A stretch of DNA of 48,894 nucleotides from Magnetococcales bacterium (GTDB lineage: Bacteria; Pseudomonadota; Magnetococcia; Magnetococcales; UBA8363), in NCBI GenBank assembly GCA_015228975.1, contig JADGCN010000014.1, positions 1-48,894 on the forward strand, written 5' to 3'. Numbering within the stretch: the first letter of the stretch is position 1; every line of letters starts with the position of its first letter. A program made the translations under genes and the position numbers. The notes under the pieces were generated by a model. That model was not told the origin of the DNA. It was given only the letters and a program-made list of their open reading frames with translations, and made no database searches. Of this stretch, positions 1-48,894 are shown one piece after another.

Positions 1-41
1 TCCACGTTTGAACGATCAATGGCGTTTCGACAAGGGGAAAC

Positions 42-425
42 ATGGCAAACAACCTCTCCAAATTCTTAATGAAAGTCAAGATTGTTTATACCACGGAATC
101 AGATAACCTTCCAAGTCGTGTTACCAGTTGTTCGCCAGAACAGGCGGATGCGAGGCGTATCCTTGCCACCAACCGGGGCCATTGGGCCATCGAAAATTGT
201 TGCCACTATGTGATCGACTGGAATTTTGACGAAGATCGATCTCGAATCAGAACTGGCCACGGACCGGTCAACGTTACCAGGCTGCGCCGATTCGCAATCG
301 GGGTCATCAAAAACAAGGGGGTTTCCAATGTGGCGCAGAAAATGCGCCAATTGAATAGGCGTGTGCGATTGGTATTTGACTACCTTGGCATGACGGAAAA
401 CACTTGTATCACCATGGCGGTATAG
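42..425 (+). pseudogene. ISAs1-family transposase, C-terminal remnant
   Basis: The product resembles the C-terminal end of ISAs1 (H-repeat) DDE transposases. The signature is RGHWAIEN at about residues 45-52, followed by D-E-D-R-S-R-I-R-T-G-H, matching the family pattern RGHWxIEN...EDxSRxRTGHxPxN. The family is normally about 370 residues and only 127 remain. The catalytic N-terminal two thirds is missing: an in-frame stop lies at 9-11, just upstream of the first ATG. The reading frame runs into sequence that also encodes a broken GGDEF protein, so this is the downstream end of a decayed element. Identification rests on motifs alone. Confidence 0.75.
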
Positions 426-658
426 CCTTTACACGCCAAGAACAAATTTACCGTGTCCAGTCGATCAACCAGCCTTGCATTATTGACAACATCCCGGCCC
501 ACGTCGGCGCCAGTATCGGCATCAGTCTCTACCCGGAACACGGCATCGATACCGAAACCTTGCTGCGCAAAGCCGACCTGCCCCTTTATGCCGTCAAACA
601 ATGCGGTCGCAATCATTGCCTGATTTATCAACCTGAGTTTGAAGATATTCTGCACTGA
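404..658 (+). pseudogene. GGDEF-domain protein, C-terminal fragment
   Basis: From about 500 the translation is the last part of a diguanylate-cyclase (GGDEF) domain: VGASIGISLYPEHG, then a K-A-D-L-P-L-Y stretch and QCGRN, matching the usual ASIGI.LYP and ADxALYxAKxxGRN segments. The GGDEF active-site loop itself is absent, so the piece cannot be catalytic. The first roughly 20 codons overlap the transposase remnant and are probably element-derived; the true junction lies somewhere between 405 and 465. The simplest reading is a GGDEF gene split by an insertion that later decayed. Confidence 0.7.
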
Positions 659-736
659 ACCGCAACCCAATAAAATGCTGAAATGTCATTATAATCGAGT
701 CCATAATCAAAGGGAACCTTGCAAAGACTCATCAAC

Positions 737-1507
737 TCACCAAGTACGTGGTACAAACTTTCCATCATTGGCCAACTTGACGCTATCGCCAGATTGGACA
801 ATGACGAACAACCCTTCATTCATGGCAAACTGATCGACATCTCTATCAATCACGATGCCGGCCACAGCACCCATCACCCGGGCATCAGCATAGCGTGGCA
901 TAAATTCTTTCAGTTCCCCCAGACGTTGGATGAACTCTCGCACATCTTCCCCACGCAAACGGCTCTTGACCTCAATGGGAATAACCACGTCGCCGTTGAC
1001 CGCCAGCAAATCAATTTCCATGTGGCGATTGTCGGGTAATGCCATTTTTATCCGTGGATGGACTTCTCGTACCAATATGCCACGAGCTGCAAACAGGGCC
1101 TCACAAGCGGGAGCCACAATGCCTTCGACAAATTCCCCCCACCGGCTACCCAGGTTGCCAACCTGCTGGCTGACCTCCTTGACTTTGCGGTCGGTGTCCC
1201 GCATTTGCGCGGAAACTTCCTTGATCAGTTGTCCAGTCTCTTTGATCTCACGGTCGGTTTCCTTTATTTGAGTGGAAACCTCCTTAATCTGCTGGTCTGT
1301 TTCTTGGATTTTGCGGTCGGTGTCCTGAAACTTGCGGTCGGTGTCCTGAAACTTGCGGTCGGTATCTTGGAATCTTCGGTCCAGTTCCGCCCTTCGCTCA
1401 CGGTCCTCCCGGACCATTTCTTGGAATTTACGGTCGGTTTCCTTCATTTGCGCGGAAACTTCCTGAAACATTCTCCAGACGTCATCAAAGGTTACGGCCT
1501 GCGACAT
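737..1507 (-). CDS. DUF3782-like coiled-coil protein with nuclease-fold C-terminus
   Basis: This 256-residue protein has two parts. Residues 15-115 are a long charged coiled coil built from heptads such as RKFQDTD and QIKETD. Residues 120-256 look like a PD-(D/E)XK-type fold: MEIDLLAVNGD followed by VVIPIEVKSRL gives the E-x(n)-D-(15 residues)-ExK layout of restriction-like nucleases. This organisation matches DUF3782-containing proteins, which are common and often multicopy in cyanobacteria and some proteobacteria; their function is not established. The ATG at 1507 is preceded by GGAGA. The heptads are encoded by nearly identical 21-bp repeats. Nuclease activity is inferred from the motif only. 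Confidence 0.7.
   Translation of the reverse strand: MSQAVTFDDVWRMFQEVSAQMKETDRKFQEMVREDRERRAELDRRFQDTDRKFQDTDRKFQDTDRKIQETDQQIKEVSTQIKETDREIKETGQLIKEVSAQMRDTDRKVKEVSQQVGNLGSRWGEFVEGIVAPACEALFAARGILVREVHPRIKMALPDNRHMEIDLLAVNGDVVIPIEVKSRLRGEDVREFIQRLGELKEFMPRYADARVMGAVAGIVIDRDVDQFAMNEGLFVIVQSGDSVKLANDGKFVPRTW
1311..1373. repeat. 21-bp tandem repeat, three copies, in the coiled-coil gene
   Basis: Two identical 21-bp units (1311-1331 and 1332-1352) are followed by a third with four or five differences (1353-1373). Each encodes one heptad of the form D-R-K-F-Q-D-T on the minus strand, so copy-number change would lengthen or shorten the coiled coil by exactly two helical turns without a frameshift. 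More diverged copies flank the array on both sides. Confidence 0.85.
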
Positions 1508-1603
1508 AACGGTGTCTCCATGATTACGGCGTTATCGATTAAAGAATATCCGGTTTGTTCGGCATAGGGAATTCATTTCGCTCATGTTGCAAATCGCAGG
1601 ATG

Positions 1604-1870
1604 TCACTTTGCAATTGAGAGAGCGGCACGGCACGCATCCTCCAGCAATACGGCAAAGGCACGTGTTGTTTGATTCCCCTCGCGACGCAAACAATCGGAA
1701 ACAATCAGCGCTTGCGCAATGGTCGGACATGCGCTTGGCTGACGATTCCAGAGCGACTGGCTGCCGAATTTTTGAAAGGCTTGGTGATACAGGGAGACCA
1801 CCTCGTCCGGCGCACCCTGCCCGGAGCCAAGCTCTTTCAGTACCTCAAAGCTGTGCTTGTCTATAGTCAT
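1604..1870 (-). CDS. Small conserved-looking protein of unknown function
   Basis: An 88-residue soluble protein with no signal peptide, membrane segment or motif I recognise. It begins MTIDKHSFEVLKELGSG and is mostly helical in character. The start is supported by GGATGGGGAA directly upstream of the ATG at 1870. It sits 20 bp downstream of the nucleoside transporter on the same strand, so it is probably the last gene of that transcription unit. No function can be assigned. Confidence 0.55.
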   Translation of the reverse strand: MTIDKHSFEVLKELGSGQGAPDEVVSLYHQAFQKFGSQSLWNRQPSACPTIAQALIVSDCLRREGNQTTRAFAVLLEDACRAALSIAK

Positions 1871-1890
1871 TTCCCCATCCTGAAGCCGGA

Positions 1891-3138
1891 TCAGACGATC
1901 ATACCGACGATCGTCCCGGTCATGCAGGCCGCCAAGGTACCACCGACGATGGAACGAAAACCCAAGGAGACGACTTCCGCTTTGCGTTCAGGAACCATGA
2001 CCCCCAGGCCACCGATCAGAATGCCCAGGCTGCCGATGTTGGCGAACCCACACAAGGCGTACATCATGATCAAACGACTGCCATCACTTAAATTCCCCTT
2101 GGGGATCTTGACCAGATCCAGGTAGGCGATGAACTCGTTGAGGACGATCTTGGTCCCCAACAAAGACCCGGCCACCTGGGCCTCTTGCCAGGGAATACCC
2201 ATGATCCAGGCCACCGGAGCCATGAACCAACCGAGAATCCTTTGCAAGGTCAACACCTCCCCCTGCCAGTGCGGCAAACCGGACAAACCTTGGTTCACCA
2301 GCGAGACCAATGCCACCAACACGATCAACATGGCAATGATATTGACCAACAGGGTCACACCGTCGGCGGTCCCCTTGACGATGGCATCCATGGATCCAGC
2401 CGCCACTGATCGGGGCATTTCTTCCCCCGCCGTCTTAAGGCCCTGCTGCGGCACCATGATCAAGGAAACCATCAGGGCCGCCGGGATGCTGATGACGGAA
2501 GCTGTCAATATGTGCCCCATGGCACCCGGAATCACCGGTTCCAGTATGGCGGCATACAACACCATCATGGTCCCGGCAATGGTGGCCATGCCACACGTCA
2601 TCACCGCAAACAGTTCCGCCCGACTCATCAAGGCCAGATAGGGACGGATCAGGAGCGGTGCTTCCACCATTCCCACAAAAATGGTCATGGCCGACCCTAG
2701 ACCAACAGCACCGCCAACCCCCAAACTTTTCTGCAATACCTTGGAGATACCTTTGACGATCCACGGCAATACCCGCCAATAATACAACAACTCTGACAGG
2801 GCGCTGACCAGAAGCACCAGGGGCAATGCTTGAAAAGCGAGAATAAACGTGCTGCCCCCCTCTCCTTTGGCAAAAGGGGCCGTCCCACCCCCCAGATACC
2901 CAAAAACAAAAGCCGTCCCCGCCCCGATAGCATCTTGCAAGGCGATCACCACATCGTTAAGCATCAAAAACAAAGCGCGAAAGGGTGGAAACTTGAGCAG
3001 GACAACGGCAAGTCCGATCTGCATTGCCAACCCGGCAACCAGCAGGCGCCAGGAAAGGCGTTGTCTGTTTTCGCTCATGAGCCAAGCCAATGCGCTCAGT
3101 GACAAAAGCCCGAACAATCCGTGTATCATCGGTGCCAT
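1891..3138 (-). CDS. Concentrative nucleoside transporter (NupC/CNT family)
   Basis: The 415-residue integral membrane protein belongs to the CNT family, which imports nucleosides with H+ or Na+ across the inner membrane. It has the expected length, multiple hydrophobic segments and CNT-like sequence: an A-F-V-F-G-Y-L-G segment near residue 80, G-x-E-A-P-L-L-I-R-P-Y in mid-protein, and T-K-I-V-L-N-E-F-I-A-Y near residue 305. The ATG at 3138 has AGGAG only 3 nt upstream. An alternative ATG at 3129 would give a classic ATGA overlap with the stop codon of the upstream regulator gene. Either way it is translationally coupled to that c-di-GMP gene. Substrate preference cannot be read from sequence. 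Confidence 0.9.
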   Translation of the reverse strand: MAPMIHGLFGLLSLSALAWLMSENRQRLSWRLLVAGLAMQIGLAVVLLKFPPFRALFLMLNDVVIALQDAIGAGTAFVFGYLGGGTAPFAKGEGGSTFILAFQALPLVLLVSALSELLYYWRVLPWIVKGISKVLQKSLGVGGAVGLGSAMTIFVGMVEAPLLIRPYLALMSRAELFAVMTCGMATIAGTMMVLYAAILEPVIPGAMGHILTASVISIPAALMVSLIMVPQQGLKTAGEEMPRSVAAGSMDAIVKGTADGVTLLVNIIAMLIVLVALVSLVNQGLSGLPHWQGEVLTLQRILGWFMAPVAWIMGIPWQEAQVAGSLLGTKIVLNEFIAYLDLVKIPKGNLSDGSRLIMMYALCGFANIGSLGILIGGLGVMVPERKAEVVSLGFRSIVGGTLAACMTGTIVGMIV

Positions 3139-5267
3139 TTTCTCCTGGGCAAACGGTCGCTCCCCTGGATATCGGGAAATTTTCCCACAACCGCCAAGGA
3201 AGGTTTGACGGGATGCTGTTGCATATAGCTTTCAAAGGCCTCTGCGGACAGTGGTCGGCTGAAATAGAATCCCTGAATAACGTCACACCCCTCTTCTTTC
3301 AAGAATTGCCCTTGTATTTCATGTTCCACCCCCTCTGCCACGACCGCAAGGCCCAAGCTGTGCGCCAAGCCGATGAAGGTCCGCACAATACTGCCATCAT
3401 CGGCATTTTCCACGCAATTATTCACAAAGGAACGATCAATTTTTAACGTATCGATGGGAAAGCGGCGCAAATAGTTCAAAGAAGAAAACCCGGTGCCAAA
3501 ATCATCGATGGCCAATTGGAATCCCTCGTCTGACAACGTTTTCAGCTTGACGAAAGTTTCCTCCACATCCCCCATGGCGATGGTTTCGGTCAACTCCAAC
3601 TCCAACCATTGCGGTTCCACCCCGGTACCACGCACCACCTGGATGACATGATCGACGAAATCGGGCTGTTTGAACTGGATCCCGGACAGGTTGACGGCAA
3701 TGCGCACCGGCGGAAACCCTTTCGTTCTCCAGGAGGCCATTTGCCGACAGGCCGCCTGCAAGGCCCACTGGCCAATGGGAATGATCAACCCCGTCTCTTC
3801 AGCCAGGGGAATGAATTCCCCCGGGGCGATCATGCCGTGGTTTGGATGCTGCCAGCGAATCAAGGCTTCGGCACCCGACAACAGCCCAGATGCCACATCC
3901 ACTTGCGGTTGGAAATAGAGGACGAACTCCCCCTTTTCCAGGGCGGTGCGCAAACTGCTTTCCATACGCATGCGCGCCATGGTGGCAACGTTGAGATCAT
4001 CTCGATAAAACTGAAAATTATTACGACCTTGCCCTTTGGCATGGTACATCGCGGCATCGGTATTTTTGAGCAATGTTTTGACATCCATGCCATCCAGCGG
4101 CGCAATACCGATACCGATACTGGCCCCCACATAGAATTCCAACGCCTCGTCGCCTTCGATAACGAACGGTTTCCCAAGCATCCCCAGCAAGGATTGCGCA
4201 ACGTCTGCAGCATCCCGGGAATGATCCAGATCGGGCAGGATGAACCCGAAGGAATCGCCACCCAACCGACCCATGGTAATGGAGCGCGGAAGTCCCTTTT
4301 GCAGGCGTCTGCTGACCCGAACCAACAATTGATCGCCTTTGTCATGCCCCAGGGTGTCGTTTACCACTTTAAAACGATCTATGTCCAATACCATCACCCC
4401 CAGGCGTGCCGACCGGTCGCGGTTTTCCACCAAAGCCTGGGCCAGACGTTCCTGGAAGAAATGGCGATTGGGCAAATCGGTCAAGGAGTCATGGCCGGCA
4501 AGATGCGCAAAATTGGCCTCCGACTCTCGCAGCGCGGTCAAATCGGCATACAGGCACACATAACTTTCCACCTTGCCACTGGCCCCGACGATACTGCTGA
4601 TGGTCACCCATTGGGAAATGATGGAGCCATCCTTATGCCGGTTGTTGAATTCCCCCTGCCATTTGCCGGTGGCGATCAAGGCTTGCCAGAACTGGGCATA
4701 GAAAGCATCATCATGCTGTCCCGAACGCAGCAAACGCATGTTTTGGCCAACAATGTCGTCGGAAGTATACCCCGTGATCCTGGTAAACGCAGGGTTGACC
4801 GACTGAATCGTCCCCCTGGTATCGGTCACGGCAATCCCTTCGGTGGTATTGTTGAACACGCTGGCCGCGAGATAAAGGCGACGTTCGTGGTCAATCTCCC
4901 GAAGCAAATGCGTCACACGGTTACGCAGAATGGCCCAGTGGATGGGCTTGGTGATAAAATCGACGGCCCCATGTTCGTAAGCCCGGTCTACCGAATCGTC
5001 GTCATGCAAACCGGTGATCATCAACACCGGGATTCGTTCAGCCGCCTTGTTTCGTTTTATTTGGGCAAGGGTTGCAAAACCGTCCAGCCCCGGCATCCTG
5101 GCATCCAGAAGGATGATATCCGGCAGGTTGACCGCAAGGGTTTTCAGGGCCGCCTCGCCTGTTTCCAGACACAAGACCTCGTACCCTTGCCTTTCCAGAA
5201 ACCGACTCAGGGTAAGGCGGATAACGGCATCGTCGTCCACCACGTAAAAGAGCGGCTTTCTGTTCAT
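3126..5267 (-). CDS. Response regulator with PAS, degenerate GGDEF and EAL domains
   Basis: A cytoplasmic regulator of 713 residues from the ATG at 5267; an upstream TTG at 5300 would add 11. Domains in order: receiver (about 5-120, phosphoacceptor in LLDARMPGLDG, conserved Lys in ITKP), PAS (135-255), GGDEF (265-435) and EAL (440-695). The GGDEF loop reads GGDSF, so the Glu needed for cyclase activity is Ser; this half is probably inactive, perhaps a GTP-binding regulatory domain. The EAL half keeps its key residues (AEAL, NLSG, ELTET, DDFGTG, LKID, AEGVE, IQG), predicting c-di-GMP phosphodiesterase output controlled by phosphorylation. No histidine kinase is adjacent. The stop overlaps the transporter start. 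Confidence 0.93.
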   Translation of the reverse strand: MNRKPLFYVVDDDAVIRLTLSRFLERQGYEVLCLETGEAALKTLAVNLPDIILLDARMPGLDGFATLAQIKRNKAAERIPVLMITGLHDDDSVDRAYEHGAVDFITKPIHWAILRNRVTHLLREIDHERRLYLAASVFNNTTEGIAVTDTRGTIQSVNPAFTRITGYTSDDIVGQNMRLLRSGQHDDAFYAQFWQALIATGKWQGEFNNRHKDGSIISQWVTISSIVGASGKVESYVCLYADLTALRESEANFAHLAGHDSLTDLPNRHFFQERLAQALVENRDRSARLGVMVLDIDRFKVVNDTLGHDKGDQLLVRVSRRLQKGLPRSITMGRLGGDSFGFILPDLDHSRDAADVAQSLLGMLGKPFVIEGDEALEFYVGASIGIGIAPLDGMDVKTLLKNTDAAMYHAKGQGRNNFQFYRDDLNVATMARMRMESSLRTALEKGEFVLYFQPQVDVASGLLSGAEALIRWQHPNHGMIAPGEFIPLAEETGLIIPIGQWALQAACRQMASWRTKGFPPVRIAVNLSGIQFKQPDFVDHVIQVVRGTGVEPQWLELELTETIAMGDVEETFVKLKTLSDEGFQLAIDDFGTGFSSLNYLRRFPIDTLKIDRSFVNNCVENADDGSIVRTFIGLAHSLGLAVVAEGVEHEIQGQFLKEEGCDVIQGFYFSRPLSAEAFESYMQQHPVKPSLAVVGKFPDIQGSDRLPRRKWHR

Positions 5268-5315
5268 CGTCTCGTCATCGCCATCCCGGTTCCTTCCCAA
5301 TCATTCGGTGGAAAA

Positions 5316-5801
5316 TCATAAATGGAACAATCCCGCCGAACCATCACACTCGTCATAGACCATCACAGTGGCATAGCGACCAAAACCGTGCGCCGTTCCG
5401 GGGTTCAGCACCCTGGTTTGACCCAGCCACTCATCACGTGGGGTGTGGGTATGCCCCAGGACAACCAGGTCATAGGCACCGCTGGCAATCAAGGCATTTC
5501 CGACAGCGGGGATTGTACCATGGTATGCGACCCCTTTTCCGCTCAAAAATGCAAACTCACCGACCTGACCCCACAATGTGCCACCAATGTGCGCAAAAGC
5601 TCTGTTCAATCCACCGATTTCGCCATCGTTGTTACCCAACACCCCCCACACCGTCATCCCTTCCATGGCCAACACCGACTTGGGCGAACCATAATCCCCC
5701 ATATGCAAGACGCGCTCAATCCCCTGCCGGGCAAACAAATCCATGGCCTTGCGGATATTGACCAGATGGTCGTGGGTATCGGAAATCAAACCCCATTTCA
5801 T
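5316..5801 (-). CDS. YfcE/MJ0936-type metallophosphoesterase
   Basis: A 161-residue cytoplasmic calcineurin-like phosphoesterase of the YfcE/MJ0936 group. The two-metal ligand set is complete: SDTHD at the N-terminus, HMGDYGS, LGNNDG, a YHGT histidine and LGHTHTPR. Family members hydrolyse phosphodiester or nucleotide bonds, but the in vivo substrate is usually unknown. It lies 15 bp downstream of gspN on the same strand and is probably co-transcribed, though a role in secretion is not implied. Confidence 0.9.
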   Translation of the reverse strand: MKWGLISDTHDHLVNIRKAMDLFARQGIERVLHMGDYGSPKSVLAMEGMTVWGVLGNNDGEIGGLNRAFAHIGGTLWGQVGEFAFLSGKGVAYHGTIPAVGNALIASGAYDLVVLGHTHTPRDEWLGQTRVLNPGTAHGFGRYATVMVYDECDGSAGLFHL

Positions 5802-5816
5802 GGAATTTTCCCTTTG

Positions 5817-6590
5817 TTACAGAAGATCATTCAGATGCCCCGACGCACGCACGGGAAAAATGCGCTCACGATCAAATCCGATCCACTCTTTGAGAAGGTT
5901 GGCCAATTGATTATCCATGGCATTGCCCGCGCTCAGTGTGCCGCGCAACTGATAGCGGCCATCGGCAAAGATTTTGGCCACCAACAGTGTGCGAATCGCC
6001 CCTTCCTTGTCCTTGATGCGCACCAGTGCCTCCCCATCCACCCCCAACATGGCTTCCAGGGAGTACCCACCCAACACTTTGTTCCAAGGCGGGCCAATGG
6101 CCACATCCTTCAAGCTGCCACCCGCATCGATGGCAACGATCCACCCCCTCCGGTCAATGGCCAAGTCTTTAATGAAAGCTTCGGCCTGTCCGGTTAATTC
6201 CACCGGGATACGTACCATGATTGGGGTCAATGCGGGAATGGGGCTGGAAAAAGTCAAATCTTTGACCTTGAGGGACATCTCCCTGACAGCCGCAATGCCA
6301 GATCCCTTCATATGGAAACCTTTGTCCCCTTCCAGGGAAAAGTCGACCCGGGGTGCCAAGTCCAGCAAGGTATCGCCATGCAAACGCCACGTCAGCGGTC
6401 CCAAAGCGAAATGGACCACGACCACCTTACCCACTCTACCCGACCAGGGGGTCCCGGAAATGTCATCGAGAACCAGGAGACCCGGATCAACCTTTAGAAA
6501 CGACCACGGCAGGCTCGCGGGGATGGAAACCAACAAAAAGAACAGATAGCTCAACACCCCCAGTGCCAGATAACTCTTGATCCCCATCAT
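5817..6590 (-). CDS. gspN: Type II secretion system protein N
   Basis: A 257-residue protein with one N-terminal membrane anchor (about 5-28) and a mostly beta-strand periplasmic domain. Features such as G-T-P-W-S-G near residue 45, the WRL segment and the position after gspM match GspN. GspN is an accessory component of the type II secretion inner-membrane assembly and is absent from some systems. The ATG at 6590 overlaps the gspM stop as ATGA, indicating coupled translation. GspN is poorly conserved, so the call relies partly on context. Confidence 0.82.
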   Translation of the reverse strand: MMGIKSYLALGVLSYLFFLLVSIPASLPWSFLKVDPGLLVLDDISGTPWSGRVGKVVVVHFALGPLTWRLHGDTLLDLAPRVDFSLEGDKGFHMKGSGIAAVREMSLKVKDLTFSSPIPALTPIMVRIPVELTGQAEAFIKDLAIDRRGWIVAIDAGGSLKDVAIGPPWNKVLGGYSLEAMLGVDGEALVRIKDKEGAIRTLLVAKIFADGRYQLRGTLSAGNAMDNQLANLLKEWIGFDRERIFPVRASGHLNDLL

Positions 6591-7093
6591 CCACCAGTGC
6601 GCGCAAAAACCAACCGGGCGTTGACCTTACCCAACTCCTTGTCCCGTTCCAGAGATGCGCTCACGGCATCAATCCCTTTGGCGTGGAGATCAATCATCCA
6701 GGCAACCAATGCATGAAACGGCGCCTGTTCCAATTTAACGATCACCTGGTCATTCCCCGAAGGTTCCACCCCTTTCAAGACGGTTGCCAAGCCCCCTTTG
6801 CGGGCACCTTCTTCGATGAAAGCGGACAGGGTCCCGGTCAAGGCCACTTTCCCCCCCTCGCCCAACGCCGCTTGCAAGGTTTTGGCCTCAGCCGCCTGCG
6901 AGCGCATCCAGGTTACAGCGTCCACAGCGGCTTGCACCCGCGCCCGCGCCCCTTCCAAACTTTGGACAAACGGCGACCAGAGCAAGGCATACACCAGCAT
7001 CACCGAGAGCGCCGCCGCACCGATGACAACCACCCGTCGCTCCCTGGCCGCCAGGTTACGCCATGTTTCCTGCACTCCCGATAATCCACCCAT
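6587..7093 (-). CDS. gspM: Type II secretion system protein M
   Basis: This 168-residue protein has a short cytoplasmic N-terminus containing W-R-N-L-A-A-R-E-R-R, one transmembrane helix (about 20-42) and a small periplasmic ferredoxin-like domain. That is the standard GspM layout and length. GspM binds GspL and helps couple the GspE ATPase to the pseudopilus. It starts 3 nt after the gspL stop and overlaps gspN by 4 nt. The remaining gsp genes are not in this window. Confidence 0.88.
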   Translation of the reverse strand: MGGLSGVQETWRNLAARERRVVVIGAAALSVMLVYALLWSPFVQSLEGARARVQAAVDAVTWMRSQAAEAKTLQAALGEGGKVALTGTLSAFIEEGARKGGLATVLKGVEPSGNDQVIVKLEQAPFHALVAWMIDLHAKGIDAVSASLERDKELGKVNARLVFARTGG

Positions 7094-7096
7094 GGC

Positions 7097-8311
7097 CTAC
7101 ATCACCCCAATGTCGATCTGCCCTTCGATTCCGTCATTAATGCGTTCGGTTTTACGCAGGACGGCATGCAAACCATGTTGTTTGGTCAAACTGTCCACCA
7201 GGCGTTCCAGGCGTTCCTTATCGGGACTTTTGACGATCAGCCCCAGGATCCCCTCACGATAGCTGACCCGACTGAACAACAATGCTTCATCCCCCTTGGT
7301 GACCAGACCCACTTTGGTCAACCATTCCATAAAGCCCCCTTTTTTGCTTTTCCCTTCCCGTCCTTTCAGCTCGGCCAAGCGTTGCATCATCTGCGCCTTG
7401 GGATTGACAATCACTTTCATATCGGGGAATACCCCGGTCAACACGGCCTTGGATTGCTCCTTCAAGACCGCTTCCCGTTTTTCCAGATAGCCCAATTCCA
7501 CAAAACCGATCACGATGCGTATCGTCATCCAGACCGCGAGAAGCGCCACACTCCAGCGCGCCTGCTTCCAGCCGCCGCCGAACAATCCTTTCGGCCGGTA
7601 AGCACCTTGCAAAAGATTCAGCCCCCCTGTTTCCAAACCACCGGCGACCATCTCCACAATACGGTCTTTCTGACTCTCGACCCGTTCCACCGGCACCGGT
7701 AACGCCGACCAATCACCAAAAGCCACATCCCGGGAAAAATCCACGACATGGATACGCTCCGGCAGATCGGAGCGCTTGAGAGCCAAGGTCAGGAACGTGA
7801 GCAGATTGGCGCGTTCGATCATGAAACCATCGTTGGCACCCAGTCGCACCCATGCGGTTTCTTCATCCAGGTAAACGTGCCACGTCCCCGGCGTCAAAGG
7901 CAAAAGCAGCGTGTCACATATCATCACGTAAGGCTGAATACCCAACTGATTGACAAAAGCCATCCAGGCATCCATGACCTTCCTGGCGACAACCGCCACT
8001 GCCAGGCGACCATCGGGACCAACGCGACCCAAGGAAAAATGTAATTGTTCCACGGGGGAGAGAAGATCATCTTCCAGCAGGAACGGCACTGCTTTTTCCA
8101 ACTGTCGGCGTTTGGCCCCCTTAGGTGGTTCCACCCAGGTGAGCAGGACATCTCGTCCCGGAACAACCAGCACGCATTTTTGTCCCCGTGCCGCCGAAGC
8201 GGCTACCCCCGCAGGCTCCCTGCGCACATGCCCCAAACCATCTTCGCCACCAACGAAGACTACTTTTTCGTCTGCAAGTGCTGGAAGGAACAGGTAAAGA
8301 GGATGGCGCAT
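7097..8311 (-). CDS. gspL: Type II secretion system protein L
   Basis: The 404-residue protein has a cytoplasmic actin-like domain (about 1-240), one transmembrane segment near 255-275 and a periplasmic ferredoxin-like domain, as in GspL. The conserved early segment around V-P-x-x-D-V-L-L-T-W and the PFLLEDDL motif (about residues 75-83) is characteristic. GspL recruits the GspE ATPase to the inner membrane. It is the first gene of gspL-gspM-gspN and lies 286 bp from the divergent sensor gene at 8598, so the operon promoter should lie in that gap; I see no convincing -35/-10 pair there. Confidence 0.92.
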   Translation of the reverse strand: MRHPLYLFLPALADEKVVFVGGEDGLGHVRREPAGVAASAARGQKCVLVVPGRDVLLTWVEPPKGAKRRQLEKAVPFLLEDDLLSPVEQLHFSLGRVGPDGRLAVAVVARKVMDAWMAFVNQLGIQPYVMICDTLLLPLTPGTWHVYLDEETAWVRLGANDGFMIERANLLTFLTLALKRSDLPERIHVVDFSRDVAFGDWSALPVPVERVESQKDRIVEMVAGGLETGGLNLLQGAYRPKGLFGGGWKQARWSVALLAVWMTIRIVIGFVELGYLEKREAVLKEQSKAVLTGVFPDMKVIVNPKAQMMQRLAELKGREGKSKKGGFMEWLTKVGLVTKGDEALLFSRVSYREGILGLIVKSPDKERLERLVDSLTKQHGLHAVLRKTERINDGIEGQIDIGVM

Positions 8312-8597
8312 AATCCATCAAAGCCGTCTTGAGGAAAGAAACAAGGTACCCTGAGCTGACCGCCATGCAATAATCGGTCCCTTACAGAATGCCCACTGCT
8401 CACCAACGTCCGCAATTTTGGAAAAAAAACTGGCAAGCCATTGTTACAGCGGAAATGGATTCCTGAGCACAAGTGGGATATTCTCAAGAGCGAGAAAAAC
8501 AAATTGAGCAAGATTGACTGATTGACCTTAATAAAAATTCATCAATGCAATGGTTTACTCATTTTTTCTCCGGCTTGCTTGATAACATCACCTGATC

Positions 8598-11192
8598 GTG
8601 ATTCCGAGGTTGACCTTGATTGAAAAATTTTTCCCCATGGATCGGCTCATTGCTGCCAGTATCGCCATATGGACACTGCTGGCTGGCGGTTCGTTGGCGT
8701 GGATGATCCACACCAACAATGTCCGAATCAAAGAGCAAGCCATCATCACCGCTCGGGCCAGTTTTGAAAAAGATGCGGCATTTCGTTATTGGGCCACATC
8801 GCACGGTGGTGTCTATGTGCCAACCAGTGACCGTACCCCACCGAATCCCTATTTAAATCATATACCCGAACGGGATATCGTGACACCTTCGGGGCGGCAG
8901 CTGACGTTGATGAACCCTGCCTATATGTTGCGACAGATCATGAATGACCATACTGGTCTGTACGGCGTCCAGGGACGCATCACCAGTCTCAAGCCCCTTA
9001 ACCCCATTAACGAACCGGATGCGTGGGAGATTGAAACACTCCAATCTTTTGAACGGGGAAGAACGGAAGCGTTGGCATTTGTCACGTATGATGGTCAACC
9101 GTATCTGCGGTTCATGCGACCACTTGAGACCAAAAACGCCTGTCTCAAATGTCATGCGCATCAAGGTTACCGGGAAGGGGATGTTCGTGGCGGCATCGGC
9201 ATCAAATTACCCATGGCTCCGATTTTGTCTCAGGGCAAAATCTTTGAACACCAACTCATGTTCACGCACGGTCTGCTTTGGTTGGCCGGGATGGCTGTTA
9301 TTGGCGTCATTGGCATATTTCGCCGTAAATATCGTCACGAATGGGAGCTGGCAAAGACCATACAGGCCCAGGTTGAAGCCAAAAAATATCGTGATGCCGA
9401 AAGTAAAGATATTTTCAATCAATTGTTAAAATCTGCGTTGACCAGCATCTCTTTGATGGAACTCCTGGAATCATTGATCAAAATCATTGTTTCCATTCCC
9501 TGGTTTTCCCTGGCACCCAAAGGTTCCATATTTTTGATCAACGCCGAAACGGGAACATTGGACATGAAAGTCCATTATGGGTTGTCGCAAGAACATCAAA
9601 TCCGTTGCGCGCGCGTTGCAATGGGGGCGTGTTTGTGCGGCAAAGCGGCCCAAACCAAGAAAACCATTTTTTCCGCACATGTTGATCATAAGGTCCATTT
9701 GCAATTCGATTCCGCAGAAGATCACGGCCATTATTGTGTGCCGATCGTGCAATCCGACCAAACCATTGGCGTCATCAATCTTTACGTCAATCCTGGTCAT
9801 GCAAGGGATCCCGAAGAAGAAGAATTTTTGGAAACGGTGGGACTTACCGTAGCCGGACTTATTGAACGAAAAAAACTGGAGGAAAAAGTCAAGGAGCAGG
9901 CCGAATACGACCGGATCACGGATCTTCCCAACCGGGCGCTGTTTCATGACCGATTGAGTCAATCCATCGGTCGGGCCATTCGCAATAACTCTGAAATAGT
10001 CTTGATGTTCATTGACCTGGACCGGTTTAAACAAGTCAACGACATCATGGGACACAAAGCGGGGGACAAACTGTTGCGGGATGCCGCGCAGAGAATCAGC
10101 TCCTGCGTCCGGGAAAGCGACACTGTCGCCCGTTTGGGGGGGGATGAGTTTACCGTGATCCTGCCCAAACTGACGCATCAATTCTACGCCGAGTATATTG
10201 CGCGACGCATTCTTGAAGAGTTGTCCAAACCCTTCCCCCTTGATGAAGGGGTAGCCGAAATCTCCAGCAGTGTCGGTATTGCCGTATTTCCCAATGACGC
10301 CCACACCATGGATCAACTCATCGTCAATGCCGACATCGCCATGTACCACGCCAAGGAATCGGGTGGTTCAACCTTCCGGTTCTTTGAAGACGACATGAAC
10401 ATTCGCGCCATGAAACGGTTGGAAATGGAGAAGTCCCTCAAGATCGGTCTGACCAATGACGAGTTTGTTGTCCACTACCAACCCAAGGTCCGTACCGATT
10501 CCGGTCAGGTCGTCGGCATGGAGGCGCTCGTTCGCTGGTATCGTCCCGCCTCTGGTTTGGTGCAACCCGGTGATTTCATTCCAGTCGCTGAACAAACAGG
10601 ATTGATCGTCCCACTTGGCCAACGCGTCCTGGAAATCGCCTGTCAACAAAACAAGGCCTGGATCGACGCGGGATATCCCCCCTTGTTGATGTCGGTCAAT
10701 CTTTCCGCCCGCCAATTACGCTTGGGAGATGATTTGATCGTTACCATTCAGTCCATCCTGGAACAATCGGGCTTGGAACCCCAATACCTGGAACTGGAAA
10801 TTACCGAGAGCATGATGATGGAAGACATGGAAAATGCGATCCAGACCATGAGAAAAATTAGAAATCTTGGCATTCGCATCTCCATGGACGACTTTGGCAC
10901 GGGATATTCTTCCTTGAGCAGTTTAAGAATTTTTCCCATCCAGACACTCAAAATTGACCGCTCCTTTATCCAGGGAATTCGCAATGATCCGGAAGCACGC
11001 ACCATCGTTTCCACAATCCTGTCCCTGGGGAAACAAATGGGACTCCTGGTCGTTGCGGAGGGTGTTGAACACGAGGAGGAAGTTGTCTTTCTCAAGGAAA
11101 AAGGGTGCGACGAAATTCAAGGCTATTTCTATTCCAAGCCGATACCCTCCGAAGAGTGCCTTCTCTTTCTGGCGAAACATTTTTCACCATGA
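8598..11192 (+). CDS. Haem-type sensor with GAF, GGDEF and EAL domains
   Basis: An 864-residue inner-membrane c-di-GMP enzyme. It has a transmembrane helix at about 15-35, a periplasmic Tll0287-like (DUF3365) domain with a CLKCH motif at 182-186, a second helix at about 227-247, GAF (275-430), GGDEF (440-605) and EAL (610-860). CxxCH is the covalent haem-c attachment motif, so redox or gas sensing is likely. GGDEF is intact near residue 511. The EAL half retains MEAL, NLSA, EITES, DDFGTG, LKID, AEGVE and IQG, so both synthesis and hydrolysis are possible. The start used is GTG; an in-frame ATG at 8637 just before the first helix is an equally good start. Confidence 0.92.
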   Translation: MIPRLTLIEKFFPMDRLIAASIAIWTLLAGGSLAWMIHTNNVRIKEQAIITARASFEKDAAFRYWATSHGGVYVPTSDRTPPNPYLNHIPERDIVTPSGRQLTLMNPAYMLRQIMNDHTGLYGVQGRITSLKPLNPINEPDAWEIETLQSFERGRTEALAFVTYDGQPYLRFMRPLETKNACLKCHAHQGYREGDVRGGIGIKLPMAPILSQGKIFEHQLMFTHGLLWLAGMAVIGVIGIFRRKYRHEWELAKTIQAQVEAKKYRDAESKDIFNQLLKSALTSISLMELLESLIKIIVSIPWFSLAPKGSIFLINAETGTLDMKVHYGLSQEHQIRCARVAMGACLCGKAAQTKKTIFSAHVDHKVHLQFDSAEDHGHYCVPIVQSDQTIGVINLYVNPGHARDPEEEEFLETVGLTVAGLIERKKLEEKVKEQAEYDRITDLPNRALFHDRLSQSIGRAIRNNSEIVLMFIDLDRFKQVNDIMGHKAGDKLLRDAAQRISSCVRESDTVARLGGDEFTVILPKLTHQFYAEYIARRILEELSKPFPLDEGVAEISSSVGIAVFPNDAHTMDQLIVNADIAMYHAKESGGSTFRFFEDDMNIRAMKRLEMEKSLKIGLTNDEFVVHYQPKVRTDSGQVVGMEALVRWYRPASGLVQPGDFIPVAEQTGLIVPLGQRVLEIACQQNKAWIDAGYPPLLMSVNLSARQLRLGDDLIVTIQSILEQSGLEPQYLELEITESMMMEDMENAIQTMRKIRNLGIRISMDDFGTGYSSLSSLRIFPIQTLKIDRSFIQGIRNDPEARTIVSTILSLGKQMGLLVVAEGVEHEEEVVFLKEKGCDEIQGYFYSKPIPSEECLLFLAKHFSP

Positions 11193-11316
11193 CCATCCCT
11201 TGATTTCCCGTCCAGCGAAACCAAATCACTCTTTGACAGGGCTGATGTAGAAAATCCTTTATTACACTTCCCCAGGTCTCGATGGTGTTTTTTTTAACGT
11301 GACCTTGAGGCTTTTG

Positions 11317-11345
11317 TTGGTCTTTTTCGTCGACCGTGTTATGCT
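11317..11345 (+). promoter_or_regulatory. Possible sigma-70 promoter for the large CNB protein
   Basis: TTGGTC (11317-11322) and TATGCT (11340-11345) are separated by 17 bp and lie 50 bp upstream of the ATG at 11395. The match to consensus is only moderate (3/6 and 4/6), so this is a suggestion. Confidence 0.25.
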
Positions 11346-11394
11346 TGACCAAAAATTTGTTGTTATCCCAATTGTATCAGGGGGAGAAAACTGT

Positions 11395-14300
11395 ATGAGT
11401 CTGTTTAAAAAAGCGGATTCTGCCGCACCCAAGGGAAAAGGTGAACCGTCCCCGCCCTCCAAATCCGCCACCTCCAGCAAAACCGGGAGCGCGGCCAAAG
11501 GGGAAACGTTCTCTATAGAACCGTTGGGAATTCTCGCCCTGGAAAACCTGTATTGCCCCGTTACCATCGAAACGGAAGGACTCTCCTGCCACATCGAACT
11601 GGTAGCCGAAAAGGATTATCGTGTCAGGACCCTTTCGGGCCAACGGGAGATCTCCTCAGAGATCATTCCCCCAAGCGACCGGAAGAAAAAAGCGGTCACC
11701 GAGTTCATGTTCAAAGGGTTGATCGGGATTCATCTGCATCCCGGCGGCATGGTTTTGACCCTGGATCAGGAAAAAAACATCCAAGGGCAACCACGTCAAA
11801 ATCAACCCCCGGCCAAAATCATCTGCGCCGTGCCGCCGCAGAATCATGAAGAAGTTCGCGCCCGCAGGTTTTTCACCTATGACCTGGAAAAATGCACCCA
11901 CGACAAACCAATAGTTGTTGCAATTAATAAAGAGCATATGCATTTCCAGGTTCGCATGCTGGAAACCGCTGGAGATGACGAATGGGGCATGTTCATCTCA
12001 AGCCCGAAAGGCTTGGTCCGGGATGACAGTAAACCCATTTTGATCCTTAAAAAGGGGATCTCTCAACGCTTGGATCGGGGATTTTTCACCCAGTTGACCG
12101 GTTCGGGAGGTGGCATCGACGCCCGTACCTGGAACAAGGATGTCCTGGATCCCATTATCATGGAGGTCTCGGTCGATTCCGAACGGCACTTGACCATCGA
12201 AGAGATGTTTACCGTCCACGGTCTGACGGTGCTGACCCAGATGCAACAAGTGACGTACGTGGGCTTTCCCAGCGGCTCCACCCCGGAACAACAGGATGCC
12301 CATCTCAAAGAATGTGAAAAAACCATTCTGCAAATACGGGATGATATTCAAAAAGGCCTGGCCGTCCATGCCCTGGCCATGGCCCTGGCCCAGGACCGCA
12401 AAACGGTCATACGCAAGGTTGGGCACGCGTTGCACAAGTTCAATCGTGACGGCGTTGGCATCCTGGCGTTGGAATTGGCCGTCAAGGAGGTATTGGCCCC
12501 CTCCTATTCGGGTGGTGGCGAATCCTCCATGAGCATCAGCCACGAAACTTTACGCCTTCTCAATGCCATTTCCAGCGAATTATCGGGCTGGGTTGAAGCC
12601 GACTCGATCCGCGATAGCGCGGCGTCCGCGATTATCCAGGGCATCAAGGAATCGGACCAGGTACTCACCGATGACCTGGATGAAATGCTGATGCAACACT
12701 TGCCCGCCAATAGTTCGGCACACGATGATACGGATGTGGCGGCATACAACGATGTCGTTTCTCAGGCCAAACGAACGTTTGCCTCAAAGATTTTTGCCAA
12801 GGAAATCAAATCCTTAAAAAAAGAAATGACTGCCACGGAGGATAAAAATATTAAAAAATCCCTGGCGGAACAACTGGAAGAAAACATCAAAAACAGCCTT
12901 CGTCTTTTGATGCATCGATCCCTGGCCCGCCTGGCGGTCAAGAGTCATTTGCTCAACATTGAAAAAGCCAAACGGGATGCACTCAATTTTGATCCGACCC
13001 AAATCAGCGACCAGCCCATTTCCGACCGTGAATTGGAAACGATTCTGACTCGATATGACGCCTACTCCGAATATTTGGATCGGGCGTTTGAGGCGCGCAT
13101 TACCAAACCTTTGGGCACCTTGATGGCTGATTTTCAACAAGGAACCAATAACGAGCCGCTGCATTCCCTGTCCACCAAAAGTTTCCTGGCATTTTTGGTG
13201 GCGCTCCGGACGTCCGGGGGCAGTGTTAGTGACAAAACCGAGAATGTCCCATCGGTATCCAGTCTGCAATCATTGCCCGATGCCATTCCTGACATTCAAG
13301 TATCGCAACCCGACCCGGCGGAACCCAAAGGGCTCGTTCGTGTTGTCCACCGCGAAGGAACCCTTTTGGAAGCTGAATTTTCCATGGCCACTCGCGGCGG
13401 TTCCGCACCCGAGGGGGTTCCTAATGGCATCTGGTTTGGATTTCACGACTTGGCCGAACGCATTGTGGGATATTACGGGGAAATCCAGAAAAAAAAGGAC
13501 CGGGATTTTGCCAATGTAATCCTTACAGCCTTTACCAAACTGATTTTGTTGAAGGCGATCAATTTGTTCCGCAATTTACAAAACATCCCATCCCGTCAGG
13601 AATTCACCGATACTCAGGAAGTCCTGGAAAATGCTGCTGGAATCCTGTCGGTTCGCCAGGGGGAAACGGCGGACGAGGAACTCTTTGACGTCCGCAATCG
13701 CCCCAAGGGTGTCACAGAGCCCCCCATGAACTTTCGCCTCGAATTGCGCCAGATGGTTCTGGGCATGGAAAAATCGGGAGAACTGGAAAAAGATGCGTTT
13801 CGTTTCAAACAGCGCATGCGTTCCATGGCCTCGATGGGTGCTGGTAAAAATCAGGAGAAGGTAGCACTGCCCATCACGGTTCGTGCGCAAAACGGGTTGA
13901 TTACCCTGGAGGCCAAATTCAACGAGGAAGCATTCAGTAAATCTGTTCGTTTACTTGCTGGAGCCGGGCCTGCAACCGATAACAATGCCGAACCCGTCAC
14001 CACCGTTGGCGCACCCTCGGTCCAGAAAACACCCACTGCGCAAGCCAAGAATACCCCTGCCCCGGCGACCAAACAACAGGAAGCCGCCAAAAACAACCAG
14101 GCAATTATCTTCAAGTTGGTCAACAGCCTGCCTTTCTTTTCACGATTTTCCGAATATGAGAAGAAACGCATCGCCGAACGCGATGCCAGCTTTAAAATGT
14201 ATCCAAAGGATAGTTATATTGTTGAGGAAGGGACGCACGATACCGCTTTTTTCATCCTCGTCAAGGGGGTCGTACACGTTACCAAGAACACCACGGTTGT

Positions 14301-15009
14301 CGCCAAACTCGGACCAGGGGAAATGTTTGGCGAAATCTCCTTTCTGACCAATACCCCGCGTACCATGAATATCAAGGCGGGTGAAAACGTCCTGGTACTG
14401 CGGATGGACCAGGCCATGATGAATGAATTGGAACAGGAGAGCCGTGAAAAATTCAAGGATCATATCATCAGTAGACAGGTTGTCCGATTGACGGAAACCA
14501 CGGACCGCCTTGTGGGTGCGGCCGCGGTAGACATCACAACGGTCATCGAACCCCCCGATGAAGGCGAAGCCAAGGCCGTCAGTCGTGAGACGGCGGTTGC
14601 CTTGATGGACAAACTGCCTTTCTTTGCGCAATTCTCCACCTACGAGAAAAAACGCATTGCCGCATTCAGCACCAGTTTCCGTTCTTTCCGGGCCAACGGG
14701 GAGATCATTCGGGAAGGGACTTTGGATACTTCCTTCTTTATCATCATCAAAGGCAAGGTCAACGTGGTCAAGGGGGGCATTGCCATTGCGCAGTTGGGAC
14801 CGGGCGAGTTTTTTGGCGACATGGCCTTTCTCACCAATTCCCAGCGTACCAGTAGCGTTGTCAGTCAAGGGGAGGTGCTGGTCATGCGGATAGACCAGGA
14901 CCTGATGCGGCGCATGGGTTCGGAAATCCGGGAAAAACTGAAGGATCAGTTTTTAATCAAACTGACGCAACGTCTGCTACAGACAACGAGTCGAACCTTG
15001 AAAAAATAA
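11395..15009 (+). CDS. Large protein with two C-terminal cyclic-nucleotide-binding domains
   Basis: The ATG at 11395 is chosen because GGGGAG lies 8 nt upstream; the 1204-residue product has no signal peptide or clear membrane helix. Residues 1-30 are Pro/Ser/Lys-rich. The next roughly 850 residues match no family I recognise; they include a helical charged segment around 455-530 and are followed by an Ala/Pro linker near 870-895. Two cNMP-binding domains follow (about 900-1030 and 1070-1200), each introduced by LPFF...F..YEKKRIA. The phosphate-binding cassettes read FGEISFLTNTPRT and FGDMAFLTNSQRT: the first is canonical, the second has Asp for the ribose-contacting Glu. A cAMP- or cGMP-responsive scaffold is plausible, but no output domain is recognisable. 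No operon partner is on the same strand. Confidence 0.85.
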   Translation: MSLFKKADSAAPKGKGEPSPPSKSATSSKTGSAAKGETFSIEPLGILALENLYCPVTIETEGLSCHIELVAEKDYRVRTLSGQREISSEIIPPSDRKKKAVTEFMFKGLIGIHLHPGGMVLTLDQEKNIQGQPRQNQPPAKIICAVPPQNHEEVRARRFFTYDLEKCTHDKPIVVAINKEHMHFQVRMLETAGDDEWGMFISSPKGLVRDDSKPILILKKGISQRLDRGFFTQLTGSGGGIDARTWNKDVLDPIIMEVSVDSERHLTIEEMFTVHGLTVLTQMQQVTYVGFPSGSTPEQQDAHLKECEKTILQIRDDIQKGLAVHALAMALAQDRKTVIRKVGHALHKFNRDGVGILALELAVKEVLAPSYSGGGESSMSISHETLRLLNAISSELSGWVEADSIRDSAASAIIQGIKESDQVLTDDLDEMLMQHLPANSSAHDDTDVAAYNDVVSQAKRTFASKIFAKEIKSLKKEMTATEDKNIKKSLAEQLEENIKNSLRLLMHRSLARLAVKSHLLNIEKAKRDALNFDPTQISDQPISDRELETILTRYDAYSEYLDRAFEARITKPLGTLMADFQQGTNNEPLHSLSTKSFLAFLVALRTSGGSVSDKTENVPSVSSLQSLPDAIPDIQVSQPDPAEPKGLVRVVHREGTLLEAEFSMATRGGSAPEGVPNGIWFGFHDLAERIVGYYGEIQKKKDRDFANVILTAFTKLILLKAINLFRNLQNIPSRQEFTDTQEVLENAAGILSVRQGETADEELFDVRNRPKGVTEPPMNFRLELRQMVLGMEKSGELEKDAFRFKQRMRSMASMGAGKNQEKVALPITVRAQNGLITLEAKFNEEAFSKSVRLLAGAGPATDNNAEPVTTVGAPSVQKTPTAQAKNTPAPATKQQEAAKNNQAIIFKLVNSLPFFSRFSEYEKKRIAERDASFKMYPKDSYIVEEGTHDTAFFILVKGVVHVTKNTTVVAKLGPGEMFGEISFLTNTPRTMNIKAGENVLVLRMDQAMMNELEQESREKFKDHIISRQVVRLTETTDRLVGAAAVDITTVIEPPDEGEAKAVSRETAVALMDKLPFFAQFSTYEKKRIAAFSTSFRSFRANGEIIREGTLDTSFFIIIKGKVNVVKGGIAIAQLGPGEFFGDMAFLTNSQRTSSVVSQGEVLVMRIDQDLMRRMGSEIREKLKDQFLIKLTQRLLQTTSRTLKK

Positions 15010-15067
15010 AGGCCACCGGTTTTACCACAACACTGGGTCACGATACGGGAAAGAGAGCCTTTTCGGG

Positions 15068-15469
15068 TTATTCCAGGACGATACCGTTGTCAGCCAGTTT
15101 TTCAAGCACCATGCGTTTGTTGACGGGCTTGATGAAAAAGTCGGTACAATTCCCTTCGACAAAGGCTTCATGGACATTTTGTTCCGTCCCCAGGGCGGTG
15201 ACCATAAAGATTTTAACGGTCGCCCTGTCCGGGGATACGTGTTTTTGTTCCAATCCGCGCAAGCATTTCAGGACCTCTAAGCCGTTTTTTCCCGGCATCA
15301 TGATATCGAGAAAAACAAGTTCATAAGGTTCGCCCTCAGTGAGCGCCAATTCAAAGGCTTCAACCGCCTCCTGCCCATCGACAACCAAGTCCGAATCCCC
15401 CAGGGGTTGGAGTATTTTAGCCAGCAGGAGCCGATTTGTTTCATCATCGTCGGCAATTAGAATTTTCAT
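15068..15469 (-). CDS. Single-domain CheY-like response regulator
   Basis: A 133-residue stand-alone receiver domain. It shows the acidic triad (ADDDE at 6-10), the phosphoacceptor Asp in VFLDIMMPGKNG (about residue 54), the conserved Thr in MVTALG and the Lys in FIKP. With no output domain it must act by protein-protein contact or phosphotransfer. No kinase or chemotaxis gene adjoins it; it converges on the large cNMP-binding gene and is followed downstream by no co-directional gene. Confidence 0.92.
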   Translation of the reverse strand: MKILIADDDETNRLLLAKILQPLGDSDLVVDGQEAVEAFELALTEGEPYELVFLDIMMPGKNGLEVLKCLRGLEQKHVSPDRATVKIFMVTALGTEQNVHEAFVEGNCTDFFIKPVNKRMVLEKLADNGIVLE

Positions 15470-15545
15470 GTCGATAAAGGCTCACCCAAGTTGACATTTC
15501 ATGGTGACACTGTATCACCCCAAGCCGCGAAGAGCCAGATTTGCC

Positions 15546-16370
15546 TCATGGCCCGGGCTGACACACGGGACAAAAAGGGCTGGACCTGCCACCAAGACGC
15601 AAGGATTTTATGGGTGTGGAGCATGTCAGGCAAGGCATTCCTTCGCGACCGTAGACCCGTAAGGATTGCTGGAAATATCCTGGACGACCATCACTTTGAC
15701 GAAAATCACGCAAGGTTGTACCACCCTGTATGATGGCTGCCTGCAAGCGATCCTTGATGGCCAGGGCGAGACGTTGGCAGGCTTCCCAATCGAGTGTATG
15801 AACCGGGCGCCCGGGATGTATGTTGGCGACAAACAAGGATTCGACAGCGTAAATGTTGCCGACACCCGCCACCACCCGGGAATCCATGATCCACGATTTG
15901 ACCGGTCGCCGGCGACCGACGGACAAGGCATGCAACAGCGAACCATTGAAAGAGTCCAGTAAAGGTTCCGGCCCCAAATGCACGAGAAGGGGGTGGTTCA
16001 AGGGCTGCGACCCACCCCACAGCACGGCACCAAAACGTCTGGGATCGGTCAAACGCAGGCAATAACCATCATCCAGGAGGATATCCAGATGATCATGGCG
16101 TCCCGGGGGTTCCCCACCGGGAACGACACGCAGCAAACCACTCATCCCCAAATGGATGATGAGCGTCCCCACGGGCAGCACCAGCAACACATACTTGGCC
16201 CGTCTGTTGACCGCCACGATTGTTTCACCTGGAAGGAGATCCACCAACGTTTCATGCGGTATCAACCAACGCAAGTCGCTGCGTCGGGTCACCACACCCG
16301 TTACCACGCGCCCAGGAATTCGTTGCGCCAACCCGCGACAAATGGTTTCCACTTCCGGCAATTCAGGCAT
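15546..16370 (-). CDS. mutM: Formamidopyrimidine-DNA glycosylase (Fpg/MutM)
   Basis: Bifunctional base-excision repair enzyme that removes 8-oxoguanine and formamidopyrimidines and nicks the abasic site. The ATG at 16370 is chosen because the mature protein must begin PELPEVET, with Pro2 as catalytic nucleophile; AGGA lies upstream. Conserved Glu3, a Lys in RRAKYVLL, the GxGNIYAxE helix-two-turn-helix segment and the C-terminal zinc finger (C-x2-C...C-x2-C, CLTC and CPVC) are all present. The length of 274 residues is normal. It is divergent from tatA. Confidence 0.96.
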   Translation of the reverse strand: MPELPEVETICRGLAQRIPGRVVTGVVTRRSDLRWLIPHETLVDLLPGETIVAVNRRAKYVLLVLPVGTLIIHLGMSGLLRVVPGGEPPGRHDHLDILLDDGYCLRLTDPRRFGAVLWGGSQPLNHPLLVHLGPEPLLDSFNGSLLHALSVGRRRPVKSWIMDSRVVAGVGNIYAVESLFVANIHPGRPVHTLDWEACQRLALAIKDRLQAAIIQGGTTLRDFRQSDGRPGYFQQSLRVYGREGMPCLTCSTPIKSLRLGGRSSPFCPVCQPGP

Positions 16371-16530
16371 AGGATCCTCGAAATAAAATAATCCCGTTTT
16401 TGTGCGCGTTGGGTTTGCGTCCCTTTCGCTAATATTGTAGTCTATCATGCTCTATTAACCGGTAGGATTCGCCCCAAGCCACTGGCATGCTGGCTTTGGT
16501 TACGGTCCATTTGCAAGGAGATACCAGGAG

Positions 16531-16749
16531 ATGCTGGGATTCAACGCCACGGAGTTGTTCATTATCCTCATGATTGTACTCGTTGTTTTCGGCGCTGGCA
16601 AATTGCCCAAGGTCATGGGTGACCTGGGTAAGGGGGTGAAAAGCTTTAAAGAGGCCATGAATGAAAAAGAGGAGGCCGCCGACAAGGAACCACAACCACA
16701 GGCCAAAATGGTTGAGGCCGAGGTGACGGAAAAAAAAGAAAAAACGTGA
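16531..16749 (+). CDS. tatA: Twin-arginine translocase subunit TatA
   Basis: A 72-residue protein with one N-terminal transmembrane helix, the FGAGKLP hinge, a G-D-L-G-K-G-V-K-S-F amphipathic helix and a charged Lys/Glu-rich tail. TatA oligomers form the translocation path for folded proteins. It opens a tight run tatA-tatB-tatC-rnj-ftsK, with AAGGAGA upstream of the start. Confidence 0.95.
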   Translation: MLGFNATELFIILMIVLVVFGAGKLPKVMGDLGKGVKSFKEAMNEKEEAADKEPQPQAKMVEAEVTEKKEKT

Positions 16750-16779
16750 TCGCGTTTCACAAACCGATGGGGTCGGGCC

Positions 16780-17142
16780 ATGTTTGGTGTGGGATGGATG
16801 GAAGTTTTGATCATTGTTGTTGTCGCCCTGCTCGTCGTCGGACCGGAACAACTGCCTGACGTAGCGCGCACTCTGGCTAAAACCGTGCGCCAAGTGCGGC
16901 GCATCGTCGCCGAGGTTCGGGAAAGCGTCAATTTGGACGATTTTGAGCGACACCCACCACCAGGGCCGAGAGTTAACCCACACGCCGATGAAGTGCCAAA
17001 AATTTCGGATACCCTTGATGTGAAAGGATCCGACCACGACCCTGTACTCAAGAGTGGCACAGATATCAAACACGTCAACCTTGGTACAACCCCGTTGCCG
17101 CCACCGCACGAAACCAAACCGGATACCCCCGCCTCATCATGA
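16780..17142 (+). CDS. tatB: Twin-arginine translocase subunit TatB
   Basis: A 120-residue protein with an N-terminal transmembrane helix, the VGPEQLP hinge typical of TatB rather than TatA, an amphipathic helix (L-A-K-T-V-R-Q-V-R-R) and a Pro-rich disordered tail. TatB and TatC form the receptor for twin-arginine signal peptides. The stop overlaps the tatC start as ATGA. Confidence 0.95.
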   Translation: MFGVGWMEVLIIVVVALLVVGPEQLPDVARTLAKTVRQVRRIVAEVRESVNLDDFERHPPPGPRVNPHADEVPKISDTLDVKGSDHDPVLKSGTDIKHVNLGTTPLPPPHETKPDTPASS

Positions 17143-17894
17143 CCCAGGAACTTGACGATAAAGCCCCTTTGCTCGATCACCTGATTGAACTGAGGCGGCG
17201 ACTCACCTATTCGGTAGTCGCTGTCATAGTGGCATCTTTTAGTTGTTTCGCCTTTGCCGAGGACATTTTCGCCTTTCTGGTTGCTCCCTTGCACCAAGTT
17301 GTCGGCGGTAATTCCAAGATGATTTTCACCGGTCTGCACGAAGCCTTTTTTACCTACATGAAAGTCTCCTTCTATGCCGGTCTTTTCCTGGCCATGCCGG
17401 TTATCCTCTGGCAATTGTGGATATTTGTAGCCCCGGGGCTTTATAGGAATGAAAAAAAGGTTTTCCTTCCCTTCCTCGTCATGACACCTGTGTTGTTTTT
17501 CTTTGGGGCTACATTGGCTTATGCCTTTGTCTTCCCACTTGTTTTTAAATATTTTCTCAGCTTCAGCACACCCTCTATTGAATCGTTGCCATCGGTCAGG
17601 GAATACCTGGACCTGGTACTCTCACTTCTTTTTGCCTTTGGAATTGTCTTTGAAATGCCCGTTGGCCTGCTGTTGCTCATCAGAGTTGGATTTTTAAGCA
17701 CCGAATACCTGGTTGCCAAAAGAAAATATTTCATTGTTTTGGCCTTTATCATCGCGGCTATCCTTGTCCCCCCCGACCCCTTTTCCCAGGTAATGGCGGC
17801 CATTCCCCTCATCATCCTTTATGAGATTTCCATCGTCATAGGTCGGCTTTTTGAAAAAGACCGGGCAAAAACCCAGGCTCAGGGGGATCTGTGA
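17139..17894 (+). CDS. tatC: Twin-arginine translocase subunit TatC
   Basis: A 251-residue, six-helix membrane protein. The N-terminal LLDHLIELRRRL segment and the A-P-L-H-Q and F-A-F-G-I-V-F-E-M-P segments are family hallmarks; the latter carries the conserved transmembrane Glu. TatC recognises the RR motif of Tat substrates. Its start overlaps tatB and its stop is 3 nt before rnj. Confidence 0.97.
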   Translation: MTQELDDKAPLLDHLIELRRRLTYSVVAVIVASFSCFAFAEDIFAFLVAPLHQVVGGNSKMIFTGLHEAFFTYMKVSFYAGLFLAMPVILWQLWIFVAPGLYRNEKKVFLPFLVMTPVLFFFGATLAYAFVFPLVFKYFLSFSTPSIESLPSVREYLDLVLSLLFAFGIVFEMPVGLLLLIRVGFLSTEYLVAKRKYFIVLAFIIAAILVPPDPFSQVMAAIPLIILYEISIVIGRLFEKDRAKTQAQGDL

Positions 17895-17897
17895 CGG

Positions 17898-19574
17898 ATG
17901 ACTGCTACCGGATCCATGGAGATCATCGCCCTCGGCGGTCTTGGCGAAATCGGCATGAATCTAATGGTCTATGGCTTTGACGATAAATTGTTGGTGGTTG
18001 ATTGCGGTTTGGCCTTTCCCGGCAGTGACACACCGGGCATCGACGTCATCATCCCCGATGTTGGTTATCTCATCGCCAATCGTGATCGGGTCGTGGGATT
18101 TGTCCTGACCCATGGCCATGAAGACCATGTGGGTGCCATGCCCTACGTTTGGCCCGATGTCGAAGGCCCCATCTACGGTAGCGCCATGACCCTGGGGCTG
18201 CTGCGCGGCAAATTTCGCGAACATCGCCTGCTGGACAGGGCGACCATGGTGGAATGTGGCAACCGGCAACCTTTTCAGGTCGGTCCCTTCAACCTGTGCA
18301 TGATCCAGGTATCCCACTCCATTGTCGACTCTTTCGCCCTGGCCATTAAAACGCCCCTGGGGACCATTATACACACCGGCGATTTCAAGATTGATCATAC
18401 CCCGGTGGACAATCGCCCCACCGATCTCTTCGCCCTGGCACGCTATGGGGAAGGGGGCGTATTGGCCCTGCTGTCCGACTCCACCAACATCAACCGCCCC
18501 GGGGCAACCGTTTCTGAAAAAGTTGTCGCCGATGCCCTGGCCAAAGTGTTCGCCAAGGCCCAGGCCATGATCATCGTGGCCACGTTTGCCTCCAATATTC
18601 AACGAATTCAACAAATTTTTGATGCCGCATGTGCAATCAATCGCAAAGTTGTCATCAGCGGTCGCTCCATGCAAACCAACATAGAAGTTGCGCGCTCACT
18701 CGGATTTCTACGCATTCCAGACGGCACCATCATCGATGTGCGCTCCCTTTCCCAGCATCTGCGGCAAACTATCGTCGTCCTCTCCTCCGGCAGCCAGGGT
18801 GAACACAACTCGTCCTTGACCCGTATCGCCAACGGCGAACATCGGGAAATCACCATCCAACCTGGCGATATGGTCATCCTGTCGTCCCGGTTCATCCCCG
18901 GTAACGAACAAACCATCTGGAGCCTGGTCAATCGCATGTCACGCTCTGGCGCCGAGGTCATCCACGAATACAATCTGCCGCAAATTCACGTCTCCGGCCA
19001 TGCCCCCCAGGAAGACCTCAAACTCATGCTGGCATTGACCCGACCCAAATTTTTTATTCCCATTCACGGGGAAATACGCCACCTTCACAGCCATCGCCAA
19101 TTGGCCATTCAAATGGGAGTGGCCCCGGAAAATGCCCTGGTGGCGGAAAATGGCGACCGGATCGTCCTGCACCAGGATGCCATCGCCATCGATGGTCGCA
19201 TCCCCTCCGGTCGCACCTTCGTCGATGGCAAAGGAATCGGGGATATCAGCGACATCGTCTTGCGTGATCGTCGGCATCTCTCGGAAGATGGTATGGTCAT
19301 TGTGGTGCTGATTGTCGAAAAAAGCAGTGGTAAAATGCTGCAACGACCCGAACTGCTCACCCGTGGCGTTGTCACGGAAGAGGACAATCGCGATCTCCTG
19401 GAACAGGCGAAGGCTGCCGTGGAAGAGGCGTTGCTGCTGGGACCGAAAGGGATGGATTTCGCGGATGACGAAGGGGCCGGCCCCACGGAACTGGCTCAAA
19501 GAGCGATTCGACGGCTTTTTAAAAGAAAACTGGGCCGCAGGCCGGCTGTCATTCCTCTGGTCATGGAAATGTAG
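17898..19574 (+). CDS. rnj: Ribonuclease J
   Basis: A 558-residue metallo-beta-lactamase/beta-CASP ribonuclease. Motifs are LTHGHEDHVG (two-zinc site), an H-S-I-V-D-S region, the HTGDFKID segment, LLSDSTN, the beta-CASP Ser/His segments including ISGRSM and SGHAPQ, and a final IPIHGE. RNase J has 5'-exonuclease and endonuclease activity in RNA turnover. It lies 3 nt after tatC and 8 nt before ftsK, so the three are almost certainly co-transcribed. An in-frame ATG at 17916 is an alternative start. Confidence 0.95.
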   Translation: MTATGSMEIIALGGLGEIGMNLMVYGFDDKLLVVDCGLAFPGSDTPGIDVIIPDVGYLIANRDRVVGFVLTHGHEDHVGAMPYVWPDVEGPIYGSAMTLGLLRGKFREHRLLDRATMVECGNRQPFQVGPFNLCMIQVSHSIVDSFALAIKTPLGTIIHTGDFKIDHTPVDNRPTDLFALARYGEGGVLALLSDSTNINRPGATVSEKVVADALAKVFAKAQAMIIVATFASNIQRIQQIFDAACAINRKVVISGRSMQTNIEVARSLGFLRIPDGTIIDVRSLSQHLRQTIVVLSSGSQGEHNSSLTRIANGEHREITIQPGDMVILSSRFIPGNEQTIWSLVNRMSRSGAEVIHEYNLPQIHVSGHAPQEDLKLMLALTRPKFFIPIHGEIRHLHSHRQLAIQMGVAPENALVAENGDRIVLHQDAIAIDGRIPSGRTFVDGKGIGDISDIVLRDRRHLSEDGMVIVVLIVEKSSGKMLQRPELLTRGVVTEEDNRDLLEQAKAAVEEALLLGPKGMDFADDEGAGPTELAQRAIRRLFKRKLGRRPAVIPLVMEM

Positions 19575-19582
19575 GGTACGTC

Positions 19583-22500
19583 ATGGGACGGAAACAGAAC
19601 AAATCCAATGAACAGGAACAACAAACCATGGAAAATCGTCGGACGGTTTTTCGTGAGGGTATGGCGGTACTGCTCTTTGGCATCGCTGCCTATCTGACCA
19701 TTGCCCTTTATTCCTACAATGTGCATGACCCCTCTTTCAACAATACCGGAAGTGGCCGGGTCACCAACCTGGGCGGCGTTGTCGGAGCCTATCTGGCGGA
19801 TTTCCTGCTGCAATTGTTTGGCTACTCCTCCGTATGGGTGCCGTTGTTTTTCGCCCTGACGGCCTTTTTCGCCATGCGACAGACCTCATCCGGTCTGAGC
19901 TGGGAACAAATCGGCACCTTGCCCTTGCTGGCGGTGGTAACCACTATTTTATCCGTCATGTTTCAGGGCGAGGTGATAACTTATATGCCGGCTGGGCCGG
20001 GTGGATTGGCAGGCATGATGGTAACCCGGGCGCTTACGCAAACACTTGGATACTGGGGGTCGCTGTTGCTCCTGATCATGTTGGGCGTACTGTCCTTCAT
20101 GGTTTTAACCCGACTCTCGTTATTCAACCTGCTGAAGTGGATCAAGGATTGTGTCGTTGCCCTGTTCGGCCTGTTCTCCTGGCGTTCGACAAGCGAGACG
20201 GATTCCCAAACCATCCCGGAGGATTTCCAGAACGACCCGACCCACGCCACCACCGAACACCGTATCAGTGACATCAAGGCCACGGAAATACCGCCTTTTC
20301 GTTTTCGCGATCTGCAGGTTCCCGAAATACCTGAAAAAGGTTTCCATGCCGCCCATGAGGAAGTGATTCCAATACCCCATGAGCCGCACGCAGAGGCGGC
20401 AACCCGGCCTGTGGAACCCGTATTGACGGAACAGATGAACCACGACCCCGAACCACAGGTTGCCGCACATCGTTTGGCAGCGGGAAAATTATTGGCACCG
20501 GTTGCGGGATTGGTTGCGGGTTCGATGGACAAGGTCACATCAATCCTTAAAAGACCCGAGAAGGAAGAGAAAAATCCCGATTGGTTGCGTCCCATGGCAT
20601 TTGATCCACATCCGAATGCCAACACCGGGCGTCAGGAACCCGCCTTGGATGAAGTATCCACCGGGCGTCAGGAACCCGCCCTGGATGATGTATCCGGCGA
20701 TGCCACGCGTGATTTCCGCAATACTGATGCCTTCCCCGAGCGGGAAGAGGTATTTCCCGATCTCAACACCACCCCCTTACAGGATCAGGATTCCCGGCAT
20801 TCCCGGGATGAGGCCGATTTTGTCATCGCTGACGAATCTTTGCAGCAAACCAGAGAAATCGAACCGGATATGATGGTCGAACCGGAGGTGACCCCACCGG
20901 ATGAGACGGATACGACCCGATCATCGTTTGACACCCCCGCGCCCGAGCCAATCCGGGAAACGGCACCGGCATCGGGTTCCTGGATCATTCAGGCGCTGGC
21001 TGAGAAACGGAAAGTGGAACCTGACACGGAGCGGTCCGGGGATTTGGGATTCCATTCGGAGGAGGCTTTGCCGTTGGCAGCGGGGGATCCTGACGACATG
21101 CCGCAGCCAGACTTGACCCCCTTTGCGTCATCGCACTCCGATACTACCAGACAGCCCTTTTTCGACAGGGACGATGGTGATGATTTTGAAACTCAGGAAA
21201 TGGATTTTGAGTTGCCAGGTCCGAACGATGAGCAAAACGATGGGGCTCCGGGGGACGATTTTGACGATGACTTTGAAGATCAATCTTCCCGTGCAGGGGA
21301 CATCGGCAATGGGGAAACGTTGTTCCGAGCGGGTCAGACGGATGCCACAACGGCTGGTGCCGGTGGCGGCTTGGTAGCATCGTTCCCTTTACCGTCCCTG
21401 GACCTGTTGGAAAAACCGACGGTGGGTAACAACGAAATCGACCGGGATTATCTGACACAGCAGGCCCGTTTGCTGGAGTTGAAACTGGCCGATTTTAAAA
21501 TCAAGGGGCAAATAACCAACGTAATACCAGGCCCAGTCGTCACCACGTTTGAATTTGACCCTGCTCCGGGGTTGCGCGCCTCCAAGGTCGTTTCGATTTC
21601 CGATGATCTGGCGCGCTCCATCTTGTCGCCATCGGTGCGGGTGGTGGGCAACATCCCTGGAAAAAACGTCATCGGCGTGGAAATACCCAATCAAACTCGA
21701 AGCACGGTTTATCTGCGTGAAATATTGGAATCGGAAGTCTTCATAAAGACCGGGCATCCCCTGGCCGTGGCGTTGGGATCGGATATCACGGGCAACCCGG
21801 TGGTCGCCAATTTGGCAAAAATGCCGCATTTGCTTGTTGCCGGCACGACCGGATCGGGCAAATCCGTCGCACTCAACGCCATGATCTGCTCCATCCTGTT
21901 CAGCGCCCGACCCGACCAGGTGCGCTTTCTCATGGTGGACCCGAAAATGTTGGAATTATCCATCTATGAGGGCATCCCCCATCTTTTGGCCCCGGTGGTC
22001 ACCGATGTCCACAAGGCGGCCAAACTCCTTAAATGGGCCGTGCAGGAGATGGAAGATCGTTATCGCCTCATGTCCGAGGTGGGGGTTCGCAGTCTGGACA
22101 GCTTCAATCGCAGGATGCTGCAATGCCAGGAGACCGGGGAGCGACCGACACGACGGGTTAAAATTGGCATCGATCCGGAAACCGGGACGCCTGTTGAGCA
22201 GGAAGAACCCATCCCTTTGAATACCAAACCTTTGATAGTCATTGTAATTGACGAACTGGCCGACCTGATGATTCAGGTGGGCAAGGAGGTGGAACCCGCC
22301 ATAGCCCGCCTGGCCCAGATGGCGCGTGCAGCGGGTTTGCATCTGATCATTGCTACCCAACGCCCTTCCGTTGATGTCATCACCGGATTGATCAAGGCCA
22401 ATTTCCCGACCCGTCTGGCCTTTCAGGTGTCATCCAAGATCGATTCCCGAACCATTTTGGATGCCATGGGGGCGGAACGACTCCTGGGCATGGGTGACGG

Positions 22501-22912
22501 GTTGTACCTTCCCCCCGGAACATCCCACCTGAAACGCATTCACGCCCCTCTGGTTACCGATGATGAAGTCCATCATCTGGTTGGCTATCTCAAATCCATC
22601 AGCGGTGCGCCCAAATACGACATGGCCGTCATGCGGCACGCCGATGATGACGATGATGATTCTGATCTGGCTTTCGGAAACGGCCAGGATGACATGGAGC
22701 CCATCGAAGAGGACGACCCCCTGTATCGCCCGGCGGTGGCCCTGGTACAGCGATTGCGCAAGGTATCCACCAGCATGGTACAACGACATTTCAAGATTGG
22801 CTACAATCGTGCGGCGCGAATCGTGGAGAGGATGGAGTCGGAGGGATTGGTGACCCCTTCCAACAGTGCTGGCAAACGGGAAGTGTTAAATTTTGGGCAA
22901 CACGGGGATTAA
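19583..22912 (+). CDS. ftsK: DNA translocase FtsK
   Basis: An 1109-residue FtsK/SpoIIIE-type motor coupling cell division to chromosome segregation. About four transmembrane helices occupy residues 20-180. A long, acidic, Pro-rich disordered linker follows (about 190-610) and contains a duplicated 12-residue unit at 347-370. The RecA-like motor (about 620-1000) has Walker A GTTGSGKS near 755 and Walker B IVIVIDELADL near 885. A winged-helix gamma domain (about 1045-1105), which reads KOPS-type orientation sequences, contains STSMVQRHFKIGYNRAARI. An acidic D-D-D-D-D-S stretch joins motor and gamma. This is the last gene of the tat-rnj-ftsK run. Confidence 0.96.
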   Translation: MGRKQNKSNEQEQQTMENRRTVFREGMAVLLFGIAAYLTIALYSYNVHDPSFNNTGSGRVTNLGGVVGAYLADFLLQLFGYSSVWVPLFFALTAFFAMRQTSSGLSWEQIGTLPLLAVVTTILSVMFQGEVITYMPAGPGGLAGMMVTRALTQTLGYWGSLLLLIMLGVLSFMVLTRLSLFNLLKWIKDCVVALFGLFSWRSTSETDSQTIPEDFQNDPTHATTEHRISDIKATEIPPFRFRDLQVPEIPEKGFHAAHEEVIPIPHEPHAEAATRPVEPVLTEQMNHDPEPQVAAHRLAAGKLLAPVAGLVAGSMDKVTSILKRPEKEEKNPDWLRPMAFDPHPNANTGRQEPALDEVSTGRQEPALDDVSGDATRDFRNTDAFPEREEVFPDLNTTPLQDQDSRHSRDEADFVIADESLQQTREIEPDMMVEPEVTPPDETDTTRSSFDTPAPEPIRETAPASGSWIIQALAEKRKVEPDTERSGDLGFHSEEALPLAAGDPDDMPQPDLTPFASSHSDTTRQPFFDRDDGDDFETQEMDFELPGPNDEQNDGAPGDDFDDDFEDQSSRAGDIGNGETLFRAGQTDATTAGAGGGLVASFPLPSLDLLEKPTVGNNEIDRDYLTQQARLLELKLADFKIKGQITNVIPGPVVTTFEFDPAPGLRASKVVSISDDLARSILSPSVRVVGNIPGKNVIGVEIPNQTRSTVYLREILESEVFIKTGHPLAVALGSDITGNPVVANLAKMPHLLVAGTTGSGKSVALNAMICSILFSARPDQVRFLMVDPKMLELSIYEGIPHLLAPVVTDVHKAAKLLKWAVQEMEDRYRLMSEVGVRSLDSFNRRMLQCQETGERPTRRVKIGIDPETGTPVEQEEPIPLNTKPLIVIVIDELADLMIQVGKEVEPAIARLAQMARAAGLHLIIATQRPSVDVITGLIKANFPTRLAFQVSSKIDSRTILDAMGAERLLGMGDGLYLPPGTSHLKRIHAPLVTDDEVHHLVGYLKSISGAPKYDMAVMRHADDDDDDSDLAFGNGQDDMEPIEEDDPLYRPAVALVQRLRKVSTSMVQRHFKIGYNRAARIVERMESEGLVTPSNSAGKREVLNFGQHGD
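20623..20694. repeat. 36-bp direct repeat, two copies, within the ftsK linker
   Basis: Copies at 20623-20658 and 20659-20694 are adjacent and differ at only a few positions. Each encodes a T-G-R-Q-E-P-A-L-D-(E/D)-V-S unit, so the duplication keeps the frame and lengthens the disordered FtsK linker by 12 residues. It looks recent. Confidence 0.9.
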
Positions 22913-22973
22913 AAAAATTGCCGCTTTCCAATCGCGATGCGACGCTCGACATGCGTGTTTTTTTCGTCCGCAC

Positions 22974-23004
22974 CCGGGGGGCCACAGTGGACCCCCCGGA
23001 TTTT
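22974..23004 (+). terminator. Likely intrinsic terminator after ftsK
   Basis: A very GC-rich hairpin pairs CCGGGGGG (22974-22981) with CCCCCCGG (22992-22999). Three more pairs (CCA/TGG) continue past a single bulged A and close a CAG loop. ATTTT follows at 23000-23004. It lies about 60 bp after the ftsK stop, where the long tat-rnj-ftsK transcript should end. The U-tract is short. Confidence 0.6.
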
Positions 23005-23756
23005 CCTGGCCTCTCTTGCGCGAAAATTGCGCCCGGGCCGATTGCGGGCAGGAACGCTTGACCTGGAAAGTCCTGGTTCCCGCTCTTACGTCGTGCAGTT
23101 TTGGAAAGCTCAATTCCCCGGTCTGGCTGCCCGAAACAAGAGCCACGTCAAAACTGCGAAATAAAGGACCAAGCCAATCGCCAAGAAAGTCACATTATCC
23201 ATGCATCACTCCACTAGGTAAATCTGTTAATAAAGAAACCCTCAGCCGTCTCCTTTCAATGGACATGCCAAGCATTTCGCACTTGTTACCGGCAGCCGCA
23301 CATTTCACCATTACATGGGCTACGGTCAGGGGGGATGCCCTTATAAAAGTGACTAATAAAGTTTGAATCTCATTCCATTTTCATCGGCCATCCCTGTGCG
23401 GTTCGGGGAGGAGGAAGGGGGGGCATGCCCATCAAAAAAAGCAACGCAACGGACCATGGTCCGCCGGACACGGCCCCCGTTCGGCAACGAGCTGAGCGCC
23501 AAGAGATTGGCTGCGTTCTTTCGGGCGTCAAAGTTCTAATAACGGCATGCAACGTCCCTCTGATTGCCTTGACTTTTCACGCCAGTGGCTGCCAAAGTGC
23601 TAGACTCATTGGGTTGAAGATTGACCTGCGGCCCCACCAGTGTGTACGGGTCTAAAATTGCTGAAACCGCCCGATTTGGCTTGAAGGTCTATGACGATCA
23701 TCGGACAGCCTGTCCGGTCGATCCTTAGGAGGGGGAGCATTTCTTCGGAAAGTGCC
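23005..23756. other. Gene-poor stretch between ftsK and the MORN/FGE-fold gene
   Basis: No open frame here carries a recognisable domain. A 76-codon frame at 23425-23655 is preceded by a purine-rich GGAGGAGGAAGG but its product resembles nothing and has no helix, signal peptide or motif pattern I trust. A 75-codon frame at 22937-23164 spans the ftsK terminator and is also unconvincing. AGGAGGGGG at 23727-23735 is the strongest ribosome-binding-like sequence and lies upstream of the MORN gene, but 22-28 nt from its first ATGs. The stretch may contain decayed genes or the promoter of the next gene. Confidence 0.4.
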
Positions 23757-25316
23757 ATGTTCATGAACAAAATGATATGCAAAACCGGATCGGCCCGAAG
23801 CGCCTGCAAAAGAATGTTCTTGGCCAGCATGGTTTTATTGGGTGGATGTGCATCGTCCGCTTTTCAGGAGAACGATCCAACGTCAACCAATACCCGGTTT
23901 GCACTGGAAGAGAACCGAAATAAGAACGCTCCTGATTGGGTGAGCAAAGACTACGAAGATGGCGTTCATTATGAGGGACAGTTTCAGAATGGCAAACGCC
24001 ATGGCCGAGGCATTCAAACGTGGCCTGATGGCGCACGTTACGAAGGTGAATTCCAAAACGATAAACGTTACGGTCATGGCATCTTCACGTGGCCTTCCAA
24101 AGAGCGATACGAGGGTGCATTTGTTGACGGGAAACGTCAGGGACGGGGGGTTTACGTCTGGCCCAATGGGGCAAAATTTGAGGGAAATTATTTAGATGGA
24201 CAGCGGGATGGGGCTGGAACTTTTACCTACCCGACAGATCGTGAAGGCAAGACGGTTCAGGAACGCCAGGTCTGGAACAAGGACCAATTGATATCCAAAA
24301 ACCTGATCGATCCGCCAAAACAGTCGATACCACCCCAGCAGCAACCCCTGTCCAACACGGCCACATCGGGTTCCACAGCGCAGCCCAATGTTTTGCGCAA
24401 GGAAGTTAAAATTTCTCATCTCTCCCCGGTACCACCCCCCCCCACCCCCGACAAATCATCTCACGTGGCCCCCCCTGGCATCGGGAACCCGTTGCTCAAT
24501 CAACCCGATCCAACACCAGGGCCGACCCCGCCACCAGCACTACCAGCACCACCACCCCAACCCACGAGCCCGACAACGGTTGCCCCTTCAACGGTTACGC
24601 AGGCCGATATTTCCAGGACCACACTCTGGACCGACCCGCAAACCGGAATCATCCTGGCCTCCATACCCGGTGGTTGCTTCATTATGGGTAACGACAAAGG
24701 GGAAAAAAACGAAAAACCGGCACATGAAGTCTGCGTTGATGATTTTTGGATGGGCATTCACGAAATCACCCAAAAACAATGGCGCCAGGTCATGGGGTGG
24801 CTTCCAGAACAATCGATTGCGGCTGACAACCTTCCCGTTGGTAACATTTCCTGGCAGGATGTCGAACGTTTTGTCAACACGATCAACAAACGATCCGCCG
24901 TTCAATTTCGCTTGCCGACGGAAGCGCAGTGGGAATACGCCTGTAGCGGCGGGGGTCAAAGCAAGCCTTATTGCGGCGATGGGCGGGTGGAGGAGTTGGG
25001 CTGGGTCGAGGAAAATGCCAAAAACCAACCACACCCACCCGGCGAACGGGCGCGCAATCGCTTCGGACTGTACGATATGACCGGCAACTTGTGGGAATGG
25101 GTCGCCGACTGGTACGACAGGGAATATTATCGTGACGCCCCCAAGCAAAATCCAAAAGGTCCCAGCATGGGTTCATCGCGAACATTTCGTGGGGGTGGTT
25201 GGTTGAGCAAGGGCGAGTTCGCTCGCGCTACGATACGCCAAGATATGGATCCATCCCGCTCCTACCCACTTTTGGGGTTTCGTCTCGCCGCCCCCAGGGT
25301 GATGAGTATGCAATAA
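23757..25316 (+). CDS. Lipoprotein with MORN repeats and an FGE-fold domain
   Basis: From the ATG at 23757 (another at 23763) the product is about 519 residues. A lipoprotein signal peptide ends in LLGGC (Cys near residue 31). Four MORN-type repeats follow (about 55-150; YEGQFQNGKRHGRG, YEGEFQN, YEGAFVDGKRQGRG, FEGNYLDGQRDGAG). A Pro-rich linker (about 180-280) leads to an FGE/SUMF1-fold domain (about 285-515; G-G-C-F-I-M-G-N, LPTEAQWEYA, GLYDMTGNLWEWVADW, FRGGGW, LGFRLA). The Cys pair of true formylglycine-generating enzymes is absent from the RGGGWLSKGEF segment, so sulfatase activation is unlikely; a ligand-binding or envelope-structural role is more probable. A strong AGGAGG at 23727 would suit a non-ATG start at 23739. 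Confidence 0.85.
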   Translation: MFMNKMICKTGSARSACKRMFLASMVLLGGCASSAFQENDPTSTNTRFALEENRNKNAPDWVSKDYEDGVHYEGQFQNGKRHGRGIQTWPDGARYEGEFQNDKRYGHGIFTWPSKERYEGAFVDGKRQGRGVYVWPNGAKFEGNYLDGQRDGAGTFTYPTDREGKTVQERQVWNKDQLISKNLIDPPKQSIPPQQQPLSNTATSGSTAQPNVLRKEVKISHLSPVPPPPTPDKSSHVAPPGIGNPLLNQPDPTPGPTPPPALPAPPPQPTSPTTVAPSTVTQADISRTTLWTDPQTGIILASIPGGCFIMGNDKGEKNEKPAHEVCVDDFWMGIHEITQKQWRQVMGWLPEQSIAADNLPVGNISWQDVERFVNTINKRSAVQFRLPTEAQWEYACSGGGQSKPYCGDGRVEELGWVEENAKNQPHPPGERARNRFGLYDMTGNLWEWVADWYDREYYRDAPKQNPKGPSMGSSRTFRGGGWLSKGEFARATIRQDMDPSRSYPLLGFRLAAPRVMSMQ

Positions 25317-25411
25317 TTGGAGTTTCTTGGAACCCTTAAAGTACGTTGGCATGGTCGAGACGATGATCACGCCATGAATGGTTACACTCACTTTCTTGCC
25401 GGGAAAGCTAC

Positions 25412-26281
25412 GTGTTAGGCTTATACAATACTTGTCCTTTCAAACTACTACAGGCCCTGTTCGTCGGGGCCTGTCATAAAAAAATCAGGATAATTGGTTT
25501 AGCAAAATTTCACTTTAAAAATATTTTATATTGTTTTTTTTATAATCATTTTGGTTATTATCGCCAGCTTGTCGTTTTTAAAAAATCCGATTATAGTAAG
25601 GAAGAATATAAGCAGGGTGTCCGTAAGAAACATTATGGCAAAGAAGGATGGAAAAAAGAAAAAAAGAATGGCATTCTGTACCGCGATTATTCAGATTATG
25701 ATGAATACGTCTCGCATCAAAAAGTCAAGCTGGATGAAATGATTGCTTTCAAGGGGGGGTTTTCCAAAAGGGATATTATCGAGTACCGGCTCAAATTTTT
25801 CAAAAGGTTCCATAAAGTTCCCAGATATTTACCCTGGAATGCCTCCATTTTATGCCTGGGTGCCCGCCAGGGAACAGAGGTGGAAGTGCTGCGGGATTTG
25901 GGATTCGGTGCCGCCCAGGGAATTGATCTCAACCCGGGACCGGGCAACCCATGGGTCAAACCAGGTGATTTCATGGCCATTGCGGAACCCGACCATTCGG
26001 TAGATATGATCTACAGCAATGCGGTGGACCATGCGTTCAACCTGGAATCCTTCTTCAAGGAAAGTGCGCGGGTCGTTAAACTTGAGGGCTATGCCATGTA
26101 CGATCTGAGCGTTCAAACATCGGCGCAGGGAGGGGGGGGGCCGTTTGAAGCCGTGGAGTGGGATAGTGAGGAAAAAATATTTCAACTGATGCTCAAATAT
26201 TTCAAACAGGTCATCCATGTCGAAACTGAAACAGCCTGGAAAGTGGTTTTGCTTAAAGGTCCCATCATTGATCAGACTTGA
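25412..26281 (+). CDS. SAM-dependent class I methyltransferase
   Basis: The C-terminal roughly 180 residues form a Methyltransf_11-like Rossmann domain: ILCLGARQGTEVEVLRDLG is motif I, GIDLNPG is the acidic end of strand 2, and HSVDMIYSNAVDHAF is the motif after strand 4. The substrate is unknown; such proteins often act in surface-glycan or small-molecule pathways. The start is uncertain. The GTG at 25412 is the only usual in-frame start before residue 110, but it puts a hairpin and a very AT-rich stretch (25490-25560) inside the coding region. The Lys-rich segment from about residue 60 (Y-S-K-E-E-Y-K-Q) does look protein-coding. A non-standard start near 25560 or a frameshift is possible. 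AT-richness contrasts with the neighbours. Confidence 0.78.
   Translation: MLGLYNTCPFKLLQALFVGACHKKIRIIGLAKFHFKNILYCFFYNHFGYYRQLVVFKKSDYSKEEYKQGVRKKHYGKEGWKKEKKNGILYRDYSDYDEYVSHQKVKLDEMIAFKGGFSKRDIIEYRLKFFKRFHKVPRYLPWNASILCLGARQGTEVEVLRDLGFGAAQGIDLNPGPGNPWVKPGDFMAIAEPDHSVDMIYSNAVDHAFNLESFFKESARVVKLEGYAMYDLSVQTSAQGGGGPFEAVEWDSEEKIFQLMLKYFKQVIHVETETAWKVVLLKGPIIDQT
25450..25474. other. 8-bp perfect hairpin before an AT-rich stretch
   Basis: ACAGGCCC (25450-25457) pairs with GGGCCTGT (25467-25474) across a 9-nt loop. It is followed on the plus strand by an A-run rather than a T-run, so it is not a plus-strand intrinsic terminator, and on the minus strand no T-run follows the stem. Its presence inside the presumed N-terminus of the methyltransferase is one reason to doubt that start. 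Confidence 0.5.
25541..25546 (+). promoter_or_regulatory. Consensus -10 hexamer upstream of the methyltransferase core
   Basis: TATAAT (25541-25546) is a perfect -10 box in a markedly AT-rich context that could act as an UP-like region. No good -35 is found 16-18 bp upstream (the position reads AAAATA). If used, transcription would start near 25553, inside the annotated reading frame, which would require a start codon further downstream. Confidence 0.3.
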
Positions 26282-26396
26282 GCCAAACCGCTCCGGAACA
26301 CTCTTTCTCAAGTGCGTCACCAAGACGTCTGACAGGAACTGACTCGGGAGAAAGAGGTCAGCACGCCCGCAACCTGGTCAAACCCAAGGAGAATCC

Positions 26397-27560
26397 ATGG
26401 AACGCGATCAAGCAATCAAATTCATGCTGGACGCCCTGAAAGCAATGAAGACAAAGGGTGGATCCGATCTTTTCATCACCTCCGGTTTTCCTCCTGCGTG
26501 CAAACTTGATGGCATCATGACCCCCCTGACCAAGCAGCCTTTGGACTCCAAAGAGGCCAACATGCTGGTGCGAGCCATCATGAATGACAAGCAAATCAAA
26601 GAATTTGATGCCACACGCGAGTGCAATTTCGCCATTGCTCCCCCCGGCATCGGTCGCTTCCGGGTCAATGCCTTTGTACAACAAGGACGTTCGGGCATGG
26701 TGATGCGCACCATCACCACCGACATCCCCGATTTTGAACAATTAAAGCTGCCGCCCATCCTCAAAGAGGTGGTAATGGCGAAAACGGGACTGGTTTTGGT
26801 GGTCGGTGGTACCGGCTCGGGTAAATCCACCACACTGGCCGCCATGATCGGTCTGCGCAACAAGGAATCCTATGGCCATATCATCACCATTGAGGATCCC
26901 ATCGAATATGTCCATCCCCATGTCAATTGCCTGATTACGCAGCGCGAAGTCGGGGTGGATACCGATTCCTGGCACGCAGCCTTGAAAAATACGTTGCGTC
27001 AGGCCCCGAACGTCATCCTGATCGGCGAAATTCGTGACCAGGAAACCATGGAACACGCCATCAATTTTGCCGAAACCGGACATCTGGCCCTGTCAACGTT
27101 ACACGCCAACAATGCCAACCAAGCCTTGGACCGAATCATCAACCTGTTTCCATCGGAAAAGCGGCAACAACTGCTCATGGACCTTTCGTTGAACATACGC
27201 GCCATTATTTCGCAAAGGTTGCTGCGCAAAAAATCGGGTGGCCGGGTGGCCGCCATCGAGATCATGTTGAACTCACCACTCATTTCCGATCTGATTTTCA
27301 AAGGGGAAGTCTCCAGCATCAAGGAAATCATGGGGCGTTCCAACGAACTCGGAATGAAAACCTTTGACCAGGCACTTTTCGATCTTTACGAAGCGGACCT
27401 CGTCAGCTACGAAGACGCCATGCGTTCTGCCGATTCGCCCAACGAGTTGCGTCTCAGAATCAAGCTTGAAGGCAAGGCCGCCAAAGAAAAAAGCCACACT
27501 TCGGGTTTGGAGGGGCTCTCCCTGGTGAGCAAGGAAGGCGAAGAGTCCGAACATCCCTGA
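26397..27560 (+). CDS. pilU: Type IV pilus retraction ATPase, PilU type
   Basis: A 387-residue PilT/PilU-family hexameric ATPase acting at the cytoplasmic base of the type IV pilus in retraction and twitching. It has Walker A GGTGSGKST (about 138-146), the Asp box EDPIEYVH, Walker B ILIGEIRDQETM and the His box GHLALSTLHANNA. The C-terminus GMKTFDQALFDLYE followed by SADSPNELRLRIK is PilU-like, and the length matches PilU rather than PilT (about 345). The ATG has AAGGAG 5 nt upstream. A paralog follows 28 bp downstream. Confidence 0.9.
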   Translation: MERDQAIKFMLDALKAMKTKGGSDLFITSGFPPACKLDGIMTPLTKQPLDSKEANMLVRAIMNDKQIKEFDATRECNFAIAPPGIGRFRVNAFVQQGRSGMVMRTITTDIPDFEQLKLPPILKEVVMAKTGLVLVVGGTGSGKSTTLAAMIGLRNKESYGHIITIEDPIEYVHPHVNCLITQREVGVDTDSWHAALKNTLRQAPNVILIGEIRDQETMEHAINFAETGHLALSTLHANNANQALDRIINLFPSEKRQQLLMDLSLNIRAIISQRLLRKKSGGRVAAIEIMLNSPLISDLIFKGEVSSIKEIMGRSNELGMKTFDQALFDLYEADLVSYEDAMRSADSPNELRLRIKLEGKAAKEKSHTSGLEGLSLVSKEGEESEHP

Positions 27561-27588
27561 AACTTTTTTACCTGGAAAGTCAATCGCC

Positions 27589-28644
27589 GTGGACATTACA
27601 CCCTATTTGCAACTGATGGTGCAAAAGAAAGGTTCCGACCTGTTTTTCACCCCCGGTACCACCGTGAAAATGAAGCTCGATGGGCAAATGGCCTCTGTAG
27701 GAAAGGAACCGTTGACCCCGGAGGTTGTCACCGCTGCGGTGATGGGCATCATGACCGAAGAACAAAAAAAGACTTTCCTGGACAATCTGGAATGCGATTT
27801 TGCGATTTCCCTGGAAGATAAAGGGCGTTTCCGAGTCAACGCCTTTCACCAGAAGGGACATCCCGCCATGGTATTGCGACTGATCTCCGCTGAAATTCCC
27901 AACATCGACGATTTGCGCGTTCCAGAAATCCTTAAAGAATTGATCATGCATAAGCGGGGTCTGTTGTTGATGGTCGGGGGGACGGGTTCGGGTAAATCAA
28001 CGACACTGGCAGCCATGGTGGACCATCGCAATGCCAACTCTGGCGGCCACATCCTCACCATTGAAGACCCGGTGGAATTCGTTCACCCCCACAAGCGTTC
28101 GATTGTCAATCAACGGGAGCTGGGACCCGATACCCGCTCTTACGCCAACGCCTTGAAAAGCAGCTTGCGGGAAGCCCCGGATGTCATCCTCATTGGTGAA
28201 ATACGTACCCGGGAAACCATGGAGGCGGCACTGGAACTGGCGGGAACAGGACATCTGGCCATTTCCACCATGCACGCCAACAATGCCTACCAGGCGCTGA
28301 CGCGAATCGTCAACATGTTCCCACAAAGCCATCACAAGCAGTTGTTCATGGACTTGTCTTTGTATCTCAGGGCCATTTTGTCGCAAAGATTGGTACGTAG
28401 CAAAGATGGAAAGCGTCGCGCCGCCGTTGAGGTGATGGTCAATACCCCCCTGATTGCAGAAAATATACTCAAAGGCGATATCGAAGCCGTCAAAGAGGCC
28501 CTGGAGTCGGGATCGGAAAAGGGGATGCAATCGTTCGACACCGCCCTGCTGCAACTTTACAAGGAGGATGCCGTCACTTTGGATGAGGCCCTGGCCAACG
28601 CCGATTCCAAAGCCAATCTGGAAGCCAAGCTGCATTTTGGCTAA
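27589..28644 (+). CDS. Second PilT/PilU-family retraction ATPase
   Basis: A 351-residue paralog of the preceding gene. It has Walker A GGTGSGKST, EDPVEFVHPH, ILIGEIRTRETM and GHLAISTMHANNA. The C-terminal GMQSFDTALLQLYKEDAV and NADSKANLEAK are again PilU-like; the AIRNLIRE motif typical of PilT is not visible. The GTG start at 27589 is supported by GGAAAG 10 nt upstream. It probably works with the upstream ATPase in pilus retraction. No pilin or assembly genes lie in the window. Confidence 0.9.
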   Translation: MDITPYLQLMVQKKGSDLFFTPGTTVKMKLDGQMASVGKEPLTPEVVTAAVMGIMTEEQKKTFLDNLECDFAISLEDKGRFRVNAFHQKGHPAMVLRLISAEIPNIDDLRVPEILKELIMHKRGLLLMVGGTGSGKSTTLAAMVDHRNANSGGHILTIEDPVEFVHPHKRSIVNQRELGPDTRSYANALKSSLREAPDVILIGEIRTRETMEAALELAGTGHLAISTMHANNAYQALTRIVNMFPQSHHKQLFMDLSLYLRAILSQRLVRSKDGKRRAAVEVMVNTPLIAENILKGDIEAVKEALESGSEKGMQSFDTALLQLYKEDAVTLDEALANADSKANLEAKLHFG

Positions 28645-28858
28645 CAATTAACCCGGTCGGATCATGGTGAAACACAGTTTGGAAGCTTCTGTTGTACTTG
28701 TGAAGCTTTTGTGTGGAACCCGAGGGCATCATTCCAATGCCATTCATTTTTGTGTCCCGCACCTGAAATAGTTGAATTTTTCGATGGTCCACATTGCCAT
28801 ACTCAATGATAACCGTCCAAATCGTATCGGTGGGGGCGCGTGCCTGAGCCGATGGAAA

Positions 28859-28898
28859 CGAAAAACCCCGGCCTTGAACAGGATGGCAAGACCGGGGT
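28859..28898 (-). terminator. Intrinsic terminator of the groES-groEL operon
   Basis: On the minus strand AACCCCGGTCTTG (28898-28886) pairs with CAAGGCCGGGGTT (28875-28863) around a 10-nt loop, with one mismatch in 13 pairs; a U-run follows (28864-28859 are A on the plus strand). It begins about 30 bp after the groEL stop. Stem quality and tail make this the best terminator in the window. Confidence 0.92.
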
Positions 28899-28928
28899 TG
28901 GTCGTGGTTTGATTGGTCAGAACAACCC

Positions 28929-30590
<1,662 letters not shown>

Positions 30591-30634
30591 TTACTGTATG
30601 TACATGGAATGGGTATCAACCCGGATTGATCCGC

Positions 30635-30928
30635 TTAACCGACGATCCCCAGGACGTCTGATTCCCGCAGGATCAGGTAGTCCTCGCCGTCGATTTTGAC
30701 TTCCGAGCCACCGTACTTGCCGAACAGCACGCGGTCGCCGACCTTGACATCCATGGGGCGGACCTTGCCGTCATTGTCAATGGCACCGGTACCGGCGGCG
30801 ATGACTTCACCCTGAATGGGTTTTTCCGTAGCGGTATCGGGGATGATGATGCCACCAGAGGTTTTGCGCTCTTCCTCCACCCGCTTGACCAGCAAACGAT
30901 CATGCAAAGGGCGAAACTTTGTTTTCAT
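30635..30928 (-). CDS. groES: Co-chaperonin GroES (10 kDa)
   Basis: A 97-residue lid protein of GroEL. The ATG at 30928 is chosen over an upstream in-frame start because AAGGAG lies 8 nt before it and [16 protein letters not shown] is the usual N-terminus. The mobile loop [16 protein letters not shown] and the GEVIAAG and [12 protein letters not shown] segments are present. No CIRCE element is visible upstream; a CTTGCAAAA-like string near 31025-31035 on the minus strand could be a weak heat-shock -35, but no matching -10 is seen. Confidence 0.97.
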
Positions 30929-31055
30929 GACACACACTCTCCTTGACTTGGTTGGTCATTTCTCGGGTTGTCCGCGACATGATGCGGTCGACTGGCGAGT
31001 AGTTAGTGACCCTGAGTGTATTTTGCAAGGGGGGGACTAAAATATTTTCTTGAGG

Positions 31056-31652
31056 TCACACCAGACGGGTCAGTGCCAGACCGGCGAGGAGCAGGAAAAA
31101 AACGCCACTGGCTTTATGGACGGTTGTGATGGGAATTTTTTGCAACAGGGTGCGACCGGCGATGACGGCGAGGATGACGGAGAGCCCTTCCCCAAGTGTT
31201 GCGCCGATCCACACGGGGATGGGGGGGGAGGATACGGCCAATGCGGCACCGGCGATTTGGGTTTTGTCACCCATTTCCGCCAGGAAAATCATCAAAAACG
31301 TGGTGATGAACAGGCTACGGCCCTCTATGGAATTGTGCGAATTTTCCTCTTTTTCATCCTCTTTGTTTGCACCGGACCGTAAGGCTTGGATACCAAAGAA
31401 GGCAAACAGGAAAGCGACACCGATTGTGAGTATTTTTTCCGGTATCCACTCGGTCAATGTAGCCCCGAACACCACCGCCAGCAGGTTCAACAAAGCGAAG
31501 GCCGACAAAGCCCCGAAAAACACGGGTAACGCCCGAAAACGGGTCGCCAGGGTCATGCATACCAATTGTGATTTATCGCCAAGCTCCGCCAAAAAAATAA
31601 TTAAAAAGGTACTGCCAATGGTGGAAAACCATTGTGAAAGAACAAGATCCAT
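31056..31652 (-). CDS. GDT1/TMEM165 (UPF0016) family cation transporter
   Basis: A 198-residue membrane protein with two homologous halves, each carrying the family signature: AELGDKSQ (about 22-29) and AEMGDKTQ (about 126-133). The family includes manganese exporters and Ca2+/Mn2+ exchangers; Mn2+ export is the likeliest bacterial role, inferred from family knowledge. An acidic/Lys loop (KEDEKEENSHN) separates the halves. It lies 17 bp downstream of the periplasmic-binding-like gene on the same strand. Confidence 0.92.
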   Translation of the reverse strand: MDLVLSQWFSTIGSTFLIIFLAELGDKSQLVCMTLATRFRALPVFFGALSAFALLNLLAVVFGATLTEWIPEKILTIGVAFLFAFFGIQALRSGANKEDEKEENSHNSIEGRSLFITTFLMIFLAEMGDKTQIAGAALAVSSPPIPVWIGATLGEGLSVILAVIAGRTLLQKIPITTVHKASGVFFLLLAGLALTRLV

Positions 31653-31669
31653 GCGTTCATCTCTCAGGT

Positions 31670-32713
31670 TTATTCGTGATATTCATTGATACCCCGGGCG
31701 GCGGCTTCGTAGACCCGGGGCAGTTTGAGTTGTCTGGCGCGGATCAGGGGGGCGCGCATGGCGACGACGAACTGTACCGATGTGCGAACGGGGATCAGGT
31801 TGGCCTGACCGTTGCTGATGAGGAGTTCCAGGGCCAGTTTGGCGGCGGTTTCCCCCTGCTCAAAGGGGGAAGTGCCGATAGCCAGCATGCCTCCGTCCTG
31901 GGAAAAGAAACCGTTGGTACCGATCAGGGGCACCTGGGAATGTTTTTCTGTCCATTGGATTAATTCCTTGGGGGGCACCAACTCCGGGTTGTTGGTTTGG
32001 CGCTTGATTTTGCGATAGTTTGAGCAAACGAGGAAATCCACTTTGCCGGCGCTATCCCGTACCGCCTGTTGCCATTCGTCAAAGGTTTCCACCAAGCTGG
32101 ATTCCACGACTTGAACAGGGAGCATGTCGAAGGAGCGAAAATACCGTTCGTCCCCCATCACCGTTTCGGAGCGATCACCGATAAACTTGATGGTGAGGGG
32201 GGTGCGCATCTGATTGTCCTGGGCGATCAACAACAACGTTTCCTTGAGAGCCGCCAAGGGAATTCGTTCCAGAATGCCCGTTACGTTATGCGCCTGATCA
32301 AATCCATAATCGGAAAGGGCATTGTTGACCCCGGCAAAAACTATTTTGATGGTGGGATGGTTGATCAGGTGGCGTGTCACATACGCCTGGGCGTCATCGT
32401 CGATGGCGATGAGGACATCGGGAGGTGCGGCTTCGAGCATGCGTCGCATGGCCATCCCGGCATTGGTTTTGAATTCGGGTAAAGGATGGCGTTTGGTGTC
32501 CAGGTAATACCAGGTAACGACATATTCCCGGTGTCCTTCGAGGACGCGGTTGATGCCGGCGTTAACGCCTTTGACCCAGGCGTACTCCTTGTCATAACTG
32601 TGTAATATGACAATCTTGGGTTTGTTGAGATGATACCAGGCCGGGAGCATGGCCGAGCCGAGAAAGAAAATCCAGATCAACAGTTTTTGTGGACGAAAGG
32701 TTAATAATCTCAT
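31670..32713 (-). CDS. Membrane-anchored ABC_sub_bind-type periplasmic protein
   Basis: A 347-residue protein from the ATG at 32713. An N-terminal hydrophobic segment (about 10-28; W-I-F-F-L-G-S-A) is an uncleaved anchor or signal peptide. The rest resembles the periplasmic-binding family often annotated ABC_sub_bind (VILHSYDKEYAWVKGVNAGI, DVLIAIDDDAQAYV, VFAGVNNA, GTNGFFSQDGGMLAIG). Many relatives are sensor domains of kinases or diguanylate cyclases, but this one is stand-alone with no ABC permease or ATPase nearby. Its ATG overlaps the stop of the upstream permease fusion as ATGA. A longer in-frame start at 32863 would lie inside the permease gene and is rejected. Confidence 0.85.
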   Translation of the reverse strand: MRLLTFRPQKLLIWIFFLGSAMLPAWYHLNKPKIVILHSYDKEYAWVKGVNAGINRVLEGHREYVVTWYYLDTKRHPLPEFKTNAGMAMRRMLEAAPPDVLIAIDDDAQAYVTRHLINHPTIKIVFAGVNNALSDYGFDQAHNVTGILERIPLAALKETLLLIAQDNQMRTPLTIKFIGDRSETVMGDERYFRSFDMLPVQVVESSLVETFDEWQQAVRDSAGKVDFLVCSNYRKIKRQTNNPELVPPKELIQWTEKHSQVPLIGTNGFFSQDGGMLAIGTSPFEQGETAAKLALELLISNGQANLIPVRTSVQFVVAMRAPLIRARQLKLPRVYEAAARGINEYHE

Positions 32714-34560
32714 AAGAGACCCAACACTTTCCAATAAGGAAAGGATGCGTAAATGGCGAGGAGTCGGAATGCATTCAGCAGCGCATTGTGGGTGAGAAAA
32801 CGCGATTCCCGGTAAATTGGCGCGGTTTCGTTGATTTCCTGAAACCGTTGGTAGTAGGAGCATTGGTAGGGGAGGAACCAGATTTCCCCAAGAACAAGGA
32901 TGATGAAGCCGACCACCCAGGTATTGACCCCGTAGATATCGGCCAATGGCATGAAGAGGGTAATCAGGATGACTATGGTTATACTGATTGGAATGACCAG
33001 TCGGATCAGGGAGATCAGCAAAAACAATACGAGGACGAACAAGCCAAAATTATCGCGCATGGTGATACCCAGGATTGGCAGCGCCGAGGCGAGGCGTTGA
33101 TCCAACCCCAGATAGTTGAACACGCTGACCATGCCCGTCAATTCACTGAGATAGATCAAAAACGGCCAGTCCACTTTTTCGGTGAATTCTTTTTTTTGCA
33201 GCGAGCCGAACAAAAGCAGGCCAAGAAAGATGGTCATGCTTAGAAATGCGGGCTGAATGCGATGCATCGAGGCGGTCATCATACCCAGGACGAACACGGC
33301 GATTCCCAAGAAAGCGGCCCACTCGCGATGTTTCAGAGTGCCCAGCAGTTCCAGTTGCGCGGCAAGGCGTTTCTTGTCCATATAAGGTTTTTCCTGGCTG
33401 CGAAACATGATGGCGTTGAGTGCCAGGAAGGCCAGAAGCAGGATCAGGGTGAAGACAGCCGTTGCGGCGAACCATTTGAAGCCTTGAAACTGGTCCTGGG
33501 CCTGGGTGGGCAAGAGGCTGAACATGGCGAAATTAACCGACTTGCTGGTGACGAACATGGCCGACAACAGACTGACGCCGGTGAACGTACTGACGGCCAG
33601 TTGGGTTGCTGCGGTACCATTGGGTGTGAAACGCAGATTATTAACCAGATCTTCGTAAATGGGGGAAACCATGGTCAGACGGGCATTGATGGATGGGATC
33701 ATCGGCGTCAGGAAGAACCCCATCATGGCGATCCCGAAATTGTTCCAAAAGCGGGAATTGGGGAGATGATACAGCAGCAGCAGCGAGGTGCGGTAACCGA
33801 GTCCCGACGAGGCGATGATCGTACTCAGGCCCAGGATGCTCATGGCCAACAAGAAACTGTTGGAGGCGAAACCGGACAGGACGACCGTGGGGGGCACGAG
33901 CCCGGCCATGAGAATGGCGACAATGGCGAACAGGCCGGGGATAAAATCATCCACCAGGGAAAACATCCACATGATGACCGTGGAGGAGAAAATCATCATG
34001 GAGGTGATGATATTTTGCTCCAGATTGTATTCGATGCCCAAGAGCCAAACGATGATCGGCAGCACGATGGCAAGCAACCAGCCGGTGAAGCCGGCGATCC
34101 CATCGGACTTGGTTTTCGGGCGTGCCGCGACCGCCCGGGTCGGGAGGTGCTGTCCGCTGATCCGGCTCATGAGGCGGCCGATGCATTCCACCTTGAAATA
34201 ATCCTGACCGGTCATCAAGGCTTGCAAGGGGGCGCGTGGGATGTACAAGGTCTGCACCGCGGTCGTTGCAACGGCATCAACGAAATAGCCCTCGAAATCC
34301 GTGGCGCTCTCTTCGCCAAAGCAGGTATCCGAAATCAATGACGATGTGCCGTCCGACTTGAGCAGGCGTACGGTACCGGAAAGCAAGACGTAAAATCCGT
34401 CTGCCGGCGCGTTGGCGCGAAATATGGTTGTACCGGCAGGGAATTGACGTTGTTCAATGGCGGGCAGCAAGCGCGACAAGGTCGGGTAACGGCTCCGTGC
34501 AAAGAGCGGGTCACGCAAAAGTTGCTCAACGATGGTTGATTCTGCGGGGGTTTCAGCCAC
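32710..34560 (-). CDS. Cyclic-nucleotide-type domain fused to an SLC13/DASS-like permease
   Basis: A 616-residue protein from a GTG start. Residues 15-140 form a cNMP-binding-like beta barrel (RQFPAGTTIFRANAPADGFY, LLSGTVRLLK, CFGEES). The phosphate-binding cassette is degenerate: after FGE there is no Arg-Thr/Ala where cAMP phosphate is normally held, so nucleotide binding is doubtful. Residues 165-616 contain about 11-12 transmembrane helices with SLC13-like features (TPMIPSINARLTMVSP, an S-x-L-x-S-x-M-F helix, PISITIVILITLFMPLAD). DASS transporters carry dicarboxylates or sulfate; substrate is unknown. The N-terminal domain probably gates or senses for the carrier. It is translationally coupled to the downstream periplasmic-binding-like gene. 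Confidence 0.85.
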   Translation of the reverse strand: MAETPAESTIVEQLLRDPLFARSRYPTLSRLLPAIEQRQFPAGTTIFRANAPADGFYVLLSGTVRLLKSDGTSSLISDTCFGEESATDFEGYFVDAVATTAVQTLYIPRAPLQALMTGQDYFKVECIGRLMSRISGQHLPTRAVAARPKTKSDGIAGFTGWLLAIVLPIIVWLLGIEYNLEQNIITSMMIFSSTVIMWMFSLVDDFIPGLFAIVAILMAGLVPPTVVLSGFASNSFLLAMSILGLSTIIASSGLGYRTSLLLLYHLPNSRFWNNFGIAMMGFFLTPMIPSINARLTMVSPIYEDLVNNLRFTPNGTAATQLAVSTFTGVSLLSAMFVTSKSVNFAMFSLLPTQAQDQFQGFKWFAATAVFTLILLLAFLALNAIMFRSQEKPYMDKKRLAAQLELLGTLKHREWAAFLGIAVFVLGMMTASMHRIQPAFLSMTIFLGLLLFGSLQKKEFTEKVDWPFLIYLSELTGMVSVFNYLGLDQRLASALPILGITMRDNFGLFVLVLFLLISLIRLVIPISITIVILITLFMPLADIYGVNTWVVGFIILVLGEIWFLPYQCSYYQRFQEINETAPIYRESRFLTHNALLNAFRLLAIYASFPYWKVLGLL

Positions 34561-34621
34561 GACACCTGTGCCTTGTTGTTGATTGGATTGGGTAACGTCC
34601 GCTCATGTGAAGCAACCGGAA

Positions 34622-36160
34622 CTATTGGACTGCCATGGCGTTGGAAAAATTGCCCACATGGGTCCGTACTCCAGGCAGGGGTTCGAGTTCAAAGCGTTCG
34701 GTGATCCATTTCAGGATGGATGTTGTGTCGTAGCGCGTGTGATCGACAAAACCTTTTTTGACCATGGGGCCGATGAATAACGTTGGAATACGCGATCCCG
34801 GTCCAAAATCGTCGCTCCATCCCGGTCCCGTGGGTGGTGGTACATGGTCCCAGAATCCACCGTTTTCGTCATAGGTGACGACAATGAGCATATGGGGCCA
34901 TTGCGGGCTGGCGCGCAGTTTGCGCAATATTTCGTCGATGTGGGTATCCCCTGACAACACATCGGCATACCCTGGGTGCTGATTGACATGACCGGCGGGT
35001 TTGTAAAAGCTGACCGGGGGTAACGTCCCCTGTTCGATATCCTGCCAGAACGCAGCGGCATCTTTCAGATGCTCTTCCCGTTCCCGGGTTCCGGGTGCGT
35101 AGCGTGCGAAATAATTGAACGGTTGGTGATGGGGCTGAAAATTGGCGGAACCGGGTTCCCGGTTGTAGATGACCCGGCGTTTGGTTTGCGGCTCCTGCAT
35201 GCCATCGCCCAACGCTTGCTGGTAGGCCCCGGCGTACCAGCTCCAGGCGACCCCTTTGGCCGACAGGGTATCCCCAATGGTTGCATGGGTCTGGGGTGGC
35301 AGGGGAACCTGAAAGCCTTTGCCCGTTCCCGATCCCCGGGGGTTGGCATGGGTGCGGGGGCCATCCGCGGCGGGGGGGATGCCGCTGGGTTGGTAGGGGG
35401 GTTGGGAGGTGTTGACGGACCATCCGTCCCGGGTCACCTGCATGAGCCCGTCATCTTCAACTTGCATCGCCCCCTGATTGGCGGAAGGGGAGTCCGGTTT
35501 TTTGACCAGGGAGCCGTGAATGTCCATACGGACGCTCATGGAAGCGGGGGCATTGGGGTGTTGCGGGGTACACGCGCAGATGAGCCAGAAATGGTTCAGA
35601 TAAGAACCGCCATAGGCGGCCATGAAAAATTGATCGGCCAACGTGTAGTCGCGTGCCCATTGCCACAATTTCAACGGGCTGCCATCGTAATAGCCCATGG
35701 TCCAGCCACCGACATTGGAAATCGCGGCAAAACGGTCATTCCTGCCGCCATTGATTTGCTCCCGGTTGTAAAAAAAACTGTGAATCGGATTGGGTCCGAG
35801 TTGGTCGAAGGGGCGATTCAAGGGGGGGGCATCGATGCGGAACGGGCCATTGGGAAGACGGGGAAAAGCGGGATCCGGTTTGCCCTGCTTATCAAAAATC
35901 AACAATTCCTTAAGGGGCGCGCCGTCATGGTCACGCTGGATTTTTTGTTCCCGGGTGGCATTGGCGATGCCATCGGCACCGGGAAACAATCCAAACAGGT
36001 GATCAAAGCTGCGATTCTCGGCGTAGATGATCACAATGTTGTTGACGGGGTGTTCGCCGGGCGCATACAACGCCGGCGGCGGTGCCACACACCCACCTGC
36101 AAGGGCTAAAATGCCCGGTACCACCACTGCCACATAACCCCGAAGACATAATTTTCGCAA
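34622..36160 (-). CDS. Phosphoesterase-family lipoprotein (phospholipase C/acid phosphatase type)
   Basis: A 512-residue PF04185-type phosphoesterase. The TTG at 36160 is favoured because GGAGGA lies 8 nt upstream and the resulting N-terminus is a lipoprotein signal ending LALAGGC (Cys about residue 24). Catalytic-region motifs are IIYAENRSFDHLFG (metal/nucleophile site), a T-H-A-N-P-R segment, HPGYADVLSGDTHI and VVTYDENGGFWDHV. Relatives are bacterial phospholipases C and AcpA-like acid phosphatases; which substrate is hydrolysed here is unknown. It lies 61 bp upstream of the permease fusion gene on the same strand and is divergent from the tolC-like gene. Confidence 0.9.
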   Translation of the reverse strand: MRKLCLRGYVAVVVPGILALAGGCVAPPPALYAPGEHPVNNIVIIYAENRSFDHLFGLFPGADGIANATREQKIQRDHDGAPLKELLIFDKQGKPDPAFPRLPNGPFRIDAPPLNRPFDQLGPNPIHSFFYNREQINGGRNDRFAAISNVGGWTMGYYDGSPLKLWQWARDYTLADQFFMAAYGGSYLNHFWLICACTPQHPNAPASMSVRMDIHGSLVKKPDSPSANQGAMQVEDDGLMQVTRDGWSVNTSQPPYQPSGIPPAADGPRTHANPRGSGTGKGFQVPLPPQTHATIGDTLSAKGVAWSWYAGAYQQALGDGMQEPQTKRRVIYNREPGSANFQPHHQPFNYFARYAPGTREREEHLKDAAAFWQDIEQGTLPPVSFYKPAGHVNQHPGYADVLSGDTHIDEILRKLRASPQWPHMLIVVTYDENGGFWDHVPPPTGPGWSDDFGPGSRIPTLFIGPMVKKGFVDHTRYDTTSILKWITERFELEPLPGVRTHVGNFSNAMAVQ

Positions 36161-36298
36161 AAAACATCCTCCATGTACTGTAAAATTTTCCGGTGATTAT
36201 TAAAGAAAGTACCGGTAGAATGCACACGGTACATGACCAGCGAATTGGCGCAATGGTAAAACATTCTCTGGTTTTTATCAACTGTGAGGGTCTTCAAG

Positions 36299-37639
36299 AT
36301 GTCCATCCTGTATCGACTTGTCCGAAATCTGGTTCCCGCCGCAGCCGCAGTGGCTTGCCTGAGTGGAATGCCCGGGTCCGCCCTTGCCGGGGATCTGTGG
36401 CAGACATATCAGGCGGCTTTGGATCACGATCCCGGGCTGAAAGCCGCCTTGCACCGGAAACAGGGGGCCATGGAGGCGTTGCCGCAAAGCACGGCGGCGT
36501 TGTACCCTTCCGCCTCGGTTACCACGCAACATGGCTTATACAAACAATCGACGTTGGACAAGGACAGCTATGATACCAGCGGTTTTTCCCTGTCGATCAT
36601 GGTCCCGCTGTTTCACCGGGATCGCCTGGTTGGCCTGGATATGGCCAAAACGGGGATGGACATGGCGGAACTCGGCTATCTCCTGGAGCAACAGCAACAG
36701 GTGCTGCGGGTCGCGGAAAAATATTTCAACGTCCTCTCCGCTGAAGAGAGCCTGAATGTCGCCTTGGCCGAGGAGACGGCCATGAAGCGCCAGTTAGACT
36801 TGGCCAAGGAAGGATTGTCCGCCGGCACCGCCATCATCACGGAAGTGCAAGAGGCCCAGTCGGGTGTCGATTTCGCCAAGGCCCAGGTGGTTGCTTCCCG
36901 CAATGCCGTTTTGCAGCGACAACGCGAATTGACGGAACTGACGGGCTTGCGGGATAAAGCTTTGCATCTGTTGCCGCTCAAACAGGACATTCCCCTCAAG
37001 GAACCGGATCCGGCGCTCCCTGATCGTTGGGTCGAGGATGGTTTGGAAAACAATGCCAATCTGAAAATCATGCGTGCCAAACAAATGCAGGCGACGCAGG
37101 GTGTGGAAAAGGCCCGTGCCGAGCATTTCCCGACCGTGGATGCGACAACGGGCTACAGTTATTCCGACAGCGGGGGTTCCAATTTTTGGACCGGGGGCGT
37201 ACCGACCTCCAAGACCAATTATGTCACGGTGCAGTTGAATGTTCCGTTGTATGCGGGTGGGGCGACCGTTTCCAAGGTGCGTCAGGCCGAGCAGGCTTTG
37301 CAGGAAGCGCAGTATGAACTGGAACGCAGTCGCCAGGAAGTCGAGACGGGCATTCGCAATGCCTATCTGGACGTACAAACCGCGATCGCCCAGGTGACCG
37401 CCTTCAAACAAGCCTTGACATCATCCTCCAGCGTGTTGCAAACCACCCGCGAAAGCCATGTCGCCGGTCTCAGGACCATGCTGGATGTCTTGAATGCGGA
37501 ACGTGACGTGTTCCGTGCCATGCGCAATCTGGCCGATTCCCGGTATCGCTATATTCTGGGTGCCTTGCGTCTCAAGTTCAATGCCGGCCAACTGGTCAGT
37601 CAGGACCTTTCCAACATTAACGAATGGCTCAAAAAATGA
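36299..37639 (+). CDS. TolC-family outer-membrane efflux protein
   Basis: From the ATG at 36299 (GAGGG 9 nt upstream) the product is 446 residues. A cleavable signal peptide ends near SALA. The repeated coiled-coil halves typical of TolC follow (DLWQTYQAALDHDPG; mid-protein repeat D-R-W-V-E-D-G-L-E-N-N-A-N-L; C-terminal LNAERDVFRAMRNLADSRYRYI). TolC trimers form the outer-membrane channel and periplasmic tunnel of tripartite pumps. Its stop overlaps the adaptor gene start (ATGA), so the three pump genes form one operon. Confidence 0.93.
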   Translation: MSILYRLVRNLVPAAAAVACLSGMPGSALAGDLWQTYQAALDHDPGLKAALHRKQGAMEALPQSTAALYPSASVTTQHGLYKQSTLDKDSYDTSGFSLSIMVPLFHRDRLVGLDMAKTGMDMAELGYLLEQQQQVLRVAEKYFNVLSAEESLNVALAEETAMKRQLDLAKEGLSAGTAIITEVQEAQSGVDFAKAQVVASRNAVLQRQRELTELTGLRDKALHLLPLKQDIPLKEPDPALPDRWVEDGLENNANLKIMRAKQMQATQGVEKARAEHFPTVDATTGYSYSDSGGSNFWTGGVPTSKTNYVTVQLNVPLYAGGATVSKVRQAEQALQEAQYELERSRQEVETGIRNAYLDVQTAIAQVTAFKQALTSSSSVLQTTRESHVAGLRTMLDVLNAERDVFRAMRNLADSRYRYILGALRLKFNAGQLVSQDLSNINEWLKK

Positions 37640-38769
37640 AAAACTTAATGCCAGTTTTTTCCCGACATGGTATCCGGCTTTTCGGTCATCGCCGTAGTGT
37701 ACTCGGTACCTTGTTGGTGTGTTTGCCGTTCTTGACATGTGTCGCACCGGATACGGCCCGGGGTCAGGCGGATAACAAACCCGGTGCCAGTGTCGTCGTC
37801 TCCCTGGAAAAGCAGACCCACGAGTTGCTGTTGGAGGGGACGGTGGAGGCGGTGAAACAGGCGACCATGTCGGCCCAGGTGTCGGGTCAGGTCGTCGAGT
37901 TGAACTTTGACGTCAACGACTATGTGACCAAGGGTCAGGTGTTGTTGCGCATCAAGGGGGAGCAACGGGAAGCGGGTGTGGCGTTGGCCAAGGCGGGAGT
38001 GGATGAGGCCAAGGCGGCCCTGGCCCAGGCCAGCAGCGAACATGCGCGTTTGAAACAATTGTTCGACAAGCAGATGGTGACCAGTGCCAAAATGGATGCC
38101 GCCGTGGCGGCGATGTCGGCGGCGCAAGCGCGCCTGAAGGCGGCGCAGGCCCAGGTTTCCGGGGCCAGCGAAACCGCCGGGGACAACGTGGTCAAAGCCC
38201 CCTACTCCGGTTATGTGTTGGAACGTTTCGTTCAGCTTGGCGAGACGGCAAACATTGGTCATCCCATTTTTTCCGGCATGTCCCTGGATGAACTGCGGGT
38301 CATGGTGACGTTGCCGCAATCCGCCGAGCCGGTCGTTCGCAAACATATGGAGGCCCGCGTTCTGCTGGCGGATGGCAGCAGCATTCCCGGGGCTGGCGTC
38401 ACCCTGTTCCCCTATGCGGACAAGGGTACGCACACGGTCGGTGCCCGTATCAAGTTACCCAACGAAACCAAGGGATTGTTCCCTGGAATGTTGGTCAAGG
38501 TGGCCTTCAAGCTGGGGGAACGGGAGCGATTGCTGATCCCGGCAACGGCGATGGTGCAACGCAGTGAGGTGACGGGCATTTATCTCATGGGTGCCCAGGG
38601 CCAGGTCTCTTTCCGGCGTGTTCTGGCCGGTCGCCAGGATGATAAGGGCAGAGTGGAAGTGTTGGCGGGGTTGGTTCCGGGTGAACGGATCGCCCTGGAC
38701 CCCGTAATGGCGGGATTGGCTTTCAAGGCCACTCCCCAAGCCGATGACAAGGAAAAAGGAACGCATTGA
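37636..38769 (+). CDS. RND efflux periplasmic adaptor subunit
   Basis: A membrane-fusion protein of 377 residues from the ATG at 37636. N-terminal signal/anchor (about 22-45), then split lipoyl domain (SAQVSGQVVELNFDVNDYV and VVKAPYSGYVLERFVQLGE), a helical hairpin rich in Ala (about 110-180), beta barrel and C-terminal membrane-proximal domain. It links the RND pump to TolC. It overlaps the genes on both sides (ATGA with tolC, TGATG with the pump). Confidence 0.93.
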   Translation: MKNLMPVFSRHGIRLFGHRRSVLGTLLVCLPFLTCVAPDTARGQADNKPGASVVVSLEKQTHELLLEGTVEAVKQATMSAQVSGQVVELNFDVNDYVTKGQVLLRIKGEQREAGVALAKAGVDEAKAALAQASSEHARLKQLFDKQMVTSAKMDAAVAAMSAAQARLKAAQAQVSGASETAGDNVVKAPYSGYVLERFVQLGETANIGHPIFSGMSLDELRVMVTLPQSAEPVVRKHMEARVLLADGSSIPGAGVTLFPYADKGTHTVGARIKLPNETKGLFPGMLVKVAFKLGERERLLIPATAMVQRSEVTGIYLMGAQGQVSFRRVLAGRQDDKGRVEVLAGLVPGERIALDPVMAGLAFKATPQADDKEKGTH

Positions 38770-41700
38770 TGGGCGGCGAGGAACTCTCTTTTTCTGGGCG
38801 CATTGCCGGCAAGTTTCAAAATTCGGCGATCACCCCCCTGCTGGGGCTGGTGGGTTTTTTATTGGGCCTCATGGCCGTGGCCATCACCCCGCAGGAGGAG
38901 GAGCCACAAATTTCGGTAACGTTTGCCAATGTGTTCATTCCCTACCCCGGGGCATCCGCCGCCGAAGTGGAAAAGGTGGTGGCGACGCCGGCGGAGCAGA
39001 TCTTGTCCGAAGTGGAGGGGGTCAAGCATGTCTACTCCATCTCCCGTCCGGGCATGGCCATTGTCACGGTGCAGTTCACCGTTGGCGAAAACCGCAACAG
39101 CGCAATCTTGCGACTCTATAACGCCGTTTTTTCCAACGAAGATTTTTTGCCGCGTAATCTGGGCGTGGGCCGGCCTTTGGTCAAGCCCAAAGGGATCGAT
39201 GACGTGCCCATCGTCACGTTCACCCTGTGGAGTGATGATCCGAATTGGGGATCCTACGAACTCGCCCATGTGGCGCATGCCCTGGAGGCGGAATTGAAAC
39301 GCGTTCCCGATACCCGGGATATCTATACCATCGGGGCGCCGGATCGCGTTGTCCATGTGGTTTTGGATCCCCTCAAGCTGTCGGGTTACCAACTGACCCT
39401 GGAGGACATCAGCCAATCCCTGGGGGCGTTCAACGCCGTTGGTCACGTGGGTGCCATGGTGTCCGACAATCGCCATGTCTTGGTGCAATCGGGGGAATTC
39501 CTGCAAACGGCGGAAGAGGTGGCCAGTCTGGTGGTGGCGATGCGTAACGGTGCGCCGGTCTACTTGCAGGACGTGGCCCGGGTGACGTTGGAGCCTGATC
39601 AACCCCTCTCTTATGTATGGTTCGGTACCGGTCCCAGTGCCCATATCGAGGGGGATGCCCCGGTGCGGGACACCCCGGCGGTGACCCTGGCGGTTGCCAA
39701 GAAACCGGGGGCCAATGCCTCCTCCATCGCCAAAAATGTCATTGACCGGATGCAACAATTAAAAGGTTACATCATTCCCGACAACGTGCATTACAAGATC
39801 ACCCGCGACTATGGCGCCACGGCGGCGGCCAAGGCGCAAAAATTGATCGGCAAGCTGGCATTTGCCACGTTCTTCGTCGTGTTGCTGGTGCTTTTGACCA
39901 TGGGATGGCGCGAGGCGGCCATCGTCGGCACCGCGGTCATTTTAACCCTGGCCCTGACCTTGTTCGCCAACTGGGCCTGGGGGTTTACGCTGAATCGTGT
40001 CTCGTTGTTCGCCCTGATTTTTTCCATCGGCATTTTGGTCGACGACGCCATTGTCGTCGTGGAAAACATCCATCGTCACATGCATGGTGGCAGCAAACCG
40101 TTGTTGGAAATCATCCCCCAGGCGGTACATGAAATTGGCGGACCCACCATTCTGGCGACCTTTACCGTCATTTCCGCCCTGTTACCCATGACGTTCGTCA
40201 CCGGCCTCATGGGGCCCTACATGAGTCCCATTCCCATCAATGCCAGCATTGGCATGGTGATTTCGTTGTGTGTCGCTTTTGTGATCACCCCCTGGCTGGC
40301 CTACAAAGGGTTGAATCGTCGCTATTCGAAAAGTTTGGAACACAGGGGGCACCATGCCGCGAATCATGCCAGCGGTGGCGAGGAGGTTTCCCCGGGGATG
40401 CTGCGTTTCTTCACCGCCGTCTATCGCCCCTTTCTGACCAGCCGGTTGGCCATTTTGAATCGCTTGTTGCTGGGTGTCGCCATTTTTGTCTTGATTGGCC
40501 TCTCTTTGATGCTGGTTACCCAAGAAAAAGTGGTGCTGAAAATGCTCCCGTTTGACAACAAGTCAGAATTTCAGATTGTCGTGGACATGCCGCAGCAGGC
40601 CTCTTTGCAGGAGACCAGCCGCGTCATGACCGCCTTGACCGACTATTTGGCCAAGATGCCGGAGGTGACCAACTACCAAGCCTATGCGGGTATTTCCGGT
40701 CCCACGGGATTCAATGGTCTGGTGCGGCAATACTATTTGCGCAAGGGCAATTATGTAGGGGACATTCAGGTCAATATTGTGGACAAGCATCATCGCAATC
40801 GCAAAAGCCACGAGATCGCCCGGTCGATTCGCAAACCTTTGCAAGATATCGCCGCCCCCATGGGTGCCAATGTCAAAATCGTCGAAGTCCCCCCGGGTCC
40901 CCCGGTTCAGTCCCCCCTGGTCGTGGAGGTTTATGGCCCGGAATTGTCGGGGCAACACCACTTGGCCCGACAGATTGAAACCGTTTTTAAACAAACACCG
41001 GATATTGTCGATATCGACACCAGTGTCGAGCATGACACCGAGCGGCTCATAGTTCAAGTGGATCGCCAACGGGCAGCCCTGCTGGGTGTCAGTCAGGCTT
41101 CCGTCAACCAGATACTGGCCACGGCCCTTGGTGGCAACGATCTCTCCTTCGTCCATACGGAAACCTCCAAGTATGCCACTCCGATACGCGCCGAGTTGGG
41201 TTCTGCCGACAAGGGTGATCTGGCGACGATACTGAACATGAAAGTGCGCAATACCAGCGGTGGACTGATTCCCTTGTCCGATTTCGTCACGGTTAAAAAA
41301 GCGGGTATTGATCACGCCATCTACCACAAGGATATGGCGCGAGTGGTTTATGTCACGGGTGACATGGCGGGCGATCTCGACAGCCCGCTGTACGGCATGG
41401 GTGCCATTTACGGCAAATTAGAGGCGCTGAAGTCCGTCAGTGGGCAACCGCTGACGCAATACTTGATCAATCAGCCGGCGGTCCCGTTCGACTACAGCGT
41501 CAAATGGGATGGCGAATGGCAGATCACGTATGAAACCTTCCGTGACATGGGCATAGCCTACAGCGTTGGATTGTTGATGATCTATCTGTTGGTTGTGGCG
41601 CAATTCCGTTCCTATCTGGTACCGTTGGTCATCATGGCCCCGATTCCCCTGACCGTGATCGGGGTCATGCCGGGACATGCCCTCCTGGGTGCCCAGTTCA

Positions 41701-42035
41701 CGGCGACATCAATGATTGGCATGATTGCCCTGGCGGGAATCATCGTGCGTAATTCCATATTATTGGTGGATTTCGTCAATGAGACCGTGGCCAGCGGCAA
41801 TTCCCTGGATAAAGCGGTCATCTTATCGGGTGCCATTCGCGCCAAACCCATCATTCTCACCGGTCTGGCCGCCATGTTGGGTGCCTTTTTCATCCTTGAT
41901 GATCCCATTTTCAGCGGTCTGGCCATCGTTCTGATCTTCGGTATTTTCATCTCAACCGTGCTGACCTTGTGGATCATTCCCATCCTGTATTTCAGCATGA
42001 TGCATGGGCAAATTGGCAAACAGGGTGCCGCGTAA
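38769..42035 (+). CDS. RND-family efflux pump permease
   Basis: An inner-membrane RND pump of 1088 residues with 12 predicted helices and two large periplasmic loops. The proton-relay segment FSIGILVDDAIVVVENI with the Asp pair is present near residue 420, as are the N-terminal region and the AGIIVRNSILLVDF repeat near residue 990. It resembles the hydrophobe/general efflux type rather than a metal pump, but the substrate cannot be determined. The ATG at 38769 overlaps the adaptor stop. Two methionine-rich membrane-protein genes follow directly. Confidence 0.94.
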   Translation: MGGEELSFSGRIAGKFQNSAITPLLGLVGFLLGLMAVAITPQEEEPQISVTFANVFIPYPGASAAEVEKVVATPAEQILSEVEGVKHVYSISRPGMAIVTVQFTVGENRNSAILRLYNAVFSNEDFLPRNLGVGRPLVKPKGIDDVPIVTFTLWSDDPNWGSYELAHVAHALEAELKRVPDTRDIYTIGAPDRVVHVVLDPLKLSGYQLTLEDISQSLGAFNAVGHVGAMVSDNRHVLVQSGEFLQTAEEVASLVVAMRNGAPVYLQDVARVTLEPDQPLSYVWFGTGPSAHIEGDAPVRDTPAVTLAVAKKPGANASSIAKNVIDRMQQLKGYIIPDNVHYKITRDYGATAAAKAQKLIGKLAFATFFVVLLVLLTMGWREAAIVGTAVILTLALTLFANWAWGFTLNRVSLFALIFSIGILVDDAIVVVENIHRHMHGGSKPLLEIIPQAVHEIGGPTILATFTVISALLPMTFVTGLMGPYMSPIPINASIGMVISLCVAFVITPWLAYKGLNRRYSKSLEHRGHHAANHASGGEEVSPGMLRFFTAVYRPFLTSRLAILNRLLLGVAIFVLIGLSLMLVTQEKVVLKMLPFDNKSEFQIVVDMPQQASLQETSRVMTALTDYLAKMPEVTNYQAYAGISGPTGFNGLVRQYYLRKGNYVGDIQVNIVDKHHRNRKSHEIARSIRKPLQDIAAPMGANVKIVEVPPGPPVQSPLVVEVYGPELSGQHHLARQIETVFKQTPDIVDIDTSVEHDTERLIVQVDRQRAALLGVSQASVNQILATALGGNDLSFVHTETSKYATPIRAELGSADKGDLATILNMKVRNTSGGLIPLSDFVTVKKAGIDHAIYHKDMARVVYVTGDMAGDLDSPLYGMGAIYGKLEALKSVSGQPLTQYLINQPAVPFDYSVKWDGEWQITYETFRDMGIAYSVGLLMIYLLVVAQFRSYLVPLVIMAPIPLTVIGVMPGHALLGAQFTATSMIGMIALAGIIVRNSILLVDFVNETVASGNSLDKAVILSGAIRAKPIILTGLAAMLGAFFILDDPIFSGLAIVLIFGIFISTVLTLWIIPILYFSMMHGQIGKQGAA

Positions 42036-42040
42036 CGATC

Positions 42041-42595
42041 ATGACGACTGAAAATAAAAACAATTCTGACCTGCTCAAGCAGGCCATGGCGGATTTCAAA
42101 GAGGCGGTGCGACTGCGCAATATCCTGCATATCCGTGTCGCCTCCCGGGTGACCACCTTGCTGCGCGCCGGGATGGTCAGCCTGGCGGTGGTGGCGGTGG
42201 TGTTCCTGTTCCTGCTTTGGACGGTCAGTTCCAAACTCGATATCATGATCAACGTCATGGAGGTCATGAATCACAGATTCACGAACATGGCCAAGGATAT
42301 GTCTGTCATGCGAGAGGTGATCGCCAGCATGGACCAGAACATGGCCAGCATGCCAGTAATTGTCGAGGAGGTCGGTTCCATGCAAAAAACGGTGGCTGCC
42401 ATGAACCCGGATATTCAAAAAATCGCCAAACAGATGCATTTGATTGAAATAAATATGGGCGGCATCACCCAGGCGGTCGGGCATATGACGCAAACCTTTT
42501 CGGCCATGGACTTCAATGTCCAGGAAATCGACAAGGGCGTCCACCGCACGGCACGGCCTATGAAAATGTTCAACAAATTCTCTCCATTACCTTGA
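42041..42595 (+). CDS. Methionine-rich single-pass membrane protein, first paralog
   Basis: A 184-residue protein starting 5 bp after the pump stop (ATG at 42041). A hydrophilic helical N-terminus (1-40), one transmembrane helix (about 43-62; SLAVVAVVFLFLLW) and a long helical domain follow. In that domain Met recurs every 3-11 residues, including NMASMPVIVEE and SMQKTVAAM. It ends in RTARPMKMF near the C-terminus. I recognise no family. The next gene is a clear paralog. Its position in the pump operon suggests an accessory or envelope-anchored coiled-coil role; Met richness could mean metal (copper or silver) contact or simply coiled-coil packing. Confidence 0.8.
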   Translation: MTTENKNNSDLLKQAMADFKEAVRLRNILHIRVASRVTTLLRAGMVSLAVVAVVFLFLLWTVSSKLDIMINVMEVMNHRFTNMAKDMSVMREVIASMDQNMASMPVIVEEVGSMQKTVAAMNPDIQKIAKQMHLIEINMGGITQAVGHMTQTFSAMDFNVQEIDKGVHRTARPMKMFNKFSPLP

Positions 42596-42609
42596 TACGG
42601 GGGCCATAC

Positions 42610-43176
42610 ATGGCAAACGAGCACGAAATGGATGATGCGATTGGTATCATCAGCGAAACGTTTGGCACTTTCCGGGCGGAAATGGAGCAGGTCAACAGGG
42701 TTGCCTCCAAAATTGCCAAAAAGACACAATGGTTCATCCGCATTACCATGGGCATCATTGCCGTGGCTTTCGCCTACGTTTTCTTCCAGGTGACCCAGGT
42801 GACGACCAACATGGTCGATATGATCGGCAGCATGGATACCATGTTGAACCGGTTTGGCGGCATGTCCGAGGATATGGGCCATTTGACCGCGGCTGTCCAA
42901 TCCATGGGGGATAACATTCAGGGCATGCCCGTTATTGCCCAGGACATGCAGCGTATGAACCAGGACGTGGCCGGGATGCAGAACTCTGTCAGCGCCATGT
43001 TGGCCGATGTGACCAGCATGGATAAAAATGTCGATACCATTCGACTGAGCACCTACCAGATGGCGGATCGGTTTGTCAGCGTGAATGGTGCGGTTTCTCA
43101 CATGAATTACAATGTTTGGCAGATGTCTCGCCCGACGAATATGTTTGGACCCATGAACTGGTTGTCGCCTCCATAA
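42610..43176 (+). CDS. Methionine-rich single-pass membrane protein, second paralog
   Basis: A 188-residue protein from the ATG at 42610 with GGGGG upstream. It has the same plan as its neighbour: helical N-terminus, transmembrane helix (about 45-63; ITMGIIAVAFAYVFF), then a Met-patterned helical region. IQGMPVIAQDMQRMNQDVAGM (split: IQGMPVIAQDM, QRMNQDVAGM) aligns with the neighbour's MPVI segment, and the C-terminus has SRPTNMFGPMNW aligning with RPMKMF. Tandem duplication is the obvious origin. Function unknown. Confidence 0.8.
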   Translation: MANEHEMDDAIGIISETFGTFRAEMEQVNRVASKIAKKTQWFIRITMGIIAVAFAYVFFQVTQVTTNMVDMIGSMDTMLNRFGGMSEDMGHLTAAVQSMGDNIQGMPVIAQDMQRMNQDVAGMQNSVSAMLADVTSMDKNVDTIRLSTYQMADRFVSVNGAVSHMNYNVWQMSRPTNMFGPMNWLSPP

Positions 43177-43236
43177 GGATGGAATGTGACTGTTTCGGGG
43201 GATCCGATCCGCATGTCAATAAGGATAATGTCTTCA

Positions 43237-44034
43237 ATGAGAGAACGATGGGAGCGATGGTCGGTACTGTTGGCGTTGCTGTTGGGGGTGGCGGTACTCT
43301 TGCCGACCTCGGGGGCGGCCCAGGATGCCGAACAGTCGCCAACCTTTAAAAACAGCCTCGGCATGGTCTTCAACCTGATTCAGCCGGGAAAGTTTTTGAT
43401 GGGAAGTCCGGGCAGCGACAAGAATAGATACCGGGATGAAATCCAGCATCCCGTGGTCATCTCCAAGCCGTTTTACATGCAGACAACGGAGGTGACGCAA
43501 GGTCAGTGGCAAGCGATTATGGGGGATAATCCGGCGTATTTCATGCGTTGTGGCGATGATTGTCCCATCGAGGAGATTTCCTGGGAAGATATTCAAATCT
43601 TTCTCGAAAAATTAAATGCCAAAGGTGAGGGGACGTATCGATTGCCCACCGAGGCGGAATGGGAATATGCCGCACGAGGTGGGGCGATAACGCTGTATTC
43701 GTTTGGTGATGATGTGACAGAGGTTGCCAACTATTCGTGGCATGGCAAAAATTCGGGTAGCAAAACGCACCCGGTTGCCAAACTGGCACCCAATCGCTGG
43801 GGGTTGTACGATATGGAGGGCAACGTCTATGAATGGGTTGCCGATTGGTATGGTCCCTACCCAACTACAGAAGTGACCGATCCCAAAGGACCATCATCGG
43901 GCACTTACCGCGTGGCCCGGGGGGGCGGTTGGCATAGCAGCCCAGGGCGTGTCCGTCCGGCGGTGCGCAACATCTACGGACCCACGTTTCGTTACTATCG
44001 CCTGGGCTTTCGCCTGGTCAAGACCATCTCCTGA
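43237..44034 (+). CDS. Secreted FGE-fold (SUMF1-like) protein
   Basis: A 265-residue protein from the ATG at 43237, which gives a textbook signal peptide (MRERWERW then a Leu/Val-rich core, cleavage near GAAQ) and has AAGGA 11 nt upstream; a GTG at 43186 would extend it by 17. The body is an FGE-sulfatase-type fold: NSLGMVFNLIQPGKFLMGS, TTEVTQGQW, YRLPTEAEWEYAARGG, GLYDMEGNVYEWVADW, ARGGGWHSS, LGFRLV. The two Cys that generate formylglycine are missing, so it is probably not a sulfatase activator. Related in fold to the lipoprotein at 23757 but without MORN repeats. It may end the pump operon transcript. Confidence 0.88.
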   Translation: MRERWERWSVLLALLLGVAVLLPTSGAAQDAEQSPTFKNSLGMVFNLIQPGKFLMGSPGSDKNRYRDEIQHPVVISKPFYMQTTEVTQGQWQAIMGDNPAYFMRCGDDCPIEEISWEDIQIFLEKLNAKGEGTYRLPTEAEWEYAARGGAITLYSFGDDVTEVANYSWHGKNSGSKTHPVAKLAPNRWGLYDMEGNVYEWVADWYGPYPTTEVTDPKGPSSGTYRVARGGGWHSSPGRVRPAVRNIYGPTFRYYRLGFRLVKTIS

Positions 44035-44143
44035 ATGGGCAACCGCGCAACCCTGGTGGGTGGTCCCAGCGTATGACGCCTGCTTGAAAACTGTATCGTG
44101 ATATCGTGGCAATGGACGTGAGAACGCAGCGGTGGTTGCCCCT

Positions 44144-45562
44144 TCACCCCATGTCATCGTGCCATGGCTGCGGGAGAGGCTGCCAATGACCCGGGGAAGA
44201 ATCCAGGTGGGGTGGCATCCGCTCCTGCTCACACAAAGAGGCTAACGTCTCCCCCTGACGGATTATTTCGTGCCGTCCCCGGGCATTCACCAATATGATC
44301 GGCGGTCGCAACTCAATGAATTGCAACCATTGGGTGTTGTTGTAGGCACCCACGGGAGAAAAAACCAGGCGGTCCCCCACCGCAAGGGGCGGCAGGGTGA
44401 CCATTTGGCGCATGTAATCGATATTCATGCACAATGGCCCGAAGATTGCCGTCTCTTCAGGCACCCCATCTTTGGGCTGCACCAACTGAACTGGATGGTG
44501 ATACCATAAAGCCGTCAATAATAGATTGATCCCGGCGTCCAGAATAATGCCGCGTCGGCCATCAACCAGACGTTTGGTACCCACTACGGTGGCAGCCAAC
44601 GATTGGGCATCGTCAACAACAGCCCGTCCGCTTTCAAAGATGAGGAGTGGCAACGGCCCGGACCGGTTGGACAATCCCTTTTTCAAAGCCATGCCGATAC
44701 GTTTTGTATACTCTTCCAATTCGGGAACTGCCTGTTCCGGGGGGATTGGTGTCCCTTGCAGGGCGTTGTGCGAGGGAAAACCACCACCGATATCCAAATA
44801 GGCGATACGGGTTCCACTATCCCGTTCCACCTCGTGGAGGAACTCGGTCATGAGACGTACCTGTTCTCCATAAGCCGTGGGATCCAGAATGAAGGTGCCA
44901 ATGTGGCTATGCAATCCGTTCAGGGTCAGGTGCGGGGAAAGGCGGATGCGGGTCGCGGCCTCAATGGCTTGGCCATTCTCCAGATTGAAACCAAAACGGC
45001 TCCAAGGTTCGGTAATTCCCGTATTAAAATTTAAACGCAAGGCAACGGAAACGACTCGGCCCTGCTCCCTGGCCACGCTTTCCATGAGATCCAATTCATC
45101 CAGATGATCCAGATGCACATGGGCCCCTTCGGAAACAGCGCGTTCCAGAATCGCACGCGGTTTGTAGGGACCGTTGAAGAGGATCCGGTTGCCGGGTACA
45201 CCCAGCAGGCGCGCCTTTTCATACTCCGACTTGGAGACGACTTCGGCCCAGGAGCCTTCCTGATGCAGAATACGGCAAATGGCCGCGGTGATATTGGTTT
45301 TATAGGACCAACCATGCACAACGGTGGGATAATGATTTGTAAAAGATTGGATCATGCCTCGAACGTTGTCACGCAATCGTTTTTCCGAAGTGATGAACAA
45401 AGGGGAACCATAGCTGTTCATCAAATCATCGATGGCGACACCGTCAATTTCGGAACAGATGCCTTGGTTGCGCCGATAACCGAAGGTGTTGATCGCCCCC
45501 TTGCTGAGGGGTTGAATCCAGGGTGGATCCCAGGCGCGTAACGTAGAAGATGGTTTATTCAT
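44144..45562 (-). CDS. Type III PLP-dependent decarboxylase (LysA/ODC fold)
   Basis: A 472-residue alanine-racemase-fold decarboxylase. The PLP lysine is in SYKTN (about residue 88); HSHIG, DIGGGFPSH (phosphate-binding Gly loop), FESGRAVV and the active-site GPLCMNIDYM (Cys and Asp from the partner subunit) are present. The CMNID sequence differs from LysA (CES) and ODC (CDG), so the substrate is probably neither diaminopimelate nor ornithine. An N-terminal extension of about 35 residues is not typical of LysA. It lies 15 bp after the ATP-grasp gene. The pairing resembles BtrK with BtrJ, which act on a carrier-bound amino acid, but this is inference. Confidence 0.88.
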   Translation of the reverse strand: MNKPSSTLRAWDPPWIQPLSKGAINTFGYRRNQGICSEIDGVAIDDLMNSYGSPLFITSEKRLRDNVRGMIQSFTNHYPTVVHGWSYKTNITAAICRILHQEGSWAEVVSKSEYEKARLLGVPGNRILFNGPYKPRAILERAVSEGAHVHLDHLDELDLMESVAREQGRVVSVALRLNFNTGITEPWSRFGFNLENGQAIEAATRIRLSPHLTLNGLHSHIGTFILDPTAYGEQVRLMTEFLHEVERDSGTRIAYLDIGGGFPSHNALQGTPIPPEQAVPELEEYTKRIGMALKKGLSNRSGPLPLLIFESGRAVVDDAQSLAATVVGTKRLVDGRRGIILDAGINLLLTALWYHHPVQLVQPKDGVPEETAIFGPLCMNIDYMRQMVTLPPLAVGDRLVFSPVGAYNNTQWLQFIELRPPIILVNARGRHEIIRQGETLASLCEQERMPPHLDSSPGHWQPLPQPWHDDMG

Positions 45563-45577
45563 GAACAGCGGCTTTCA

Positions 45578-46666
45578 TCATGCAGGCGGCGAGGCGTGGT
45601 TGCCGGTTGTGGCCATGGCGGCCCAGCGTTCAAAATCGACAGCGAGATCCCGGGCATGGCGGATGAACAACGTCCCGGTTTTTGCGGCGGGAAGGGCGGG
45701 GCATTGTTCTCGCGCCAACAGATGCATCAGCAGCGCTGGCAGGTTTCGTCCCACGGCGTGACTCATGTAGATCCAGGAGGGGAAGCGCGGATTGAGTTCC
45801 ACCAGATACAGTTTGCCATCCTCGCCGCGCAGGGCTTCCACCTCCAGAGGGCCACGCCAGGATAAATGACGGGTCAAAGTTTCCGCCATTTCCAACAGTT
45901 CCTGATCGGCGATGGTGATCCCCGACCATGCCTTCCCTTGGTCGGTCGTGCCGCGTTTGCGCATCATCACGGCCCCCAACAAAGTGCTTTCCCCATCGCA
46001 CACCGCGGTCAGATTGACTTCGTGACCCGGAATGAAACGTTGCACCAGGATGGGATACCCCCATTGCTGGGCAATCCGCCAGCAAGCGGTTTTGGCTTCG
46101 TTGGCGTTGCGAACCACGTGGGCACCATAGACGCGCCCTTTGATGACCAACGGGTAGGACCACCCCATTTGGTGACAGGTGTCAAAGAAACCCATGTCGT
46201 TGACGATGCGGGTGGCCGGGGTTGCCACACCCGTCGCCGCACCCAAGGCGGGAAGGTTTTCTTTGCTCCGTGTTGTCAGTGTTTTCCGATCCGGCAACAA
46301 GGAGGCAATGCCCAGCTCCGCCAATGCGGGTTGCAACCGCTGAAGATTGTCAAGCTCCGCATCCAGGCAGGGGACGATGGCGTCCACCGTCACTTTGCTT
46401 TTGATTTCATGCAGCCGTTCCAGCAACGCTGCCTCACCCAGGGAGGGATATGGGAGGAGGTAGGCTTCATCGCAAGCATGATCGTCATAAAGTCCGGCAT
46501 CCAGGGCATCATAACTCAGGGCGATCAAGCGACCGCGAAACTCCGGGTGTTGCCGCAGGCACCGTGCTACCGCCAATCCCGGGGCCGGGTTGTCGGCACG
46601 CGCCCCCATTCCGGTAATGGCGATGGTCCAGGTACGCCAATTGTTCGACCGCTGCTCTGATGTCAT
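45578..46666 (-). CDS. ATP-grasp carboxylate-amine ligase
   Basis: A 362-residue ATP-grasp enzyme. An N-terminal Rossmann-like pre-grasp domain (about 1-110, ITGMGARADNPAPGL) is followed by the ATP-grasp fold: Lys in LVIKGRVYGAHVV, the VQRFIPGHEVN segment that binds adenine and Mg, and E-A-L...VELNPRFPS supplying the metal-binding Glu/Asn. Such enzymes activate a carboxylate as acyl phosphate and join it to an amine or thiol. The start overlaps the PqqD-like gene stop (ATGA) and the decarboxylase follows, so the three are co-translated. The substrate is not readable. Confidence 0.88.
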   Translation of the reverse strand: MTSEQRSNNWRTWTIAITGMGARADNPAPGLAVARCLRQHPEFRGRLIALSYDALDAGLYDDHACDEAYLLPYPSLGEAALLERLHEIKSKVTVDAIVPCLDAELDNLQRLQPALAELGIASLLPDRKTLTTRSKENLPALGAATGVATPATRIVNDMGFFDTCHQMGWSYPLVIKGRVYGAHVVRNANEAKTACWRIAQQWGYPILVQRFIPGHEVNLTAVCDGESTLLGAVMMRKRGTTDQGKAWSGITIADQELLEMAETLTRHLSWRGPLEVEALRGEDGKLYLVELNPRFPSWIYMSHAVGRNLPALLMHLLAREQCPALPAAKTGTLFIRHARDLAVDFERWAAMATTGNHASPPA

Positions 46667-46938
46667 GGGATGCTTTGGGCCAGTTGCTGGGAAAACCCCG
46701 CAACCGCTGCCGTGGCACTCTCCAGGGTTACGGCGTAGATCTCCGTCAATCTGTGTGCCACTTCCTCCGTCGATACCCCGCTTTGCAACAATTCCAAAAT
46801 CGTCAAACCCGTGGTGTTGACGGTAAAACTGAGACCGCTCACCGGATCGAAGACCAAACCGGTGCGACTGACCGCAAGGTGTTCCAATCGTCCCGGGTCC
46901 AAGGACTTCCGGGATGGTGACAGACCCGAGTCGGCCAT
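46663..46938 (-). CDS. PqqD-family peptide-binding (RRE-like) protein
   Basis: A 91-residue protein matching the PqqD fold: a beta hairpin (H-L-A-V-S-R-T-G-L-V-F-D-P), then L-S-F-T-V-N-T-T-G-L-T-I-L-E-L-L and a helix S-T-E-E-V-A-H-R-L. PqqD-like domains are RiPP recognition elements that hold leader peptides for modifying enzymes. GGAGGT lies 3 nt upstream of the ATG at 46938. The stop overlaps the ATP-grasp gene. No radical-SAM enzyme or HprK-type kinase is adjacent, so this is not a standard PQQ or HprK-related system. Confidence 0.8.
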   Translation of the reverse strand: MADSGLSPSRKSLDPGRLEHLAVSRTGLVFDPVSGLSFTVNTTGLTILELLQSGVSTEEVAHRLTEIYAVTLESATAAVAGFSQQLAQSIP

Positions 46939-46968
46939 GTTACCTCCAACACAAGGATGACGAACGGG

Positions 46969-47002
46969 AAAAAAACGAGGTCAGGCACAGGCGAATGCCT
47001 GT
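46969..47002 (-). terminator. Possible attenuator between the peptide gene and pqqD
   Basis: On the minus strand a hairpin ACAGGC/GCCTGT with a 4-nt loop (47002-46987) is followed after 11 nt by a run of seven T (46975-46969). A second small GGCAG/CTGCC stem lies just upstream. The U-run is too far from the stem for a textbook terminator, so partial termination is the most that can be claimed. It would let the peptide be made in excess over the enzymes. Confidence 0.35.
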
Positions 47003-47111
47003 TTTCCGGCAGGCTGCCGACAACACGGTGCCAGGTCAGGGTGGCCTGGAATGGGGACGTTACAGAACCAAAAACCTGGCATTATCCCCATGGTACCCTA
47101 TTCCGCGATGA

Positions 47112-47396
47112 TTACATCTTACCCCCGGAATCGCCTCCGGAAGTGCCACCATCGGTGCCACCGGCCTCGGCAACAACCTGCCAGCTCGCAGCCCGGGCAG
47201 CGGTCGGTTCCAGATAGCCGGCCAGGGCCAAACTGGCATCGAGTCGAACTTGTGCCGGAGGGGTGGACAACGTTTCCCCGGCGCAGATCCTGCCAACCAT
47301 GGCATTGTTGGTACAGATGGTCGCTGCGGAGCTTTCGGAAACCGGACCCGCAACGAGAAGGGGGGAAACAACTGCCGCAAAGAGTGTTGAGTTCAC
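47112..47396 (-). CDS. Small peptide with hydrophobic leader and Gly-rich tail; candidate precursor
   Basis: A 94-residue product from the GTG at 47396, chosen because AGGAG lies 7 nt upstream; in a longer frame (ATG 47432) the same bases would be a rare AGG-AGA Arg pair. Residues 1-25 are hydrophobic (LFAAVVSPLLVAGP) and end SESSAA, like a signal peptide or leader. Two Cys follow (TICTNNAMVGRICAG), then LDASLALAGYLEP and a tail GGTDGGTSGGDSGGKM. I recognise no family. It precedes pqqD by 173 bp on the same strand. If the ATG at 47432 is used, a basic n-region (RDRRAK) makes a good Sec signal peptide. It could be a modified secreted peptide or an unrelated small exported protein. Confidence 0.6.
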   Translation of the reverse strand: MNSTLFAAVVSPLLVAGPVSESSAATICTNNAMVGRICAGETLSTPPAQVRLDASLALAGYLEPTAARAASWQVVAEAGGTDGGTSGGDSGGKM

Positions 47397-47717
47397 TTTC
47401 GCTCTCCTGTCACGCCAAATTTGATACACCATCACATGCTTCAGAAAAACCGCGAAGTTGCCCGCCCGAATACCACGGACAACGCATCGGTACAGGCTGC
47501 CTTTCCACGCGTCGAAAGTCAAGAACGAATTCCACGTATTAACCTCGATGAATGACATCCCATGGAATACAATGGCTCAATGTGGTATTTTTCATTCTCC
47601 TATGATAACAATATCTACCAATGTCCAAACGGTGAAAGGCCGTTTGCCGCCGCGCACCCTCGCAAAGGTTTCGTGAACAAGCTCTAACCTTTTAAGTCGT
47701 GAAATCAAGCCATTCTC
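47397..47717. other. Divergent intergenic region between peptide gene and helicase gene
   Basis: About 320 bp between two divergent genes, so promoters for both should lie here. On the minus strand TTGACT (47522-47517) resembles a -35, but no -10 is found at 16-18 bp. Open frames in it have no recognisable content. AT content rises near 47570-47640. I see no repeat or RNA element. Confidence 0.4.
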
Positions 47718-48701
47718 ATGAATCGGACCCGAACACCCACACCATCTACTGATTCCCCACCAACCGATTTGCCGAGCGACGACCCCAACGCATGGCTTCG
47801 ATTCCTAGCCCAATCCATCGTTCCCGTAGACGGTCACGCCCTGGCAATTGCCAAACGGGCGCTTCGTCTTTTCCCCGCAGTGCCTGAAATTCTCCATTTG
47901 GCCTGCCTGGCCGCCTTGGTGGAGCAAAAACCGAAAGAATTTTTAAATTTTCAGAAACGTTTGCTTCACCAGTTCACTCCAATGTTGGCCGATCACCTGC
48001 TGATGGCGATTTATCATGCCCAGGTTGGTCGATGGGCAACGGCAGCACTCACACTGAAACAACATGGCTTGCACAAGAGACGTGCTTTGCACCTCGCCAA
48101 TACATTTTGGTCCGATATCAATATCATGGGCTGGACCCTCACGTGGTTGGAAGCCATTGATCGCGGTGGTGTGCAACCAGTCAACAAACCGCGTCCCGGC
48201 AAAAAATCCGTAACCGATAAAAAAAAGAATGCTCGGCTCTCCGCCACTTCCACATCCCCTCCAGCAACGAAAAAAGAGCCCGCACCGGCACTGCCAGAGG
48301 ATCCCCTGCATGCGGCCTTCCCGGAATTGCCCAAGTTGGAGGTCCGTATCCCGATTCGTTATGAAATTCCAGAACCGTTGCCGTCTCCCCTCCCGGCATC
48401 GTCCATCGAGGAACGCGATCTTTCCTGGTTCAATCTTCGGGAGGAGTTCACTCATCTCGGGTTGCTGCAAGGGTTCAATGAACTTTTGTGCCTGACGCAT
48501 ATGCAACAGGTGGATACCTATGGGTATCAGGTGGAGACTGTGCGTAAAGTACTCAAACAATTTCGTGGGCGCGTTTTACTCGCGGACGAAGTTGGGCTGG
48601 GCAAAACCATTGAGGCGGGGATGATCCTCAAGGAGTACGTGCTGCGGGGCATGGCCGAACGCGTCCTGATCCCAAGCCGTTCACTTAATCTGTTGATTTA
48701 A
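47718..48701 (+). pseudogene. SNF2-type helicase, N-terminal part only (truncated)
   Basis: The 327-residue product has a roughly 150-residue helical N-terminal region of unknown type, a Lys/Pro-rich linker (about 155-205) and the start of a SNF2/RapA-like helicase: HMQQVDTYGYQVETV and motif I LLADEVGLGKTIEAG. Homology stops at AERVLI, and the frame closes 10 residues later (PSRSLNLLI). Motifs Ia to VI are absent, so no ATPase is made. The break falls at about 48670-48690 and an apparent mobile-element gene begins shortly after, so an insertion is the likely cause. Large helicases of this type occur in DNA repair, transcription recycling and phage defence (for example DISARM DrmD); which applies is unclear. 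Confidence 0.8.
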
Positions 48702-48754
48702 TCTGTGAAGCGGCGTAGCGTGGGCATGGTTACTGACTTTCTAAATTGGTTTTC

Positions 48755-48894
48755 ATGCAGAAAAAATCTTCCGCAATTTGTCCCATGAATCACCCCCGCA
48801 TACCTCCTGAGTGCGGTGGTATCCAGGTCAACCACTGTAAATCCCCAGTCTGTCCGAACTACGGCGTTGCGGCAGGACAGTTATCGGTGCGTGG
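48755..48894 (+). CDS. Probable transposase N-terminus (partial at window end)
   Basis: An open frame from the ATG at 48755 runs off the window end. It encodes a Cys-rich start with VNHCKSPVCPNYGV, a C-x4-C-x-N-x-G zinc-finger-like pattern seen at the N-terminus of some insertion-element proteins. It begins soon after the point where the helicase homology stops. The family is not assigned because only 46 codons are visible. Confidence 0.5.
   Translation, partial: MQKKSSAICPMNHPRIPPECGGIQVNHCKSPVCPNYGVAAGQLSVR

Follow-up and report, generated by a model that had tools for sequence, protein, structure and literature searches.

What could a small peptide, a PqqD-family protein, an ATP-grasp ligase and a PLP decarboxylase make when their genes lie in a row, and is the peptide their substrate? 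The question is raised by a locus of a Magnetococcales bacterium, at positions 44144-47396 of a 48,894-nucleotide stretch of contig JADGCN010000014.1 (here denoted the window). Four ORFs, all on the minus strand, were found at the positions given by the original prediction. The small peptide ORF (47112-47396, 94 aa, GTG start) has no Pfam or NCBIfam match. Downstream of it are the genes encoding the PqqD-family protein (46663-46938, 91 aa), the ATP-grasp ligase (45578-46666, 362 aa) and a type III PLP decarboxylase of the alanine-racemase fold (44144-45562, 472 aa). The PqqD stop and the ATP-grasp start share 4 nucleotides (ATGA), and 15 nucleotides separate the end of the ATP-grasp gene from the decarboxylase start; the ORF coordinates thus agree with the arrangement claimed at the outset.

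Pfam supports the three family assignments that had been made from the sequence. The PqqD protein matches PF05402 (34.0 bits, cut-off 23.4), by family match a leader-binding-type domain, and does not reach the cut-off of TIGR04353, the model of the HPr-rel-A PqqD system (28.1 bits, cut-off 35). The ligase matches PF15632 (43.8 bits) and PF02655 (30.5 bits). It is distant from the PRK12767 carbamoyl-phosphate-synthase-like proteins, scoring 87 bits against NCBIfam PRK12767.1-4, below the cut-off of 390. Residues K176, E277, E290 and N292 of the ligase are invariant among 10 aligned homologues, and its AlphaFold model (4 sequences) was unusable, with a mean pLDDT of 31.8. In a comparison with graspetides, the best matches of the ligase were PRK12767-like proteins and ATPgrasp_Ter, with no graspetide model among its Pfam and NCBIfam hits. 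The decarboxylase matches PF02784 (106.3 bits) and PF00278 (49 bits). Radical-SAM, cyclodehydratase, lanthionine and HprK-type genes had been reported as missing from the whole locus; for the 10 ORFs flanking the cassette in the window this holds, as none matches such a Pfam family. No RiPP-type modifying enzyme was found among the genes examined.

Three of the genes form a conserved cassette

We searched a sample of 398 genomes of the phylum for the ligase family with a threshold of 1e-30, which may miss distant relatives, and found it in 36. A LysA-fold decarboxylase follows the ligase in all 36 loci. PqqD lies upstream of the ligase in 35, the ends often overlapping, and at the single locus that lacks it just 92 nucleotides are left to the contig end. 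PqqD, ATP-grasp and decarboxylase are therefore a conserved unit, a three-gene cassette. The cassette is present in 15 of 48 genomes of the window's order, Magnetococcales, and in 20 of 78 of the order of genome G005. Its distribution is patchy and accessory-like.

The decarboxylase scores closest to FigC and is separate from LysA

The best NCBIfam match of the decarboxylase is FslC (NF041039), with 221.6 bits against a cut-off of 500, and the second best is lysA (TIGR01048), with 203.4 bits against a cut-off of 297.9; neither cut-off is reached. At E values up to 1, its NCBIfam hits do not include the model of carboxynorspermidine decarboxylase. The best PDB match is 7kh2, an N-citrylornithine decarboxylase (E 1.3e-57), and BtrK is homologous as well (7ru7 and 2j66, E 2-3e-18). 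The motifs WSYKTN, with the PLP lysine, and GPLCMNID, with the catalytic Cys, are found in 31 of 31 family rows. FigC carries GPSCMQHD, in which Met likewise follows the catalytic Cys; in PMC7857480, Met355 of FigC is described as replacing an Asp that contacts the side-chain amine of the substrate. Such a replacement would be expected if the side-chain amine is acylated.

In a phylogenetic tree the cassette decarboxylases form their own clade of 31, with 100/100 support, apart from LysA. The tree, limited to family members of 440-490 aa and free of masked letters, took 31 of the 36 loci and left out five copies of members already present. Carboxynorspermidine decarboxylase is not in the tree, and since FigC, BtrK and MccE also lie outside it, the kinship with FigC rests on scores. 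Its LysA, ODC, SpeA and exosortase-type labels were assigned by motif or length, so that the motif cannot count as separate evidence for them; as to LysA, one of the nine labelled rows (L139) has confirmation from NCBIfam. By clade and by lysA score, the decarboxylase does not group tightly with diaminopimelate decarboxylases, in line with the original prediction. It has the fold, the PLP lysine and the catalytic Cys in common with LysA, whereas the C-E-S/T-G-D motif of LysA is C-M-N-I-D in the cassette enzyme. The LysA of lysine synthesis was rejected as an identity, the genome having its own LysA elsewhere, in a separate clade; another protein of this genome scores 522.3 bits against the lysA model. 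SpeA arginine decarboxylase was rejected too, as it falls in a separate clade and the genome has a copy of its own on contig 223.

The separate clade, together with the Met after the catalytic Cys as in FigC, favors ligation before decarboxylation. Because the pair is constant, its second enzyme is not a diaminopimelate decarboxylase and the Met is FigC-like, the best reading of the ATP-grasp/decarboxylase pair is ligation followed by decarboxylation, leaving an amine. The cassette probably attaches an amino acid to a second molecule before stripping the acid group of that amino acid. The ATP-grasp enzyme would activate a carboxylate with ATP and link it to an amino-acid side chain; the decarboxylase would then remove the alpha-carboxyl of the conjugated amino acid, so that an amide bearing a free primary amine remains. 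In this proposal we infer the reaction order and the acceptor, and we infer the substrate of the decarboxylase, with a single motif and NCBIfam scores under every curated cut-off as the basis. For the PqqD-like protein the probable role is that of a docking subunit, which would present a substrate or tether the ligase.

BtrJ, the butirosin ATP-grasp ligase, and BtrK likewise pair an ATP-grasp ligase with a LysA-fold decarboxylase. The cassette ligase might similarly load an amino acid onto a carrier protein, with the decarboxylase acting on the bound form, and the homology of BtrK to the cassette decarboxylase is consistent with this. Yet no carrier protein is seen at the cassette or among the recurrent module genes described below, no small ORF family recurs in more than 3 of 35 loci scanned, and BtrK scores far below FigC, the cassette decarboxylase matching FigC and several diaminopimelate decarboxylases better. 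We consider such a route very improbable. BtrK itself decarboxylates a tethered amino acid, according to PMC7857480.

A peptide gene is found in a small subclade

On reading its sequence, the peptide ORF has a hydrophobic N-terminus, two Cys and a Gly-rich tail, the first and last of these as originally described. In genome G125 (locus L040), of another family of the order, a homologue of 134 aa (45% identity, E 1.5e-12) is encoded upstream of PqqD on the same strand, and for this reason the peptide ORF is in all likelihood a genuine gene. In L040 the start is fixed by an in-frame TAG two codons ahead of the GTG, which supports GTG 47396 as the start in the window. With a further copy at L070 of G061, the peptide is found at 3 of the 36 loci, in genomes of two families and each time upstream of PqqD. 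The decarboxylases of these three loci form one clade with 100/98 support. The three genomes (completeness 75.9, 97 and 78%) gave no match to the UT-M23 fusion that is otherwise the usual neighbor of the cassette.

PqqD domains bind leader peptides. In a RiPP-like route, PqqD would bind the Gly-tailed peptide, the ligase would add an amino acid and the decarboxylase would turn it into an amine, as the original prediction proposed. The conserved position of the peptide gene in three genomes of two families and the single clade of their decarboxylases fit this route, and, as in RiPP clusters with PqqD/RRE, a PqqD-family gene lies beside a possible modifying enzyme. Here, however, no precursor peptide is kept across the family. 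Homologous ligase, decarboxylase and PqqD sets that lack any such peptide gene, which the original prediction had named as evidence against itself, were found at 33 of 36 loci; the three cassette genes travel together (35-36 of 36 loci), as had been expected of all four, and the peptide does not. We also scanned 35 loci for small ORFs of 25-130 aa, a range and set that omit the 134-aa L040 peptide, locus L070 and ORFs overlapping module genes, and no family recurred in more than 3 loci; most of the printed clusters resemble alternative frames or antisense of neighboring genes. In addition, a weak signal peptide describes the N-terminus of the peptide better, and the 173-nucleotide gap between peptide and PqqD holds a terminator-like stem at 47001-46982; the underlying scan yielded 8 sites of this kind, compared with 4.3 (sd 2.0) for shuffled sequences. 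Since 33 loci are peptide-free and no small ORF family recurs in more than 3 of the loci scanned, a general RiPP class is rejected: homology supports the ligation and decarboxylation chemistry, and does not support a ribosomal peptide as its general acceptor. The RiPP-like route is improbable, and the peptide remains a candidate partner of the cassette in the small subclade of the window, L070 and L040.

The cassette adjoins an envelope module in most genomes found

The usual neighbor of the cassette is a urea-transporter/M23-peptidase (UT-M23) fusion, present at 31 of 36 loci. Two further neighbors, each at 24 of 36 loci, are a predicted outer-membrane barrel and a TPR protein whose N-terminus is signal-like. 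Residues H354, D363, H437, H470 and H472 are invariant in 8 aligned fusions. The ligase occurs in 36 of the 398 genomes, the fusion in 36 and both in 32 (Fisher p 2e-38, a value that ignores kinship among genomes); fusion genomes were counted by hand, including partial fusions at contig ends and excluding matches to one half of the fusion. The four ligase-only genomes are the three peptide bearers and G197, ending at a contig end. The four fusion-only genomes are G169 and G172, with the fusion at a contig end, and G045 and G073, which carry a different enzyme pair. At L043-L046 (G085, G002, G069) the barrel and TPR queries gave no match, and L043, L044 and L046 have FecR and SLAM-like proteins in their place. 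Gly-rich FecR proteins were rejected as a general substrate: they were found only at L043, L044, L046, L106 and L107, and a SLAM-like barrel adjoins each of them. In other families, six matches to the urea transporter or M23 (L108-L113) had no other module gene by phmmer. A urea-type channel together with an M23 domain has no obvious fit to one simple pathway. The zetaproteobacterial stalk cluster sfz was rejected as a counterpart, a word search of PMC8250860 giving no PqqD, urea, M23 or ATP-grasp.

The module would consist of a fusion of two domains, one urea-channel-like in the inner membrane and the other M23 peptidase-like, together with an outer-membrane barrel and the TPR protein, at predicted locations. 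Because the cassette adjoins this module in most genomes found, the amine-bearing compound that it makes most likely has its site of action in the cell envelope or passes through it. In our best explanation, to which we give a probability of roughly 0.45, the ligase-decarboxylase-PqqD cassette makes an amine-bearing amide that would serve the envelope module in most of these genomes. In the window's subclade, where the module was not found, a small secreted-looking Cys/Gly-rich protein lies upstream instead. PqqD, best known from peptide modification, is here tied to amide formation with decarboxylation and to a conserved set of envelope genes. A literature search whose coverage mostly excluded subscription papers and preprints gave no description of the cassette with this module.

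One choice of acceptor within this explanation is the cell wall: a diamine would be attached to peptidoglycan or other wall precursors, and the M23 domain and barrel would organize wall and outer membrane. Cadaverine or putrescine is covalently bound in the wall of Selenomonas and Veillonella, and the M23 domain with conserved His/Asp and the barrel lie in the same loci, but in the window's own lineage the module was not found, and we regard this choice as quite unlikely. An envelope polymer as acceptor would mean a new bacterial route for placing amines in the cell wall or on exported material.

Alternatively, the cassette may make a diffusible small molecule, for example a metallophore. A diamino acid would be coupled by the ligase to citrate or a different acid and then converted by the decarboxylase to a diamine amide, by chemistry as in FigA/FigC for rhizoferrin, with barrel and UT-M23 for export or uptake. 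We know of no PqqD or UT-M23 in the rhizoferrin route. FigC is the nearest characterised decarboxylase, from the best-scoring family, and the patchy, accessory distribution would suit such a product. In PMC7857480, FigA/FigC (FslA/FslC) also join an acid to an amino acid before AR-fold PLP decarboxylation, FigC is grouped with SbnH and AcsE, and clade-2 enzymes besides DAPDC and D-ODC are taken as likelier for specialised metabolites, e.g. siderophores. The ligase of FigA/FigC is, however, an NIS synthetase where the cassette has an ATP-grasp, the cassette decarboxylase is far below the FslC cut-off, no NIS synthetase or TonB receptor is among the recurrent module genes, and PqqD and the M23 domain are left unexplained. 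We therefore hold a metallophore to be unlikely; such a product would imply a metallophore-like route without an NIS synthetase.

A different enzyme pair lies beside the same module

In G045 and G073 (L106/L107), which belong to the window's order, the fusion, TPR and barrel genes are accompanied by a PRK06524-like ATP-grasp, scoring only 15-16 bits against the window's ligase, and a fold-I decarboxylase (OKR_DC_1); no PqqD was found at these loci. The two are close genomes (ligases 96% identical) and the only ones known with this pair beside the module. Since they keep the module with a very distant ligase and with a decarboxylase that differs in fold, what the module seems to require is a ligase acting with an amino-acid decarboxylase, and two separately evolved pairs appear to serve one module. 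The replacement of the whole pair in these two genomes predicts a common product. Tentatively, and as a rather doubtful extension of our best explanation, Magnetococcales and apparent Zetaproteobacteria may possess an undescribed envelope system, in which interchangeable pairs making amine-ended amides feed the module and PqqD works outside RiPP synthesis.

Besides G045 and G073, 8 of the 398 genomes carry a cluster of PRK06524-like ATP-grasp, OKR decarboxylase, C45/AAT-like hydrolase and carbon-nitrogen hydrolase. Unlike the cassette, this cluster has a very distant ligase subfamily, a decarboxylase of another fold and no PqqD match by phmmer. It nevertheless resembles the cassette in pairing an ATP-grasp ligase with a decarboxylase of amino acids, and its ligase, decarboxylase and AAT-like gene adjoin the UT-M23 module in G045 and G073.

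A conserved unit around the ATP-grasp ligase

The original prediction placed four genes on the minus strand of the window: a small peptide (47112-47396), a PqqD protein (46663-46938), an ATP-grasp ligase (45578-46666) and a type III PLP decarboxylase (44144-45562). Coordinates and strand of all four ORFs were borne out, and Pfam and NCBIfam agreed with the identities of the last three; the same searches gave no match for the peptide ORF. The genome carrying the window (G000) measures 3.75 Mb and is 75.9% complete. Using the ATP-grasp alignment as query against 398 genomes of the phylum (E <= 1e-30), we detected the ligase family at 37 places in 36 genomes: 15 of 48 in the window's order, including G061 of the same genus, 20 of 78 in the order of G005, which we take to be the Zetaproteobacteria because its genomes are small and on account of the genes nearby, and G001, from another family.

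We examined 36 of the 37 loci, including L021 and the window and leaving out the truncated G191. The decarboxylase lies downstream of the ligase in all of them, sometimes cut by a contig end, and PqqD lies upstream in 35, the remaining locus having 92 nt to the contig end. The expected co-occurrence holds for PqqD, ligase and decarboxylase but not for the peptide, found only in the window and in the loci of G061 (L070) and G125 (L040). Eighteen of the 35 PqqD ORFs exceed 240 aa, and 16 of these carry the kind of RH[FM] motif seen in TetR regulators. The one ORF tested with Pfam (L051:6974-7789) has a TetR N-terminal domain; its PqqD domain is C-terminal on this TetR-like regulator, immediately before the ligase gene.

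An associated module, probably of the envelope

A fusion of a urea transporter (PF03253) to an M23 peptidase (PF01551) was present in 31 of the 36 fetched loci, and a barrel and a TPR protein matched in 24 each. The fusion is absent from the three peptide-bearing loci and from L046 and L021, where the contig stops 300 and 1142 nt beyond the ligase, respectively. The PF01551 score was under the cut-off in the L005 fusion and over it in L106. H354, D363, H437, H470 and H472 are invariant in an alignment of eight fusions, and are presumably the metal and catalytic residues, as in M23 peptidases. Across the 398 genomes, hits that span the two halves, or that a contig end truncates, were confined to G001, the order of the window and the family of G005; all other hits aligned to a single half. 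A hand count gave 36 fusion-bearing genomes, of which 32 also have the ligase. Pfam returned no match for the barrel gene, whose barrel nature is predicted from its sequence.

Near the module, L043, L044 and L045 encode a second urea-transporter/TPR protein by an asparagine-synthase-type amidotransferase (Pfam for L043, homology for the others). FecR-domain proteins, with long Gly-rich tails at least in L043 and L044, stand beside SLAM-like TPR/barrel proteins in L043, L044, L046, L106 and L107; L106 additionally has a CHASE2 histidine kinase. Upstream of the module, L051 3785-5125 encodes a protein with one CxxCH motif and barrel-like sequence, which presumably resembles an iron-oxidation cytochrome-porin.

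The best reading of the system is that an amino acid would be ligated via its side chain and then decarboxylated, yielding an amine-ended amide that would act in the envelope. Candidate acceptors are a wall polymer, a small acid and, for the lineage of the window, the peptide. A literature search for a description of the cassette or module found none.

A second ligase/decarboxylase pair

In G045 and G073 (L106 and L107) the fusion, TPR and barrel genes stand beside a PRK06524-like ATP-grasp of 500 aa, a C45/AAT-like hydrolase and an OKR_DC_1 decarboxylase, which is 915 aa long in L106; a PqqD gene was not detected at either locus. This ligase scores only 15-16 bits against that of the window, so these ATP-grasps are very distant from each other, and their partner decarboxylases differ in fold. 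That two apparently separately evolved pairs stand beside one module, the second of them in two close genomes, argues more strongly for the proposed chemistry than any other indirect evidence. The PRK06524-like ligase and OKR decarboxylase also occur in 8 further genomes of the 398. All eight loci (L127-L134) add C45/AAT-like and carbon-nitrogen hydrolases, making a four-gene set.

The decarboxylase clade

Consistent with the original prediction, the decarboxylase did not group with diaminopimelate decarboxylase (LysA). A tree was built from 56 AR-fold decarboxylases (31 of the family, 9 LysA, 7 SpeA, 5 ODC, 3 exosortase-type and 1 other, these labels being assigned by motif and length). In it the family formed a single clade (100/100), separate from all other groups. 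All 31 members carry WSYKTN and GPLCMNID. LysA-labelled rows have C-E-S/T-G-D by definition of the label; G000's own LysA, confirmed by NCBIfam, also has it. PMC7857480 describes that in FigC, the N-citrylornithine decarboxylase of the rhizoferrin route, Met355 replaces the Asp that adjoins the catalytic Cys and contacts the side-chain amine, and that some organisms take putrescine directly whereas others ligate ornithine first and decarboxylate afterwards. The two pair types found here could mirror this contrast.

A local peptide gene

The peptide is very likely a real gene, but a local one. Searching the 48 genomes of the window's order detected it in G000, G061 and G125, with weak extra matches in G149 (two stops, E 0.001) and a second time in G125. 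The L040 peptide is 45% identical to the window's; its GTG is preceded by AGGAGG and, two codons upstream, by a stop in the same frame. The decarboxylases of the three peptide bearers form one group (100/98) nested among relatives that bear the fusion, which suggests that the arrangement with the peptide is derived.

The peptide stretch (47084-47542) is nearly identical in DNA to L003 122-580, and is 98.5% identical to G061, reaching 100% over 200 nt; identity to G061 averages 95.0% over 35583-46949 and is 90.5% over 46380-46779. This excess of identity over neighbouring DNA may reflect a recent exchange of the cassette or, alternatively, unusual constraint. Genes adjoining the stretch differ by 5-10% between the window and L003. 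Convergent with the decarboxylase, the plus strand of the window encodes a formylglycine-generating-enzyme-like protein (43228-44031); by reading, a similar ORF lies at L003 3497-4318.
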